This document shows, one piece after another, positions 1-64,000 of a DNA stretch of 64,000 nt. The stretch's first letter is position 1; each line of letters opens with the position of its first letter. Origin of the DNA: Agrococcus sp. Marseille-Q4369 (GTDB taxonomy: Bacteria > Actinomycetota > Actinomycetes > Actinomycetales > Microbacteriaceae); assembly GCF_018308945.1 (NCBI RefSeq), contig NZ_CP070501.1, positions 1,178,001 through 1,242,000 on the forward strand, in the 5' to 3' direction. The translations under genes were made by a program, and so were the position numbers. The notes under the pieces were generated by a model, which did no database searches, was not told the origin of the DNA, and saw only the letters and a program-made list of their open reading frames with translations.

Positions 1-109
1 CTTCGAGCTGCTGCTGCACGTCATACGCCGAGAGGGCCTCCGTCGAGTCCCAGACGGCGTCCATCACGACGCGCTCGAGCTCGCCGAGCGCGGGCATGTT
101 CTTCCGCAT
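1..109 (-). CDS. BlaI/MecI-family transcriptional repressor, N-terminal part (runs off the window)
   Basis: Only the first 36 codons are inside the window. The protein begins MRKNMPALGELERVVMDAVW, which matches the start of the winged-helix domain of BlaI/CopY-family repressors (the 'GeLE..vM..vW' helix). The ATG at 107-109 is preceded by GGGAGG at a good distance; an in-frame ATG four codons later is the alternative. In the family, dimers bind inverted repeats and are often inactivated by proteolysis or a co-encoded sensor. It is divergent from cydAB and the gap holds three phased dyads, so repression of cydAB (and of itself) is inferred. The rest of the protein and any partner protease lie outside the window. 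Confidence 0.8.
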   Translation of the reverse strand, partial: MRKNMPALGELERVVMDAVWDSTEALSAYDVQQQLE

Positions 110-151
110 CGTGCCTCCCGGCCCAGTGTGACGCATCCGTCGTGATTCCGA

Positions 152-212
152 TTCTACAACGAGTCGAACTTCTTCTATGCTGTGTAGAAGAGGTTCTACG
201 CGCCGTAGAACC
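152..212. promoter_or_regulatory. Three phased dyads, likely BlaI-family operators in the cydAB promoter
   Basis: Three copies of TTCTAC-N5-GTAGAA lie at 152-168 (one mismatch), 172-190 (one mismatch) and 192-212 (GGTTCTAC-N5-GTAGAACC, perfect). Their centres, 160, 181 and 202, are exactly 21 bp apart, two helical turns, so dimers would sit on one face of the DNA. A possible -10 (TATGCT, 176-181) lies inside the middle dyad, consistent with repression of cydA. BlaI sites in other bacteria also contain CTAC/GTAG half-sites. The assignment to the neighbouring BlaI-like gene is inference. Confidence 0.7.
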
Positions 213-235
213 CAGCGCAGCAGAGGAGAGCCGGC

Positions 236-1825
236 GTGGAAGCGCTCGACATCGCCCGATGGCAGTTCGGCATCACGACCGTCTACCACTTCATGCTCGT
301 GCCGCTCACCCTCGGGCTCGGCATGGCGATCGCCGTCATGCAGTCGATCTGGGTGCGCACCGGCGACGAGAAGTTCCTGCGCATGGTGAAGTTCTGGGGG
401 AAGCTCTACCTCATCAACTTCATCCTCGGCGTAGCCACCGGCCTCGTGCAGGAGTTCCAGTTCGGCATGGCGTGGAGCGAGTACTCGCGCTTCGTCGGCG
501 ACGTCTTCGGCGCCCCGCTCGCGCTCGAGGGGCTGCTCGCGTTCTTCGCCGAGTCGACCTTCCTCGGCATCTGGATCTTCGGCTGGGGGCGCCTCCGCAA
601 GGGCCTGCACCTCGCGGCGCTCTGGTGCGCGGTGATCGGCTCGTGGCTCTCGGCCTACTTCATCATCGTCGCGAACTCGTGGATGCAGCACCCCGTCGGC
701 GTCGAGATGACCGCCGAGGGCCGCCCGGTCATGACCGACATCTGGGCGGTGCTGACGAACAACACGGCGATCGCCGCCTTCACCCACACCATCTTCGGCG
801 CCCTCATCGTCGCCGGCATGTTCCTCATCGGCATCTCCTGGTACCACTTGTGGCGGCGCCGCCACGACGGGATCGACACGACGGATGCGTCGGGTCGCGT
901 CATCGTCGGCGAGGCGGCCTCGGTGCCGGGTCGCGACCGCACCGACCACGGGGTGTGGCTCTGGTCGCTGCGCGCCGGCGCGGTCGTCGCGATCGTCGCC
1001 TTCGGCGGCACCGCGCTCACGGGCGACTGGCAGGGCAAGCTCATGTACGAGCAGCAGCCGATGAAGATGGCCTCCGCCGAGGCCGCCTGCCACACCGGCT
1101 CGTCGTTCTCGGTGCTCTCGATCGGCGACCCCGGCACGACCGATTGCCGCGACGTCATCACGCTCATCGAGATCCCCGGCGTGCTCGGCTTCCTCGGCAC
1201 CGGCGAGTGGGGCGCCGACATGCCCGGCATCGTCGACCTCGAGCCGCAGTACATCGACCAGTACGGCGAGACGATCCCCGACGACGAGCTCTACGGCTCG
1301 TTCGCGGGCACCGAGGTGAAGTACGTGCCGCCGATGTGGGTGACCTACTGGGGCTTCCGGCTCATGATCGGGCTCGGCGGCATCACCGCCTTCGGCGCGC
1401 TCGTCGCCCTGTGGCTCACGCGCCGCGGCACCGTGCCGTCGTCGCCGTGGATCATGCGGCTCGCGATCCTCGGGATCCTCGCGCCGTTCGCCGGCAACAT
1501 CGCCGGCTGGATCTTCACCGAGATCGGCCGCCAGCCGTTCGTCGTCGCGCCGAACCCCGACCCCTCGGGCATCGACGGGGTGTTCATGTTCACTGCCGCA
1601 GCTGTCTCCCCCGGCGTCACGGTCGGCGAGCTGCTCTTCTCCGTCATCACGCTCACCGCGGTCTACGCCGTGCTCATGGTGGTCGAGATCTTCCTGCTCG
1701 TGAAGTACGTGCGCGGCGGGGTCGCGAGCGCCATGCCCGAGCTCGCGCCGCGGCACGACCGCGGCGACGACCCGAGCGACCGACCTGGCGGCGAGCGGGA
1801 CGACGTGCTCGCCTTCGCCTACTGA
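236..1825 (+). CDS. cydA: Cytochrome bd ubiquinol/menaquinol oxidase subunit I
   Basis: 529 aa, about the normal length for the short-Q-loop actinobacterial form. Subunit I carries the three haems and the quinol site and reduces O2 to water in the membrane without pumping protons. The start reads MEALDIARWQFGITTVYHFM; His18 corresponds to the haem b595 ligand. About nine hydrophobic helices are visible. The conserved GRQPW motif appears as GRQPF (near residue 437). The GTG at 236 fits the family N-terminus and follows GAGGAGAG. cydB starts 28 bases after the stop, so they form an operon. cydDC is not seen within the window. Expression is probably controlled by the phased dyads upstream. Confidence 0.97.
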   Translation: MEALDIARWQFGITTVYHFMLVPLTLGLGMAIAVMQSIWVRTGDEKFLRMVKFWGKLYLINFILGVATGLVQEFQFGMAWSEYSRFVGDVFGAPLALEGLLAFFAESTFLGIWIFGWGRLRKGLHLAALWCAVIGSWLSAYFIIVANSWMQHPVGVEMTAEGRPVMTDIWAVLTNNTAIAAFTHTIFGALIVAGMFLIGISWYHLWRRRHDGIDTTDASGRVIVGEAASVPGRDRTDHGVWLWSLRAGAVVAIVAFGGTALTGDWQGKLMYEQQPMKMASAEAACHTGSSFSVLSIGDPGTTDCRDVITLIEIPGVLGFLGTGEWGADMPGIVDLEPQYIDQYGETIPDDELYGSFAGTEVKYVPPMWVTYWGFRLMIGLGGITAFGALVALWLTRRGTVPSSPWIMRLAILGILAPFAGNIAGWIFTEIGRQPFVVAPNPDPSGIDGVFMFTAAAVSPGVTVGELLFSVITLTAVYAVLMVVEIFLLVKYVRGGVASAMPELAPRHDRGDDPSDRPGGERDDVLAFAY

Positions 1826-1853
1826 CCGCCCGACCGCACTGGAGGCATCCGCC

Positions 1854-2912
1854 ATGGAACCGCTCACCATCACCTGGTTCGTGCTCATCGCCGTGCTCTG
1901 GATCGGCTACCTGCTGCTCGAGGGCTTCGATCTCGGCGTCGGCATGCGCATGCTGTTCGCCTCGCGCGACGAGCGCGAGCGCCGCGTCATGCTCAACACC
2001 ATCGGGCCCGTGTGGGACGGCAACGAGGTGTGGCTCATCACCGCCGGCGCCGGCACGTTCGCCGCCTTCCCGGAGTGGTACGCATCCCTCTTCTCGACGC
2101 TCTACGTGCCGCTCACGCTCGCGCTCGTCGGGCTCATCCTGCGCGCCGTGTCGATCGAGTGGCGCGGCAAGGTGCACACGCAGCGGTGGCGCTCGGCGTG
2201 GACGGCCGGCATCGGCATCGGCTCGCTCATCGCCGCCTTCTGCGTCGGCGCGATGCTCGCGCTCACGACGCTCGGGCTGCCGATCGACGGCAACGGCGAC
2301 CGCGTCGGCGGGCCGTTCGTGTGGTTCGGCTGGCCGGCGATCGTCGGCGGCCTCGCGGTCGTGGGCTTCTCGCTCGCGCACGGCTCGACGTTCCTGGCGC
2401 TCAAGGCGGATGGGTCGGTGCGGTCGCGCGCGGCCGTGTTCGCCGAGCGGTGGTCACCCGTGTGCCTCGTGCCCGCGGCGATCTGGGCCGTCTGGGTGCA
2501 GCTCGAGCATGGCGGCAACCCGCTCTCGTGGGCGCTCGTGCTGCTCGCGGTGGTCGGCGGCGCGTGCGGCTGGGTGCAGGCGCGGGCGCGGCGCGAGGGA
2601 CTCGCGTTCACGGGCTACGCGGCGTTCGGGCTCTTCGGGGTCGCGGCGATCTTCGCGGGCGTCTTCCCGAAGGTGCTGCCCTCGACGATCGACCCGGCGT
2701 TCGACCTGACGCTCATGAACGCGTCGAGCAGCCCGTACACGCTCGGCGTCATGACGGTCATCACCGCGGTGAGCCTGCCGATCATCCTCGGCTACCAGGC
2801 GTGGAGCTACTGGGTGTTCCGGCGCCGCGTGACGCCCGGCATGATCCCCGACGCGCACATCGTGCTGCCGGCGATCCTGCGGGACCGCGACCAGGCGTCG
2901 CCGACGGCGTAG
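1854..2912 (+). CDS. cydB: Cytochrome bd oxidase subunit II
   Basis: 352 aa, family-typical. Family hallmarks are visible: the first helix with GYLLLEGFDLGVGM (about residues 21-34), then NTIGPVWDGNEVWL (about 56-69). Subunit II scaffolds subunit I and holds no haem. The ATG at 1854 follows GGAGGCATCCGCC, a usable Shine-Dalgarno sequence. It ends 26 bases before two tandem hairpins that may terminate or insulate the operon. Confidence 0.97.
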   Translation: MEPLTITWFVLIAVLWIGYLLLEGFDLGVGMRMLFASRDERERRVMLNTIGPVWDGNEVWLITAGAGTFAAFPEWYASLFSTLYVPLTLALVGLILRAVSIEWRGKVHTQRWRSAWTAGIGIGSLIAAFCVGAMLALTTLGLPIDGNGDRVGGPFVWFGWPAIVGGLAVVGFSLAHGSTFLALKADGSVRSRAAVFAERWSPVCLVPAAIWAVWVQLEHGGNPLSWALVLLAVVGGACGWVQARARREGLAFTGYAAFGLFGVAAIFAGVFPKVLPSTIDPAFDLTLMNASSSPYTLGVMTVITAVSLPIILGYQAWSYWVFRRRVTPGMIPDAHIVLPAILRDRDQASPTA

Positions 2913-2938
2913 CCGCCCCTCCACCCGGCGGCCGTGCC

Positions 2939-2998
2939 GCAAAGTGCCAGCACTTTGCTGTTCTGAAGCGTCCAGACCGCAGAGTGTCGGCACTCTGC
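2939..2998. repeat. Two tandem near-identical hairpins, 40 bp apart
   Basis: GCAAAGTG-CCAG-CACTTTGC (2939-2958) and GCAGAGTG-TCGG-CACTCTGC (2979-2998) are two perfect 8-bp stems with 4-base loops, same consensus, centres exactly 40 bp apart. No T-run follows either, so they are not classic intrinsic terminators. They sit downstream of cydB and upstream of a small gene on the same strand. Either a REP-like dispersed element or a tandem operator for the next gene is possible. Confidence 0.6.
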
Positions 2999-3080
2999 CG
3001 TGAGCGCGGCCGTTGATTCGAGCCGACACATTGCGTCTCAAGATCAGCGCGACGATGATCGACGCCGGAGGTGATCCATC

Positions 3081-3302
3081 CTGTCCACTTCGGAGGCGAT
3101 AACGCTCCACGAAGCGATGCGGCTCGTGCTGGCGGCGGATGGACGCCCGATGAGCAGTCGTGAGATCGCGGACGCGGTCCACGCGCGCGGCCTCTCCTCG
3201 CGGCGAGACGGCAAGGCTATCGGCGCATCCCAGGTCAGCGCGCGTGCGCGCCAGTACTCAGACTTGGTCGCACGGAGCGGGGGTCTGCTCCGGTTGCGCT
3301 GA
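3081..3302 (+). CDS. Small winged-helix (HARE-HTH-like) protein, probable CTG start
   Basis: 73 aa if started at CTG 3081, 61 aa from ATG 3117. The body (LHEAMRLVLAADGRPM, then SSREIADAVHARGL) looks like the short helix-turn-helix module of HARE-HTH/DNA-binding proteins, where 'gr.ms.reIadai..rgL' is typical. A near-perfect Shine-Dalgarno GGAGGTGA at 3067-3074 is 6 bases before CTG 3081 but 42 bases before the ATG, and the extra residues STSEAITLHEA complete the first helix. So the non-AUG start is favoured. It is a stand-alone domain; role unknown. Confidence 0.55.
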   Translation: MSTSEAITLHEAMRLVLAADGRPMSSREIADAVHARGLSSRRDGKAIGASQVSARARQYSDLVARSGGLLRLR

Positions 3303-3375
3303 GGCGCCGGGAGCTCCGCGGTCGTCGCGCTCGCCGCGCCGCGCCGCGCCTGACCCGCCTCGCTACACGGACGTG

Positions 3376-3419
3376 TTCTCGGTAGCCGGACCCGATATCT
3401 CGGGTCCCGCTGCCGAGAA
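3376..3419. terminator. Long hairpin, 20-bp arms
   Basis: TTCTCGGTAGCCGGACCCGA (3376-3395), loop TATC, and its near-perfect complement (3400-3419) with two mismatches. It lies between the small HTH gene (plus strand) and the DUF2945 gene (minus strand) that converge on it, so a bidirectional terminator is most likely even without a T-run. Otherwise the gap 3303-3493 holds nothing recognisable. Confidence 0.5.
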
Positions 3420-3493
3420 GGGGTCCGCTCCGCCTAGCAGCAAGAGCCGCAGCAGCCAGCACGAGCCGCCGCGTCAGGCCTGCGACGCCTCGG

Positions 3494-3706
3494 TCAGCTC
3501 TTCAGCTTGCGCAGCGCTGAGCCCTTGTGCGCCGCCAGGTGGTCGGTCTTGTCGCTCTTGATCTCGTACTGCGGCTCGTCGCTCGACGCGCGCCGCGTGC
3601 GCCCCATGAACTCGAAGTCGCGCTTGTGCACCTTCGTGATCGTGCCGCGCACGCGGCCCGCCTCGGAGTTCCAGCTGACGTGGTCGCCGACCTCGAAGTC
3701 GCTCAT
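3494..3706 (-). CDS. DUF2945 / hypervirulence-associated TUDOR-domain protein
   Basis: 70 aa. The sequence MSDFEVGDHVSWNSEAGRVR, then GTITKVH and a closing EPQYEIKSDKTDHLAAHKGSALRKL segment, matches the family of small SH3/Tudor-like barrels (VGDhVsWns..G.v.G.i.k.h, yevksdkt...a.hK...l). Function in bacteria is not established. It is preceded on its strand by the KTSC protein gene but with a gap of 92 bases, so co-transcription is uncertain. Confidence 0.85.
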   Translation of the reverse strand: MSDFEVGDHVSWNSEAGRVRGTITKVHKRDFEFMGRTRRASSDEPQYEIKSDKTDHLAAHKGSALRKLKS

Positions 3707-3798
3707 GCCGCCATGGTGCTCCGCGCGGCTGGGAGGGCGCCGTCAGTACGCGCGCACTGCTGCGCGTGCCGGCCGTGCGCCATGAGACGGCGGGCGAC

Positions 3799-4038
3799 TC
3801 AGCGCTGCTCGAAGGGAAAGCCAGGAGCTTTGACGTGCTCGTTGAAGTAGCGGCCGACGCTCTCGCCCGCTTGCGCCGCCGCCATGAGCCCGGTGTAGAC
3901 GCGCGCTGGCACGAGGAAGTAGCGGTAGACGTCGCCGTCCTCGAACTCGACCTCGAGCGTGCTCGAGCCCTTGTCGTAGCCGATCGAGCGCAGCACGCTG
4001 CTCGTCACCGGCGCTCGCTCCACCACGCCATCCTGCAC
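3799..4038 (-). CDS. KTSC-domain protein
   Basis: 79 aa from GTG 4038. The segment SSVLRSIGYDKGSSTLEVEF, followed by DGDVYRYFLVP and GESVGRYFNEHVK, is the ~60-residue KTSC domain, a small beta-rich domain found alone or fused to RNA-associated proteins; its function is unknown. A shorter start at GTG 4008 (VTSSVLRS) has a GGAG nine bases upstream and is an equally good choice. The gene lies just downstream of the tRNA-Ala terminator. Confidence 0.8.
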   Translation of the reverse strand: MQDGVVERAPVTSSVLRSIGYDKGSSTLEVEFEDGDVYRYFLVPARVYTGLMAAAQAGESVGRYFNEHVKAPGFPFEQR

Positions 4039-4057
4039 CGCCCCGCGGGACGCGGAA

Positions 4058-4077
4058 AGCCCCGCCGAAGCGGGGCT
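4058..4077 (-). terminator. Intrinsic terminator after tRNA-Ala
   Basis: On the minus strand AGCCCCGC-TTCG-GCGGGGCT is a perfect 8-bp stem with a stable UUCG tetraloop, followed by TTTCC. It lies 10 bases beyond the 3' end of the tRNA, so it terminates that transcript. Confidence 0.85.
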
Positions 4078-4087
4078 CTCCAGGATG

Positions 4088-4160
4088 TGGACCCGGGGGG
4101 AATCGAACCCCCGACCTTCTCATTGCGAACGAGACGCGCTACCAACTGCGCCACGGGCCC
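4088..4160 (-). tRNA. tRNA-Ala, anticodon CGC
   Basis: A 73-base cloverleaf can be folded: acceptor GGGCCCG/CGGGTCC with the G3:U70 wobble that is the alanine identity element, D-arm with GCGC stem, anticodon stem TCTCG/TGAGA with loop TTCGCAA (anticodon CGC), T-arm GGGGG-TTCGATT-CCCCC, discriminator A. CCA is not encoded. It reads GCG codons, which are abundant at this base composition. Confidence 0.95.
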
Positions 4161-4288
4161 GGACTGGAACAGCGTATAGGACGCTGGGCCGCTCGACGAA
4201 ATCGAGCCGAGCGCGGCCCGGCTCGTCCTCGGGAAACGCTGAGCGCACCATTGTCGACCGGTGTTACCGAACACTGTTGCATGAGGCC

Positions 4289-4768
4289 ATGGACCGAGCG
4301 ATCCCTTTCGTCGTCAGCACCGTCGCGATCGTGAGCGGGCTCGCGCTCGCCGCGATCGTGCTCCTCGCGTGGCAGCCCTGCGCCGGCGTCGGCCTCCCGG
4401 CCACCGGTGAGAGCGCACCCGCGTGCGCGGCGATCGGCGACGCGGGCCCCACGGGATGGATCGGCGGGCTCTGGCCGTTCGCCCTGATCGTCGCGCTCTA
4501 CGCCGCCTTCCGGGCGGTCGCGACCCACTGGACGGCGGGCACGATCGCCGCCGTGCCCGTGCTCGTGCTGCTCACGATCGCCGCGAACCCCGCGGTCGAG
4601 TCGACGCTGCTCGGCCTCCGGGCGACGTCGACCGGAGAGCCGCCCTGGACGGGCTCGCTCACCGCGCTCGTGCTGCTGCTCGCCGGGCTGCTGCTCTCGT
4701 CGACCGTGCCGCGCCACGTCGCCGCGCGCCGGCCCGGCGCCGCACGCGTGCAGCTCGTGCAGGCCTGA
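4289..4768 (+). CDS. Small four-helix membrane protein, unknown function
   Basis: 159 aa. Four hydrophobic segments are seen: about residues 7-28, 56-74, 82-97 and 123-140, with a Cys/Pro-containing loop after the first (WQPCAGVG). The C-terminus is basic. ATG 4289 has GAGG only three bases upstream; a TTG four codons earlier is possible. It diverges from the tRNA and converges on the next minus-strand gene. No family was recognised. Confidence 0.6.
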   Translation: MDRAIPFVVSTVAIVSGLALAAIVLLAWQPCAGVGLPATGESAPACAAIGDAGPTGWIGGLWPFALIVALYAAFRAVATHWTAGTIAAVPVLVLLTIAANPAVESTLLGLRATSTGEPPWTGSLTALVLLLAGLLLSSTVPRHVAARRPGAARVQLVQA

Positions 4769-4785
4769 GCGACAGACCTCTCGCG

Positions 4786-5943
4786 TCAGCCCACGCGGCG
4801 CGCGAACGCCGCGTGCACGTCGACGCCCGCGAGGTCGTCGTCGATGAGGCCCATCGAGGCGAAGCGCGACCCGCTCGTCGCGGGTGCCCGGCGGACGGGC
4901 TGCTCGCGGCGGATGGGGTGCTCGTCCTGCTGCGTCTCGAGCGGCAGCTCGGCGCGCACGACGTCGAGCGCCTCGGCCTGCGCGACCGCCTCCTGCACCG
5001 GCAGCTCGCGGATCGGCACCGCGGGCTGCGTCGGCGCGAGCCGGCGCTCGGTCTCCGTCTGCGCGATCTCGCCCGTGACGATCTCCTCGAAGCTCGGCTC
5101 GAGCCTGGTGACGCGCGCGACCGGGCCCGAGAGGGCGCGACGGTCGGCGGCGAGCTGCTCGCGAGCGCGCTGCAGCAGGTCGTCGCTCGCCTTGTACTCG
5201 ACGCGCACGCGCTGCTCGGGCACGGGCTGCGGCGACCACGAGCGCGACTCGAGCACCTCGGCGGTCGCGAGCCGCGCGATGCGCCCCGACTGGCGCGCGA
5301 CGACCTGCTCGGCCATCCGCTCCTCCGCCGCGACCGCCTCGGCGGCCACCTTGCGCGCCTCGACGACCGTGCGCACCTGGGGCGCCGTCGACGCCGCGAC
5401 CCGACGCATCCGCTGCGCCGACGCGTTGACCGCCACGAGCCCGACCACGCCGAGCACCGCGACCACGGCCCCGACCGCGACGAGCACCTGCATGCCGGGC
5501 AGCAGGGCGCCGGCGACGACGCCGAGCAGCGCGACGAGCACGAGCGCGAAGCACGCGAGGCGCGTGCGGCGCAGGCGCTGGGTGCGCGACATCGACGACT
5601 TCACGGCCGCGCGCACCTCGCGCTCGACCGCCTTGATCTGCTCGTCGAGCTCGCGGGCGCGAGCGACGGCCTTCGCGTGCTCGAGCGCCTGCTTGAGCCG
5701 CTGCTCCTTGGCGACGGCCTTCTGCTGCACCGCGACGGTGCGGGCGTCGACCTCGAGCCGCACCTCCTCGGGCGCCTCCTGCGACTCCGCCATGATGCGG
5801 AGCGTCTGCTGCAGCCGGATGGCGTTGCGCTCGGTCGCGAGGTACTCGCGCTTCCGCGTCCACACGGGCACGAGGTAGGCGACCCAGAGCACGACGGCGA
5901 CGATGAGGACGAGTGACGTCCCGAGACCTGCGAACTCTGGCAT
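4786..5943 (-). CDS. Uncharacterised actinobacterial membrane protein with coiled coil
   Basis: 385 aa from ATG 5943 (MPEFAGLGTSLVLIVAVVLW). A first membrane helix (about 8-26) is followed by a charged, Gln/Glu/Lys-rich stretch (about 60-120) likely to form a coiled coil, then a pair of helices near 130-175, then a long hydrophilic tail. The TM helix followed by LVPVWTRKREY resembles a family common in Microbacteriaceae and found next to rimJ-type acetyltransferases, as here. Function unknown; a divisome or envelope role is only a guess. Confidence 0.75.
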   Translation of the reverse strand: MPEFAGLGTSLVLIVAVVLWVAYLVPVWTRKREYLATERNAIRLQQTLRIMAESQEAPEEVRLEVDARTVAVQQKAVAKEQRLKQALEHAKAVARARELDEQIKAVEREVRAAVKSSMSRTQRLRRTRLACFALVLVALLGVVAGALLPGMQVLVAVGAVVAVLGVVGLVAVNASAQRMRRVAASTAPQVRTVVEARKVAAEAVAAEERMAEQVVARQSGRIARLATAEVLESRSWSPQPVPEQRVRVEYKASDDLLQRAREQLAADRRALSGPVARVTRLEPSFEEIVTGEIAQTETERRLAPTQPAVPIRELPVQEAVAQAEALDVVRAELPLETQQDEHPIRREQPVRRAPATSGSRFASMGLIDDDLAGVDVHAAFARRVG

Positions 5944-6018
5944 GGCCAGCACGGTATCTTTCCGCGACCGCAAGACCGGGGAGGTCGCGCGGCGGTTCGC
6001 GACGCGTCGCGCGCGGAT

Positions 6019-6678
6019 CTACGCGGAGCGGTCGGCGCGCGGGTCGCCGCCGACCTCGACCGGATACACCGAGCGGTCGAACGGCGGCACTCGGCCGGCG
6101 AGGAAGCGCTGCAGCACGGGCTCGGCGAGCTCCTCGCGCACGAGCGCGAAGCACAAGTGGTCGCGCCAGTCGCCGTCGATGTGGATGTAGCGGCGACGGC
6201 AGCCCTCGTAGCGGAAGCCGAGCTTCTCGACCACGCGGAGGCTCGCGAGGTTCTCGGGCCGGATGCACACCTCGACGCGGTGCAGGCCGAGGCCGAGCAT
6301 GAGGTGGTCGGTGACGAGCGCGACCGCGATGGTCGTCGCGCCGCGGCCCGCGAAGCGGCGCGCGACCCAGTAGCCGAGGGTCGAGGAGGAGAGCGCGCCG
6401 CCCGAGATGTTCGCGACGTTCAGCTGCCCGGCGAACTCGCCGTCGACCTCGATCGCGAAGGCGAGCCCCGTGCCCTCGCGGTCGGATTCGAGCAGCGAGC
6501 GGATCGACGACTTCGTGTCGAAGCGGCCGCTCGGCCGCGAGCCCGGGAGCGTCGCCTCCCAGCGCTCGAGCCACGGGCGATTGGCGATGAGCTCGCCCTC
6601 GAGGGCCTTCGCGTCGCGCAAGCGGATGCCGCGCACGGTCACCGGCCCGTGCGAGAGGCGGGGCGCGCTGTCGAACAC
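6019..6678 (-). CDS. GNAT acetyltransferase, RimJ/RimL type
   Basis: 219 aa. RimJ-like proteins acetylate N-termini of ribosomal proteins or small substrates using acetyl-CoA. Visible: an N-terminal strand region with LRDAKALEGELIANRPWLERW, the central GYWVARRFAGRGATTIAVAL acetyl-CoA loop (R-x-x-G-R-G, about 125), and RVEVCIRPENLASLRVVEKL followed by GFRYEG (about 155-180), the classic RimJ C-terminal signature. GTG 6678 lies 7 bases after TAGGCT, so the transcript is probably leaderless. Confidence 0.9.
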   Translation of the reverse strand: MFDSAPRLSHGPVTVRGIRLRDAKALEGELIANRPWLERWEATLPGSRPSGRFDTKSSIRSLLESDREGTGLAFAIEVDGEFAGQLNVANISGGALSSSTLGYWVARRFAGRGATTIAVALVTDHLMLGLGLHRVEVCIRPENLASLRVVEKLGFRYEGCRRRYIHIDGDWRDHLCFALVREELAEPVLQRFLAGRVPPFDRSVYPVEVGGDPRADRSA

Positions 6679-6771
6679 GAGACCGAGCCTAGACCGGCGC
6701 GGGCGGATCGGCGCTCGATCGACGGCGGCGCGGGTTGACCAAGCGGATAGGCTAACCACGGAGGTGGTCGC

Positions 6772-6990
6772 ATGGCGACGGTCAACATGCACGAGGCCAA
6801 GACGCACCTGTCAGCGCTCGTCGCGCGCGCCGAGCGCGGCGAGGACGTCATCATCGCGAACGCCGGCACGCCCCGAGTGCGCCTGGTGCCCGTGCGACCG
6901 GCGGCGCGCGCCTTCGGGCGAGTCGCGCTCGACGTCCCGGACGACTTCGACGACCCGCTGCCCGAGGATGCGCTCACCGCATGGGAGTGA
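6772..6990 (+). CDS. Phd/YefM-type antitoxin (VapB-like)
   Basis: 72 aa. The N-terminal half MATVNMHEAKTHLSALVARA, followed by GEDVIIANAGTPRVRLVP, is the Phd/YefM DNA-binding fold; the acidic C-terminus (PDDFDDPLPEDAL) is the toxin-neutralising tail. ATG 6772 follows GGAGG. The last 10 bases overlap the PIN-domain gene, so translation is coupled. Such antitoxins repress their own operon; a TAGGCT box (6748-6753) is the likely -10. Confidence 0.92.
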   Translation: MATVNMHEAKTHLSALVARAERGEDVIIANAGTPRVRLVPVRPAARAFGRVALDVPDDFDDPLPEDALTAWE

Positions 6991-7376
6991 GGCGACTCCT
7001 CGACACGCATGTGCTGCTGTGGCTCGTGAGCACGCCCGGACGCGTGCCCGAGCCGCTGCGCACCGAGCTCGCGGAGCAGGAGGAGACGATCCTCGTCTCG
7101 TCGGCGAGCGCGTTCGAGATCGCGACGAAGCAGCGGATCGGCAAGCTCGACGCGAGCGCGCTGCTCGACCGGTGGGACGACGAGCTGCGCTCCGCAGGAC
7201 TCGCCGCCCTGGCGATCACGTCGGAGCACGCGCTCGTCGCGGGGCGCCTCGAGTGGGAGCACCGCGATCCGTTCGACCGCCTGCTGGCAGCGCAGGCTCT
7301 CGTCGAGTGGCTCGAGCTCGTCACCGTCGACCCGGCGTTCCGCGCCGTGCCCGAGCTGCGGACGCGCGGGTGGTGA
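6981..7376 (+). CDS. PIN-domain toxin (VapC-like ribonuclease)
   Basis: 131 aa. Acidic metal-binding residues of the PIN fold are visible: Asp8 in RLLDTHVLLWLV, Glu47 in SASAFEIATK, and the DPFDRLLAAQAL motif (about 95-106). These enzymes cleave tRNA or rRNA; the target cannot be predicted. Encoded directly after its antitoxin with a 10-base overlap. Confidence 0.92.
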   Translation: MGVRRLLDTHVLLWLVSTPGRVPEPLRTELAEQEETILVSSASAFEIATKQRIGKLDASALLDRWDDELRSAGLAALAITSEHALVAGRLEWEHRDPFDRLLAAQALVEWLELVTVDPAFRAVPELRTRGW

Positions 7377-7407
7377 GCGCCGAGCATCTCGATGCGGCCC
7401 TGCTGGC

Positions 7408-9686
7408 CTACGCGATGACCGGGAGCACGCTGAAGTTGTCGCGGAAGAGGTTCTCGGGGTCGACCTCGGCCTTGAGCGCCCGCAAGCGCGCGAGCGTCGC
7501 GGGCGGGAACGCATCCTCGAGCCGTCCCGGGCGCTGATCCGTCTCGAACGAGAGGTAGAGCCCGGTTGCGTGGGGTGCGACGAGCGTGTCCCATGCGGCG
7601 TCGAGGCGCGTGCGGTCCGCCCCGAAGGCGATGACCGAGAACTTCGCGTCGCGGTGCGCGAACGCCGTGGCATCCGCCGGCACGTCGGCGATCGCGCCGC
7701 CCATCGCGCGGATCTGGAAGAAGTAGTGCGCGCCGGCTTCGAGGAAGCGCGCGAGCGCTCGCGCGACCTCCGGCGTGATCGAGCCGATGAGCGCCGAGCG
7801 TGTCGTCGGCTCCCCCTGCCCCCGGTGCGCGCCGACGGGGGCGTTGTCGATGACGCCCGCGTAGCTCGACCGCACGACCTGCTGGCCGACGAGCGGCGCG
7901 ATCGCGGCGAAGGGCTGCAGGTGGCCGACGATCGACTCGGGGTCGGATGCGTCGACCGCGATCATCGCCTGCGCGATGCGCGGCTGCCGGGGCCGGTCGC
8001 CGCCGAGCAGCAGGAACGGCGTCACGATCCGGTCGCTCGCCTCCGTCACCGCGCCGAAGCGCTCGAGGAAGTCGGCCGTCTCGCTCGCGTCGAAGGCGAG
8101 CTGGGCGAAGCCGATCTCGCCGACCGGCTGCGCGACCATCTCGAAGGCGACCGCGACGCCGAGGTTCCCGCCCGCCCGCGCATCCCCCAGTAGAGCTCGG
8201 GGTGCTCGTCGCGGGACGCGCGCACGAGGCTGCCGTCGGCGAGCACGACCTCGACGGCCTCGATGTGGTCGATCGTGAGGCCGTGCTCGCGGCCGAGGAA
8301 GCCGACGCCGCCCGCGGTCGCGAGCCCGCCGACCCCGACCCCGCCGTAGTCGCCCGAGGAGATCGCCCAGCCGTGCTCGTCGAGCACCGTCGCGACCCGG
8401 CCCCACGTCGCGCCCGCGCCGATGCGCACGAGGCGACGCGACGCATCCACGACGTCGATGCGGTCGAGCGCGCTCAGCTCGATCACGATGCCGCCGTCGT
8501 TCGTCGAGCGGCCCGAGATGCCGTGCCCGGCCGAGCGGATGCTGAGCGGCACGCGCTCGCCCGCGCCCTGCTCGCGCGCCCAGGCAAGGGCCTCCGCGAC
8601 CTGCGCGGGGCTCGTCGGGCGCAGCACGACGCCCGGCGCACCGCCGCGGAGGTAGGTGTTCTGCAGCTCGGGGTACTCCCACGAGCCCGGCTCGACCGCC
8701 GTCGCCGTGAGGCTCGCGGGGATCGACGCGTAGTCGAGCGCCTCGGAACGCAGCCGCAGCGCCGCCGCCGGGAGCGAGCCGGCCGGCTCGGTGCCGCGCT
8801 CGCGGCGCTCGGCGGCGACCGCCGCGCGCACCGCGGGCGCGACCTCCTCGATGAATCGCTGCATGAGCGCCGGGTCGTCGGCCATGACGATGAAGGTGCT
8901 CATGCCGTCCTCGAGCGCGAGGTCGGTGAGCTCGCGCACCCACTGCGAGGGCGGGCCCTGCAGCGGGCTGCCGGCCACGTCGCGGAACGCACCGCCGATG
9001 TTGAGCAGCCGCTTGATCTCGCGCGGGTCGCGGCCCGCCTTCTCAGCCGCCGCGTCGATCGTGGCGTTGCCGCGCGCGAGATCGCCGGGCTGCAGGTAGC
9101 CGAGGCTCGGCAGCCAGCCATCACCGAGCCTGCCGGTGAGGCGCAGCATGCGCGGCTTGTAGGCGCCGATGTGGATCGGCAGCCGGTGCGCGGGCCGCGG
9201 CCCGCGCTTCGCGCCCGCGACGCGGTGGTGCTCGCCGTCGATGCGGAGGCCGCCCCGCTCGGTCGTGTCCCAGATGCCGCGGATGATCGCGATCGCCTCC
9301 GCGAGCGCGTCGACGCCCTGCCCGGGCGTGAGCCTCTCGCCGCCCATCGCGGCGATCGCGTCCCAGAAGCCGCCGGAGCCCAGGCCGAGCTCGAAGCGAC
9401 CGCCGGTGAGCAGGTCGAGGCTCGCGGCGCTGCGGGCGAGCACCGCCGGCTGCCGCAGCGGCAGGTTCGCGACGTTCGGGGCGAGGCGGATGCGCTCGGT
9501 CGCGGCACCGAGGTACGACAGCAGCGTCCACGTGTCGAGGAACGCCGGCTGGTACGGATGGTCCTGGAACGTCGCGAGGTCGTAGCCGAGCTGCTCCGCG
9601 AGCTGCGCGAGCCGCACGGGCTGCTCGGCGGGGGCGTTCGTCGGCGTGATGAAGACGCCGAACTCGATCTCGTGGCCGTAGTCCAT
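7408..9686 (-). pseudogene. LLM flavin monooxygenase fused to FAD-linked (BBE) oxidoreductase, one-base frameshift
   Basis: The first ~290 residues (GVFITPTNAPAEQPVRLAQL ... GFWDAIAAMGGERLTPGQGV ... HIGAYKPRMLRLTGRLGDGW) are a luciferase-like flavin reductase/monooxygenase. After a short linker comes a berberine-bridge-type FAD domain (VVLRPTSPAQVAEAL, SIRSAGHGISGRS, GDYGGVGVGGLATAGGVGFL) ending in the BBE motif (DPENLFRDNFS). The reading frame breaks at about 8168-8186: the expected GMRGAGGNLGV is read GMRGRAG and then out of frame, and the other half continues in the neighbouring frame. The interval is 2279 bases, one short of 760 codons, so one G/C is missing in a GCGGGCGGGCGGG run. This is either a real inactivation or a sequencing error. 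Start ATG 9686 was chosen because the LLM domain begins there; ATG 9719 is possible. Confidence 0.85.
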
Positions 9687-9739
9687 GCAGGGTGCAACTC
9701 GGAGTGGGCCTGGAAGCATCCCGCGCTAGATTCACCGGC

Positions 9740-10342
9740 ATGAGCGAGCACGATGACGAGACCGCGGTCGAGGACGCCAAGCGCGCGCTGCGCCGCCGGC
9801 TCCGCACCGAGCGGGCCGAGCGCGGCGAGGACTTCGCCGCCGAGCGCTCCCCCGGCCTGACGGCCAACCTGCAGCGCCTCACCGAGCAGCTCGGCGCCCG
9901 CACGATCTCCGCCTACCTGTCACTGCCGCAAGAGCCCGACACCCGCGAGTTCCTGCAGTGGGCGGCGAGCGCGGGCGTGCGCGTGCTGCTGCCGGTGATC
10001 CGCGCCGACGGGCTGCTCGACTGGGCCGAGCACGACGGGACCGAGACGGTGGAGGCGACCCTCGGCATCCCCGAGCCGACGTCGCAGTCGCTCCCGCCGA
10101 CCGCCGTGGAGTCGATCGACCTCATGCTCATCCCCGCGACGGCGGTGGGTCGCGACGGCTCGCGGCTCGGCGGCGGGCGCGGATTCTTCGACAAGACCAT
10201 CGCCGCCATGGCAGAATGTCCCCCGGTCTATGCGGTCGTGCACGATGAGGAGCTCTTCGACAGCGTTCCCCACGCGGCGTACGACCAACCTGTCGACGGC
10301 GTGGTCACGCAGTCCGGGATATTCACCACTTCGAGGAGCTGA
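9740..10342 (+). CDS. 5-formyltetrahydrofolate cyclo-ligase
   Basis: 200 aa. The enzyme converts 5-formyl-THF to 5,10-methenyl-THF with ATP, rescuing folate in one-carbon metabolism. Family motifs are present: KRALRRRLRTERAER at the N-terminus, AYLSLPQEPDTREFL, LLPVIRADGLLDWAEHDG (about 88-105), and the glycine-rich LGGGRGFFDKTIA loop (about 148-160) that binds ATP/folate. ATG 9740 lies 7 bases after TAGATT, so the mRNA is probably leaderless. It is followed 3 bases later by the fmdB-like gene. Confidence 0.93.
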   Translation: MSEHDDETAVEDAKRALRRRLRTERAERGEDFAAERSPGLTANLQRLTEQLGARTISAYLSLPQEPDTREFLQWAASAGVRVLLPVIRADGLLDWAEHDGTETVEATLGIPEPTSQSLPPTAVESIDLMLIPATAVGRDGSRLGGGRGFFDKTIAAMAECPPVYAVVHDEELFDSVPHAAYDQPVDGVVTQSGIFTTSRS

Positions 10343-10345
10343 GCC

Positions 10346-10642
10346 TTGCCCGTCTACGCCTACGCCTGTGCCGCTTGCGGCCACGCCTTCGACGCACGCC
10401 AGAGCTTCGACGAGCCCGCCCTCACCGTCTGCGAGCGGTGCGGCGGCGCGCTGCGGAAGCAGTACGGCTCGATCGGCGTGACCTTCAACGGCCCCGGCTT
10501 CTACCGCACCGACTCGCGCTCGACGGGCTCGTCGACCTCCCCCGCACCCGCCGCGACTGGCGCATCCAGCAAGAGTGCGTCAGGCTCGACGGCATCGAGC
10601 ACCGCGTCCAGCGGCTCGAGCGGTGCGGGCACCGCTGCCTGA
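10346..10642 (+). CDS. FmdB-family zinc-ribbon protein
   Basis: 98 aa, TTG start at 10346 giving MPVYAYACAACGHAF. Two CxxC pairs (CAAC about residues 8-11, CERC about 30-33) and FYRTDSR form the FmdB regulatory/zinc-ribbon domain; the C-terminal third is a Ser/Ala/Gly-rich low-complexity tail. Role not established. The arrangement cyclo-ligase, FmdB, MscL is common in actinobacteria. Confidence 0.93.
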   Translation: MPVYAYACAACGHAFDARQSFDEPALTVCERCGGALRKQYGSIGVTFNGPGFYRTDSRSTGSSTSPAPAATGASSKSASGSTASSTASSGSSGAGTAA

Positions 10643-10671
10643 GCGCCGCCACTCACGAAGAGGAGGACCCC

Positions 10672-11061
10672 TTGGAGGGCTTCAAGAAGTTCCTGCTGCA
10701 GGGCAACGTCGTCGAGCTCGCGGTCGCGGTCGTCATCGGCACCGCGTTCACCGCGATCGTCGCAGCATTCACCGAGGCGATCATCACGCCGCTGCTCGCC
10801 CAGGCGTTCAACGCCGACGCGATCGCCGACGCGACGATCGGCCCGTTCAAGATCGGCCTGCTCATCGCGGCGATCATCAACTTCGTCATCATCGCGGCGA
10901 TCGTCTACTTCGTGCTCATCCTGCCGATGGCCAAGCTCAAGGAGCGCATGGACCGTCGCAAGGGCATCACGCCCGACGAGCCGGTCGAGACCGACGTCGA
11001 GATCCTGCACGACATCCGCGAGCTGCTGCGCGCGCAGCAGGCAGGCCCGCCGCGCACCTGA
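10672..11061 (+). CDS. mscL: Large-conductance mechanosensitive channel MscL
   Basis: 129 aa; pentameric emergency valve opened by membrane tension. The start LEGFKKFLLQGNVVELAVAV with the FxxFLLQGN helix, TM1 (NVVELAVAVVIGTAFTAIV) and TM2 (FVIIAAIVYFVLILP), and the charged cytoplasmic helix are all typical. TTG 10672 follows AGGAGG. Ends in EILHDIRELLRAQ, the usual C-terminal coiled bundle. Confidence 0.97.
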   Translation: MEGFKKFLLQGNVVELAVAVVIGTAFTAIVAAFTEAIITPLLAQAFNADAIADATIGPFKIGLLIAAIINFVIIAAIVYFVLILPMAKLKERMDRRKGITPDEPVETDVEILHDIRELLRAQQAGPPRT

Positions 11062-11075
11062 CCCGGCGAGTCGAC

Positions 11076-11103
11076 CAGGGCGGTCCCCGACGGGGCCGCC
11101 CTG
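11076..11103. terminator. Probable terminator hairpin after mscL
   Basis: CAGGGCGGTCCCC-GAC-GGGGCCGCCCTG forms a long GC stem with one bulge, 14 bases past the mscL stop. No T-run. It lies between converging genes and may serve both. Confidence 0.5.
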
Positions 11104-11120
11104 CGTCGTCCCCGGATGCG

Positions 11121-11369
11121 TCAGCCCCAGTGCGGGGGGACGTCGCCCTTGAGCCGCGCGTCGTTCTCGCTCGAGGACTGCTGCCGCTCGGGCTCCGGCT
11201 CCCCCGTCCAGCCCGGCACCGGCTCGGTCGTCACGCGCCGGCCGCGCTTGCGGATGACCAGGCGCGCGGGCTCCGCGCGCTCGGCAGGCGCCGCGGGCGT
11301 CGCCTCGGCGCGCTCTGCCGGCTCGGCTTCCCGCTCCGGGCCGTCAGCGGTCGGGCCGTCGGCGGTCAC
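11121..11369 (-). CDS. Small hydrophilic protein of unknown function, coupled to helicase-like gene
   Basis: 82 aa, GTG start at 11369 overlapping the TGA of the upstream gene (GTGA), so it is translationally coupled. The N-terminal half is low-complexity Ala/Glu/Pro; the second half has a basic patch (RLVIRKRGRRVT) and ends SENDARLKGDVPPHWG, a tail that looks conserved because of the final 'DvPPHW'. No known domain. Confidence 0.65.
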   Translation of the reverse strand: MTADGPTADGPEREAEPAERAEATPAAPAERAEPARLVIRKRGRRVTTEPVPGWTGEPEPERQQSSSENDARLKGDVPPHWG

Positions 11370-14300
11370 GACCGCGACGCATCCGCCCCGACGAGCTCGG
11401 CGATGCGGTCGGCGACGCCCTCGGGATCGGTGAAGAGCTCGAAGGCGTGCACGCGCATCGTGTGCCAGCCGAAGCGGCGGAGGATCTCGGGTCGCAGGCG
11501 CAGCGCCTCGCGCAGCGTGCGATCGCCGTCGTCGTGGTCGGCCTCGATCGCCGCGCACACGCCGCCGTTCGCGACCACGAGCGGCAGCTGGCCGTCGTAG
11601 GAGACGTCGGCGCGCAGCCCGCGGCGGCGCAGCCGCGTCGCGAGGTCGATCATGAGCGGATCGCCGCCGAAGAACGACTTCCGCGGCGCCTCGGCGGCCG
11701 CGTCGAGCAGGATCTCGCGCAGCATCGCCGCGCCGTGGTCGAGCCGGTCGGGGTCGAGCTCGGCGGCGTCGAAGGCGGTGACGATCTGCAGCGCCTTCCG
11801 CGCGCGCGTCATCGCGACCGCGAGCAGCCGCTCGCCGCCCGGCTGGCCGAGCGTGCCGAAGTCGACGTTGCGGCCGTGCTTCGTGTGCCCGTAGCCGACC
11901 GAGAAGATGACCCGGTCGCGGCTGAGCGCTGCCGCGTGCGTGATGTCGACGATGACGAACTGCTCTTCGCGGTCGGCGACGACGAAGTCGGTCAGCTGGC
12001 TCGAGCCCGCGAGCGCCGCCATCACGGCCTGCTGCACCCGCACGGCGTGCCGCTCGTTCGCCGTCACGACCATGAGCGACTCCTGCGGCCGCGAGCGCGC
12101 GTGCTGCGTGACGAGCTGCACGACGCGGTCGACCTCGCCGTCGGGGCTCTCGACCGTCGCCGCGCCCTGCTGCGGCAAGCCGTGCGCGCCGTGCACGATC
12201 GAGGTGGTGAGCGAGCGGTGCCCGAGGTAGGCGCCGGCCCACGGCAGCGCCTCGATGCGGCTCTCGTAGAAGCGCTCGTTCACGGCCGTCACGAGGTCGG
12301 CGCCGCCCGTGCGGTACGAGCGGGTGAGGCGCAGCATCGGCAGCACGGCGCCGAGCCGTGACAGCGCCGACTCGGCGTGGAGCTCGTCGGGGGTCGCGAG
12401 CTCCTCGCTCGGTCGCACGCCGAGCGTCGAGATGCCGACGTCGAACGGGGACGGCGTCTGCGTCACCGAGTCGCCGACCGCGATCACCTGCCGTGCGCGG
12501 CTGATCGCGCCTGCCGCCTCGGCGATCGTGATCGCGCCCGCATCGGCGATCACCACGGCGTCGAAGGGGATGCGCTTGGGCACCCGGTGCAGGTCGTAGG
12601 GCGACGAGAGCCATACGGGCGCGACCGAGCGGGTGAGGTGCGGCGCGAGCCGCTGCAGCTCGTCGGCGTCGACCGGGCCCGCCTTGATGAGGCGACGCAG
12701 CGCATCCGCCTCGTCCGCGTGGTCGTCGACCGCGAGCCGCCAGCCGCGCGCGATCTGGTGCGCGAGCCGGGCGCTCGAGGCGTCGACGTGCGCCTCGTCG
12801 ACGAGCGCGAAGTCCTGCTCGAGCCGCCGCAGCACGTCGGTGTTGCCGCGCAGGAGCGCCCGCTCCTTCGCGATCATCGACTGCAGCGCCGACTGCCACC
12901 ACGCGAGGTCGAGCTCGTGCTCGACCTGGTCGTCGGCGACGTGCCGGTCGGCGAAGTCGGCGAGCAGCGCGTCGAGCCCGAGCCGCTCGATGCCCGTCAT
13001 GAGCTCGGCGCGCTCGGTGATGTTCTGCAGCGCGTCGCTCGGGGCGGCGAGCTCGGCGATGCGCTGCTCGAGGTCGGGCAGCGGCAGGTCGACGCTCTTG
13101 GTCTCGGGGCTGAGCGCCGCGTCGAGCCGCGCGAGCTTGCCCTCGACCTCGCGGAGCGTCGCGTCGAGCGCGCCGAGGCCCGCCGGCACCGTGGGGATCG
13201 AGCCGTCGGGCGCGAACTTCGCCCAGAGCCGCCGCTGCTGCTGCGCGGCGATGAGCACGTCGTGCAGGTCGGGCACGTGCGCGCCGGGCCGCACGTACTC
13301 CTCGGCGAGCTTCTTGAGCCTGCGCCGCTGCATGCCGCCGAGCGACTGGATGGCCTCGCGCCGCGGGCCGGTCGCCGCGATGAGCTCGCCGAGCGGGCGG
13401 TCGTAGATCGACGGAGTCATGACGTCGAGCGTCGCGCGCACGTCGGTGAGCAGCGCGACCTGGATCGCGAGCTCGGCGAGCGTCGCCGCGGGCCGCAGCT
13501 TCGTGTCGCCGATCACCTTGCGGGCGCTCGCGACGAGGGCCGCGAGCTCGCCGTCGCCGGCGGTGCCGGCGAGCGCCTGCGCGTCGGCGAGGGCCGCGGA
13601 TGCGTCGCTCGAGGTCTGGAAGGACGCCCCGTACCACGGCGTGTCGCTCGGCCCGTACTTGAACTGGCCGAGGGCCGCGGCCTTCCGCATCGTCGCCGCC
13701 ACGCGCGGCCGGTCGGTCGCGAGCGTGCGGGTCGCCTGCTCGCTCAGCCGCGCGCGCGTCGAGGGCGGTGTCGGGAGCATCGCGAGCCGCGAGAGCTCCT
13801 TGAGCGCGTCGAGCACGCTCACCTGCAGCTGCGGATCGACGCGGCGGAGCGCGGCGCGGTAGTCGAGCAGCACCTTCCGCAAGCGCAGCATCGCCTCGTC
13901 GATCTCGGCCGTCTCGGGCCGCTGCGACTGCTCGATGCGGCGTATCGCGGCGATGAGGTCGCGGCGCAGCGTCGCCTCCGAGACCGCGAGCGCCTCGAGC
14001 TTCGTGCTCGCGAGCCGGTCGGCGATGTCGCGGAGCGTCGCGCGGCGGGGGCTCACGACGAGCACGCGCTTGTCGTCGCTCACGAGCGCGGCGAGCACGT
14101 TGACGACGGTCTGCGTGAGGCCCGTGCCGGGCAGCGCCTCGACGACGATCGAGTTGCCGGCGGCGGCCTCGGCGATCACGGCGTCCTGCTCGTGGTCGGC
14201 GTCGAGCACGAGCCGGTCGACCTCGGGGTCGCGCTGGTCCTGCGGCGTCTCGTCGATGCCGCTGCGGCCCTCGCGCACGCGCCAGCGGGCCTGCTCGTCG

Positions 14301-15112
14301 CCACGCACGGCGTCGAGCACGTCGTGCGGCGCCTGCTGCAGGTCGACGGCCATCGGCTCGCCGACGTCGGCGAAGGTCGAAGCGAGCAGCCGCGCCTCGA
14401 CGGTGAAGCCCGGGACGTGGGCGGCTGCCTGCCGCACGGCGTCGAGCACCGCGTTGGGGGTGAAGGTGCCCTCGCCCGAGCCGAGCTCGATGAGGCGGCG
14501 CTCGTCGAGCTGCACACCGTGGTGGCCGCGCAGGATGCTCGCGAGCCGCGGGTTGACGAAGGGCTGGCCGAGCAGCTGCAGCTCGAAGTCGCGGCCGCGC
14601 CGGCGCACGATGAGCGGGCGCAGCAGCACCGGCCCGTAGACCTCGCGGCTCTGCCCATCGGCAGTGGCGTGCGGGAAGCGCGCCATGCCGATGCCGAGGT
14701 GCACGGCGTCGATCGAGCGGGCGGCGGCGAGCTCGATGCCCTTCGAGGCGATCGCGGCGGCGGCCGAGCGGGCGGCGCGGAGCGCGAGGTCGTCGCGGAT
14801 GAGGCTCGAGAGCGCCGTCGGGCGCCCGGTGATGAACTGTGCGAGGCCGCCCGGATGCGTCGCGGAGAGCTCGATGCGCGTCGCGGTCGTGTCGATGAAG
14901 TCGGTCAGCGGGCTCCGCCCGCCCACGCGCCGCAGCGCATCTGCCCACCCGGCCCACTCGCCATCGCGACGGCTGACGACGGGCTCGGGCGCGGCGACGG
15001 GCGCCTCGCCCGTCAGCGAGCGGTCGGGGCCGGTCGCCGGCTCGTCGGCCGGCTCCGGCGTCGCGGCGTCGACGGGCTCGTCGCCCCGGATCTCGATCTC
15101 GTCTTCGCGCAC
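11366..15112 (-). CDS. Large SF1-like helicase/AAA protein with degenerate ATP site and nuclease-like C-terminus
   Basis: 1248 aa. N-terminal ~300 residues are a DUF4011-like region (DFIDTTATRIELSATHPGGL, FTVEARLLASTFADVG). The P-loop near residue 327 reads VEALPGTGLTQTVVNVLAAL: the G-T-G-x-T-Q-T pattern replaces GxGKT and lacks the invariant lysine. The Walker B equivalent is VVIADAGAITIAEA, without the usual DE. Later superfamily-1 features remain (LTRSYRTGG, LLAVAMTRARKALQIV, ending near residue 1090). The last ~100 residues (LRRRGLRADVSYDGQLPLVV ... LRRFGWHTMRVHAFELFTDP) resemble the Vsr/restriction-endonuclease-like tail of such proteins. GTG 15112 is 6 bases after TATCGT, suggesting a leaderless start. 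Probably a DNA-maintenance factor; ATP use is doubtful. Confidence 0.8.
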   Translation of the reverse strand: MREDEIEIRGDEPVDAATPEPADEPATGPDRSLTGEAPVAAPEPVVSRRDGEWAGWADALRRVGGRSPLTDFIDTTATRIELSATHPGGLAQFITGRPTALSSLIRDDLALRAARSAAAAIASKGIELAAARSIDAVHLGIGMARFPHATADGQSREVYGPVLLRPLIVRRRGRDFELQLLGQPFVNPRLASILRGHHGVQLDERRLIELGSGEGTFTPNAVLDAVRQAAAHVPGFTVEARLLASTFADVGEPMAVDLQQAPHDVLDAVRGDEQARWRVREGRSGIDETPQDQRDPEVDRLVLDADHEQDAVIAEAAAGNSIVVEALPGTGLTQTVVNVLAALVSDDKRVLVVSPRRATLRDIADRLASTKLEALAVSEATLRRDLIAAIRRIEQSQRPETAEIDEAMLRLRKVLLDYRAALRRVDPQLQVSVLDALKELSRLAMLPTPPSTRARLSEQATRTLATDRPRVAATMRKAAALGQFKYGPSDTPWYGASFQTSSDASAALADAQALAGTAGDGELAALVASARKVIGDTKLRPAATLAELAIQVALLTDVRATLDVMTPSIYDRPLGELIAATGPRREAIQSLGGMQRRRLKKLAEEYVRPGAHVPDLHDVLIAAQQQRRLWAKFAPDGSIPTVPAGLGALDATLREVEGKLARLDAALSPETKSVDLPLPDLEQRIAELAAPSDALQNITERAELMTGIERLGLDALLADFADRHVADDQVEHELDLAWWQSALQSMIAKERALLRGNTDVLRRLEQDFALVDEAHVDASSARLAHQIARGWRLAVDDHADEADALRRLIKAGPVDADELQRLAPHLTRSVAPVWLSSPYDLHRVPKRIPFDAVVIADAGAITIAEAAGAISRARQVIAVGDSVTQTPSPFDVGISTLGVRPSEELATPDELHAESALSRLGAVLPMLRLTRSYRTGGADLVTAVNERFYESRIEALPWAGAYLGHRSLTTSIVHGAHGLPQQGAATVESPDGEVDRVVQLVTQHARSRPQESLMVVTANERHAVRVQQAVMAALAGSSQLTDFVVADREEQFVIVDITHAAALSRDRVIFSVGYGHTKHGRNVDFGTLGQPGGERLLAVAMTRARKALQIVTAFDAAELDPDRLDHGAAMLREILLDAAAEAPRKSFFGGDPLMIDLATRLRRRGLRADVSYDGQLPLVVANGGVCAAIEADHDDGDRTLREALRLRPEILRRFGWHTMRVHAFELFTDPEGVADRIAELVGADASRS

Positions 15113-15223
15113 GCAGTCACGATAGCCGCGGGGTCCGCACCCGCCCGGGTGACACTGCGGCGAACCGCAGAATCGCGCCGCCGCGCGCCCGCCACGAGCG
15201 AGCGGGGGAACCCTTGTCACATC

Positions 15224-15242
15224 GTTATCAGATCGTTATGAT
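15224..15242 (+). promoter_or_regulatory. MtrA-like direct repeat overlapping the M23 promoter
   Basis: GTTAT (15224-15228) N6 GTTAT (15235-15239), 11-bp period. The second half-site runs into a good -10 box, TATGAT (15237-15242). The same arrangement recurs upstream of the second M23 gene at 34384. Confidence 0.55.
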
Positions 15243-15354
15243 TGATGCTTCGACGTGCCGCGAGCGCACCTCCGCCCGGGATCGCCCGGGAGCGCTCGGA
15301 CCTTCGCGCGCTCGAGCGGAGGGCCGCCCGCGCCCCTGGTCTCGACCCCGAAGG

Positions 15355-16221
15355 ATGACGCTCCGCGTGATGCAGCACCCCGCCCGCACCCGATCGACGC
15401 GCCTCGGCGAGCCGGCCCCCGGAACGGCGGTCCGCCTCGCGCGGAGGATCAGCGCGGGCGCATCGCTGCTGCTCACCGGCGCCCTGTTCGTCACGTCGGC
15501 GCTGCCCGCCGCGGCCGTGCCGGCGCAGGGCGACCTCGACGCCGCCGCCCACGCGCAGCTGAGCGCGCAAGCGCTCGAGCCGGTGTCGGCCGAGCCGACG
15601 AGCATCCTCGCGCGAGAGGACGTCTCCGCCGCCCGCAAGGCCGAGCGCGTGCCCGCCGAGACCGGCGCGGCAGGCATGTCGCCCGAGCGGCTCGCCGAGC
15701 TGCAGGCGGTCGCCGACGCCGAGCCGGCCGGCTGGTCCTACGGCGGCACCCCCGCCTTCCCGCGCGTCTGGAGCATGCTCGAGACCGGCTACACCCAGAC
15801 CCGGTTCCCGAGCGTCGCGCAGCTGCCGCTCTCGAGCGGGTTCGGCTACCGCACCGGCGGCTTCCACGGCGGCACCGACGTGCCGCTCCCGGCCGGGGAG
15901 GACATCCGGCCGATCGCCGAGGGCGTCGTCTCCGAGGTGTTCCACGGCGACAACCCGGGCGGCGGCGGCTACTCGGTCTTCATCGACCACAACGTCGACG
16001 GGCAGTTCGTGCAGTCCTGGTACGGGCACATGCTGCCCGGCTCGATCGCGGTCGAGGTGGGCCAGGTGGTCGACGCCACGACGGTGATCGGGCAGCTCGG
16101 CAGCAGCGGCCGCTCGACCGGCCCGCACCTGCACCTCGAGCTGAAGAACAGCGACTACGTGTCGTTCGACCCGGTGCTGTGGCTGCAGACGCGCCAGATG
16201 GACCTCGAGACCAGCTACTAG
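15355..16221 (+). CDS. Secreted M23-family metallopeptidase (peptidoglycan hydrolase), core copy
   Basis: 288 aa from ATG 15355 (AAGG upstream). A signal-like segment follows a basic N-terminus (about 31-55, ISAGASLLLTGALFVTSALP, cleavage near AAA-VPA). The C-terminal 150 residues are the LytM domain: GFHGGTDVP (HxxxD zinc ligands), GDNPGGGGYSVFIDHNVDGQ, WYGHM, and GPHLHLE (HxH). Zinc-dependent cleavage of stem peptides outside the membrane is the family activity. The ~106-base leader from the predicted promoter is long. A close paralogue sits in the copper island at 34504. Confidence 0.93.
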   Translation: MTLRVMQHPARTRSTRLGEPAPGTAVRLARRISAGASLLLTGALFVTSALPAAAVPAQGDLDAAAHAQLSAQALEPVSAEPTSILAREDVSAARKAERVPAETGAAGMSPERLAELQAVADAEPAGWSYGGTPAFPRVWSMLETGYTQTRFPSVAQLPLSSGFGYRTGGFHGGTDVPLPAGEDIRPIAEGVVSEVFHGDNPGGGGYSVFIDHNVDGQFVQSWYGHMLPGSIAVEVGQVVDATTVIGQLGSSGRSTGPHLHLELKNSDYVSFDPVLWLQTRQMDLETSY

Positions 16222-16236
16222 CGACCTCGCACAGGC

Positions 16237-16935
16237 TCAATCGAGCCGGGTGACCGTCCCGGCCGCGGCGATCAGCTGCGGGTCATGCGCGGCGACGAGC
16301 ACCGCGACCCCGTGATCCGCGAGCCCCGCGAGCAGCGCGATGACGACGTCGGCGCTCTCCCGGTCGAGGCTCGCGGTCGGCTCGTCGGCGACCACGACCG
16401 CCGGTGACATCAGGAGCGCGCGGGCGAGCGCGACCCGCTGCCGCTCGCCGCCGGAGAGCCGATCCGGAGTGTGCTGCATGCGGTGGTCGACCCCGACGTG
16501 CTCGAGCAGCTCGACTGCGCGCGGCACGAGGCGCTTGGCAGAGCGGGTGGGCACGGCCGGCAGCAGGACGTTCTCGAGGGCCGTGAGGCCCGGCAGCAGC
16601 TCGCCGCCCTGGTCGAGGTAGCCGAGGAAGGTGTTGCGGCGGTCAGCGAGCTCGGCAGGCGAGAGTGCGGCGAGAGGGTCGCCGGCCCAGCGCACGCTGC
16701 CCGCGGACGGCGTCGCGAGCCCGGCGGCGACCCGGAGCAGGCTCGTCTTGCCCGAACCCGAACGGCCGGCGAGGCAGTGGAAGCCGCCCGGCTCGAGCTC
16801 GAGGTCGTAGTCCTCGGCAACCGTCACGGTGCGGTCGCTCGAGACGCGGTAGCTGATGGTGACGCCTGCGAGCGCGAGCACCGGCGGCGTCGGCTCCACG
16901 AGCTCGGGCGCCTCGAAGACCTCGGTGGTGGTCAT
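16237..16935 (-). CDS. ABC transporter ATP-binding protein (MacB/LolD type)
   Basis: 232 aa. All ATPase motifs are present: Walker A GRSGSGKTSL (about 52), Q-loop GYLDQGGELLPGLTALENVL, signature LSGGERQRVALARALL (about 150), Walker B VVVADEP, H-loop AAHD. The LolD/MacB-like 'GLTALENV' Q-loop and the partner permease identify the MacB/FtsX class, which uses ATP to drive extracytoplasmic shape changes in export or wall regulation. ATG 16935 overlaps the TGA of the permease (ATGA); GAAGGGA is upstream. Confidence 0.93.
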   Translation of the reverse strand: MTTTEVFEAPELVEPTPPVLALAGVTISYRVSSDRTVTVAEDYDLELEPGGFHCLAGRSGSGKTSLLRVAAGLATPSAGSVRWAGDPLAALSPAELADRRNTFLGYLDQGGELLPGLTALENVLLPAVPTRSAKRLVPRAVELLEHVGVDHRMQHTPDRLSGGERQRVALARALLMSPAVVVADEPTASLDRESADVVIALLAGLADHGVAVLVAAHDPQLIAAAGTVTRLD

Positions 16936-19883
16936 GCGCGTCCCTTCGATGCGGTGCGCTGCAGCGCGAGCAGCAGCAGGAGCGCGGCCGCGGCGGCGCC
17001 GCCCGCGATGAGGGTGACCGTCCGCGGCTCGGCCCCGTCGACGAGCGCGGCGCCGAACCAGCCGAGCGCGGCCGCGATCGCGATCGCCGGCACCGCGACG
17101 GTGACGAGCTCGACCGCTCGCGCCGCCCAGATGCGGCGGCTGCTCCAGCCCATCGCGCCGAGCGCCCGCCACTGCCCGGCGCGCACGCGCGCGTCGAGGC
17201 GGCGGGCGAGCACCACGAGCACGACGCCGGAGACGACGCCGATCGCGGCCAGGAGCGCCTGCACGCCGATCGACTGCAGCGTGGCGGCGTTCGCGAGCAG
17301 GGTCGCCCCGGCAGCGGCGATGCCCTGCTCGACGACGAGCCAGGCGCCGGCCGTCGCGAGGCCGATGAGCGCGATCGCGAGAGCCACGGTGATCGCGTGC
17401 CCGGGGTGCAGGCTCGCCTGGCCGATGCCGAAGCCGACCGTGGATCGCGCGAGCAGACGCGCCCGCGGTGCGGCTGCGTGGCGCCCACCTCGGAGCGCCC
17501 GTGGCGCCGCCGACACCACTCGCGACCGCGGCACGGAGGCGGTCAGCGCCGCGGCCGCGAGCACGAGGGCCGTGAGCACCGCGGCCCCGACGATCATCGG
17601 CGTCGACTCGTGCACGCGGCCGACCGTCTGCGTCGCCATGAGGGCGATCGCGCCCGACGCGGCGACTGCGAGCACGCCGAGCACGAGGGCGTCCTCGGCG
17701 GCGAAGCGCCGCAGCACCCGCGAGCGGCGCCAGCCGAGGCGCGACAGGAGCGCAGCGTCCCGACGCCGGGGCGCGATGCCGGCGAACTGCACGACCCCGA
17801 ACAGCAGCGTCGCCGCGCCCACCGCGAGCGCGAGCACACCGGTCGTCGCGCCGGCGACGGCGCCCTCGACCCGCTGGGCGGCGCCGAGCGAGGGCCACTG
17901 CTGCCGCACCGTGCCGAGCGGTCCGACGGTTTGCGTCGCCGACGCATCCGTCACGCCGAAGGCGTAGCCGTCGAGGAAGACGCCCACGTCCTGCCTGGAT
18001 GAGCCGGCCGCCATGGTCACCGTGAAGCCGGCGTCGACGAGCGACTGCGCGACGGCGGTGACGCGCGCGACGTTCTCTGGGCTGTAGCCCCCGTCGACGC
18101 CCTCGACCTTCACGCGGATCGACGAGATCGGATCGGTGACGCGCAGCCGCGGCGCGTTCGCGACATCGGCGACGATCGTGGGCACGGCGCTCGCGAACCC
18201 GAAGCCGGTGACCGACGGCGCGAGCTCGACCGGCTCGAGGGCAGCGCCATCGCCGTCCGCGACGAGCGTCGTGTCGACGGTGTCGAACGAGCCGAGCGGC
18301 GCGTAGCCGAGCGACGAGTCGTCGACGGCGATGGCGGATGCGTCGAAGTCGTCGATCGGGACGAGCGTCGGCAGCATCGCGGTCATGCCGCCGGTGACCT
18401 GATCGTCGAGCAGCCGGTACATGGCCTCGGCGCCCGGCACGGTGCCGTTGTCGGCAGGACGGAACGGGTCGCGGGTGGGATCGTGGTCGTGCCAGTCCTG
18501 CCGCACCCGGAGGTATTCCTCCGCCGTCAGCGCGATCCCGTCCCCGCGCTCCGTGAACGGCAGCGACTCAGGGATCGCCACGCCCATGGGATGGAGCTGC
18601 GGGCTCGGCGGGTAGCCGATCGAGGTGAAGTCCGGCACGGGGCCGTCGCCGAGCAGGGGCAGCACGATGCCGCTGCCGTCGCTCACGGGATCGAGCAGCA
18701 GCGACACGTCGGCGCTCGCCTCGTGCACGAGCGTGCCGGGCGCATCGCCGAAGACCTCGGGCGTGACGGTCGTCCAGCCGAACTCGGTCGTCGGTGCGGG
18801 GAAGCCACCCTCGACCGTCACCGTGAGCGTGAGCGAGCCAGGGCGCTGCGGCGAGACGAGCACCGGCACGACCGGCTGCGGCTCGACCTCGCCCATCGTC
18901 GCGCCCGCCCCTGCCTCCTCGAGCGCCCGCCGCACGAGCTCGTTCTCTGCTTCGTGCTCGGCGAGCGCCCGCTCCCACTGCTCGTGCACGGCGCGCAAGT
19001 GCTCGAGCCGCCGGGTGGGTGCGGTCTCGGCGAGGGCGAGCAGCGACTCGTCCGTCTGCTCGGTGCCCGCGAGGGCGACGAGCGGGGCGAGGAACGCGCC
19101 GCTCTCGCCGAGGAGCGCCTGCTCGGCGACCGGGTCGATCAGCAGCGCGGTCGGGGGCGTCGCCGGCTGCCCGTCGATGTAGCCGACGGCGAAGCCGTCG
19201 ACGATCTCGGCGCCCGACATCCCCGAGCCGTTCGACATCGACACGCCGATGGGCTGCCGCTGCTCGGTGCGGCAGACCGCCGACGCCGGATGGTCGAGCG
19301 CGAAGTCGATGCCGTTGATGTTGCAGCTCGTCTGGCCGCGCTCGGCGAGCTCGGCCGCGGTGAGCTCGCGCTCGAGCGGCAGATCGGCGTCGTCGACGAC
19401 GACGCCGAGCACCTCGCGGTTGACGATGCGCTCGCCGATCCCGTCGTGAGACGTGTACGTGAGCGTCACCCTGTAGCTCTGCGGGTCGGGTTCGACCTTC
19501 GACGCGTCGAGCGGCACCGCGAACTGCAGCCGCGAGGTGGAGCCGCCGCCCGCGACGACCATCGTGCCCAAGGGCGCCGCGACCGCGACCCCGTCGACGG
19601 CGCGCACCGCATCCAGATTGCGGAGCGTCATGCGCGAGCCGAGCGAGGCGAGCGCGGTCGGGGCGATGAGCCCGTCGAGCTCCGCCTCGGTGCCGGGCGC
19701 GGTGACGAGCAGGTCGTAGAGGCCGCGCCAATTGGCGTCGAGCGTGTGCTGCAGCTGTGCCGAGGCACCCGCGCCGGTGCCCGCGCTCGCGAGCAGGCTC
19801 AGCGCGAGGAGCGCGGTGGATGCGGTAGTGAGGCGGGAGCGCAGCACCCGGCGCAGGGCGCCGGGCGTCGTCGTCGGCGGCAC
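16932..19883 (-). CDS. FtsX-like ABC permease with very large extracellular domain
   Basis: 983 aa. An N-terminal helix (about 20-38) is followed by ~610 mostly hydrophilic residues, with AAPLGTMVV, CNINGIDF and several VEPQPVVPV-like Pro stretches, before a helical block from about 650 to the end. The last part carries FtsX-type segments (LFGVVQFAGIAPRRRDAALL, then SRLGWRRSRVLRRF; LDARVRAGQWRALGAMGWSS). The cognate ATPase is encoded immediately downstream with a 4-base overlap. Start GTG 19883 has AGGATG upstream. The substrate is not evident; position beside femX and M23 hints at envelope work. Confidence 0.85.
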   Translation of the reverse strand: MPPTTTPGALRRVLRSRLTTASTALLALSLLASAGTGAGASAQLQHTLDANWRGLYDLLVTAPGTEAELDGLIAPTALASLGSRMTLRNLDAVRAVDGVAVAAPLGTMVVAGGGSTSRLQFAVPLDASKVEPDPQSYRVTLTYTSHDGIGERIVNREVLGVVVDDADLPLERELTAAELAERGQTSCNINGIDFALDHPASAVCRTEQRQPIGVSMSNGSGMSGAEIVDGFAVGYIDGQPATPPTALLIDPVAEQALLGESGAFLAPLVALAGTEQTDESLLALAETAPTRRLEHLRAVHEQWERALAEHEAENELVRRALEEAGAGATMGEVEPQPVVPVLVSPQRPGSLTLTVTVEGGFPAPTTEFGWTTVTPEVFGDAPGTLVHEASADVSLLLDPVSDGSGIVLPLLGDGPVPDFTSIGYPPSPQLHPMGVAIPESLPFTERGDGIALTAEEYLRVRQDWHDHDPTRDPFRPADNGTVPGAEAMYRLLDDQVTGGMTAMLPTLVPIDDFDASAIAVDDSSLGYAPLGSFDTVDTTLVADGDGAALEPVELAPSVTGFGFASAVPTIVADVANAPRLRVTDPISSIRVKVEGVDGGYSPENVARVTAVAQSLVDAGFTVTMAAGSSRQDVGVFLDGYAFGVTDASATQTVGPLGTVRQQWPSLGAAQRVEGAVAGATTGVLALAVGAATLLFGVVQFAGIAPRRRDAALLSRLGWRRSRVLRRFAAEDALVLGVLAVAASGAIALMATQTVGRVHESTPMIVGAAVLTALVLAAAALTASVPRSRVVSAAPRALRGGRHAAAPRARLLARSTVGFGIGQASLHPGHAITVALAIALIGLATAGAWLVVEQGIAAAGATLLANAATLQSIGVQALLAAIGVVSGVVLVVLARRLDARVRAGQWRALGAMGWSSRRIWAARAVELVTVAVPAIAIAAALGWFGAALVDGAEPRTVTLIAGGAAAAALLLLLALQRTASKGRA

Positions 19884-19923
19884 GCCTGCATCCTCACACG
19901 CGCGTCACCCCGCCGCGCGCGGC

Positions 19924-19939
19924 GTGACCGAAACGTTAT
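19924..19939. promoter_or_regulatory. Possible MtrA-like direct repeat before the ABC exporter operon
   Basis: GTGAC (19924-19928) N6 GTTAT (19935-19939), 11-bp period, 41 bases upstream of the permease GTG. A weaker match to the pattern at the four hydrolase genes. Confidence 0.3.
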
Positions 19940-19949
19940 CGAGCGACGC

Positions 19950-21014
19950 TCAGAACCACGCGTCGCCCGTCCGGCGCGTGTAGACGGCGCGCAGCCAGCG
20001 GCCCGCCTTGTGCCAGAGCTTGTAGCGGCCGTTCAGCGGCAGCTCGAAGGTGGGCATGTACTTGACGGGCTCGGGCGCCCACGCGGTCTTGAACGTGTAG
20101 AGCCCGCGGATGTCGCTCGTCTCCCACTCCGCCGGGTCGGGGATGTTCGCGAGCTCGTAGAGCGTCACGCCCTGCGCGTGGAGGTCCTGCATGATCTTCC
20201 ACTGCATGAGGTAGGGCGCGAAGATCTTCGCGTTCTCGCGGATCGAGCCCGCGTCCTTGTACCAGGCGGTGTCGCCGAAGCGGATGACGAACGCCATCGA
20301 CTGCACCTCGCCCTCGTACTCGGCGACGTAGAAGTGGCCCTGCCCGACGGTCTTGTAGACGTCCCAGATGCGCTGGAAGTACTCGGGGTGGCGGAAGTAG
20401 CCGCCCGAGCGCTCCTTCGTCTCGCCGATGAGGCGGTGCATCTCCGCCTCGTTCTCGGCGGTCATCTCGGTCTTGCGCACGGTGACGCCGAACTTGTTCT
20501 CGGCCGCGCGGTAGCTGTTGCGGGCGCGCTTCTTGAAGCGCGCGGCGACCTCGTCGAGCGAGCCCGACAGGTCGACCGCGACCGCGTGCTGGTACTGGCT
20601 CGAGGCGGCGCGCACCCAGCCGTTGCGCTCGAAGGCGGCGATGAGCTCGGGATCCTCGGTCTGGAAGGTCTCCATCTTGAGGCCGAACCAGCGCTTCGGG
20701 TAGGCCTTCGCGCGCGCCGTGATCGCGTCGACCGCGGCGGCGTCGATGCCGCTCACGCGCGGGAGGAAGAGGATGCGACCGGCGAGCGGCGCGGAGCGCT
20801 CGAACAGCTGGATCGGCAGCTCGCGCGTGCCGCCGCCCGTCGTCGGCACCGTCACGACGTCGCGCAGCGCCCTCCAGGGGCTCTCCTCACGGGTGCGCGC
20901 CCACGCATCCGACTGCATGTAGTGCGCGCGCGGCTGCCCCTCGAGCACCTGCGCGTCCCACGCGACCCCGTCGGTGGCCTTCGCGGGCGTGGGCTCGGTC
21001 GCGGAGATGCTCAT
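19950..21014 (-). CDS. FemX/FemAB-family peptidoglycan interpeptide transferase
   Basis: 354 aa. Family enzymes add amino acids from aminoacyl-tRNA to the lipid II stem peptide in the cytoplasm. Diagnostic blocks: ARFKKRARNSYRAAENKFGV (about 165-185), EMHRLIGETKERSGGYFRH, HFYVAEYEGEVQSMAFVIRF, the DAGSIRENAKIFAPYLMQW block (about 278-296) typical of Fem proteins, and DPAEWETSDIRGLYTFKTAW. ATG 21014 follows GAGAGCGAGCGC. No neighbouring second fem gene; a broken copy of this 5' end lies at 21.8 kb. Confidence 0.9.
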   Translation of the reverse strand: MSISATEPTPAKATDGVAWDAQVLEGQPRAHYMQSDAWARTREESPWRALRDVVTVPTTGGGTRELPIQLFERSAPLAGRILFLPRVSGIDAAAVDAITARAKAYPKRWFGLKMETFQTEDPELIAAFERNGWVRAASSQYQHAVAVDLSGSLDEVAARFKKRARNSYRAAENKFGVTVRKTEMTAENEAEMHRLIGETKERSGGYFRHPEYFQRIWDVYKTVGQGHFYVAEYEGEVQSMAFVIRFGDTAWYKDAGSIRENAKIFAPYLMQWKIMQDLHAQGVTLYELANIPDPAEWETSDIRGLYTFKTAWAPEPVKYMPTFELPLNGRYKLWHKAGRWLRAVYTRRTGDAWF

Positions 21015-21124
21015 GCGCTCGCTCTCGGGTCGATGGGGGCGGATGCGGTGGGGCGCTCGGGCGGATGGCCCCGGCGCGCTCGCACCGCCCTCGATGGTAC
21101 CCGCGCCGAGCGCGGGCGCCCGGC

Positions 21125-21415
21125 TCACGCGGGCTTCGTCGCCTTGCCGTCGAGCCAGAGCACGTCGCTCTCGTCGCGGTGCGAGCCGGTGGAGCCGACG
21201 TGCTTCGCGTCGATCTGCGGGCCCTTCTTGATGACGTGCACGAGCGCCATCCCGTGCCCGCGGCCGAGGCCGTAATCGGCCTGCAGCCACTCGAGGATCT
21301 GGCCCGCCTTGACGTCGGGGGCGTCGAAGCCGCGCTCCTTCGCGAGCTCGACGAGCTCGCGGGGCGTGAGGCCGGTCTTGTCCTCGATCGCGTCGAGGTA
21401 CGCCTGGAAGGACAT
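21125..21415 (-). CDS. DUF4287-domain protein
   Basis: 96 aa. MSFQAYLDAIEDKTGLTPRE followed by LVELAKERGF, VKAGQILEWLQADYGLGRGH and GMALVHVIKKG is the DUF4287 pattern of small helical proteins. The family function is unknown. ATG 21415 is used; five residues upstream another start exists. It stands alone 110 bases upstream of femX. Confidence 0.88.
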   Translation of the reverse strand: MSFQAYLDAIEDKTGLTPRELVELAKERGFDAPDVKAGQILEWLQADYGLGRGHGMALVHVIKKGPQIDAKHVGSTGSHRDESDVLWLDGKATKPA

Positions 21416-21542
21416 GCCGGCATTCTGCACGCCGCAGGCCCGCGCGTCACGCCCCGTCTCGCTGCGCGCTCAAGGGCAACATCGTTGTACCTCAAGGACC
21501 GCGCGCACCGCACCGCGAGCGGGCCGCGCTCGCTGGGCTCCA

Positions 21543-21740
21543 TGACGATCGCGCAGGGCATGGAGGGCGGCGCTGGAGACGAGGGCGTGCGACTGCGCAG
21601 CCTGCTCGAGGAGCCCCAGCACCTGGGACCTCGACCGCGATCCGGCCCGATCGCCGAGCTCCACCAGCAGCTCTGCGCCGAGGTCGAGGCGATGCTGCAC
21701 ACCCGGCGAGACGCTCGCGACACGCGCCGCTCGGCTTGAT
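21543..21740 (+). CDS. Doubtful small ORF
   Basis: 65 aa (MTIAQGMEGGAGDEGVRLRS ... LCAEVEAMLHTRRDARD). It is mostly hydrophilic and could be helical, but has only a weak ribosome site and no family resemblance. It lies in the 514-base stretch 21416-21929, which otherwise holds only the femX remnant. Confidence 0.2.
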
Positions 21741-21752
21741 GCGGCGCGCGGC

Positions 21753-21842
21753 CGTCGACGGCCGCGCCTTCGCGGGCGGACATTCGGTCGCCGACATGCG
21801 CATCCGCCCGCTCTCGGGTCGATGGAAGCGGATGCGGTGGGC
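21753..21842 (-). pseudogene. Fragment of a femX-like 5' end
   Basis: On the minus strand the leader (CCGCATCCGCTTCCATCGAC, CCGAGAGCGG) and the start of a protein MRMSATECPPAKARPS match the femX leader and start MSISATEPTPAKATDG at 20970-21053 closely; thereafter similarity is lost. It is a ~90-bp imperfect duplicate lacking the rest of the gene and sits at the left edge of the copper island. Confidence 0.7.
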
Positions 21843-21929
21843 ACCCGAGTCGCGACCGCACCGCGCCCGGTGGTCCCATGGTCTGGTCGCCGCGATTGCG
21901 GGCCTTGCACACGACCTGCCGGGCAATGG

Positions 21930-22277
21930 TCAGCGGACGAGCCGCTGGATGGCCTGCGATGCCTCTCTGATCTTCTCGTCGGCCACGTCGCCACCCGAGC
22001 GAGCGGCATCGGCGATGCAGTGCCGGAGATGATCCTCGAGCAGCCCCACGGCGACGTTCTCCAGGGCGCCCGTCAGGGCGGAGATCTGCGTGAGGATGTC
22101 GATGCAGTACCGCTCCTCGTCGACCATCCGGTGGATGCCTCGAGCCTGCCCCTCGATCCGCCTGAGCCGAGCGAGGTATCGATCCTTGTCGGTGATGTAG
22201 CCGTGCTCTCCCTCGTCGCACTGCGAGAGGCCCTGACCGGGTTCCTTCATGTTCGCCTCTCGCTCTGTCGTGCTCAT
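21930..22277 (-). CDS. csoR: Copper-sensing repressor CsoR
   Basis: 115 aa, DUF156 all-helical fold. The Cu(I) ligands of CsoR are present with exact spacing: Cys58, His83 and Cys87 (25 and 29 residues apart, as Cys36-His61-Cys65 of the M. tuberculosis protein). Binding Cu(I) releases DNA. ATG 22277 overlaps the copB stop (ATGA), so repressor and pump are co-translated; a second start at ATG 22250 is possible. Palindromes at 28504 and 31943 are its likely operators. Confidence 0.93.
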   Translation of the reverse strand: MSTTEREANMKEPGQGLSQCDEGEHGYITDKDRYLARLRRIEGQARGIHRMVDEERYCIDILTQISALTGALENVAVGLLEDHLRHCIADAARSGGDVADEKIREASQAIQRLVR

Positions 22278-24487
22278 CGCTGGAGCACTGCGCGCGCAGT
22301 GGACTCGGGCCGCAGGTCCAGGCGGCGCAGGAGCTGCGCGTTGAGCGCGACGATGATCGTGGAGAGCGACATCAGGATGGCGCCCACTGACATGGGCAGC
22401 ACGAATCCGATGGGGGCGAGCACGCCCGCCGCGAGCGGAACGGAGATGAGGTTGTAGCCCGCCGCCCACCAGAGGTTCTGCTTCATCTTCCGGTACGCGG
22501 CGCGCGACAGCTCGATCACGGAGAGCACGGAGCGCGGATCATCGCTGGCCAGGATCACACCGGCTGACGCGATCGCGACATCGGTGCCGGCGCCGATCGC
22601 GAGTCCGACGTCGGCCTGCGCGAGTGCCGGAGCGTCGTTCACACCGTCACCGACCATCGCCACCTTCCGCCCCTCGTGCTGCAGCTCCTGCACCTTCGCC
22701 GCCTTGTCCTCCGGGCGCACACCCGCGAAGACCCGGTCGATGCCGAGCTCTTGCGCCACCGATTGCGCGACCGCCTCGGCGTCGCCCGTGATCATGACCA
22801 CCTGGGCGCCGAGCGCGTGCAGCGCGTCGATGGCCTGTCGGGATTCCGAGCGGATCTCATCCGCGAGCCGCAGCGCACCGATGACCGCGCCGTCCTGGAC
22901 GACGTGCAGGATGATCGCCCCCTGGGTGCGCCACTCGTCGGCGATGCCGAGCTCGCTCGCGGATTCCTCGGCGAGCATGTAGGGACCGCCGACGCGGACG
23001 GTCGTCCCGTCGACCCTCGCGGTGACGCCCACTGCCGCGGAGGAGGAGAAGTCGCTGCTGCGCGGCACCGCGAGCTCTTTCGTGGCGGCGGCTCCGACGA
23101 TGGCCTTGGCCAGCGGGTGCTCGCTGTCGGACTCCGCGGCCGCCGCGAGCGCGAGCACGCGATCCGCGTCCTGTCCATCGACGACGGCGACCTCGGTGAC
23201 CGTCGGCTCGCCCTTCGTGAGGGTGCCGGTCTTGTCGAACAGCACGGTGTCGACCATCCGCATGCTCTCGAGCGAGAGGCGGTCCTTCACGAGCACGCCG
23301 CCTCGCGCCGCTCGCTCCGTCGCGATCGAGACCACCAGCGGGATGGCGAGGCCGAGCGCGTGGGGGCAGGCGATGACGAGCACGGTGATGGTGCGGATCA
23401 CGGCCGCATCCGGGAGCCCCACGACCGACCAGACGAACGCCGTGATCGCTGCCGCTGCGATCGCGAACCAGAACAGCCAACCCGCAGCGGTGTCCGCGAG
23501 GCGCTGCGCGCGGGAGGTGGAGTTCTGCGCCTCCGTGACGAGGCGCTGGATGCCTGCGAGCGCGGTGTCGTCGCCGGTCGCGGTCACCTCGACGCGGATG
23601 CCTGAATCCGTGGCGACCGTACCCGCGGTGACCGGATCGCCGACCGCGCGAGTGACGGTGCGGGACTCTCCGGTGACCATCGACTCGTCCATGGCGGCTC
23701 GGCCATCGACGATCTTGCCGTCGGCCGGCACGCTGCCGCCCGGGCGGACCACGACGACGTCGCCGACGACGAGCTCGGAGGGGGACACCACGACGACGCT
23801 GTCGCCGTCGACGCGGTGCGCCTCGTCCGGCAGCAGGGCGGCGAGCGAGTCGAGAGCGGAAGTGGTCTGCGCTAGGGAGCGCATCTCGATCCAGTGCCCC
23901 AGCAGCATGATGACGATCAGCAGCGCGAGCTCCCACCAGAAGTCGAGCTCGTGGTGCAGCACGCCGAGGCTCGCGCCCCAGGAAGCGACGAACGCCACCG
24001 TGATCGCGAGCCCGATCAGCAGCATCATCCCCGGCTTGCGCGCGCGGATCTCGCTCAGCGCACCGACGAGGAACGGCTTGCCGCCCCACACGTACATCAC
24101 CGTGCCGAGCACCGGGGAGACCCACGCGAGCCAGGAGACGTCCGGCAGCTCGTAGCCGAGCACGATGGCGAACATCCCAGAGAGCGCCACGGTCGGGATC
24201 GCCAGGGCGAGCATGATCCAGAACAGCCGGCGGAACTGCCCGACGTGATCACCGTGATCGCCATGATCACCGTGGCCGCGGTGCTGCTCGTGCCCGCTGT
24301 GCCGCTCGTGGCCACCGTGGCCGGCGTGCGACTCGTCGCCGTGAGCCTCGCGGACCACAGCACCGTCGGTCGCTGCCGACGCGTGCCCACCCATCCGATC
24401 GTGCGCACCATGGGACTGATGCTTGGGGTGCGCGGTGCCCTCCGAGGGATCCGTCGGGTGGCCTTGATGCGCGTGCGGGTGGGTCAT
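22274..24487 (-). CDS. copB: CopB-type copper P-type ATPase (CPH)
   Basis: 737 aa. The first ~80 residues are extremely His-rich (HPHAHQGHP, GHGDHGDHGDH) and there is no CxxC heavy-metal domain. The membrane ion motif is CPHALGLAIP (about 372), the mark of subgroup P1B-3 (Cu/Ag) rather than CPC. Catalytic DKTGTLTKGEP is near 417, TGD and GDGVNDAPAL (about 620) follow. It exports copper across the cytoplasmic membrane. It is followed by csoR with a 4-base overlap. Confidence 0.95.
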   Translation of the reverse strand: MTHPHAHQGHPTDPSEGTAHPKHQSHGAHDRMGGHASAATDGAVVREAHGDESHAGHGGHERHSGHEQHRGHGDHGDHGDHVGQFRRLFWIMLALAIPTVALSGMFAIVLGYELPDVSWLAWVSPVLGTVMYVWGGKPFLVGALSEIRARKPGMMLLIGLAITVAFVASWGASLGVLHHELDFWWELALLIVIMLLGHWIEMRSLAQTTSALDSLAALLPDEAHRVDGDSVVVVSPSELVVGDVVVVRPGGSVPADGKIVDGRAAMDESMVTGESRTVTRAVGDPVTAGTVATDSGIRVEVTATGDDTALAGIQRLVTEAQNSTSRAQRLADTAAGWLFWFAIAAAAITAFVWSVVGLPDAAVIRTITVLVIACPHALGLAIPLVVSIATERAARGGVLVKDRLSLESMRMVDTVLFDKTGTLTKGEPTVTEVAVVDGQDADRVLALAAAAESDSEHPLAKAIVGAAATKELAVPRSSDFSSSAAVGVTARVDGTTVRVGGPYMLAEESASELGIADEWRTQGAIILHVVQDGAVIGALRLADEIRSESRQAIDALHALGAQVVMITGDAEAVAQSVAQELGIDRVFAGVRPEDKAAKVQELQHEGRKVAMVGDGVNDAPALAQADVGLAIGAGTDVAIASAGVILASDDPRSVLSVIELSRAAYRKMKQNLWWAAGYNLISVPLAAGVLAPIGFVLPMSVGAILMSLSTIIVALNAQLLRRLDLRPESTARAVLQR

Positions 24488-24516
24488 GGTCTCATCCTCT
24501 CGAGTTCGAGGAAGCC

Positions 24517-24548
24517 GTGCCGGACCTCTCTCGCAACAGGTCCGGCAC
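24517..24548. terminator. Strong hairpin between YHS and copB genes
   Basis: GTGCCGGACCT (24517-24527), a 10-base loop, AGGTCCGGCAC (24538-24548): a perfect 11-bp stem right after the YHS gene stop and 30 bases before copB on the minus strand. It may end the copZ-to-YHS transcript or attenuate copB. Confidence 0.65.
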
Positions 24549-24556
24549 GACGCGGC

Positions 24557-24877
24557 TCAGGCTACGGAAGCGTACTTCGCGGGATCGGCGTCGAAGAGCG
24601 GTCCGCAAGCGGCGCAGCACAGGTAGTAGCGCTCGCCGTCGTGGTCGCGGACGAGGCCGGCGGCCTCGGCGTCGCCCTTCAGGATCGTGCTGCCGGGCAT
24701 GACCGGGCACTCGGCGATGTCACCGGCCGCGGCACCTTGCCCGTGCGCATCGGCGCTGTGGCTGTGGCTGTGAGCCGCGTGGTCGCCGGCGTGGTCATGG
24801 TTGCCGTGGCTGTGAGCCTCGTGGTCGCCGGCGTGGTCATGGCTGCCGTGGCTGTGGTCGTGACCGGTGTCGCACAT
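24557..24877 (-). CDS. His-rich YHS-domain metal-binding protein
   Basis: 106 aa. The N-terminal half is a His/Asp/Gly run containing a tandemly duplicated 14-residue unit (HGxHDHAGDHxAHS), probably a copper buffer. The C-terminal half is a YHS-like domain: ECPVMPGSTILKGDAEAAGL, then YYLCCAACGPLFDADPAKYA, with four cysteines. YHS domains are found with copper ATPases. ATG 24877 lies 10 bases after the copA stop; it is in the copA operon. Confidence 0.88.
   Translation of the reverse strand: MCDTGHDHSHGSHDHAGDHEAHSHGNHDHAGDHAAHSHSHSADAHGQGAAAGDIAECPVMPGSTILKGDAEAAGLVRDHDGERYYLCCAACGPLFDADPAKYASVA
24767..24850. repeat. 42-bp tandem direct repeat in the YHS gene
   Basis: Two adjacent 42-bp copies (24767-24808 and 24809-24850) differ at only two positions; a partial third begins at 24851. 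Each encodes 14 residues of the His-rich region, so copy number changes alter metal-binding capacity in steps without breaking the frame. Confidence 0.85.
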
Positions 24878-24887
24878 GGAGTTCCTC

Positions 24888-27215
24888 TCAGTGATGGGTG
24901 GTGACGGCTGCCGACCGAGCTGCAGGCTCCGGCTCGGTCGTGGCTGTCGGTGTGGGGTCCACCGCCTCGCTCTTGAAGCGGCGGAGGCGGAGGCTGTTGC
25001 CGACGACGAAGACGCTGGAGAACGCCATCGCCGCGCCGGCGAGCATGGGGTTGAGCAGGCCGAGCGCCGCGAGCGGGATCGCCGCGACGTTGTAGGCGAA
25101 GGCCCAGAACAGGTTGCCCTTGATGGTGGCGAGCGTCTTCCGGGAGAGCCGGATGGCGTCGGCGGCGCTGCGCAGGTCGGCGCGGACGAGCGTGAGGTCG
25201 GATGCTTCGATCGCGGCATCGGTACCGGTGCCCATCGCGAGACCGAGGTCGGCCTGGGCGAGGGCAGCGGCGTCATTGACGCCATCGCCGACCATCGCGA
25301 CGGACTTGCCCTCTCGCTGCAGCTGCGTGATGACGTCGACCTTGTCCTGCGGCAGCACCTCCGCGATCACCGAGGTGATGCCGACCTCGGCCGCGATCCG
25401 CTCGGCGACCGCCTGGTTGTCGCCGGTGAGCAGCACCGGCGTGAGCTCGAGGCGCTTGAACTGCGCCACGGCGGCCGCGCTCGTCGGCCTGACGGTGTCT
25501 GCGACGACCAGCACGCCGCGCGCCTGACCGTCCCAGCCGGCGGCGATCGCGGTCTTCCCCTGCTGCTCGGCGGCGTCCTTCGCCTCAGCGAGATCGGCAG
25601 GCAGATGCATGGACCAGTCGGCTAGCAGCGAGGGGCGTCCGACGATCACCGCATGTCCATCGACGACGCCCTGCACGCCCTTGCCCTCGATGTTCGTGAA
25701 GCCTTCCGGGGTGGACAGTGCGCCGAGCTCCTGCGTGGCGGCCTTCGCGATGGCCTGCGCGATCGGGTGCTCGGAGGCGTCCTCCAGCGCGCCGGCGAGA
25801 CGCAGCAGCTCGCTCCGGTCGGTGCCGACGGCGGTGTGCACATCGGTGAGCGTCATCTTGCCCGCGGTCACGGTGCCGGTCTTGTCGAGCACGATGGTGT
25901 CGATGCGGCGCGTGGACTCGAGCACTTCGGGTCCCTTGATGAGGATCCCCATCTGCGCGCCGCGGCCGGTCCCGACCAGCAGCGCGGTCGGGGTCGCGAG
26001 CCCGAGGGCACATGGGCAGGCGATGATGAGCACGGCGACGGCGGCGGTGAAGGCGGCCGCCGCGGGGAACCCCGCCCCGAGCCAGGCGCCCAGTGTGCCC
26101 ACGGCGATGACGATCACGATCGGCACGAAGATGCCGGAGATCTTGTCGGCCAGGCGCTGCACCTCGGCCTTCCCGGACTGCGCGTCCTCCACGAGCTTCG
26201 CCATCTGGGCCAGCTGCGTGTCGGAGCCGACGCGCGTCGCGCGCACGACGAGTCGGCCGCCGGCGTTGACGGTGGCTCCCGTGACGGTGTCGCCCTCCCC
26301 GACCTCGACAGGCACGGATTCGCCGGTCAGCATGGAGGCATCGACGGCCGACGTGCCGGAGATGATGGTGCCATCGGTGGCGATCTTCTCGCCCGGCCGG
26401 ACGACGAACTCGTCGCCGACCACGAGATCCCTGGTCGGGATCCGGATCTCCACGCCATCGCGGAGCACTGCGACGTCCTTCGCGCCCAGGTCGAGCAGCG
26501 CGCGCAGCGCGGCGCCGGCCTGCCGCTTCGAGCGCTTCTCGAAGTAGCGGCCAGCCAGGATGAACATCGTCACCCCCGCGCCGACCTCGAGGTAGATATT
26601 CGCGGCACCATCACTGGGTGCGACGGTGAGCTCGAACGGGTGCGTCATGCCGGGTATGCCCGCGGTGCCGAAGAACAAGGCGTAGACCGACCACAGCAGT
26701 GCGGCGCTCGTCCCCATCGAGATGAGCGTGTCCATCGTCGCGGCTCCGTGCCGCAGGTTCGTCCACGCCGCCTTGTGGAACGGCCATGCTCCCCACACGA
26801 TGACCGGCGCCGCCAGCGCGAGCGACAGCCACTGCCAGTAAGTGAACTGCAGCACCGGCAGCATCGCCATCGCGATCACCGGGACGGTGAGCACAACCGA
26901 CCCGATCAGCCGGTGCCGCAGGCTCATCAGCTCCGCATCCGGCGTCTCGCCGTCGTCGTCTGACGCGGCGGGCTGCTCAGGGGTGGGAAGCGCTGCGGTG
27001 TAGCCGGTCTTCTCCACCTCTGCGATCAGCACCGCAGGGTCGAAGTCGGCGGGCGCCGAGACCTTCGCCTTCTCCGTCGCGTAGTTCACGGTCGCGGTGA
27101 CACCCTCGAGCTTGTTCAGCTTCTTCTCGATCCGCATCGCGCAGGACGCGCATGTCATCCCGCCGATCTCCAGCTCCACGCTGGAATCCGCGGCCGTCGG
27201 CTGCAAGTCGGTCAT
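24888..27215 (-). CDS. copA: Cu(I)-exporting P-type ATPase CopA
   Basis: 775 aa. One N-terminal heavy-metal domain with GGMTCASC (Cys22, Cys25), eight predicted helices, ion-site motif [10 protein letters not shown] (about 401), phosphorylation [10 protein letters not shown] (about 443), TGDN and [21 protein letters not shown]1B-1 enzymes take Cu(I) from a chaperone such as CopZ and expel it. ATG 27215 follows GAGGAGA. It lies downstream of copZ and the secreted metal-binding protein in one operon. Confidence 0.97.
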
Positions 27216-27270
27216 GAACGTCTCCTCGTCGGTGCACCGGGCGCAGCGCGCATCCGGAACGGATTCCTAG

Positions 27271-28269
27271 TCAGTGCTCGTCGTGCTCAGCGTCGCCGTC
27301 GGTGTCTTCCGGACCATCAGTGCCAACGGGTTCCTCCGTGGCGACCGCGGTGTCCGTCGAAGCGATCGCGTCGAGCACGAACTGCGCAGTGTGCACCTGT
27401 CCATCGACCTGGAAATCGAGATACAGCAGATACCGGCCGACGGTCGGCGTCTCTGCGGTGAACGCCACCTCCGGGCCCGCGACATCCCCGGGCTGCGGCT
27501 CGTCGCCGTGGGCATGCACGTGCAGATAGGCGAGGTCGCCCTGGCGGAGCGCCACCAGATGGCCAAACGCTCCGAGATACGGTTCGAGGTCGGTGACGGG
27601 ATCACCGTCTCGGGTCACTTCGACGCTCAGGTCGCTCGCACCGCCCGCCGCGAGCTCGCCGGTGATCGTCACGTCGAAGCCGTCGACGGTGTCGCGCTTG
27701 CTGACGGCGGCCGCAGGCTGCGGCTCGAGGGTGCCTGCGACGTCGACCATGCGGGAGAGCGTGACGGCTGTGCTGTCAGCGGTGACGAAGTCCGCGTACA
27801 CCCGATAGCTGCCAGCGCTGTCCCAGCCCCACGGCAACGACCAGGTCCCCGTCGTCCGATCGAGCTCCGGATGCACGTGACGGTACTCGCTGCCGTCGGC
27901 GCGGACCGTGATCAGATGCAGGTCCTTCCCGTGAGCGGTCTCGAACTCGGTCAGCGGTTCGCCGACGCGGTCGAGGATCTGGAACGAGAGCGAGCCCGTC
28001 TCGCCCGTCGCCGCAGGCGCTTCGATCGGCCCGATCGTGAAGCCCGATCGGGCAATGGTCGTGCCGGTCACGCCCTCCTCCTGCGCTTGCTGCGGGGCTC
28101 GCGACGGTGTCGCCACACCGGCGGCTGGATCACCGTGACCGGCCCGGCTGCCGTGTGACCAGCTCTCGACAGCGTCATCGGGAGCCAATGCGCCGGCGAT
28201 GGTGAACGTCGCACCGAAGGCGAGCACGAGGCCAGCTCCGTACATGCCCAACCGGGCCGGTGCATTCAT
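27271..28269 (-). CDS. Secreted/membrane-anchored metal-associated protein
   Basis: 332 aa. One N-terminal helix (MNAPARLGMYGAGLVLAFGA) anchors or exports it. Two repeated beta-rich segments each carry a His-containing core: KDLHLITVRADGSEYRHVHP (about 132-152) and FGHLVALRQGDLAYLHVHAH (about 253-272). Proteins with this duplicated 'HL..vr.d...yxHvHp' pattern accompany copZ/copA in actinobacterial copper operons. The tail is acidic and ends DAEHDEH. ATG 28269 overlaps the copZ stop (ATGA). Periplasmic-side copper capture is inferred. Confidence 0.8.
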   Translation of the reverse strand: MNAPARLGMYGAGLVLAFGATFTIAGALAPDDAVESWSHGSRAGHGDPAAGVATPSRAPQQAQEEGVTGTTIARSGFTIGPIEAPAATGETGSLSFQILDRVGEPLTEFETAHGKDLHLITVRADGSEYRHVHPELDRTTGTWSLPWGWDSAGSYRVYADFVTADSTAVTLSRMVDVAGTLEPQPAAAVSKRDTVDGFDVTITGELAAGGASDLSVEVTRDGDPVTDLEPYLGAFGHLVALRQGDLAYLHVHAHGDEPQPGDVAGPEVAFTAETPTVGRYLLYLDFQVDGQVHTAQFVLDAIASTDTAVATEEPVGTDGPEDTDGDAEHDEH

Positions 28270-28478
28270 CGCAGCGGGGCTGCCTCATAGCCGGCCTCGT
28301 CGACCGCGGCGAGGATCGCTGCGTCGTCGATGGACTGCGAGCCGGTGACCACCAGCCGGCCGGTCTGCGCACTTACCTGGACGTTCTCGACCCCCGCGAC
28401 CTGCTCGACTTCCCCACGGATCGCGACCTCGCAGTGGCCGCAGGTCATGCCGGTGACCTTGAACTCGGAGCTGCTCAC
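28266..28478 (-). CDS. copZ: Copper chaperone CopZ (HMA domain)
   Basis: 70 aa. A single heavy-metal-associated domain: KVTGMTCGHCEVAIRGEVEQ with Cys13 and Cys16, then VSAQTGRLVVTGSQ and a closing EAGYEA. It ferries Cu(I) to CopA. GTG 28478 follows GAGAGGGAAG. First gene of the operon, read away from the CsoR-type palindrome. Confidence 0.94.
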   Translation of the reverse strand: MSSSEFKVTGMTCGHCEVAIRGEVEQVAGVENVQVSAQTGRLVVTGSQSIDDAAILAAVDEAGYEAAPLR

Positions 28479-28503
28479 GGTGTCTTCCCTCTCGCTTGAC
28501 AAG

Positions 28504-28520
28504 ATACCCCTAGGGGGTAT
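28504..28520. promoter_or_regulatory. CsoR-type operator in divergent copZ / reductase promoter
   Basis: ATACCCC-TAG-GGGGTAT is a perfect 7-bp palindrome, the TACCC/GGGTA class bound by CsoR. It lies between -35 TTGACA (28496-28501) and -10 TATTGA (28518-28523) of a plus-strand promoter for the FAD reductase (16-bp spacer) and 26 bases from the copZ start, so it can repress both ways. A half-site ATATACCC follows at 28537. Confidence 0.85.
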
Positions 28521-28570
28521 TGATTCGTCTTGACCATATACCCGGTCGGAAATGCGGTCAAGGGGTGACC

Positions 28571-29737
28571 ATGATGTCGATGCTCGAGCCTGACGTGCTG
28601 ATCGTTGGAGCCGGGGCCGCCGGTCACTCGGCAGCGGTGATGTTGCGCGACCTCGGCTTCGCCGGCTCTGTGCACGTCGTCCATGGCGAGCCGCATCCGC
28701 CATACAACCGCACCCTGGTCGACAAGGGGATCTTGCCCGGCCTGCTCACCGTGGGACAGGCTGCGCTCAAGGATCTGTCACCGCTCGGTGTCGAGCTCGA
28801 GCACGGGCGCGCAACCGCAGTTGACGCAGGTCGGTGCGCCGTCCGCCTGCAGGACGGCCGGACGCCGACCTACCGCGCCCTGCTGCTCGCGATGGGAAGC
28901 ACGCCACGACCGCTCCTCGACCGCGAACGGACAGGCGTCTTCCAACTGCAGAGCCCGGACGACGCCATGCGGATCCGCGACCACGTCGGCGGCGATCCAA
29001 CCGGGCGCACCGTGACGGTGCTCGGCGCCGGGCTGGTGGGGTCGGAGGTCGCGAGCTACTTCGCCACGGCAGGAGCCGACCTGCATCTGGTGGCGCGATC
29101 CGACGTGCCACTCGCGCGCGTGCTCGGGCGCCCGATCGCGACGCGGCTCAGCGACCTGCACGCCGAGCACGTCACCACGCACTTCGGCCGTGCCGTGATC
29201 GTCCTGCAGCCGTCGGGGTCGCGAACCCGCGTGCGGCTCGACGATGGCAGCGAGCTGCGCTCTGAACTGGTGATCGTGGCCCAGGGGACAGTGCCCGATA
29301 CGTCATGGGCGTCCAGCGACGCCGAGGGCATCAGGGTCGACGACCGCCTGCGGTCGATCACGATCCCCCGGGCGTACGCGGCCGGCGCGGCCTCGGCGCA
29401 CACGATGCCGGACGGCACATTGCGCCGCATCGACCACTGGGACGACGCAGTTGCGCAGGGCGCGCATGCCGCGCGGACGATCATGCACGATCTCGGTGAA
29501 GGTGAGGACCCCGGCCCGTATCGCCCGGCATCCGGCTTCAGCTTGCAGGTGCACGGGCTGTCGATCATGGGTGTCGGCGCCGCGGCTCCGGATCCGGTCA
29601 TCGATACGGCATCGTCCCCTGACGGCAGCCTCATCACGACCTTCCGTGACAGGCAGGGCAATCTGACGGGCGCGGTCGGGCTCTCGACCGCACCCGAGAT
29701 CCTCGCCATCAAGACCCAGCTCGCGGGCGGCCGGTAG
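28571..29737 (+). CDS. FAD-dependent pyridine-nucleotide oxidoreductase (ferredoxin-reductase type)
   Basis: 388 aa. FAD Rossmann motif DVLIVGAGAAGHSAAVMLRD (about 9-28), NAD(P) motif VTVLGAGLVGSEVASYF (about 143-159), and ITIPRAYAAGAAS near the second FAD site. The family reduces ferredoxins or small metal-linked acceptors. Copper control is implied by the operator inside its promoter. The 2Fe-2S protein at 35710 is a possible partner within the same island. ATG 28571 follows AGGGGTGA. Confidence 0.85.
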   Translation: MMSMLEPDVLIVGAGAAGHSAAVMLRDLGFAGSVHVVHGEPHPPYNRTLVDKGILPGLLTVGQAALKDLSPLGVELEHGRATAVDAGRCAVRLQDGRTPTYRALLLAMGSTPRPLLDRERTGVFQLQSPDDAMRIRDHVGGDPTGRTVTVLGAGLVGSEVASYFATAGADLHLVARSDVPLARVLGRPIATRLSDLHAEHVTTHFGRAVIVLQPSGSRTRVRLDDGSELRSELVIVAQGTVPDTSWASSDAEGIRVDDRLRSITIPRAYAAGAASAHTMPDGTLRRIDHWDDAVAQGAHAARTIMHDLGEGEDPGPYRPASGFSLQVHGLSIMGVGAAAPDPVIDTASSPDGSLITTFRDRQGNLTGAVGLSTAPEILAIKTQLAGGR

Positions 29738-29762
29738 GCACCGACCGCACCGCGGCCTGCGC

Positions 29763-30620
29763 TCACGGGATGAGTGACTGCCAGGTCTGGCCGAGGTCAC
29801 CGGTGCGCTGCAGTCCGGACTCGGTCGCCACGATCACCTCGCCGTCGGGCAGGAGCGTGAGGGCGTGGATCTGCTCTGGAGTCGTGCCCTCGGCCGTCCA
29901 CCGCTGCGCAGGGCCGGATCGCCACAGCGTGCCGGCGAGGTCGACACCGATGACCGTGTCCTCGGAGTCGGCGAGCAGCACCAGGGGCGGGGCGCCCTCG
30001 ACCGGCTGGAAGCTCTGACCCATGTCGGTGCTGACGCCGAGACCGGCGATGCTCGTCATCAGCAGTCCGTCGCTGGTGGCCAGCAGGTCGTAGGGTTCCT
30101 CGGCGGCGCCCTCGCGCCAGGACACGCCCATATCGTCGCTGATCAGGATCTGACCCGCGTGCGCACCGACGACCGCACCCGCGAACCGGTCGTACGTGAG
30201 CGCGTGGAAGTCAGCCACGCCCTCGAGCGCCACGGCCTCCCAGCGCTCGCCCTCGTCGGAGCTCCTGATCAAGCCGAGGTTCGGCCCCTGCAGATGCTGT
30301 GGCCCGGAGGCTCCGGGATGGCCGGAGGCGAGCAGTTCACCATTGGCGCGGGTCAGGCCCATGAGGTCGATGACGTGCTCGCCCATCGGGCCGACCACAT
30401 CACCGGAACCGAGGTCGACGGTGAACAGTCCGTTGTGGGTGCCGACGAGCAATGACAACCCGTCCTCGCTCGGGATGAGCTTATGGATGTGGTTGTCCGT
30501 CGTGAGGGACGCCGCGGTCGCGCCCGTGGCGGCGCACGCAGTGGCGGCCAGCACGATCGCGGCGGAGAGCGCAGCGGCCGCACCGACGCGCCGGCGGCTC
30601 GGTGATCGATGATGCTGCAC
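29763..30620 (-). CDS. BNR/beta-propeller lipoprotein (F510_1955-like), copy 1
   Basis: 285 aa, GTG start after AAGGA. A basic N-terminus, hydrophobic run and lipobox-like LAATAC-A (cysteine about 28) suggest a lipoprotein. Asp-box-like repeats SSDEGERWEAV, SDDMGVSWREG, STDMGQSFQPV, TGDLGQTWQSL define a sialidase-fold propeller. No catalytic assignment is made; related photosystem-assembly-like propellers often bind proteins. It is ~65% similar by eye to the copy at 37425. Confidence 0.85.
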   Translation of the reverse strand: MQHHRSPSRRRVGAAAALSAAIVLAATACAATGATAASLTTDNHIHKLIPSEDGLSLLVGTHNGLFTVDLGSGDVVGPMGEHVIDLMGLTRANGELLASGHPGASGPQHLQGPNLGLIRSSDEGERWEAVALEGVADFHALTYDRFAGAVVGAHAGQILISDDMGVSWREGAAEEPYDLLATSDGLLMTSIAGLGVSTDMGQSFQPVEGAPPLVLLADSEDTVIGVDLAGTLWRSGPAQRWTAEGTTPEQIHALTLLPDGEVIVATESGLQRTGDLGQTWQSLIP

Positions 30621-30740
30621 AGACCCATCCTTCTCGAAGCGGTTGCTGAAAGGGGCGGGGGCGCCGGCGCCCTACTCGGCATCAATGCCTGCATGGTGCA
30701 GGAGCAGAGCCTTGCGCCAACCACGCGGTCGATGCTGCAG

Positions 30741-31352
30741 TCAGCTCGCGCACTGGCGCTCTGCCGGCTCCTCATATGCCGGCACGGGACGAGCCTCGGC
30801 CTCTTCCTGCGTGCTCGCCACGCCATTGGTCTCGATGTCTCCGATGAGCCAGTCCATCTCGAAGATCTCCCGCCGCTGCGCCTCGCTGATCTCGACCGCC
30901 AGCTCGCACACCCGCACGTCTTCGATGCCGGCGCGCTCGGAGCGCGTGATGGCAAGGGAGTGGTGCGGGATCATCGCGCTCATGAAATCAGTGTCATCGA
31001 CCGTGGCCTGCGTGCGGTCGAGGACGATGCCACCCCCGAGCAGCAGCACGCTGACCGCGATCACCGCGATGTTGCCCTTCGGGTTCTTGTACATCCGCAG
31101 CATCCACGCGAGCATGACGAGCGCCATCGCGCCGCCCATGGTCAATGCCATGAACAGGCGGCTCTCGCTCCAGCGGACGTCGCCCCACTCCCAGGAGCCG
31201 GCGTACATCGCCCCGTACATGATGACCATGCCGGTAAGGATCATGGCGGCGAAGCGGAGGTATGCCTTCGCACCGGTGCTGGACTGATGCTTGTCCTCGA
31301 CGTGACCTCCTCGCTCATGCTGGTGCTCATCGTCGTGCTTCATCGTCGCCAT
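30741..31352 (-). CDS. DUF305 membrane protein, copy 1
   Basis: 203 aa. His/Glu-rich N-terminus (MKHDDEHQHERGGHVEDKH), three helices (about 32-55, 63-84, 92-108), then an external DUF305 domain with FMSAMIPHHSLAITRSERAG (about 122-141), where the PHH and following positions are typical metal-ligand candidates. DUF305 is strongly associated with copper loci. ATG 31352 follows GAAGGGAG. It lies upstream of the propeller lipoprotein, 120 bases apart; that gap shows no feature. Confidence 0.88.
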   Translation of the reverse strand: MATMKHDDEHQHERGGHVEDKHQSSTGAKAYLRFAAMILTGMVIMYGAMYAGSWEWGDVRWSESRLFMALTMGGAMALVMLAWMLRMYKNPKGNIAVIAVSVLLLGGGIVLDRTQATVDDTDFMSAMIPHHSLAITRSERAGIEDVRVCELAVEISEAQRREIFEMDWLIGDIETNGVASTQEEAEARPVPAYEEPAERQCAS

Positions 31353-31942
31353 GATCGGCACTCCCTTCTCGTCTTCGCACCGACGCCGAAGACTCCCGGT
31401 CTCCGGCTCATAGGCTGGAACCGGCGGTTCCTGGGCCATCGGAGCTCATGCCGTGGGCATGCCTCCACCATCCCACGGAACGAGCGACCCGCCAGCGCCG
31501 AGTGTTCGCGGTGCAGGCTCGCCGGTCGATGTCGCCGCAGCTGTTCGGACCGGGCTCCAGCATGGTGCTCTGGCTGCAGATAGGCGAGGTGAACCTCGAG
31601 TAGCACTCGACTGACAGCGTCGCCCTGGTCGCGCGGGGGCTTCACCAGCGTGCCCCAAGCGCATCTGCGAGGGCAGCTCGCTCTCGCGCGCCTCTTGCGC
31701 TTCGCGCTCATTTCGAAGCCGCTCCTGGTCGGCTCACCACGATCGCGCAGCGATCTACGACGAACACTGAGGCTGCGCTTCATTCCTGTGGGCGTCTGGG
31801 CTGTCGCACGGCTTGAATACCCGCCGTCTGGCTTCGATTCCGAAGCCCAGCAGCAGCCCGCCGCGACTCGTCGTCGGGAGCTCGCAACGCGCGATTCGAT
31901 CAGATGCTTCGCATTCTTCGTGTTCCCGTGTACCGTCGTGGC
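31353..31942. other. 590-base stretch without a recognisable gene
   Basis: All six frames give low-complexity shadow ORFs. One minus-strand segment near 31560-31600 (LEVHLAYLQPEHHAG) has a 15-bp match to the metal-protein gene at 27525 (the LAYLHVH region), so part of this may be debris of a copper gene. Nothing else is seen. Confidence 0.4.
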
Positions 31943-31959
31943 ATACCCCCGGGTGGTAT
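31943..31959. promoter_or_regulatory. Second CsoR-type operator
   Basis: ATACCCC-CGG-GTGGTAT: same 17-bp geometry as the 28504 operator with one arm mismatch, 86 bases upstream of the ABC ATPase start. Copper control of that now broken transporter gene is inferred. Confidence 0.65.
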
Positions 31960-32045
31960 CAAGCAAGCGGCTCGATGACGAACCGAATGTTCGCTGGACG
32001 AGCCGGCTCGACACGAGCCCGATCTTCGAGATGCAAAGGACTGCG

Positions 32046-33192
32046 ATGCTGAACCCGGAAGCAGATGCGTACTCGACGACAGCGCTGGCTCACCGCCCCG
32101 TGGCGTTGGAGATCACTGGTTTGAGTGTTTCCTTCCACACCGGCGGCGAAGAGATCCACGCTGTGCGCGACATCAGCATCAACGTCCGTGCCGGCACGAC
32201 GCATGCGATCGTCGGGGAGTCTGGATCCGGCAAGAGCGTCACGATGATGAGCGTGCTCGGACTGCTGCCGACTGAAGCGCGCGTCACCGGCTCGATCCGG
32301 TATCAGGGAGCGGAGCTGGTGAACGGCACCGATGCCGAGCTGCGAGCGGTGCGCGGCGCCGAGATCGGCGTGATCTTCCAGGATCCGCTCTCGTCCTTGA
32401 ATCCGGTCAAGACCGTCGGAGCGCAGATCCTGGAATCCATGACCGCGCATCGTGGCACGGCGGCGCGGGCGACCTGGAAGCGGGCCGCTGAACTGTTGGC
32501 GGAGGTGGGCATCCCAGAGGCGGAGCGGCGCGTGAAGGAGTATCCGCACCAATTCTCTGGCGGCATGCGCCAGCGCGTCATGATCGCGATGGTCCTCGCC
32601 GCGGAACCGAAGGTGCTGATAGCCGATGAGGCAACGACAGCTCTGGACGTGACGGTTCAGGCGCAGATCCTCAAGCTGGTGCAACGCATCACAGCGGAGC
32701 GGTCCATGACGACCATCTGGATCAGCCACGACCTCGGCGTGGTGGCGCAGATCGCCGATGAGATCACCGTCATGCAGAGCGGGCGCGTCGTCGAGCACGG
32801 GACGTGCGTCGACATCTTCGCCAACCCACAGGAGCAGTACACGTCCGAATTGCTTCGGAGCATGCCGCGCCTGGACGCGCCGCTGCGCGAGCTGCCCACA
32901 CCGAGCACGGCCGCCGCAGCCGCGTCAGTCGAGGTCCGAGATCTCGAGGTCGCCTACCAGATGAAGCGCAGCCTGCGCGGAGGCGATCGCGTCGTGCGAG
33001 CGGTCGACGGCGTCTCTCTCTCGATCGGGGCCGGTGAGACGTTGGGGCTCGTAGGAGAGAGCGGTTCCGGCAAGTCGACGTTCGCGCGAGCGCTCCTGGG
33101 CCTGGAGCCGACGCGTCATGGCACCGTGCGAGTCGCCGGGAACGACATCGTCGGCGCCAAGCGGGCGTCCCTGAGCGCCCTCCGGCGGAACG
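32046..33192 (+). pseudogene. Peptide/nickel-type ABC ATPase, truncated in its second nucleotide-binding domain
   Basis: The first ATPase domain is complete: [20 protein letters not shown] (about 58), VIFQDPLSSLNPV, FSGGMRQRVMIAMVL (about 172), VLIADEATTALDV, and the Dpp/Opp tail NPQEQYTSELLRSMP. A second domain begins ([20 protein letters not shown], about 345) but stops after SALRR, where the signature and Walker B should follow; DNA then switches to an MFS gene in another frame. The hybrid reading frame continues to 33509 with nonsense sequence. No permease or binding-protein genes are adjacent. ATG 32046 follows AAGGA. Confidence 0.85.
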
Positions 33193-33196
33193 CGGG

Positions 33197-33468
33197 CGTT
33201 GATGGGCGCGGGGAACGCCTGCATCCTCACAGCCGCGCCCCGACTGGTTCGTCGCAACGCCTCGACGCCCGAACGTCCCGCAGCCTTCGCCGCTCAGTTC
33301 GCACTGTCGCACGCATGCTTCATCGCGACCTATCCCCTTGCGGGCTTCCTCGGCTCGGCGATCGGCGTAGGCTGGACGGCGCTCTTGCTCGGCATCGTCA
33401 CCGCGGCCGCTACCGCCACCGCCGCGCTTCTCTGGCGCCGCCACTCCATCGTCCATCCGCAGGCCTGA
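33197..33468 (+). pseudogene. MFS transporter, last ~90 residues only
   Basis: ALMGAGNACILTAAPRLVRR, then RPAAFAAQFALSHACFIATY and PLAGFLGSAIGVGWTALLLG is the C-terminal two-helix region of a major-facilitator drug-type transporter. It begins abruptly at the ABC junction (33188-33198) in a different frame, so everything upstream was deleted. Confidence 0.8.
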
Positions 33469-33529
33469 CCACCATGGTTCGCCGGTTCGGGCCGATGTTG
33501 CCGACCTGAGTGACCCATCGCCGGGCGTC

Positions 33530-33625
33530 GTGCGCTCGACGTCTGACTCTTGGCGGCTGCGCCGAGCAGGACGGAACTGGTGCAGCTCTATCCTGATCGC
33601 CAGCGCGGCGACTTCGGCGCACTTG
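33530..33625 (-). pseudogene. Remnant of a 2Fe-2S ferredoxin-like gene
   Basis: The minus strand reads IRIELHQFRPARRSRQESDV, matching the C-terminus PIELELRQFRATRRNREELD of the intact gene at 35710, and the DNA aligns over ~90 bases. No Cys-containing N-terminus is seen. The surrounding 33469-33847 holds no other gene. Confidence 0.6.
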
Positions 33626-33847
33626 AGCACATCAGCACGGGTTGCGCGCAACCGTTGGCGAGGCTCCCGCCTGCGTAGGCGATCGCGACATCGGTGCGTC
33701 GGCCCGCGCAAGCGGGGCGTCGTTGCCTCCTTCGCCGCCCTGCCCACTGCTGGGGCCTCCGCAACTCGTCCCTTCGCGTCAAGCCAGCGAGCGCAGTCAC
33801 CTTCGTAGAACCATCGCTGCGAGCGGAGACGCTGGAGGGCGGTCGCT

Positions 33848-34258
33848 TCAGCCGAGCGCGGCCAAGAGATCGGCGCACGCGCGCTCACAGCGTCGGCACG
33901 CCTCCGCGCACACGCGGCAGTGCTCGTGCATCTGCGCGTGCTGCTCGCACTCATCCGCGCAAGCCTTGCACGCCGCCCGGCATGCCTCCAGGAGCGCGCG
34001 GATGACGGCTGCGTCGGAACCGGTCTGACGCGAGAGCACTCGGCCCGTCGTCTCACATACGTCAGCGCAGTCGAGGTTGATCCGGATGCACTTGGTGAGC
34101 TCAGCGACCATGTCCTCCGCCAAGCAGGCGTCAGCACATGCCGTGCATGTCTGTGCGCACTCGAAGCACGCCTCGATGCAGGCTGCGAGCGCTTGCTTGT
34201 CGATGCCGCCGAGATCGCTCGGGTAGGTGTCGAGCATCGCTTCTACGTGGTGAGTCAT
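33848..34258 (-). CDS. Four-helix-bundle copper-storage protein (Csp/DUF326)
   Basis: 136 aa with 18 cysteines on helices (CIEACFECAQTCTACADAC, EACRAACKACADECEQH, CRVCAEACRRCERAC). In the Csp family Cys residues line the bundle core and bind many Cu(I) ions as a tetramer. No signal peptide is visible, so a cytosolic (Csp3-like) form is likely. ATG 34258 follows AAGGAGA. It is flanked by decayed genes on one side and the second M23 promoter on the other. Confidence 0.92.
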   Translation of the reverse strand: MTHHVEAMLDTYPSDLGGIDKQALAACIEACFECAQTCTACADACLAEDMVAELTKCIRINLDCADVCETTGRVLSRQTGSDAAVIRALLEACRAACKACADECEQHAQMHEHCRVCAEACRRCERACADLLAALG

Positions 34259-34383
34259 GGTTCTCTCCTTCTAGCGTGGTGAGTGATGCAATCCATCCAA
34301 CCCACCGGGGCGGTGCTCGTCACCCCGTGAACTCACAGGGTCCGTTCCCACTCGGGCGCCCAAGCCACCCAGGTGGCGAAATC

Positions 34384-34402
34384 GTTACCCATCCGTTACA
34401 TT
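34384..34402 (+). promoter_or_regulatory. MtrA-like direct repeat overlapping the island M23 promoter
   Basis: GTTAC (34384-34388) N6 GTTAC (34395-34399), 11-bp period, second half-site running into -10 box TACATT (34397-34402). Same layout as at the core M23 gene. Confidence 0.6.
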
Positions 34403-34503
34403 TGAGCGGTTCGCGCGCTCTTCGACTGCCTGGAGCGTCGCATGCGCCGACAGCTCGTGCGGCTCGCGAACTCTGCCTGACGCCGATCGAGGACCCGCCC
34501 AGC

Positions 34504-35679
34504 GTGACCAACCCCGCCCCAGAACCGTCGGTCGAGTCGTGCGCTCCCGCCGAGGGCGCAACCACCCGCCGAGCGCTGCGCGAGCGCGAGCGTGCCGCCC
34601 AAGCCATCGCCATGACGGGCGCCGAGGCTCGCGCGAGTGCACGAGTCACCGTGCGTCACGGCGCTCCGCCCCTCTACACGACTCGTGCGGCGCTGCGAGC
34701 GCGAGCAACGCAGACCGCGCGTGAGCTGCACGTCACCATGGCGGAAGCCGTCCCGGCGCAACGGGCGGCATCGGCCCCGAACCCCGCTCTCGGCGCCGAC
34801 GAAGCCCCGTCGGCGAGGGCGCCGGCCCGACGCCCCGTGCGGCTGACCGCGCGCGAGGTACGGCAGACGCCCCACGCGTCCCCACGCCCGCGGCGCATCG
34901 GGAGCGCTCGAGGAATCGCGAGGAAGGTCACCGCTGCGAGCGCGCTCGCGTTCATCGGAGCACTCGTCGTGGTGACGACGCTCCCGGCGCAAGCGATGCA
35001 GGCGCCCGACCGGCTCGATCCCCAGGTGGCATCGATCGAGCCGGAGTCGCAAGAGCTCGCACCGATCGATGCCGAGGGCGAGACCGTGTTCACGCGCGAC
35101 GACATCATCGTCACCGATCCCGTCGCGGCCGCCACGATCTCCGACGACGAGCTCGCGCGGTACCAGTCGGTGGCCGATGCAGAGCCCCGCGGATCCTCCT
35201 ACGGTGGCGACCCGGCGCTGCCCGACGTCTGGAGCATGCTCCAAACGGATTACGTGCAGAGCCCGTTCCCGGGCCTCGCGCAGCTGCGGATCACGAGCCC
35301 GTTCGGCAACCGGGCCGGTGGATTCCACGGAGGCACCGACATCGCGCCGGGACTCGGCACCGAGATCCGACCGATCGCGAACGGCGTCGTCTCCGAGGTC
35401 TGGCAGGGCGACAACCCCGGTGGCGGCGGATACGTCGTCTTCATCGATCACAACATCGACGGCCAGTTCGTGCAGTCCTGGTACGCGCACATGGTGCCCG
35501 GCTCGATCCAGGTCGAAGTGGGTCAGGTCGTCGACGTCACGACCGTCATCGGCCAGGTCGGGAACTCCGGCCGCTCCACCGGTCCCCATCTGCACCTCGA
35601 GCTGAAGAACGCGGACTACGTCTCCTTCGACCCGATCCTGTGGCTGCAGACTCGAGAGCTCAGCCTCGAGCGGCCCTGA
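34504..35679 (+). CDS. Secreted M23-family metallopeptidase, island copy
   Basis: 391 aa from GTG 34504. A long basic, Ala/Arg-rich cytoplasmic N-terminus (~130 residues, repeats of TxREL/RxR) precedes a transmembrane or signal helix (about 142-160, SALAFIGALVVVTTLPAQA). The catalytic part is nearly the same as the core M23 protein: GFHGGTDIAPG, GDNPGGGGYVVFIDHNIDGQ, WYAHM, GPHLHLE. Zinc ligands are intact. The ~100-base leader contains a 12-codon open frame (ATG 34442). The start is uncertain. Its place in a copper island suggests wall opening to assemble surface copper proteins, which is inference. Confidence 0.88.
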   Translation: MTNPAPEPSVESCAPAEGATTRRALRERERAAQAIAMTGAEARASARVTVRHGAPPLYTTRAALRARATQTARELHVTMAEAVPAQRAASAPNPALGADEAPSARAPARRPVRLTAREVRQTPHASPRPRRIGSARGIARKVTAASALAFIGALVVVTTLPAQAMQAPDRLDPQVASIEPESQELAPIDAEGETVFTRDDIIVTDPVAAATISDDELARYQSVADAEPRGSSYGGDPALPDVWSMLQTDYVQSPFPGLAQLRITSPFGNRAGGFHGGTDIAPGLGTEIRPIANGVVSEVWQGDNPGGGGYVVFIDHNIDGQFVQSWYAHMVPGSIQVEVGQVVDVTTVIGQVGNSGRSTGPHLHLELKNADYVSFDPILWLQTRELSLERP

Positions 35680-35709
35680 GCGACCGCTGCCCCGGCTGGT
35701 CGTTGCACG

Positions 35710-36135
35710 TCAGGCGTCCGTGATCGACGTCTCGACGTCGAGCTCCTCGCGGTTTCGTCGCGTGGCGCGGAACTGGCGCAGCTCGAGCTCGATCGGGAGG
35801 TCGGCGATTCCTGGCCCTCCCGATCGGACGTACTCGCAGAGCGCCGCGTTGACATCCGAGTCGTTCACGTCCCCGATCCACACCGGCTCGCCCTCCGATG
35901 CCGCGGCCGCTGGGACGACGACCACGACGTTCGAGTGCTCGCAGGCATCCAAGCACTTGCTCGGCGCGACCTGCGCCGACCGCCCGACCAACTCCCTCGT
36001 CTCGCGCAGGAGTCCGACGTGGTCCACGCCGGGATGCTTCGCTCGACTTCCGCAGTCGCCGCCCCTGCACACCACCACGGTGAGTGCGTGCCCGTCAGCT
36101 GCACGCTGCCGCCGCTTGTTCCTCGCGCGTGTCAT
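35710..36135 (-). CDS. Thioredoxin-fold 2Fe-2S ferredoxin-like protein
   Basis: 141 aa. C23-X4-C28 (VVVCRGGDCGS) and C61-X3-C65 (SKCLDACEHSN) are the four cluster ligands of the (2Fe-2S) ferredoxin-like fold. The C-terminus (SGGPGIADLP, ELELRQF) is typical of a family seen in actinobacterial metal loci. ATG 36135 sits 6 bases after TACGGT, so probably leaderless. The FAD reductase at 28571 could supply electrons. A decayed copy lies at 33530. Confidence 0.83.
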   Translation of the reverse strand: MTRARNKRRQRAADGHALTVVVCRGGDCGSRAKHPGVDHVGLLRETRELVGRSAQVAPSKCLDACEHSNVVVVVPAAAASEGEPVWIGDVNDSDVNAALCEYVRSGGPGIADLPIELELRQFRATRRNREELDVETSITDA

Positions 36136-36231
36136 GACGACACCGTATTGGTCGTGGCTGGTCAGCGGCACGCTGGCGGACCTCATAGGCTCACCCGGTA
36201 GCGTCTCCGATGCAGATCGGAGGAGGTGGCC

Positions 36232-36639
36232 ATGGATGCCTTGCGCAGCATGACCATGCCCGCTCCGATCCGAGCCCGCACGATGCTCGCCATGGCCGTC
36301 GCCGTGGCCGCGGTCATCGCGGGCCTCCTGGCCATGCACGTGCTCGGCGGTGGATCGCACCATTCCCCGCACGCGAGCGCGCCCGCGGTCGTGCACACGA
36401 CGGCGGCGGCAGAACAACCTGCTCCCGTCGGGCTCGATTGCGGCATGGTGGCATGCGATGAGCTCGGTCTGATGGTGGTGACTTGCGTCATCGCCCTACT
36501 GGCCGTCGTGGCGCTACTTCCGCTGGCCCGCGTTCGATGGACGATCCGGGCTGGCGCGCCGCCTCTGCGAGCGACTGCTGCTGCAGCTCGTGCAGTGCCG
36601 GGACCGTCCCTCATCCTGCTCTCGATCAGTCGGACATGA
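36232..36639 (+). CDS. DUF6153-like small membrane protein
   Basis: 135 aa. Two helices (about 18-38 and 79-98) flank a His-rich outer loop: LLAMHVLGGGSHHSPHA and a Cys pair in GLDCGMVACDELG. The pattern matches DUF6153, found beside DUF305 in copper loci. ATG 36232 follows GGAGGAGG; GTG 36226 overlaps that ribosome site and is unlikely. It is 73 bases upstream of DUF305 copy 2 on the same strand. Confidence 0.75.
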   Translation: MDALRSMTMPAPIRARTMLAMAVAVAAVIAGLLAMHVLGGGSHHSPHASAPAVVHTTAAAEQPAPVGLDCGMVACDELGLMVVTCVIALLAVVALLPLARVRWTIRAGAPPLRATAAAARAVPGPSLILLSISRT

Positions 36640-36712
36640 TCGCGCGACTCGGTTGCCCTGTGCATCCGAGCTCCGAACCGACCATGCTCCACCACTGAAA
36701 GAGATGCAAGAC

Positions 36713-37309
36713 ATGACCATGAAGTTCCGCGCGCTCGCACTGAGCGCCGTCGCGATCCCGCTGGTGCTCACCGGCTGCGCGACCAGCAGCAACCCGGCTC
36801 CGAGCAGCGAGCCGACGACCCCTTCCGCCTCCGCGACGGCGCAGGCGGCCTTCAACCAGGCCGACATCGTGTTCGCGAGCGGCATGATCGTGCACCACCA
36901 GCAGGCGATCAACATGTCAGAGATGGTGCTGGCGAAGGACGATGTCGATCAGGGCGTCCTCGAGCTGGCAGAGCGGATCCGAGCCGCGCAGCAGCCGGAG
37001 ATCGAGACGCTCGAGGCGATGCTCGCCGAATGGGGAGTGGATTCGTCTGAGCACGCCGGCATGGATCACGGCGGTGACAGCGGGATGATGTCGGAATCCG
37101 ACATGGCACTGCTGGAGGAAGCCCCGGGGCCCGAGGCGTCGCGGCTCTTCCTCGAGCAGATGATCATGCACCACGAGGGCGCCGTGGAGATGGCGCGCAC
37201 CGAGGTGACCGACGGCCAGGACGCCGAGGCGGTCGAGATGGCCGAGCGGATCATCGCCGACCAGTCCTCCGAGATCGCCGAGATGGAGTCGATGCTCTCC
37301 GAGCTTTGA
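36713..37309 (+). CDS. DUF305 lipoprotein, copy 2
   Basis: 198 aa. Signal with lipobox LVLTGC (Cys near 22). Two DUF305 repeats: IVFASGMIVHHQQAINMSEM (about 51-70) and FLEQMIMHHEGAVEMARTEV (about 145-164); the paired M-x-x-HH motifs are likely metal sites. Unlike copy 1 it has no membrane helices. ATG 36713 follows AAAGAGATG; good terminator downstream. Confidence 0.93.
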   Translation: MTMKFRALALSAVAIPLVLTGCATSSNPAPSSEPTTPSASATAQAAFNQADIVFASGMIVHHQQAINMSEMVLAKDDVDQGVLELAERIRAAQQPEIETLEAMLAEWGVDSSEHAGMDHGGDSGMMSESDMALLEEAPGPEASRLFLEQMIMHHEGAVEMARTEVTDGQDAEAVEMAERIIADQSSEIAEMESMLSEL

Positions 37310-37317
37310 CCCTTCGC

Positions 37318-37350
37318 TGATCGGGGCGGCGGGTGTCGCCGCCCCGATCA
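37318..37350. terminator. Strong terminator after DUF305 copy 2
   Basis: TGATCGGGGCGGCG-GGTGT-CGCCGCCCCGATCA, a perfect 14-bp stem, 9 bases past the stop. Confidence 0.85.
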
Positions 37351-37424
37351 GTCGTGCGGGCGGTGACGCCTGCCGCCGCGCCGCCATGCGCGCTTCAGCT
37401 TCCGGATGCCACGAAGGACACATC

Positions 37425-38273
37425 ATGCCCACCAATATTCGAATCGGTCGCCGCCTGCTCGCGGCCGCCGCCCTCTCGACCTCGATCGGCGCTCTCGCCT
37501 CCTGCGCCGCGCCCCCACCCTCGGTTGCCCTCACCGAGGACAATCACGTGCACGAGCTCGCCACCAGCCCTGACGGCCAGTCATTGCTGGTCGCGACGCA
37601 CAACGGACTGTTCACCGTCGACCTCGCCGACGGTGATGTCCGCGGTCCCGCCGGGGACCTGAGGATCGACCTCATGGGGATGGCTGTCGCCGAGCACGCT
37701 CTCCTCGCGTCGGGCCACCCCGGCACGAGCGGACCTCAACCCCTCCGCGGCCCCAATGTGGGCCTCATCCGCAGCGACGACCTCGGCGAGAGCTGGGATG
37801 CCGTCTCGCTCGAGGGTGTGGCCGACTTCCACGCGCTGACCTACGATCCGAAGGCGGAGACGATCGTCGGATCGCACGCCGGACAGCTGCTGATCAGCGA
37901 AGACATGGGTGTCAGCTGGCGCGAGGGCGCTGCCGTCGACACGTACGACCTGCTCGCCGCCGACCGAGGCCTGCTGATGACGAGCTTCGCCGGGCTCTCG
38001 AGCAGCCTGGATGGAGGCGGGACCTTCGAGCCGGTTGCCGATGCCCCGGCGCTCGTGCTGCTGGGCGGCTCAGGCGACGCCATCGTGGGCGTCGACCAGC
38101 AGGGCGCGCTGTGGGAGTCCGGCCCTGACGAGGCGTGGCGCGCGATGGGAACAACGCCGGAGCAGGTTTCCGCGCTCACGCGACTGCCCGATGGCGACGT
38201 CGTGGTCGCCGGGGAGTCAGGACTTCAGCGGACGAGCGACCAGGGACAGACCTGGCGTCCGTTGCAGTCCTGA
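37425..38273 (+). CDS. BNR/beta-propeller lipoprotein, copy 2
   Basis: 282 aa. Lipobox GALASC (Cys about 27). The propeller repeats SDDLGESWDAV, SEDMGVSWREG, SLDGGGTFEPV, TSDQGQTWRPL match copy 1 (29763) in order and spacing, as do DNHVHEL and NGLFTVDL. ATG 37425 has GAAGGA upstream. It precedes the TlpA gene by 28 bases, so the cytochrome c/thiol operon may start here. Confidence 0.87.
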   Translation: MPTNIRIGRRLLAAAALSTSIGALASCAAPPPSVALTEDNHVHELATSPDGQSLLVATHNGLFTVDLADGDVRGPAGDLRIDLMGMAVAEHALLASGHPGTSGPQPLRGPNVGLIRSDDLGESWDAVSLEGVADFHALTYDPKAETIVGSHAGQLLISEDMGVSWREGAAVDTYDLLAADRGLLMTSFAGLSSSLDGGGTFEPVADAPALVLLGGSGDAIVGVDQQGALWESGPDEAWRAMGTTPEQVSALTRLPDGDVVVAGESGLQRTSDQGQTWRPLQS

Positions 38274-38301
38274 CCGCTGCTGAGAGCCGATCGGAGGAAG
38301 C

Positions 38302-38877
38302 ATGCTGGGTTCGATTCGTCGGGGTCTTGTCGCGGTCGGCGCAGCCGCCGCGCTGCTGCTCAGCGGCTGCGCGGAAGGGCCCGCGGGGCAAGCGGGCGAC
38401 GCGGGCTACATCGCGGGCGACGGCATCGTCACGGAGATCCCGCTCGACGAGCGCACGAAGCCCGGATCGTTCAGCGGGCCGGTCGCGACCGGCGGCGAGT
38501 TCGACTCGGCGGAGCTCGACGGGGTCGCGCTCGTGAACTTCTGGTACGCCGCCTGTCCGCCCTGCCGCGTGGAGGCTCCCGTGCTGGCTGAGCTCCACGC
38601 CGAGTACGGCGACCAGGTGGACTTCATCGGCATCAACGTCCGGGACGGCGGCGCGCAGGCGACGGCGTTCGAGGAGGAGTTCGCGATCGAGTACCCGTCG
38701 GTCCTCGACGACGTCTCCGCGCAGGGTCAGCTCGCGTTCGCAGGCGTCGTGGCCCCCAACGCGGTCCCGTCGACGATCATCCTCGACGCCGAGGGGCGCG
38801 TCGCCGCGCGCGTCTCGGGCGCGGTCAGCGACACCAGCATCCTGTCGACGCTGCTGCGGGAGGAGCTCGAGCGATGA
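38302..38877 (+). CDS. TlpA/ResA-like thiol-disulfide lipoprotein
   Basis: 191 aa. Lipobox LLLSGC (Cys23), then a thioredoxin fold with VNFWYAACPPCRVEAPVLAE (CPPC about 94-97), INVRDG, and cis-Pro VPSTIILDAEG. It reduces apocytochrome c or copper-site cysteines outside the membrane, receiving electrons from CcdA encoded next (ATGA overlap). ATG 38302 follows GGAGG. Confidence 0.93.
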   Translation: MLGSIRRGLVAVGAAAALLLSGCAEGPAGQAGDAGYIAGDGIVTEIPLDERTKPGSFSGPVATGGEFDSAELDGVALVNFWYAACPPCRVEAPVLAELHAEYGDQVDFIGINVRDGGAQATAFEEEFAIEYPSVLDDVSAQGQLAFAGVVAPNAVPSTIILDAEGRVAARVSGAVSDTSILSTLLREELER

Positions 38878-39632
38878 TCCAGATGCTCGCGCAGCGAGCG
38901 CTCGACCCCGCCGCGGCGGTGCTGAGCGGCGAGCTGCTGCTCTCCGTGCCGGTGGCCCTGCTGGCCGGCATCGTGTCGTTCGCCAGCCCGTGCATCCTCC
39001 CGCTCGTGCCGGGCTACCTCGGCCTGATGGGATCGCTCGTCGGGGAGGACGGCGGGCGCGGTCGGCTCCTCGCGGGCGTGGCGCTGTTCGTCGGCGGCTT
39101 CTCCGCGGTGTTCGTGCTCGGCACCGCGCTCGTCGGTGCGGTGAGCTCGTTCCTCCTCGTGTGGTCCTCGCTGCTCGTCCGCGTGCTCGGCGTGCTGCTC
39201 ATCGTGCTGGGGCTGGTGTTCGTCGGTCAGATGCGCTTCCTGCAGCGCGTCTGGAAGCCGCAGCAGCTGAAGGCGGGCGGCATGTGGACGGCGCCGCTCG
39301 TCGGCGTGATCTTCGCGCTCGGGTGGACCCCCTGCTCCGGCCCGACGCTCGCCGCGATCAGCGCCCTCACGGTCACGACGGGCAGCGCGGGGCAAGGGGC
39401 CGTGCTGGGACTCGCGTACGCGCTGGGCCTCGGCATCCCGTTCCTGCTGCTCGCGGCCGGACTCGGGTGGATGGGCTCCACGATCGCGTGGATGCGACGC
39501 CACGTGCGAGCGATCAACATCGCGGGGGGCGCGATGCTGATCCTCATCGGCCTGCTGATGGTCACGGGCGTCTGGGACCTCATCATGAACGAGATGCAAG
39601 GGTGGATCGCCTCGTATGCCACGATCATCTGA
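38874..39632 (+). CDS. ccdA: CcdA thiol-disulfide transmembrane carrier
   Basis: 252 aa, six helices. Reactive cysteines in FASPCILPLVPGYLG (about 41) and GWTPCSGPTLAAI (about 154) carry electrons from cytosolic thioredoxin to TlpA. Overlaps tlpA by 4 bases and Ccs1 by 17. Confidence 0.95.
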   Translation: MIQMLAQRALDPAAAVLSGELLLSVPVALLAGIVSFASPCILPLVPGYLGLMGSLVGEDGGRGRLLAGVALFVGGFSAVFVLGTALVGAVSSFLLVWSSLLVRVLGVLLIVLGLVFVGQMRFLQRVWKPQQLKAGGMWTAPLVGVIFALGWTPCSGPTLAAISALTVTTGSAGQGAVLGLAYALGLGIPFLLLAAGLGWMGSTIAWMRRHVRAINIAGGAMLILIGLLMVTGVWDLIMNEMQGWIASYATII

Positions 39633-41223
39633 GTCGGGCCCGCTGCGGCCGGGAGACCACGTGGATGCGCCCGGCCGTGCTGCGCCGACCGCCGGGGGGC
39701 CGCGTCTAGGGCCCGCGGGCTGGGCGCGATTCCTGTGGCGCCAGCTGACCTCGATGAGGACCGCGATCGTCCTCCTGCTGCTGCTGGCACTCGCCGCGAT
39801 CCCGGGCAGCCTCGTGCCTCAGCGATCGAGCGACCCGAACGGAGTCATCCAGGTCCGCTCCGACAATCCGGGGCTCGTCTGGCTGTACGACGCGCTCTCG
39901 TTGCACGACGTCTACACGAGCCCGTGGTTCTCGGCCATCTACATCCTGCTGTTCACGTCGTTGGTGGGATGCGTCATCCCCCGGCTCGTGCACCACTCGA
40001 AGGCCATGCGAGCCGCACCGCCGAAGACGCCCGCGCGACTGTCGCGGCTCGTCGGCTTCCAGACCGCGCCGGGGACCGCGGACGATCTAGATCGCGCGGA
40101 GCGCATGCTGCGGCGCCTTGGGTACCGCACCGCGCGATACGGGCAGAGCGTCTCTGCTGAGCGCGGCTACCTCCGCGAGACCGGCAACCTGCTGTTCCAC
40201 ACATCGCTGCTCGCGATGATCCTCGTCATGGGCGTCGGCTCAGGCTTCGGCTACGAGGGGCAGCGCCTCCTCGTCGAGGGTCGCGGCTTCGCGAACACGC
40301 TCTCGAGCTACGACACCTTCTCGGCTGGGCAGTGGTTCGACGACGGCTCGCTGGAGCCGTTCGCCGTCCGTCTCGACGACCTCGAGGTGGAGTACGAGAC
40401 CGAGAACCGTCACGCGGTGGGCGCTCCGCTCGACTTCACCGCGCGAGTCGCCGTCAGCGAGCCGAGCGGTGAGCGGCCCGCCCAGATCAAGGTCAACGAG
40501 CCGCTCTCCGTCGCAGGCGCCGATCTCTACCTGATCTCGAACGGCTACGCGCCCCGCATCTCGGTGCGCGACCCCGACGGGAACGTCGTCTACGACGAGT
40601 ACACGCCCTTCCTCGCCCAGGACGACCTGATGACGAGCCTCGGCGTGATGAAGCTGCCCGACGGCCTGCGGCAGCAGCTCGGGTTGCGCGGGTTCTTCTA
40701 CCCGACAGCCGTGGAGCTGAGCAGCGGAGCACTCGCCTCCGGCTACACCGACGTGCTGAATCCGGTGCTCTCCCTGCAGGCGTTCACGGGAGACCTGGGA
40801 CTCGATGCAGGCATCCCGCGCTCGGTCTACTCGCTCGCGACGGACGAGATGACGCAGATCGCCGGTGGCGACTCGGGAGCGGAATCCCTGATCCTCGTGC
40901 CCGGCCAATCGCTCGAGCTCCCCGGCGGGCTCGGCACGATCGCGTTCGAGGACGTCCTGCGGTACGGGGTCATCGAATTGCACGTCGACCACACGCAGAC
41001 CGCGGTGCTCTGGATCACGATCGCGCTCATCCTCTCGCTGCTCGCATCGCTGCTCATCCCACGTCGCCGGATGTGGGTCAAGGCGACCGATGCGGGACTC
41101 GAGCTGGCAGGACTCGCGCGCGGAGAGGACCCGATGCTCGAGCGCGCGGTGGACGCCCTCGCGGTCCGCCTGCGTGACCGGGCCGCAGCGACGCATCCAC
41201 CCGGAGAGAGGATCACGACGTGA
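39616..41223 (+). CDS. Ccs1/ResB cytochrome c biogenesis protein
   Basis: 535 aa. N-terminal helices (TAIVLLLLLALAAIPGSLVP, about 51-70; SAIYILLFTSLVGCVIPRL), a third near 185-205, a large outside domain (NEPLSVAGADLYLISNGYAP) and a last helix (TAVLWITIALILSLLASLLI). With CcsB it forms the system II haem exporter and ligase. ATG 39616 lies inside ccdA's end. Confidence 0.93.
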   Translation: MPRSSESGPLRPGDHVDAPGRAAPTAGGPRLGPAGWARFLWRQLTSMRTAIVLLLLLALAAIPGSLVPQRSSDPNGVIQVRSDNPGLVWLYDALSLHDVYTSPWFSAIYILLFTSLVGCVIPRLVHHSKAMRAAPPKTPARLSRLVGFQTAPGTADDLDRAERMLRRLGYRTARYGQSVSAERGYLRETGNLLFHTSLLAMILVMGVGSGFGYEGQRLLVEGRGFANTLSSYDTFSAGQWFDDGSLEPFAVRLDDLEVEYETENRHAVGAPLDFTARVAVSEPSGERPAQIKVNEPLSVAGADLYLISNGYAPRISVRDPDGNVVYDEYTPFLAQDDLMTSLGVMKLPDGLRQQLGLRGFFYPTAVELSSGALASGYTDVLNPVLSLQAFTGDLGLDAGIPRSVYSLATDEMTQIAGGDSGAESLILVPGQSLELPGGLGTIAFEDVLRYGVIELHVDHTQTAVLWITIALILSLLASLLIPRRRMWVKATDAGLELAGLARGEDPMLERAVDALAVRLRDRAAATHPPGERITT

Positions 41224-42158
41224 CGATGGATCAATGGGACGCGGCAGCGCTGCTGGCCGTCTACTCGGCGATGGCGGTCTACACGCTCGCCTTCGCGGCG
41301 TTCGCCATCGATGTGGCGAAGCGATCGGCAGCCAGGTCCGCCGCTGACCGCGAGCTGGTGAGCGTCGGCGGCGGCTCCTCGGTGGGCGGGCAGACATCGC
41401 CCTCGATCGCTGCGGCCGAGGCTGGCCGCGGCGCTCGGATCGGCTTCGTCCTGACGGTGATCGGCTGGACTGTGCATGTCGCGGGCGCCGTCTTCCGGGG
41501 ACTGGCCGCCGGCCGCGTCCCGTGGGCGAACATGTACGAGTTCGCACTGACGGGCGTCGCGATCATCGTGGGCGTCTTCGTCTTGTCCCGGCTGTGGCGA
41601 GACCTCAGGTTCCTCGGCGTCTTCATCACCGGTCTCGCCGTGGTGTTCCTCGGCACCGCGACGGTCAACTTCTACGTGCCGCCGGTCCCCCTCCCTCCGG
41701 CCCTCCAGACATACTGGCTCGTCATCCACGTCTTCGTCGCCACGCTCGCGACAGGGTTCTTCGCCCTGGGCGCCGGATTGAGCGTCGTCCAGCTCGTGAA
41801 GGAGCGGCGGACCAACGGCTTCCTCCGATCGCTGCCGAGCGCTGAGCAGCTCGAGGACCTGGGCTACCGCGTCGGCGTGATCGGGTTCATCTTCTGGACC
41901 TTCACCCTCGTGGCAGGCGCGATCTGGGCGGAGCACGCGTGGGGGCGCTACTGGGGCTGGGACACGAAGGAGGTGTGGACCTTCATCATCTGGGTGCTGT
42001 ACGCCGGCTACATCCACGCGCGAGCGACTCGCGGTTGGCGCGGCTCCCGCTCCGCCTGGCTGCAGATCATCGGCTTCGCGGCCGTGGTGTTCAACTTCAC
42101 GGTCGTCAACCTCTTCTTCAAGGGTCTGCACGCGTACTCCGGACTCACCAGCGACTGA
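41220..42158 (+). CDS. ccsB: CcsB/CcsA (ResC) haem exporter-ligase
   Basis: 312 aa, GTG at 41220 overlapping the ccs1 stop; ATG 41226 is an alternative. Multi-helix protein with the haem-binding WWD-type motif WGRYWGWDTKEVW (about 240-252) and conserved histidines in WLVIHVFVATLATGFFALGA and LFFKGLHAYSGL. Completes the tlpA-ccdA-ccs1-ccsB operon. No c-type cytochrome gene is in the window. Confidence 0.94.
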   Translation: MTMDQWDAAALLAVYSAMAVYTLAFAAFAIDVAKRSAARSAADRELVSVGGGSSVGGQTSPSIAAAEAGRGARIGFVLTVIGWTVHVAGAVFRGLAAGRVPWANMYEFALTGVAIIVGVFVLSRLWRDLRFLGVFITGLAVVFLGTATVNFYVPPVPLPPALQTYWLVIHVFVATLATGFFALGAGLSVVQLVKERRTNGFLRSLPSAEQLEDLGYRVGVIGFIFWTFTLVAGAIWAEHAWGRYWGWDTKEVWTFIIWVLYAGYIHARATRGWRGSRSAWLQIIGFAAVVFNFTVVNLFFKGLHAYSGLTSD

Positions 42159-42494
42159 CGAGGACTGCTCGGAGGGCAGAGCGATCCGCGCTTGTCGGAC
42201 GCGGATGGCGCCGCAACCGCGGGCACCGCCAGTCTGGTGGCGAGGCACCGAACTGCCGCGGAGTTCTGCTCCGCCGCCTCCATCAGGTGGCGGGTGCCCA
42301 ACCGCCTTCCCGCTGCGCTCCGACGATCATTACGCTGGCGAGGTGCTTCCTGGCCGGGAACCGGGCGATCGCCATGGGCAGCCCGATCGGACAGCGAACG
42401 CTATCCCGCTGGGAAGTGTCGCCATGGGCCGCCGACTCCTCGAGCGAAGCTCGCACGCGACTCACCGCAACGGTGCCCCTGGAGGTGTCGGGGT
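42159..42494. other. 336-base gap between ccsB and the IS remnant
   Basis: No convincing ORF on either strand. It contains small GC hairpins and, at its end, the 16-bp copy of the tRNA-Arg 3' end. Confidence 0.5.
42470..42485. repeat. 16-bp copy of the tRNA-Arg 3' end (possible att site)
   Basis: ACGGTGCCCCTGGAGG occurs here and again at 44591-44606 over the 3' end of tRNA-Arg(CCT). Direct repeats of a tRNA 3' end typically mark attL/attR of integrative elements. Confidence 0.55.
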
Positions 42495-42557
42495 TCGTGA
42501 CATAGGTCTCACTTGATAGGTCCCTGATGAGTCGCGACATCGGTCACAGTCGCTGGC

Positions 42558-43079
42558 ATGTCTCGCGCTCGCGTCGCCGTCCTGATGATCGTCTCGAAGC
42601 AGCTGACGGTGACCGCTGCGGCGGCCGAGTACGGCATCACCCGCCGGCACCTCCATCGACTCCTGGCCCGGTACCGGGAAGGCGGCATCGACGCGATCGA
42701 GCCACGCTCCCGCGCGCCTCACAGCAGCCCGAGACGGACGCCGCCCGAGGTCCGCGAGCGGATCGTGCAGCTGCGGCGGCAGCTGAGCGCCGAGGGCCGC
42801 GACGCCGGCCCGGTCACCATCGGCTGGCACCTCGAGCGAGAGGGACACCTCGCGCCTTCGACGTCCACGATCCGCCGCATCCTGCACGAGGCCGGACTGA
42901 TCACCCCCGAGCCGCGCAAGCGCCCCCGGTCGTCGTGGATCCGGTTCGAGGCGGCGCAGCCCAACGAGACCTGGCAGTCCGACTTCACCCACTGGCGACT
43001 GGCCGACGGCAGCGACGTCGAGATCCTCAACTGGCACCCCACCGCGCCAACAACCGCGCAACACCCGGCGACACCTTGA
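42558..43079 (+). pseudogene. IS481 transposase, N-terminal part
   Basis: MSRARVAVLMIVSKQLTVTA, then AAAEYGITRRHLHRLLARYR, RSRAPHSSPRRTPPEV, and PNETWQSDFTHWRLADGSDV are the HTH domain and first catalytic Asp region of IS481 transposases. Normal sequence ends at EILNW; the catalytic core after it is lost. The stop codon (43077-43079) is the tip of the inserted IS3 element. Confidence 0.88.
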
Positions 43080-43133
43080 ACCGTCCCCGGTTTGATGCCG
43101 GTTCCTTTCGAGTCTGGAAGGAAGATAGTCATC

Positions 43134-43445
43134 ATGCCGAAGCAGATCCCGGAGGAGACGAAGCAGCGAGCGGTCCGGCTCGTGCTCGACCATCTCGATG
43201 AGTACCCGAACCTGACGACCGCGTGCGAGACGGTCTCGAAACGGCTCGGCTTCGGTGCCGAGTCGCTGCGCCGCTGGGTGCGGCAGGCGCAGGTCGACGC
43301 CGGCGACCGGCACGGTGCCTCGACGAGCGAGTCGGAGCGGGTGCGGCGGCTGGAGCGGGAGAACCGTGAGCTGCGCGAGGCGAACGCGATCCTGCGGGAC
43401 GCGGCGGTTTTCTTCGCCGGGGAACTCGACCCCCGACGCCGCTGA
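43134..43445 (+). CDS. IS3-family transposase OrfA
   Basis: 103 aa. Helix-turn-helix MPKQIPEETKQRAVRLVLDH, LGFGAESLRRWVRQAQVDAG, and a leucine-zipper-like LERENRELREANAILRDAA end. GGAAGGAAG lies upstream. The last codons overlap the OrfB frame. Confidence 0.93.
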   Translation: MPKQIPEETKQRAVRLVLDHLDEYPNLTTACETVSKRLGFGAESLRRWVRQAQVDAGDRHGASTSESERVRRLERENRELREANAILRDAAVFFAGELDPRRR

Positions 43446-44389
43446 TCGTCGGCTTCATCGACGGTCAGCGAGCCAAGGGCCGCGCGGTCGAGTCGATCTG
43501 CCAGGTCCTGCGTCAGCAGGGCGTGCGGGTCGCCGCGCGGACCTACCGGGCGTGGAAGCGCGCCGAGCCCAGCAGCCGAGACCTCGCCGACGCGGTCGTG
43601 ATCGACGCGCTCCTGGCGACCGTGGGCACGCCGGAGGGCATGTACGGGCGGCGGAAGATGACGGCGCATCTGCGCCGGCAAGGCCACGACGTGTCCCAGC
43701 GGCGCGTGGACCGGCTCATGCGGGATCTCGGCCTCAACGGCCGGGTCCGCGGACGCGGCGTGCGCACGACCGTCCCGGATCGGAACGCCGAGCGCGCGCC
43801 GGATCTGCTCGAGCGCGACTTCACCGCGCCGGCCCCCAACCAGCGCTGGGTGGCGGACTTCACCTACGTGCGCACCTGGGCCGGGTTCGTGTACGTGTCG
43901 TTCGTGATCGACTGCTTCTCGCGCGCGATCGTCGGCTGGCAGGCCGCGACCACGAAGACGACGCCGTTGGTGACCACCGCGCTGCGCATGGGCCTGTGGC
44001 GACGCGACCGGACCGGACGTGCGGCCGGCGACGGCTTGATCCATCACAGCGATGCCGGGTCCCAATTCACGTCCGTGAGCTTCGCCGAGACGCTCGCGCT
44101 CGAGGGCATCGCCGCCTCGATCGGGTCGATCGGCGACGCCTACGACAACGCGCTGGCCGAGTCGACGATCGGGCTGTTCAAGACCGAGGCGATCCGCGAC
44201 GACTCGCCGTTCCGGACCGGGCCGCTCAAGCAGCTCGAGGACGTCGAATGGGTCACCGCCGAATGGGTCGACTGGTACAACGCCAGACGCCTGCACTCGA
44301 CCCTCGGCGACGTCCCGCCCGAGGAGTTCGAGACCGCGTACTACGCTCACCTCGAAACGCCATCCCACCCGGTGCTGGCACCCGCATAG
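43412..44389 (+). CDS. IS3-family transposase OrfB (DDE integrase), made by -1 frameshift
   Basis: About 325 aa in the -1 frame relative to OrfA. Starts in phase just after GTTTTCTTC (43407-43415), the probable slip region, giving ...LIVGFIDGQRAKGRAVESIC. DDE residues: Asp in QRWVADFTYV, Asp in IHHSDAGSQF, Glu in NALAESTIGLF; C-terminus WYNARRLHSTLGDVPPEEFE. All appear intact. An independent start at GTG 43523 would lose the HTH-like region. Confidence 0.9.
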   Translation, partial: LRRGTRPPTPLIVGFIDGQRAKGRAVESICQVLRQQGVRVAARTYRAWKRAEPSSRDLADAVVIDALLATVGTPEGMYGRRKMTAHLRRQGHDVSQRRVDRLMRDLGLNGRVRGRGVRTTVPDRNAERAPDLLERDFTAPAPNQRWVADFTYVRTWAGFVYVSFVIDCFSRAIVGWQAATTKTTPLVTTALRMGLWRRDRTGRAAGDGLIHHSDAGSQFTSVSFAETLALEGIAASIGSIGDAYDNALAESTIGLFKTEAIRDDSPFRTGPLKQLEDVEWVTAEWVDWYNARRLHSTLGDVPPEEFETAYYAHLETPSHPVLAPA

Positions 44390-44594
44390 GAGCGGCAGAG
44401 AACCGGGGACGGTTCACCTACCGCGCCACCCCGAAAGCGCTCGAAACCGGCGAAGTCCTCGCCACCAACGACATCGACCCCGACCGCGCCTACTGGCGCA
44501 ACACGAGAAGAGCCCCCGGCCGATGGCCAGGGGCTCTCTCTTCGTGACCTATGTCGCGACTCAGGTGAGACCTATGTCACGACTCATCACACGG

Positions 44595-44666
44595 TGCCCC
44601 TGGAGGGACTCGAACCCCCAACCAGCTCCTTAGGACGGAGATGCTCTTCCATTGAGCTACAGAGGC
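44595..44666 (-). tRNA. tRNA-Arg, anticodon CCT
   Basis: 72 bases. Acceptor GCCTCTG/CAGGGGC, D-stem GCTC/GAGC, anticodon loop GTCCTAA (CCT, reads AGG), T-arm GGGGG-TTCGAGT-CCCTC, discriminator A; CCA not encoded. The first anticodon-stem pair (27-43) is a T-C mismatch. Its 3' end faces the island and is copied at 42470. Confidence 0.92.
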
Positions 44667-44699
44667 AGGCCCGACGAGTCTAGCGCCGGGCAGAACGCG

Positions 44700-44728
44700 G
44701 AGCGCCCGCCCCAGCGGGACGGGCGCTC
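44700..44728 (-). terminator. Terminator of the NlpC/P60 gene 1
   Basis: GAGCGCCCG and CGGGCGCTC arms (9 bp) with an inner CCC/GGG, just past the stop at 44742. Confidence 0.75.
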
Positions 44729-44741
44729 AACGAGTCGACGA

Positions 44742-45524
44742 TCAGGTGATGTCGATGAACACCGGGGCCGAGCCGCCGATGTTGACGCCCGCGACCACCG
44801 TGTTGTAGCCGGACCAGCCGCCGTGCACCGCACGGCCGCCACCGATGTAGATGGCGATGTGCGCGCGACCGGTGCCGCCGTTCGAGTAGTAGATGACATC
44901 GCCGGGCGAAGCCTGCGACATCGGGATGGTCGGACCGAGGTTGAAGAGCGACTGCATGCCCGAGTACGGGAGACCGGCGGCAGCGATCGAGCGACGCACG
45001 AGCTGCACGCAGTCCTGCGACACCCCGACCTGCGCGAGCGCCGCGTTGGCGATCGCGCTGCCGGTCGCGCCCGCCGGCGCTGCAGCGGCAGGTGCCGGCG
45101 CCGACGAACCGCCCGCGGTGCCCGAATTCGTCGTGGCGCGCTCCTGGCGCTCCGCGGTCGCACGCTCCTCCGCCGCCGCTGCCTGCTCGCGACGCTCGGC
45201 CTCTGCAGCCGCCTCGAGCTCTGCTCGGATCTCCTGCAGCTCTGCCGCAGTCGTGGCGGACACCTCGAGCCGCGAGCCGCTCAGCTCGCTCTCGCCGGCC
45301 GTCACGATGCCCGAGACCGACTGCGCATCCTGGGCGACGAACGCCGAGTAGGACTGACCGGTCTCGCTGTCGCTGCTGGACGCGAAGGCCGGGAGTGCGA
45401 GCGGGGTGGCCAGGGCGGCCGCCACGGCGATCACGCCGACGCGTCGCGCGTTCCGGACCACGGCAGCGCGATCGATGCGCTTCTTGCCGGGCTGGTCGGT
45501 CGACATCTCGGTAGGACTCGTCAC
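44742..45524 (-). CDS. Secreted NlpC/P60-like cell-wall hydrolase, copy 1
   Basis: 260 aa from GTG 45524 (GGAG nine bases upstream; TTG 45539 is alternative). Signal helix about 26-47 (VIAVAAALATPLALPAFA). A coiled coil (ELQEIRAELEAAAEAERREQ) links to a C-terminal NlpC-like domain: Cys in VSQDCVQLVRRS, GDVIYYSNGG, His in RAHIAIYIGGGRAVHGG. The usual D-C-S-G is D-C-V-Q, which is atypical but keeps the cysteine. Promoter region holds the direct repeat at 45585. Confidence 0.88.
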   Translation of the reverse strand: MTSPTEMSTDQPGKKRIDRAAVVRNARRVGVIAVAAALATPLALPAFASSSDSETGQSYSAFVAQDAQSVSGIVTAGESELSGSRLEVSATTAAELQEIRAELEAAAEAERREQAAAAEERATAERQERATTNSGTAGGSSAPAPAAAAPAGATGSAIANAALAQVGVSQDCVQLVRRSIAAAGLPYSGMQSLFNLGPTIPMSQASPGDVIYYSNGGTGRAHIAIYIGGGRAVHGGWSGYNTVVAGVNIGGSAPVFIDIT

Positions 45525-45584
45525 AGGCTGATACTCCAAAACTTCCGTGAGAACGATGCGCCGCCGGGCGGCACTTCGGGCAAC

Positions 45585-45600
45585 GTTACCAAACCGTTAC
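45585..45600. promoter_or_regulatory. MtrA-like direct repeat upstream of NlpC/P60 gene 1
   Basis: GTTAC (45585-45589) N6 GTTAC (45596-45600), 11-bp period. On the gene's strand it reads GTAAC-N6-GTAAC, 61 bases before the start codon. Confidence 0.55.
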
Positions 45601-45639
45601 CTCTTTGTCACCCTCTGCAGAGCAACTCGTGAGAGCGGC

Positions 45640-46482
45640 TCAGAACCGCCGCACCTGCGGAGTCCCGAACGCGGCGACCATCGCCGAGTAGCTCGAGTAC
45701 TTCACAGGCTTGCCGCTCGTGGCCGCGTGGATGATCTGATTGCCGCCGACGTAGATGGCCACGTGGCCGCTCCACACCAGCAGGTCGCCGGCCGCGACGG
45801 CCGACGCCGACACCGGCGAGCCGTAGCCCGCCTGCGCGTTCGAGGAGTGGGGCAGGTAGTGGCCGGCCTGGCCGTAGACCCACTTCGTGAAGCCCGAGCA
45901 GTCGAAGCCCGTCGCGGGGCTCGAGCCGCCCCAGACGTAGGGCACGCCGAGCTGCGACTGAGCGATGCCGACGATCGAGCCGTTGGCAGGCGGCGCGTTG
46001 ACCGGCAGAGCGGCCGCAGCGGTCGTCGCCGTCGATGCCGTGCCGGCGGCGGCAGCGGTGGTCGCCGCCGATGCCGTGCCAGCGGCGGCAGCCGTGGCGG
46101 CGAGTTCCGCGCGCGCCTCGGCGAGCTCGGCCTGGCGGGCCTCCTCCGCCTCGCGCGCCGCAGTGCGGATCTCCTCGAGCTCGGCAGCGGTCGTGCCCGA
46201 GATGCCGTCGCGGGCGACGAGCTCGACCCTCGCGTCCTCGGAGACCGACACGCTCTGCGAGTTCTCCGCGACGATGCTCGCGAGCTCGGCTTGACTGTAC
46301 GACTCCGACTGCGGCGCGAATGCGGCGGCGGGGAGCGAGAGCGCTCCCACGAGGCCCGCAGCGACGCAGACGACGCCGAAGCTCTTCGCGCCCTTGCGGA
46401 GCGAGCTCGTCATCGCCGACGCGGGCGCTCCACGCTCGGCCATCGGTGAGACGGCGATGGCCGTCGTCGAGTGCTGTCCCAT
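45640..46482 (-). CDS. Secreted NlpC/P60 endopeptidase, copy 2
   Basis: 280 aa. Signal helix about 36-55. A coiled coil (ELEEIRTAAREAEEARQAEL) and an Ala/Thr-rich linker with a tandem AAAGTAS-ATTA duplication (about 138-166) precede a standard NlpC/P60 domain: VPYVWGGSSPATGFDCSGFT (Cys), GDLLVWSGHVAIYVGGNQII with His, completing the triad. It cleaves gamma-D-Glu-meso-DAP-type or analogous stem bonds. ATG 46482 follows GGGGGAAC. Confidence 0.93.
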   Translation of the reverse strand: MGQHSTTAIAVSPMAERGAPASAMTSSLRKGAKSFGVVCVAAGLVGALSLPAAAFAPQSESYSQAELASIVAENSQSVSVSEDARVELVARDGISGTTAAELEEIRTAAREAEEARQAELAEARAELAATAAAAGTASAATTAAAAGTASTATTAAAALPVNAPPANGSIVGIAQSQLGVPYVWGGSSPATGFDCSGFTKWVYGQAGHYLPHSSNAQAGYGSPVSASAVAAGDLLVWSGHVAIYVGGNQIIHAATSGKPVKYSSYSAMVAAFGTPQVRRF

Positions 46483-46556
46483 GCGTTCGTGTTCCCCCAA
46501 GCGGTGCAGTTCCCGCACCGCGAGGTGCAGGGCTGACCGTGCGAGAGTACCCGAGC

Positions 46557-46572
46557 GTTACCGAATCGTCAC
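46557..46572. promoter_or_regulatory. MtrA-like direct repeat upstream of NlpC/P60 gene 2
   Basis: GTTAC (46557-46561) N6 GTCAC (46568-46572), 11-bp period, 75 bases before the ATG. A possible -10, TACTCT, follows on the minus strand. Confidence 0.5.
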
Positions 46573-46636
46573 AATCGTCCACGGGCGACCGGCGAGCCTC
46601 TGAGCGGCCCGGACGAAGGCTGGAAGCGAGGAGTCC

Positions 46637-48500
<1,864 letters not shown>

Positions 48501-48511
48501 CCGCCGGCGCG

Positions 48512-49228
48512 CTACTCCTCTTCGTCGTCGGCGACGTCGTCGGCGTGGTCGCCGTGCCCGTCGCCGTCGTCGTCGACGTCCTCGAAGTCGTCGTCGAAGT
48601 CGTCGTCGAGGTCTGACTCCAGATCCGACTCGAGCTCCTCATCGTCGCCCTCCTCGGCGGCGGCCTCCTTGGCCGCGAGGTAGTCGGCGAGCCGCTCCGA
48701 CCACGGCACCCACGCGGGCGCGAGCAGCGAGCCCTCGCTCGGCAGCAGCGCGACCTCGAGCACCGTCGGGCCGCCCTCGATGCCGCGCGAGAGCAGCACG
48801 GTCCACGACCAGTCGGGGTAGCCGGGCAGCTTCGATGCGTGCCGGATCGCGACGACGTGGTCGCCCTCCGCGAGCGCGTCCTCCACCTCGCCGACCGCGC
48901 CCTTGGGCGCGACCTCGTCGAGCGCCGAGAGCGCGAGCTCGAGCTCGAGCTCCTCCATCGACGGCACCGTCGGGACGGGCACGACGGCGGGCTGCTCGGG
49001 CGCCGGCTCGGCGGTCTCGTCGGCCGCTTCCGCGGGCTCGTCGGTCGACGCCTCGTCGGCGGTCGTCGGCTCGTCGACGTCAGCGGCGCTCGTCGGCTCC
49101 GGGATCTCGGGGGCCTCCGTCGCCTCCGGCGCGTCGGCAGCCGGAGCCGAGCCGTCGTAGACGGGCACGATGTCGAGGGCGGTGCCGTCGACGCTCGCGC
49201 TCTCCGCGGGCTCAGGCGTCGAGGTCAT
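48512..49228 (-). CDS. DUF3027 protein with acidic tails
   Basis: 238 aa. The core HASKLPGYPDWSWTVLLSRG, then LLPSEGSLLAPAWVPWSERL (about 130-185), is DUF3027, an actinobacteria-specific domain of unknown role. The N-terminal ~95 residues are Ala/Glu/Pro/Thr low complexity and the last ~45 residues are Asp/Glu-rich. Its start overlaps the CSD gene by 17 bases. Converges on serC with an 11-base gap. Confidence 0.85.
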   Translation of the reverse strand: MTSTPEPAESASVDGTALDIVPVYDGSAPAADAPEATEAPEIPEPTSAADVDEPTTADEASTDEPAEAADETAEPAPEQPAVVPVPTVPSMEELELELALSALDEVAPKGAVGEVEDALAEGDHVVAIRHASKLPGYPDWSWTVLLSRGIEGGPTVLEVALLPSEGSLLAPAWVPWSERLADYLAAKEAAAEEGDDEELESDLESDLDDDFDDDFEDVDDDGDGHGDHADDVADDEEE

Positions 49229-49586
49229 CAGCGACCCTCCGGAGCATCTGCGCGACGGTCGAGCCGTGCGCGGCGCTCGGGTAGCGGCCGCGCCGCAGGT
49301 CGTTGCCGATCGTGTCGAGCAGCCGCACGAGGTCCTCGACGATGATCGCCATGTCCTCGGTGTCGCGACGCGCCGCCTTGACGGCCGTGCTGCCGAGCAC
49401 GCGCAGCGAGAGCGCCTGCGGGCCGCGCCGGCCCTCGGCGATGCCGTACTCGACCTTGGAGCCCGGCTTCACCTGCACGCCCTCCGGCACCGCCGACGCG
49501 TGCAGGAACACCTCGACGCCGTCGTCGCCGGCGATGAAGCCGAAGCCCTTGGCCTCGTCGAAGAACTTCACCCTGCCCGTCGGCAT
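49212..49586 (-). CDS. Cold-shock-domain protein with C-terminal extension
   Basis: 124 aa. CSD MPTGRVKFFDEAKGFGFIAG with RNP1-like KGFGFI and RNP2-like VFLHASAV; then an ~55-residue extension (DMAIIVEDLVRLLDTIGNDL) specific to actinobacterial versions encoded beside DUF3027. Binds single-stranded nucleic acid. Overlapping genes suggest coupled translation. Confidence 0.92.
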   Translation of the reverse strand: MPTGRVKFFDEAKGFGFIAGDDGVEVFLHASAVPEGVQVKPGSKVEYGIAEGRRGPQALSLRVLGSTAVKAARRDTEDMAIIVEDLVRLLDTIGNDLRRGRYPSAAHGSTVAQMLRRVADDLDA

Positions 49587-49685
49587 GGCACCCTCCCGCT
49601 CAGGATCGAGGTGCGGCACCCCGCCGCACGGCACCCAGCGTAGTGGGCGTGCCGGGGCGGCCTCCCACGGCGGTATCCTGGTGGG

Positions 49686-50000
49686 ATGCCGAAGGCGAGC
49701 AGCAACCCGACGCAGCGCCCCCGCAAGAAGGCGCCGCAGCAGCAGGCGCCGGTCGCGCGGTCGCCGCGCGACGCGGTCGAGCGCGTGCTGGCCTTCCTGG
49801 TCGTCGCGCTCGCCGCGATCGCGGTGCTCGGCTTCGCGGGCGCCATGCTGCACGTCGCGTTCCGCGACAGCGTCGAGCTCTTCGCGGGCATCGCCTGGCA
49901 GTACGCCTACTGGCTCCCGCTCATCGCGCTCCCCCTCGCCATCGTCTGCCTCGTGGTGCTCGTCATCGTGAGCGCGGCGGGCAAGTCCCGCAGGCGCTGA
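49686..50000 (+). CDS. Small two-helix membrane protein upstream of helicase pair
   Basis: 104 aa. Basic N-terminus, helices about 32-56 and 72-97, basic tail GKSRRR. ATG 49686 is 6 bases after TATCCT, so leaderless. TGA and the next ATG overlap (TGATG). Function unknown. Confidence 0.75.
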   Translation: MPKASSNPTQRPRKKAPQQQAPVARSPRDAVERVLAFLVVALAAIAVLGFAGAMLHVAFRDSVELFAGIAWQYAYWLPLIALPLAIVCLVVLVIVSAAGKSRRR

Positions 50001-51661
50001 TGGACGTCGTCGCGCTCGCGGCCCGCATCCAGGCGATGCCCGATGACGCGCTCGACCTGCTCGTCACCGAGCGGCAGGCACCCCCGCAGCTCGCCTCGAC
50101 GTTCGACCTCGCCGAGCACCTGCTGACGGATGCGTCGATCGCGCTAGCGCTCCGGTGGCGGTCGGGCGCAGAGCTCGCCGGGCTCGCGGCGGGCACGTCG
50201 TCGCCGAGGCTCGACGCCCTGCTGCTCGGCGTCGACGGCGTCGCGCTGCCGCCAGTCACCGCGCTCGCAGCCGAGGCGCTCGACGGTCTCGCCGCGAGCG
50301 CCGCAGCGGACGCGGCGCCCATCGACGCGGCACCCACCGACTCCCCCACCGCGCCGCAGCTCGCGATCGATGAGGCGATCAAGATCGCCGAGCTCGTGCA
50401 CCGCATCGCCGACCACCCGATCACGCTCCGCTCGCGCGCGCAGCTGCCGGCGGCCGTCGTGCGCGACCTCGCCGCGTCGATCGACGCGGAGCCGGGGCAG
50501 CTCGACGAGCGGCTCGAGCTCGCGAGCGCCGCGGGGCTCGTCGACAAGCACGACGGCCGGCTCCGCGCGACTGTCGACGCCGACGCGTGGCTCGCCTCGC
50601 CCGTGCCCGACCGCTGGCTCCGGGTCGCGACCGCCTGGCTCGAGGCGACCGACGACCTCTCGGCCGTCGCGACCGGCGACTTCCCGCTCGCCGACGACGC
50701 CGTGCGGGCCGTCCGCGAGCGCCAGGCGCGACAGGCGCGCCGGCTCGGGCTCGTCGACGGCAGGAACCCGACCACGCTCGCCGCCGCGCTCGCCCACGAC
50801 CCGGGTGCCGCGCGCGAGACGCTCGCCGCCCACGTGCCGCCCGCCACCGCATCCGTCTACCTGCAGCCCGACCTCTCGGCCGTCGCCCCCGGGCCGCTCC
50901 GCGCCGCCGTCGACGCGCGCCTGCGCGGCATCGCCCGCATCGAGCGCGCCGGCATCGCCTCGCAGTGGCGCATCACGGCGCAGAGCGTCGCCGCGGGGCT
51001 CGCGAGCGGCGAGAGCGCCGATGGGGTGCTCGAATTCCTCGCGGGCATCTCGCTCACCGGCGTGCCGCAACCGGTCGCCTACCTCGTGCGCGACACCGCC
51101 GCGCGCTTCGGCAGCCTGCGCGTGCGCTCCGTCGACCCGACCGCCGAGGGCGGCGCCCGCGCGCAGGTGCGCAGCGACGACGAGCAGCTCATCCGCACGA
51201 TCGCCGTCGATCGCGCGCTCGTCACCGCGGGGCCCGTGCAGACCGGCCCGCACCGCCTGACCTTCAGGCTGAGCGCCGAGGAGGTGCTCGAGGCGCTGCT
51301 CGAGGAGCGCTACCCCGCGGTGCTCGAGGACGAGGAGGGCGAGCTCGTGCTGCGCCGCCCCGAGCGCGCGCCGCGCCGGGAGCGCGAGCGGCATCGGCTC
51401 GTCGCGCGCTTGCGCGACGCGGGCTTCGAGGTCGGCGAGCAGGAGCGCGCGTGGCTCGAGCGGCAGCTGCAGTCGGCGGTGCGCGAGCGCATGCCCGTGC
51501 GGCTCACGGTGACGACGTCGAGCGAGCCGGTCGACGTCGAGCTCGTGCCGCTCGCGGTCGCGAACGGCAGGCTGCGCGCGCGGGACGCGAACCGCGACGT
51601 CGAGCGCACCCTCCCGCTCAGCGCGATCACGAAGGTCGCGGGGCTCGGCGTCGCGAACTGA
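50000..51661 (+). CDS. Helicase-associated (XPB partner) protein
   Basis: 553 aa. Not a helicase itself: no P-loop. Contains winged-helix-like segments (LDERLELASAAGLVDKHDGR), a middle SVYLQPDLSAVAPGPLRAAV block and a C-terminal helicase-C-like region (LVARLRDAGFEVGEQERAWL; ERMPVRLTVTTSSEPVDVEL). Actinobacteria encode this protein just upstream of the XPB-type helicase, as here (72 bases apart). A role as accessory subunit in DNA repair is inferred. Confidence 0.85.
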   Translation: MDVVALAARIQAMPDDALDLLVTERQAPPQLASTFDLAEHLLTDASIALALRWRSGAELAGLAAGTSSPRLDALLLGVDGVALPPVTALAAEALDGLAASAAADAAPIDAAPTDSPTAPQLAIDEAIKIAELVHRIADHPITLRSRAQLPAAVVRDLAASIDAEPGQLDERLELASAAGLVDKHDGRLRATVDADAWLASPVPDRWLRVATAWLEATDDLSAVATGDFPLADDAVRAVRERQARQARRLGLVDGRNPTTLAAALAHDPGAARETLAAHVPPATASVYLQPDLSAVAPGPLRAAVDARLRGIARIERAGIASQWRITAQSVAAGLASGESADGVLEFLAGISLTGVPQPVAYLVRDTAARFGSLRVRSVDPTAEGGARAQVRSDDEQLIRTIAVDRALVTAGPVQTGPHRLTFRLSAEEVLEALLEERYPAVLEDEEGELVLRRPERAPRRERERHRLVARLRDAGFEVGEQERAWLERQLQSAVRERMPVRLTVTTSSEPVDVELVPLAVANGRLRARDANRDVERTLPLSAITKVAGLGVAN

Positions 51662-51733
51662 CGCGCCATCGGGCCGGAACGCCGTCGGCGAACGCTGGGG
51701 CTGTACCCCTGCCGGGCAGTAGGCTGGAACGCT

Positions 51734-53383
51734 ATGACGCTCGGCCCCCTCATCGTCCAGTCCGACCGGACCGTGCTGCTCGAGGTCGCGCACCCCGACG
51801 CGGCCGCGGCGCGGCAGGCGCTGCAGGTGTTCGCCGAGCTCGAGCGCGCTCCCGAGCACATCCACACCTACCGCGTGACGCGGCTCGGCCTGTGGAACGC
51901 GCGCGCCGCCGGCCACACCGCCGACGAGATCATCGGCACCCTCGACCGCTACGCGAAGTTCCCCGTCCCCGCCGGCGTCGCGCAGGACATCCGCGAGACG
52001 ATCGGTCGCTACGGCCGGCTCGTGATCGAGCGCGACGACGAGGGGCTCGTGCTCCGCAGCCAGGACCGCCCCGTGCTCGAGGAGGTGCGGCGCTCGAAGA
52101 AGATCGCGCCGCTGCTCGGCGGCCCCGCCGACGGCGGCATCCGCGTCGTCGACTGGGCGCGCGGCGAGCTCAAGCAGGAGCTCGTCAAGCTCGGCTGGCC
52201 CGCCGAGGACCTCGCGGGCTACACGCCCGGCACCCCGCTCGACATCGAGCTCGTCGAAGACGGCTGGACCCTGCGGCCGTACCAGGCGGACGCGGTGACG
52301 CACTTCGCCGACGCCGGCTCGGGCGTCGTCGTGCTCCCGTGCGGCGCCGGCAAGACGATCGTCGGCGCGGCGGCGATGGCCGCGACCGACACCACGACCC
52401 TCATCCTGGTCACGAACACCGTGTCGGCGAGGCAGTGGCGAGCCGAGCTGCTCGCCCGCACGAGCCTCACCGAGGACGAGATCGGCGAGTACTCCGGAGC
52501 GTCGAAGGAGATCAAGCCGGTCACGATCGCGACGTACCAGATCCTCACCGTCAAGCGCGGCGGCGAGTACGCCCACCTCGGCGTGCTCGACGCGCTCGAC
52601 TGGGGCCTCATCGTCTACGACGAGGTGCACCTGCTGCCCGCGCCGGTCTTCAAGCTCACCGCCGACCTGCAGGCGCGGCGCCGGCTCGGCCTCACCGCGA
52701 CGCTCGTGCGCGAGGACGGCCGCGAGTCGGACGTCTTCAGCCTCATCGGGCCCAAGCGCTTCGACGCCCCGTGGAAGGAGATCGAGGCGCAGGGCTTCAT
52801 CGCGCCCGCCGAGTGCTTCGAGGTGCGCATCGACCTCGACGAGGACGAGCGGCTCGAGTACGCCGCCTCCGGCGATCGCGACCGCTACCGCATCGCCGCC
52901 TCGAGCCCGCGCAAGATCGACACCGTCCGCCGCGTGCTCGCGCAGCACCCCGACGAGCCAACGCTCGTCATCGGGCAGTACCTCGACCAGCTCCACGAGC
53001 TCGCCGCCGCGCTCGACGCGCCGCTCATCACGGGCGAGACGCCCGTCTCGGAGCGCGAGGAGCTCTTCCAGGCCTTCCGCACCGGGCAGGAGCGCGTGCT
53101 CGTGGTCTCGAAGGTCGCGAACTTCTCCGTCGACCTGCCCGACGCATCCCTCGCCGTGCAGGTGTCGGGCTCGTTCGGCTCGCGCCAGGAGGAGGCGCAG
53201 CGGCTCGGCCGGCTGCTGCGGCCGAAGGGCGGCCGCACGGCGAGCTTCTACACGATCGTCGCGCGCGACACCGTCGACCAGGAGTTCGCGCTCGGCCGCC
53301 AGCGCTTCCTCGCCGAGCAGGGCTACGCCTACACGATCCTCGACGAGCACGAGCTCGGTCTCGCCGATCGCGCCGCGGTGTGA
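51734..53383 (+). CDS. XPB/ERCC3-type DNA repair helicase
   Basis: 549 aa. SF2 helicase: Walker A VVLPCGAGKTIVGAAAM (about 197-213), DEVH box in LIVYDEVHLLPAP (about 296), GLTATLVREDG (motif III/RED), and motif VI EEAQRLGRLLRPKGG (about 486-500). N-terminal helicase domain (LQVFAELERAPEHIHTYRVT) is present. 3'-5' DNA unwinding. ATG 51734 lies 8 bases after TAGGCT. Confidence 0.95.
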   Translation: MTLGPLIVQSDRTVLLEVAHPDAAAARQALQVFAELERAPEHIHTYRVTRLGLWNARAAGHTADEIIGTLDRYAKFPVPAGVAQDIRETIGRYGRLVIERDDEGLVLRSQDRPVLEEVRRSKKIAPLLGGPADGGIRVVDWARGELKQELVKLGWPAEDLAGYTPGTPLDIELVEDGWTLRPYQADAVTHFADAGSGVVVLPCGAGKTIVGAAAMAATDTTTLILVTNTVSARQWRAELLARTSLTEDEIGEYSGASKEIKPVTIATYQILTVKRGGEYAHLGVLDALDWGLIVYDEVHLLPAPVFKLTADLQARRRLGLTATLVREDGRESDVFSLIGPKRFDAPWKEIEAQGFIAPAECFEVRIDLDEDERLEYAASGDRDRYRIAASSPRKIDTVRRVLAQHPDEPTLVIGQYLDQLHELAAALDAPLITGETPVSEREELFQAFRTGQERVLVVSKVANFSVDLPDASLAVQVSGSFGSRQEEAQRLGRLLRPKGGRTASFYTIVARDTVDQEFALGRQRFLAEQGYAYTILDEHELGLADRAAV

Positions 53384-53437
53384 GCGCGTTCCGGTGACTC
53401 CCAGACTCTTCTCAGGCAATCACCAGAGACTGTCCGC

Positions 53438-54133
53438 ATGACCGAGCCGAACGCCAAAGTCCTCGTCGTCGACGACGAGCCGCACATCCGTGACCTGCTG
53501 ACGACGAGCCTGCGCTTCGCGGGCTTCGACGTGCGCGCCGTCGGCGCGGGAGCCGCCGCGATCTCCGCCGTCCTCGAGGACGAGCCCGACCTCATCCTGC
53601 TCGACGTCATGCTCCCCGACATCAACGGATTCGGCGTCACCAAGCGGCTGCGCGCATCCGGCTTCACCTCGCCCATCCTCTTTCTCACCGCGAAGGACGA
53701 CACCGAGGACAAGATCAACGGCCTCACCGTCGGCGGCGACGACTACGTCACGAAGCCGTTCTCGCTCGACGAGATCATCGCGCGCATCAAGGCGATCCTG
53801 CGCCGCACGATGGCCGAGACCGACGACGCGACGATCCACGTCGGCGACCTCGCGATGAACCAGGACACGCACGAGGTGACGGTGCGCGGCGAGGAGATCG
53901 AGCTCTCCCCCACCGAGTTCAAGCTGCTGCGCTACCTCATGCTGAACGCCAACCGCGTGCTGTCGAAGGCGCAGATCCTCGACCACGTCTGGGAGTACGA
54001 CTTCAACGGCGACGTCGGCATCGTCGAGTCCTACATCTCCTACCTGCGGCGCAAGATCGACGACGGCGCGAGCGAGCCGATGATCGTCACCAAGCGCGGC
54101 TTCGGCTACATGCTGAAGTCCCCGAAGGCGTAG
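53438..54133 (+). CDS. OmpR/PhoP-type response regulator
   Basis: 231 aa. Receiver domain: VVDDEPHIRDLL, phospho-Asp in LILLDVMLPD (about 57), LTAKDD, YVTKPF; then winged helix with LSPTEFKLLRYLMLNANRVL and GDVGIVESYISYLRRKIDDG, RGFGYML. Closest by eye to mycobacterial PhoP/TrcR, not MtrA. Its kinase follows with no gap. Confidence 0.94.
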   Translation: MTEPNAKVLVVDDEPHIRDLLTTSLRFAGFDVRAVGAGAAAISAVLEDEPDLILLDVMLPDINGFGVTKRLRASGFTSPILFLTAKDDTEDKINGLTVGGDDYVTKPFSLDEIIARIKAILRRTMAETDDATIHVGDLAMNQDTHEVTVRGEEIELSPTEFKLLRYLMLNANRVLSKAQILDHVWEYDFNGDVGIVESYISYLRRKIDDGASEPMIVTKRGFGYMLKSPKA

Positions 54134-55747
54134 GTGCGACGGGCGCTGACCCGCCTGCTCGGCCGCACGTCGCTGGCCGGGCGGATCAGTGCACTCATCG
54201 TCGTGGTGATGACCTTCGGGCTCGTGCTCGCGGGCATCGGCACGCTCAGCATCATCCGCGACGCGCAGGTCGCCGACATCGACGTCGAGATCGAGGAGGC
54301 GCTGCTCGCGTTCACGAGCGAGCCGGTCACGCGCCGCGACTCGCCGGAGCAGTGCGACCTCGCGCAGCGGATGCCGAACACCTACTACCTGGGCGTCGCC
54401 GAGCCCGACGGCGTCATCGTCTGCGACAACAAGCTGCCCGACCCCGAGAACCCCGACCTGTCGGGGCTCTCGCTCGCGACGCTCGTCGAGCAGCCGAAGG
54501 CGTTCACGATCCCCTCGATCGACGGGCAGTCGACGTGGCGCACGCTCGTCGCGCCCACGACGGTCGAGGGCACCGGCGAGCTGCTCATCTCGGTCGTCGC
54601 GGTCAACACCGACCAGCTCGAGGCGACGACCGGCACCTTCATGCTCGTGTTCGCCGGCTTCTCGGTGCTCGCGGTCGTGCTCGGGGCCGCCCTCACGCGC
54701 ATCCTCGCCGTCTCGACGCTCCGCGGCCTGCGGCGCACGGCGAAGCAGGCCGAGCGCTTCGCCGACGGCGACTACGAGACCCGCCTGTCGACCGAGCACC
54801 CGCGCACCGAGGTCGGCTCGCTGCAGCGCTCGCTCAACGGCATGCTCGATCGCATCGAGGCCGCGATCGAGCAGCGCGACGAGTCGGTGAAGCAGATGCG
54901 GCAGTTCGTCGGCGACGCGAGCCACGAGCTGCGCACGCCGCTCGTGTCGGTGCGCGGCTACGCCGAGCTCTACCGGATGGGCGCGATCTCGCGGCCCGAG
55001 GACGTCGCGAGCGCGATGGAGCGCATCGAGGGCGAGGCCAAGCGCATGGCGCGGCTCGTCGAGGACCTGCTGCAGCTCGCGCGGCTCGACGAGCGCCGCC
55101 CGATGGACCTGCAGCCGCTCGACCTCGTGCCGCTCGTCAACGACGCCGCCTCCGACACCCGCGCGGGCTCTCCCGATCGGCAGGTGCACGTGCTCCCGAT
55201 CGACGCGGATGCGATGGGTCCCGTCGAGGACGACGTCGACGACGCGCTCCCCGACGCGATCTTCACGCCGCCGCCGCTCACGCCGCCCGCGATCGTGCTC
55301 GGCGACGAGCACGCGCTGCGCCAGGTGATCTCGAACCTCATCGGCAACGCGCTGCGCTACACGCCGGAGGGCTCGCCGATCGAGCTCGCGGTCGGGGTCA
55401 CCGCGCGCCGTCGCCGCGCGGTCGTGATGGTCGTCGACCACGGGCCGGGTGTGCCGGCCGATCAGCGCGGCAAGGTCTTCGAGCGCTTCTTCCGCACCGA
55501 CGAGTCGCGCGCTCGCGAGACGGGCGGCTCGGGCCTCGGCCTCGCGATCGTGCGCGGCATCGTGCGCGCCCACGGCGGCCGCATCGACGTGGTCGAGACG
55601 CCGGGCGGCGGCGCGACGTTCCGCTTCGCGATCCCGCTCGCCTCCGACGAGGCGGTCATGGCGCTCAGCCACAAGCTCCGCCCGGCGGACTCCCCCAACA
55701 CGATCACGGGCGACCATCCACAGGCGCGCGCCGCCGCGCGACGCTGA
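54134..55747 (+). CDS. Sensor histidine kinase
   Basis: 537 aa, GTG directly after the regulator's stop. Helix about 18-40, extracytoplasmic domain with one Cys pair (QCDLAQRMPN, VIVCDNK), second helix about 175-195, HAMP-like segment, phospho-His in DASHELRTPLVSVRGYAELY (about 260), and ATPase N, G1 (VVDHGPGVPADQRGKVFERF) and G2 (GGSGLGLAIVRGIV) boxes. An unusual insert with an acidic run (PVEDDVDDALPD, about 365) splits the ATPase domain. Signal unknown. Confidence 0.93.
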   Translation: MRRALTRLLGRTSLAGRISALIVVVMTFGLVLAGIGTLSIIRDAQVADIDVEIEEALLAFTSEPVTRRDSPEQCDLAQRMPNTYYLGVAEPDGVIVCDNKLPDPENPDLSGLSLATLVEQPKAFTIPSIDGQSTWRTLVAPTTVEGTGELLISVVAVNTDQLEATTGTFMLVFAGFSVLAVVLGAALTRILAVSTLRGLRRTAKQAERFADGDYETRLSTEHPRTEVGSLQRSLNGMLDRIEAAIEQRDESVKQMRQFVGDASHELRTPLVSVRGYAELYRMGAISRPEDVASAMERIEGEAKRMARLVEDLLQLARLDERRPMDLQPLDLVPLVNDAASDTRAGSPDRQVHVLPIDADAMGPVEDDVDDALPDAIFTPPPLTPPAIVLGDEHALRQVISNLIGNALRYTPEGSPIELAVGVTARRRRAVVMVVDHGPGVPADQRGKVFERFFRTDESRARETGGSGLGLAIVRGIVRAHGGRIDVVETPGGGATFRFAIPLASDEAVMALSHKLRPADSPNTITGDHPQARAAARR

Positions 55748-55809
55748 CCCGACGCATCCCCCTACCGTCTGCCTCGAGCGCGGATGCTCCGCGCGGGATC
55801 GAGGGGATC

Positions 55810-56100
55810 ATGAGCAGGTACGTCGTCGACGGCGACGCCATCCACGGCGCGCACCTCGCGGTGCGGTCGACCGCATCGCGGCTGCAGTCGGAGTCCGCGG
55901 CGATGCTCGCGCAGCTCCAGGCGCTGCAGGACTCGTGGACGGGCCAGGCGTCGATCGCCTTCCAGGGCGTCGTGCAGGACTGGCGAGCGACGCAGCTGCG
56001 CGTCGAGGAGTCGCTCGCGAGCATCAACGAGGCGCTCGCGATGGCAGGCCGCCAGTACGACGAGGTGGAGCAGGGCAACACGCGGCTCTTCGCGGGCTGA
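55810..56100 (+). CDS. WXG100 (ESAT-6-like) protein
   Basis: 96 aa, two helices around the turn DSWTGQAS (W-x-G, about 40-47). WXG100 proteins are exported by ESX/type VII systems as dimers. No EccC or membrane component lies nearby, so it is an orphan, or the machinery is elsewhere. ATG 55810 follows GAGGGGATC. Confidence 0.88.
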   Translation: MSRYVVDGDAIHGAHLAVRSTASRLQSESAAMLAQLQALQDSWTGQASIAFQGVVQDWRATQLRVEESLASINEALAMAGRQYDEVEQGNTRLFAG

Positions 56101-56108
56101 GACGACGA

Positions 56109-56133
56109 AGGGCCCCAGCAGCGCTGGGGCCCT
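56109..56133. terminator. Bidirectional terminator between WXG100 and groEL
   Basis: AGGGCCCCAGC-AGC-GCTGGGGCCCT, 11-bp perfect stem between the two converging genes. Confidence 0.85.
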
Positions 56134-56149
56134 CCGATCGGTGGATCTC

Positions 56150-57868
<1,719 letters not shown>

Positions 57869-57885
57869 CCGCGCGGGGGTCGGCG

Positions 57886-58446
57886 TCAGGGCGCGCTGGG
57901 CGTGGGCGAGTGCGTGACCGCACCGCCCTCCTGCGGCTCGGCGCTCGGGGCCGTGCCCACCGCATCCGCACCGAGCACGATCGTGATCGGCGTGCCGGTG
58001 ATGCGGCCGTCCGAGAGCCGCGCCTCGCCGACGCCGAGGCCCTGCGCGAGCCCGCGCGCGACGGGCGCGAGCGACTCGTCGTCGTACCAGACGACCGTGC
58101 GCTCGACGTCGCCGCCCTCCGAGCCGCCGGTCGCGAGCACGCTCCAGCCCGCGTCCGAGAGCGCTTGACCGACGCCCGCGGCGAAGTCGTGCTCGCCCGA
58201 CTGGTCGAGGACGGTGATGGATGCGTCGACGCCGGGATCGATCAGCCCCGGGTCGGAGACGACCTCGGCGGCCTCGCTCGCGACCGGCGCGGACGGCGCC
58301 GACTGCGGCCGCAGCCGATCGAGCAGGAAGAGGCCGATCGCGATGAGCACGATCGTCGCGGCGAGCGCGCACAGCAGGATCACCCAGCGCGGCGTGCGCC
58401 GCGACGCGCTCGAGCGGTGGGCGCCGACGCGCTGCGTGCGGCTCAT
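57886..58446 (-). CDS. LytR_C domain membrane protein
   Basis: 186 aa. One helix (about 21-42) then a linker and a LytR_C domain (ITVLDQSGEHDFAAGVGQAL, WYDDESLAPVARGLAQGLG, ITIVLGADA). Such domains sit outside the membrane and are linked to wall-polymer ligases. Overlaps the DUF3263 gene by 4 bases (ATGA), an arrangement usual in actinobacteria. Confidence 0.9.
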   Translation of the reverse strand: MSRTQRVGAHRSSASRRTPRWVILLCALAATIVLIAIGLFLLDRLRPQSAPSAPVASEAAEVVSDPGLIDPGVDASITVLDQSGEHDFAAGVGQALSDAGWSVLATGGSEGGDVERTVVWYDDESLAPVARGLAQGLGVGEARLSDGRITGTPITIVLGADAVGTAPSAEPQEGGAVTHSPTPSAP

Positions 58447-58820
58447 CGGCCCTCGCGCACGCGCAGCAGTCGCCGCACGAGCATCGGATCGTGGCGGAGC
58501 GCCTCGGGCGTCTCGAGCAGCCCATCGAGCACCTGGTAGTAGCGGGTCGTGGTCCAGCCGAACTCGGCCCGGATCGCGCGGGCCTTCGCGCCGCCGTGGC
58601 TCGTCCAGCCGCCCTCGAAGTCGAGTACGCGGCGGATGCGCTGCTCGCGCGCCGATTGCAGGTCGTGGGCCGACGTATCCGCCGTCGTCGAGTGCCCCTC
58701 GGGCTCGACGACCGAATCGGCGGCCGCGAAGGCCAATGCGGCGGAGTCCGGCGCCGCGGAGTCCGGCGCCGCAACGTCGTCGGCAGCCGGCGCGCTGGCA
58801 GGTCGCGGCTCGGTCGGCAT
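58443..58820 (-). CDS. DUF3263 protein
   Basis: 125 aa. An Ala/Ser/Pro/Asp-rich N-terminus with a perfect 15-bp tandem (AAPDS twice) leads to the DUF3263 core [52 protein letters not shown]: a probable helix-turn-helix. ATG 58820 is 7 bases after TAGGAT, so leaderless. Confidence 0.92.
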
Positions 58821-58902
58821 GGTGCCGATCCTACGGGCGCGGCGGCGTTCCGCCCGCCGCGAAACACAGTCGGCGCAATGGTGCCGCGCGTACGATTGCG
58901 GC

Positions 58903-59301
58903 ATGACCGATCCCATCGAACGCTCCGACTCCGAGTGGCGCGAGGCGCTCTCGCCCGACGCCTACCGCGTGCTGCGCGAGGCCGGCACGGAGCGCCCGTG
59001 GACGGGCGCGCTGCTCGACGAGTCGCGCCAGGGCGTCTACGCATGCGGCGCGTGCGGCAACGAGCTCTTCGACGACGAGACGAAGTTCGACTCCGGCTGC
59101 GGCTGGCCGAGCTTCTTCGACGCGCGCGAGGACGCCGTCGAGCTCGTCGAGGACCGCTCGCTCGGCATGGTGCGCACGGAGGTGCGCTGCGCGAAGTGCC
59201 ACAGCCACCTCGGTCACGTCTTCAAGGACGCGCCTCAGACGCCGACGGGCGACCGCTTCTGCATGAACTCCGTCGCGATGAGCTTCACGCCGGAGTCCTG
59301 A
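58903..59301 (+). CDS. msrB: Peptide-methionine (R)-S-oxide reductase
   Basis: 132 aa. Zinc CxxC pairs in [11 protein letters not shown] and [23 protein letters not shown]; catalytic Cys in [11 protein letters not shown]. Repairs methionine-R-sulfoxide. ATG 58903 is 6 bases after TACGAT (leaderless); diverges from DUF3263. Confidence 0.97.
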
Positions 59302-59342
59302 GGCACCGCGTCGAGGCACCGCGTCGCCGCTAGCGTTGCGGC

Positions 59343-59990
59343 GTGATGACGCTCGACGAGATCTGGCCGCTGCTCGGCCTGCGGCTGACGACCCCGCGGC
59401 TCGAGCTGCGGCCGCTCACCGACGACGACATCCCGCACTACGTCGCCGCGGCCGCGGCGGGCATCCACGACCACGCGCCGCGCACTCCCTTCGGCCGGCC
59501 GTGGGACGAGTCGCCCGACCTGGCGGCGAGCTCGGCGCGCTGGATCTGGCAGGCGCGCGTGCGCGTCGAGCGCGACGACTGGATGGTCATGCTCGGGGTG
59601 TGGGCCGAGGGCGCGCTCATCGGCGCGCAGGACGTCGTCGCGCGCCGCTTCCACGCCGAGCGCACGATCGAGACGGGCTCGTGGCTGCGTCGCGACGCGC
59701 AGGGCCGCGGCTTCGGCACGGAGATGCGGCTCGCCGCGCTGCTGTGGGCGTTCGACTCGCTCGGCGCCGAGGTCGCCGAGACCACCACGTACGACTGGAA
59801 CGCCGCGTCGCTCGGCGTGAGCCGCGCGCTCGGCTACCAGCCGAACGGCGAGAGCCGCCACTCTCCGCGCGAGGGCGTCGTCGAGCGCGAGCTCGACCTG
59901 CGACTGCGGGCGGATGCGCTGCGGCGCCCGACGTGGACGCTCGGCATCGAGGGCGGCGAGGCCGCGGCCCGCTTCCTCGGCGTGCGCTGA
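59343..59990 (+). CDS. GNAT acetyltransferase (RimJ/RimL-like)
   Basis: 215 aa. LRLTTPRLELRPLTDDDIPH start, GSWLRRDAQGRGFGTEMRLA acetyl-CoA loop (about 115-133), and NAASLGVSRALGYQPNGESR. Substrate unknown. GTG 59343 is 6 bases after TAGCGT (leaderless); ATG 59346 is one codon on. Confidence 0.9.
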   Translation: MMTLDEIWPLLGLRLTTPRLELRPLTDDDIPHYVAAAAAGIHDHAPRTPFGRPWDESPDLAASSARWIWQARVRVERDDWMVMLGVWAEGALIGAQDVVARRFHAERTIETGSWLRRDAQGRGFGTEMRLAALLWAFDSLGAEVAETTTYDWNAASLGVSRALGYQPNGESRHSPREGVVERELDLRLRADALRRPTWTLGIEGGEAAARFLGVR

Positions 59991-60008
59991 GCGCGGTCCG
60001 CGTCCGGC

Positions 60009-60941
60009 TCAGGCCGGTCGCGGCGCACGGACGGGCCGGCGCAGCGACGACACCGCGACCGCGGCGATCGTGAGGCCCGCGCCGAGGAGCGACCACGCCG
60101 TCACGGGGTGGCCGGCCGGGAACAGCCAGTCGAGCAGCAGCGACGCGACGACCTGACCGCAGATGACGCCGAGGCCCATCGTGAGCACGCCGAGGTGGTG
60201 CACCGCGACCGACATGAGCGCGATGAAGACGATGCCGAGGATGCCGCCCGCGTAGAGCCACGGCTCGGCGGGCAGCGGGCGCGCGGTGACGCCCGCGAGC
60301 GACTGGACGCCGACGAACGCCGCGAGCGCGACGGTGCCGACGAGGAAGTTCGAGACGGTCTGCGCGATCGCCGAGCGCGAGTGCCGCTGCACGAGGCCGC
60401 CGAACGCCTGCTGGAACGACTGCAGGAGGCCCGCGATGAAGGGCAGCACGACGAGCCACGCGCCCTGCAGCTCCCCCGCGCCGACGAGCGCGATGCCGAC
60501 GGCGACGAGCGCGAGCAGCGCCCCGATGACGCGCGGCGCGGTGATCGGCTTCCGCGCGAGCCCTCCGAAGCCTGCCCGGTCGACGGCGAGCGCGCTCGTC
60601 GTCTGCCCCGCGACGACGCCGACGGTGTAGAGCGCGACGCCGGTCGAGCCGACGACGACGCCTTGCGTCGCGACGAGGAACGCGCCGAGCAGCCCCGTCG
60701 TCGCGTACCACCACGGCATCGAGCCGTCGCGGATGACGCCGACGAGCCTGCGCACCCCGGCCCTCGCTCCGGGCGAGACGAGCAGCAGCACGGCGAGCAG
60801 CCCGAGCCCGACGCAGAACGAGATGAGGGCGGCGAGCATGCCGTGGTCGAGCCGCGCGCCGAGCTCGCCGTTGATGCGGCTCTGCACCGCGAGGCCAGCG
60901 CCGGCCGCGATCGACGCGAGCAGCCAGAGGAGGTGGATCAC
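60009..60941 (-). CDS. DMT-superfamily transporter, YdcZ/DUF606 type
   Basis: 310 aa, ten helices in two similar halves (IAAGAGLAVQSRINGELGAR opens the first; QSFQQAFGGLVQRHSRSAI and NFLVGTVALA open the second). DUF606 proteins have this doubled 'QaxiNg.lg' pattern. Substrate unknown. GTG 60941 overlaps the upstream TGA, so it is co-translated with the acetyltransferase. Confidence 0.9.
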   Translation of the reverse strand: MIHLLWLLASIAAGAGLAVQSRINGELGARLDHGMLAALISFCVGLGLLAVLLLVSPGARAGVRRLVGVIRDGSMPWWYATTGLLGAFLVATQGVVVGSTGVALYTVGVVAGQTTSALAVDRAGFGGLARKPITAPRVIGALLALVAVGIALVGAGELQGAWLVVLPFIAGLLQSFQQAFGGLVQRHSRSAIAQTVSNFLVGTVALAAFVGVQSLAGVTARPLPAEPWLYAGGILGIVFIALMSVAVHHLGVLTMGLGVICGQVVASLLLDWLFPAGHPVTAWSLLGAGLTIAAVAVSSLRRPVRAPRPA

Positions 60942-61462
60942 GCGACCGCCAACGGCTCGAGGTCGGGCGCGGGGTCGGTCGCGAGCCGGGCGAACCGCAC
61001 GACGTCGAAGCGCGTGGCCAGGCCGTGCTCGTCGACGTAGCGGAGCCGCTCCCGCTCGACGCCCTCGCGCACGTAGCCGGCGCGCTCGGCGACCGCGATC
61101 GAGGCCGGGTTGTTCGCGCGGGCGCCGAGCTCGAGCCGGTGCAGCCCGTGGGCGAACAAGCGGCGGGAGAGCGTGTCGAGCGCTCGGCTCGCGAGCCCCC
61201 GTCCACGCGCCGCGGGCGCGAGCCAGTACGACATCCAGGCGGTGCCGTGCACGGGTTCCCGCTCGGCGGCCATGACGCATCCGACCGCCTCGCCGCCCTG
61301 GTCGATCGCGAGCGCGTCGGCCGCGATCGCCGTGAGGTAGTCGCGCGCGTCGTCGAGCGTCTCGATCGGCGGCGCCTGCCGGTGCAGGTCGAGCGAGCCG
61401 AGGAAGGCGGCCAGCACTGCGGCGGCGTCGCGCTCGGAATCCCAGGGGCGCAAGCGGCTCAC
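60938..61462 (-). CDS. GNAT acetyltransferase
   Basis: 174 aa. WLAPAARGRGLASRALDTLS (acetyl-CoA loop, about 82-101) and NPASIAVAERAGYVREGV are clear. GTG 61462 lies 6 bases after TAGGCT (leaderless). Pairs with the DMT transporter; an export-plus-detoxification module is conceivable. Confidence 0.9.
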   Translation of the reverse strand: MSRLRPWDSERDAAAVLAAFLGSLDLHRQAPPIETLDDARDYLTAIAADALAIDQGGEAVGCVMAAEREPVHGTAWMSYWLAPAARGRGLASRALDTLSRRLFAHGLHRLELGARANNPASIAVAERAGYVREGVERERLRYVDEHGLATRFDVVRFARLATDPAPDLEPLAVA

Positions 61463-61508
61463 CGGGAAAGCCTAGAATGGCTGGGCGCCGCGGGCGAACC
61501 CGCGCCGC

Positions 61509-61580
61509 GCCTCCTTAGCTCAGTGGTAGAGCAACGCTCTTGTAAAGCGTAGGTCGTCAGTTCGATCCTGACAGGGGGCT
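61509..61580 (+). tRNA. tRNA-Thr, anticodon TGT
   Basis: 72 bases: acceptor GCCTCCT/AGGGGGC, D-stem GCTC/GAGC, anticodon stem ACGCT/AGCGT with loop CTTGTAA (TGT), T-arm GTCAG-TTCGATC-CTGAC, discriminator T. CCA not encoded. It abuts the stop codon of the convergent lipoprotein gene with no gap. Confidence 0.96.
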
Positions 61581-62558
61581 CTACCGGCCCTCCGCGATGA
61601 ACGTCGCCAGCGCATCCGCATCGTCCACGTCGCCGTCGAACGTGACGCCGTCGACGACCACCGTCGGCACGCCGCGCAGCGGCTCGACGTCCTGCAGCGG
61701 CTCCTCGATCGCGCGCACGGTCGCCTGCCGCACCCACCACGCGAAGCGGCCCTCGGCGATGCAGTCGCCCGCCTCAGCGCCGTGCTCGGCGGCGAGCGCG
61801 GTCACCGAGGCCGCATCGAAGGGCTGTCGCTGCAGCATCGCCAGCAGGGCGGTCTGGAACGGGCGGTACGCCTCGGGCTCCGCATCAGCGACGCACGCGA
61901 GCGCGTTCGCGCCGAGCGTCGACGCGTAGCCGTTGCCGATCGAGTCGCCGAGCGAGACGGGCAGGTAGGCCACGCGCGCGCGCCCCGCGTCGGCGAGCTC
62001 GGCGAGCCGCTCGCCGCTCGCCTCGAGCAGCCGGTCGCAGTACTCGCACGCCGGGTCGACCACGACGAGCACATCGGGCACGTCGGCTGCGTCGGGCAGC
62101 GGCTCGGGCGCGCCCTCGGCGGGCACGGGGTCGCGCTCGATCGCGCCGTCGGCGTCGAAGGCGATCGCGTCGGCCATGTTCGCGGGACCGTCGGCGGGCG
62201 CGAGGGTGACGATCTGGCCGCCGAGCTCCTGCTGGATCGTCTCGAGCTCGGGGTCGCGGATCACCCAGCGGTCGAAGACGAGCACGGTCTGCTCCTGCAG
62301 CTGCCGCTCGGTCGCGACCGCGAGCGCCGCATCGGCGCTGGCGGCGAGGATGAGCTCGGTGTCGGCGCCGCACGTCGCGACGACCGGGTCGTCGTCGCTC
62401 TCGCGGTACTGCTCGACGAGGTCGTCGCACTGCCCGCCCGCGTCGAGGTAGGCGGCGCCGAGCTCGCCGATCGTGGTGATGGGCGGGGGCGGCGACGCCG
62501 CGCACCCTGCCAGCACGGCGAGCGCGACGAGCGCGCCACCTGCCGACAGGGTGCGCAT
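61581..62558 (-). CDS. Extracytoplasmic DsbA-like thioredoxin-fold lipoprotein
   Basis: 325 aa. Lipobox VLAGC (Cys19). An N-terminal ~130-residue region of unknown type, then a DsbA-like domain with DPACEYCDRLL (C-E-Y-C, about 170-173), and cis-Pro loop VPTVVVDGVTF near the end. The other gene four bases upstream encodes a paralogous fold. Oxidative folding outside the cell is inferred. Confidence 0.85.
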   Translation of the reverse strand: MRTLSAGGALVALAVLAGCAASPPPPITTIGELGAAYLDAGGQCDDLVEQYRESDDDPVVATCGADTELILAASADAALAVATERQLQEQTVLVFDRWVIRDPELETIQQELGGQIVTLAPADGPANMADAIAFDADGAIERDPVPAEGAPEPLPDAADVPDVLVVVDPACEYCDRLLEASGERLAELADAGRARVAYLPVSLGDSIGNGYASTLGANALACVADAEPEAYRPFQTALLAMLQRQPFDAASVTALAAEHGAEAGDCIAEGRFAWWVRQATVRAIEEPLQDVEPLRGVPTVVVDGVTFDGDVDDADALATFIAEGR

Positions 62559-62562
62559 GCGC

Positions 62563-63453
62563 TCAGCCGTCGCTCGGGGCGGGCGACTCCGCGGGCTCGG
62601 GCGACTCGGTGAGCGAGCCGGCCGTCGCCGTGACGAACGCCTGGAACCCTGCCGCGTCGCCGGGGGCGCCGGCGTAGCGCTCGCCGTTCACGATGACCGT
62701 CGGCGTGCGGTCGGCGACCTCGCCGTCGGTGCCGGGCAGCGGCTCGGTGCCGGCGCGCACGGTGGCGTCCTCGACCCAGCTCATGAAGCGGCCCTCGGTG
62801 ATGCACTCGGCGAGCCCGCCCGACGTGTCGATGCCGGCCGACTCGGCGACGCCGACGATCTCGTCGTTCGTCAGGCCCGGCGTGCCCTCCTCGGGGCGGT
62901 TGTCGAACATCGCGGAGTTGAACGCCCAGAACTGGTCGGGCGCGTGCTCGGCGACGCACGCGGCGGCGGAGGCGGAGCGCGTCGAGTACTTCGTGCCGAG
63001 CGACGTGCGGTCGAGGATCGAGATCGGGTGCACCTCGACGGTCGCGGCGCCGGTCTCGAGCAGCTGCTCGAGCGTCGCGCGGTTGGCCTCGTCGAAGGCG
63101 CCGCACGCGGGGCACATGTAGTCCTGGTAGATCTGGATCTGGATCTGGTCGTCGCGCGGCTCGGTCGGCGTCGGCTCGCCCTCCGGCGGCGTCGCGGGCG
63201 TGCGCTCCGCCTCGAAGCCGGCGCCGATCACGATGCCGTTGCTCGCCATGTTCTCGGGGCCGGGGCCCGCGGGGCGGATGCTGTTGACGATCACGACCGC
63301 CACGATCGCGACGATCGCCACGGCAGCCACGATGATGCCGCCGATCGTCAGGCCCTTCTTGAGGCGCTCCTTCTTGCGGCGCTCCTCCTGCATCCGGCGG
63401 GCCTGCTCGCGGGCCTGCGCACGACGCTCGTTCTTCGTCAGCTTCTCGCTCAT
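62563..63453 (-). CDS. DsbA-family membrane-anchored oxidoreductase
   Basis: 296 aa. Basic N-terminus rich in Arg/Lys/Gln, one helix (about 35-57), then a DsbA-like domain: YQDYMCPACGAFDEANRATL (C-P-A-C, about 116-119) and TPTVIVNGERY (cis-Pro). Resembles the mycobacterial DsbA/BdbD form. ATG 63453 follows AAGGA. Operon with the lipoprotein downstream. Confidence 0.92.
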   Translation of the reverse strand: MSEKLTKNERRAQAREQARRMQEERRKKERLKKGLTIGGIIVAAVAIVAIVAVVIVNSIRPAGPGPENMASNGIVIGAGFEAERTPATPPEGEPTPTEPRDDQIQIQIYQDYMCPACGAFDEANRATLEQLLETGAATVEVHPISILDRTSLGTKYSTRSASAAACVAEHAPDQFWAFNSAMFDNRPEEGTPGLTNDEIVGVAESAGIDTSGGLAECITEGRFMSWVEDATVRAGTEPLPGTDGEVADRTPTVIVNGERYAGAPGDAAGFQAFVTATAGSLTESPEPAESPAPSDG

Positions 63454-63629
63454 GCGTCCTTGTCCTGGGTCGGCCGTGGTCACGGCGGTGGGCGCCGCTG
63501 GGGGAAGCGCGCCGTCCTCTAGGGTACCGGCAGGCCGACGTGCCAGGATGAGCACGCGGGCGACGGCGCCCGTCCTCACCACGACGGATCGTCCGGCACG
63601 TACCTGCCGGTGGAAAGGGAGTATCGACA

Positions 63630-64000
63630 ATGGCGTCTGTGACGTTCGACAAGGCCACCCGGGTCTACCCCGGCGGCAACCGCCCCGCGGTCGACGCGAT
63701 CGACCTCGAGATCGGCGACGGGGAGTTCCTCGTGCTGGTCGGCCCCTCCGGCTGCGGCAAGTCCACGACCCTCCGCATGCTCGCGGGCCTCGAAGAGGTC
63801 AACGACGGCCGCATCCTGATCGGCGACCGCGAGGTCACCGACATGCCGCCGAAGGACCGCGACATCGCGATGGTGTTCCAGAACTACGCGCTCTACCCGC
63901 ACATGACGGTCGCCGAGAACATGGGCTTCGCGCTCAAGATCGCCGGCGTCGCCAAGGAGGAGCGCGCGAAGCGCGTCGAGGAGGCGGCGAAGCTGCTCGA
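63630..64000 (+). CDS. Sugar ABC transporter ATPase (MsiK/UgpC type), 5' part
   Basis: The first 123 codons are in the window. [20 protein letters not shown], Walker [19 protein letters not shown] (about 37-54), [20 protein letters not shown]: the signature of the multi-substrate carbohydrate-importer ATPase. ATG 63630 follows AAAGGGAG. Runs off the right edge. Confidence 0.95.

Follow-up and report, generated by a model that had tools for sequence, protein, structure and literature searches.

In Agrococcus sp. Marseille-Q4369, the cytochrome bd oxidase genes cydAB diverge from a gene for a BlaI-family repressor, and the gap between them holds three palindromic dyads with the consensus TTCTAC-N5-GTAGAA. 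Judging from the sequences and their comparison across relatives, we consider it likely that these dyads are operators at which BlaI represses both cydAB and its own blaI-blaR operon, with a membrane protease proposed to cleave BlaI and so release cydAB. The window, a stretch of 64,000 nucleotides (positions 1,178,001 to 1,242,000 of NZ_CP070501.1), and the genome to its left contain the following features, in window coordinates unless marked as genome positions.

1..109, minus strand: N-terminal part of the blaI-like repressor gene (PF03965), ATG start at 109-107, alternative at 97-95
152-168: predicted operator dyad 1, TTCTACAACGAGTCGAA (TTCTAC-AACGA-GTCGAA), one mismatch, centre 160, conserved in the genus
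173-189: predicted operator dyad 2, TTCTATGCTGTGTAGAA (TTCTAT-GCTGT-GTAGAA), one mismatch, centre 181
194-210: predicted operator dyad 3, TTCTACGCGCCGTAGAA (exact, TTCTAC-GCGCC-GTAGAA), centre 202
236..1825, plus strand: cydA, cytochrome bd oxidase subunit I, GTG start (PF01654, 494.6 bits)
1854..2912, plus strand: cydB, cytochrome bd oxidase subunit II (PF02322, 327.7 bits; TIGR00203 above its cut-off)
genome 1176914-1177729, minus strand: blaR-like zinc protease gene (271 residues, HERAH motif), left of the window, with its start 11 bases beyond the stop codon of blaI

The blaI-cydAB locus

Profile matches confirm the neighbours named in the sequence-only reading, a minus-strand BlaI-family gene facing plus-strand genes for CydA and CydB, the two subunits of a bd oxidase encoded side by side. 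The blaI-like gene crosses the left window edge and extends to genome position 1177741. Its product is the only PF03965 match in the genome (80.7 bits, covering profile positions 1-114 of 115) and has the winged-helix and dimerisation domain of the BlaI/MecI family over its full length; the best solved relative is 2g9w (E 4e-17), and its profile also matched MecI and BlaI structures. A fused CydDC exporter gene lies about 3 kb left of blaI, and the order of the cluster is cydDC, RES-domain gene, blaR-like gene, blaI, operators and cydAB. The RES-domain protein belongs to a toxin-like family (genome 1175296-1176024, minus strand, between cydDC and blaR), and its gene has a small overlapping upstream gene with no Pfam match, possibly forming a toxin-antitoxin pair. 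Directly after cydB, at 2939-2998, are two short near-perfect palindromes, GCAAAGTGCCAGCACTTTGC and GCAGAGTGTCGGCACTCTGC, which can also pair with each other.

The three dyads had been claimed at centres 160, 181 and 202, and all are present there: the literal consensus occurs once and the other two copies match it at 11 of 12 bases. Each dyad is 17 bp long, with centre-to-centre spacings of 21 and 21 bp. In pattern searches of the 2.74-Mb genome, dyad 3 is the sole exact match, and exactly three sites have at most one mismatch, all within 59 bp of the blaI-cydA gap, compared with about 0.43 expected from base composition. Shuffles of the window predict 0.06 matches at up to two mismatches, and four are observed, three of them in the gap. 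Genome-wide, however, sites with up to two mismatches number 42, versus 90 for a reversed control pattern; we therefore dismissed a wider regulon in this genome, and the predicted regulon is the blaI-cydAB locus alone. Among genus relatives, nearly all that bear blaI retain an exact copy of dyad 3, and most retain TTCTATGC of dyad 2.

Candidate promoter elements overlap the dyads. Read by eye, a candidate cydA -35 (TCTACA, 153-158) overlaps the left arm of dyad 1 and a candidate -10 (TATGCT, 176-181) lies inside dyad 2, which makes plausible the suggestion that the middle dyad covers a -10; the two are weak, matching 8 of 12 consensus bases at a distance of 17 bp, and a sigma-70 consensus scan of the promoter region reported no elements. 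Dyad 3 would then lie near or just downstream of the cydA transcription start. On the minus strand, a candidate blaI -10 (TAGAAT, also read by eye) falls within dyad 1. If these elements are correct, bound BlaI would occlude both the cydA and the blaI promoter. The proposal that the two-turn spacing reflects cooperative binding on one DNA face holds up only in part. Agrococcus and the nearest Microbacterium retain the 21-bp spacing (42 bp where the middle site is degenerate), which is consistent with one-face binding, but adjacent dyads in other genera are mostly 23-25 bp apart, otherwise 32 or about 40-45 bp, often at non-integral numbers of turns. These comparisons show a real spacing that this lineage has maintained, and that is not required in general.

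Conservation of the divergent arrangement

Conservation of the dyads at cydA where blaI is kept had been named as a check on the proposal, and we find that dyads and blaI travel together. Our comparison set was the 80 nearest BlaI relatives in named genomes, the nearest from Agrococcus and others from genera including Microbacterium, Arthrobacter, Kocuria, Dietzia, Leifsonia, Cryobacterium and Brevibacterium. In 78 of these, blaI is divergent from cydA, and all 78 divergent loci have dyads, with a 5-base spacer in 76 and a 6-base spacer in 2. The latter two are Planctomonas-type loci with three dyads each, and their classification as dyad-free was dismissed for that reason. The remaining two relatives have a stand-alone blaI, with no cydA nearby and an exact dyad upstream of blaI. 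When 248 genomes of the order were searched, blind to proteins, for pairs of exact dyads separated by 1-14 bp, matches turned up in 13, every one between blaI and cydA, and none for the reversed-pattern control.

Within the genus, 13 of the 15 genomes that have BlaI carry exact dyads, versus 0 of the 9 that lack it (Fisher p 4e-5, uncorrected for relatedness); of the two exceptions, one has its locus split between contigs and the other has one-mismatch copies in place. This co-occurrence carries a caveat, since the nine BlaI-less genomes also have a different cydA (55-57% identical over the N-terminal part), and it could reflect inheritance of the cyd locus as one block. The genus is thus divided by cydA type, one with BlaI and dyads and one with neither, which suggests replacement of the whole cyd locus.

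A BlaR1-like protease and the proposed release of BlaI

The sequence-only reading had raised a proteolysis- or metal-type signal for control of the oxidase. The former fits, since a gene for a BlaR1-like zinc protease adjoins blaI, following it, in all 80 relatives; as in BlaR1 and MecR1, its product is predicted to be a membrane zinc metalloprotease with HExxH...E. The HExxH motif is present in 81 of 81 BlaR-like proteins, and H180, E181, H184 and E221, corresponding to the gluzincin ligands and catalytic residue, are invariant in an alignment of 32 relatives. Pfam assigns the protein to M48 (42.9 bits); M56, at 23.9 bits, falls short of its cut-off of 31. The structural prediction (pLDDT 91) has as its top match S. 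aureus BlaR1 (8exs) residues 3-293 (Z 12.0 over 211 residues, rmsd 5.5), with Ste24-type proteases ranking after it, and BepA (M48) also matches. Because Foldseek alone gives E values of 0.001-0.07 for the BlaR1 and Ste24-type groups alike, the modelled fold is best taken as that of a membrane M48/M56 protease with BlaR1 as its nearest topology, and since Ste24 and BepA match too, the protease fold alone is no proof of BlaR function. The extracellular penicillin-binding sensor domain is absent from the 271-residue protease: no relative is longer than 374 residues, and the structural match ends at BlaR1 residue 293. In Agrococcus and close Microbacterium, the BlaR-like protein ends before a C-terminal transmembrane helix that is present in other genera. 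In S. aureus, the bond that BlaR1 cleaves directly in BlaI joins Asn101 to Phe102 (PMC9834060); in the BlaI proteins studied here, a Phe is invariant at the aligned position and is preceded by Arg, and the rest of the site is not kept.

BlaI could also control cydAB and be released by a directly bound metal or small molecule, as in CopY, or by a falling BlaI level, with no role for cleavage by BlaR. In favor of such release are a weak match of BlaI to the CopY model TIGR02698 (30.5 bits, far under the 122-bit cut-off), the lack of a recognizable sensor domain in the protease, and the reported binding and repression of blaR and blaC by WhiB4 in M. tuberculosis (PMC5473688). However, this BlaI contains no cysteine and so has no CopY-type metal site with the cysteine motif of that family, for which reason CopY-like metal sensing was dismissed and the suggested metal-type signal finds no support. 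The constant presence of the protease gene beside blaI, with all catalytic residues kept, argues further for proteolysis, and we judge release by a means other than cleavage to be unlikely.

Probable recognition of the dyads by BlaI

The proposed link between the dyads and BlaI draws on neighbourhood, co-occurrence and family precedent. The usual regulators of cydAB in actinobacteria are Rex and two-component systems, SenX3/RegX3 being one for M. tuberculosis cydB, and BlaI binding to the dyads is a prediction, so that the dyads might serve another DNA-binding protein with BlaI as a mere neighbour, perhaps controlling its own operon through another site. Several observations make this improbable. 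Rex was not found in any of the 24 genus genomes searched; the dyads are missing from every BlaI-less genome of the genus; and stand-alone blaI genes retain a dyad in the absence of cydA. The architecture also fits the motif measured by DAP-seq and EMSA for Clostridium thermocellum BlaI, in which 6-bp inverted repeats 5 nt apart form ordered arrays for several protomers (PMC8457756). Half-site variants track the BlaI recognition helix: sites of the form TACTAC...GTAGTA beside cydA go with an M. tuberculosis-like AYTTVMTVLDRLA helix, and TTCTAC dyads accompany mostly LTVLSRLE. Three conserved predicted operators would cover the repressor's own promoter and the divergent one, as in BlaI/MecI systems, and the co-occurrence of dyads with blaI supports the proposed BlaI-type control of a bd oxidase.

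A beta-lactam response system of the classical BlaR1/BlaI kind, by chance beside cydAB, is very improbable and was dismissed as the main role: family membership and a single class A beta-lactamase in the genome would favor it, but that gene lies some 500 kb off and has no site of one mismatch or fewer, the penicillin-binding domain is missing from the BlaR-like protein, and the conserved neighbours are respiratory genes.

Under repression by BlaI with release by proteolysis, we infer binding, repression and cleavage in the following order. BlaI dimers would fill the tandem dyads, covering the -35, -10 and start region of cydAB along with the blaI promoter that lies back to back with it, and would thereby repress cydAB and blaI-blaR together. 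Upon a disturbance of respiration or of the membrane, the membrane zinc protease, with a BlaR1 fold minus the penicillin sensor, would cleave BlaI and release both cydAB and blaI-blaR.

A wider site set in Micrococcaceae

Across 31 Micrococcaceae genomes, the exact dyad occurs 141 times versus 16 for the control (row sums). Exact sites lie upstream of hemQ-hemH in about 12 Micrococcaceae genomes, where this is predicted to be a BlaI-controlled heme synthesis operon; upstream of hmp, the gene for the flavohaemoprotein NO dioxygenase, in six genomes of Micrococcaceae and one of Microbacteriaceae, the latter with tandem sites 18 bp apart; and, in a few Micrococcaceae genomes, upstream of a His-phosphatase/ResA operon for cytochrome c maturation. 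Sites in single genomes precede hemA, the heme o synthase gene ctaB, the aa3 oxidase subunit II gene ctaC, SURF1, CopC/CopD-type genes, isocitrate lyase, phosphate acetyltransferase and an ABC transporter divergent from a SufR-like gene. The single-genome targets are leads only, but by their predicted functions the recurrent ones are a coherent heme, oxidase and NO set. Given the sites before hemQ-hemH, hmp, resA and the single-genome heme and oxidase genes, Micrococcaceae BlaI looks like a repressor of heme and respiration functions, and these targets suggest impaired respiration, heme supply or shortage, or NO as the trigger.

A broader role, to which we give somewhat less than even chances, is that sensor-less BlaR and BlaI act as a master repressor system, for respiratory-chain and heme biogenesis in Micrococcaceae and for bd oxidase alone in Rex-less Agrococcus, that reports stress in respiration, heme or NO at the membrane by cleaving the repressor directly. 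If true, this would be a one-step protease pathway serving respiration rather than antibiotic resistance.

Relation to known systems

Rex, a repressor of Streptomyces and other Gram-positives, controls cydAB and heme genes in actinobacteria, and in this it resembles the system proposed here; Rex differs in sensing NADH through a Rossmann fold, in binding a different site and in not having been found in this genus. A close parallel within the family is M. tuberculosis BlaI-BlaR (Rv1846c-Rv1845c), which shares the BlaI family (2g9w being the best solved relative here) and a sensor-less BlaR. Unlike that pair, Agrococcus blaI-blaR is divergent beside cydAB and shares with it an operator of three dyads, and the genome contains no further site; the half-sites are TTCTAC, and the Micrococcaceae sites reach heme and oxidase-biogenesis genes. 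S. aureus BlaR1-BlaI and MecR1-MecI share the divergent layout, the winged-helix repressor, the membrane gluzincin HExxH...E and the Phe at the cleavage position, but the system here lacks a penicillin-sensor domain, has a terminal oxidase as its target in place of a beta-lactamase or mecA, and carries Arg rather than Asn before the conserved Phe. C. thermocellum BlaI_0696 is alike in its 6-bp inverted repeats 5 nt apart, ordered dyad arrays and autoregulation, but has a GTCTAT half-site and a regulon that comprises sensory genes plus a hypothetical gene, with no respiratory target (PMC8457756).

Parts of this picture are already known: M. tuberculosis BlaI has been reported at the cytochrome bd (cydA) promoter (PMC5473688, citing Sala 2009), and mycobacterial BlaR without a penicillin sensor is in the literature. 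In addition, transposon sequencing shows that M. tuberculosis needs blaR to use heme iron (PMC7058343), and M. tuberculosis BlaI represses the gene heading the ATP synthase operon, a link to energy metabolism (PMC12565901). What is new is the dedicated divergon of blaI-blaR and cydAB with its tandem operators, how widely it occurs among actinobacteria, and the Micrococcaceae heme and oxidase site set, on none of which we found a paper in a literature search that covered few subscription journals.

These results suggest that a protein family known from antibiotic resistance runs respiration in many actinobacteria, probably via a sensor-less membrane protease. The compact divergon, with cydAB as the only predicted target in the genome, offers a clean, non-pathogenic system for finding the signal of sensor-less BlaR, and the extended site set leads to a specific, testable claim, namely that respiration and heme are managed by a family of beta-lactamase repressors. 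Such a role would help explain the appearance of BlaI-BlaR in mycobacterial studies of bioenergetics, heme iron use and drug tolerance.
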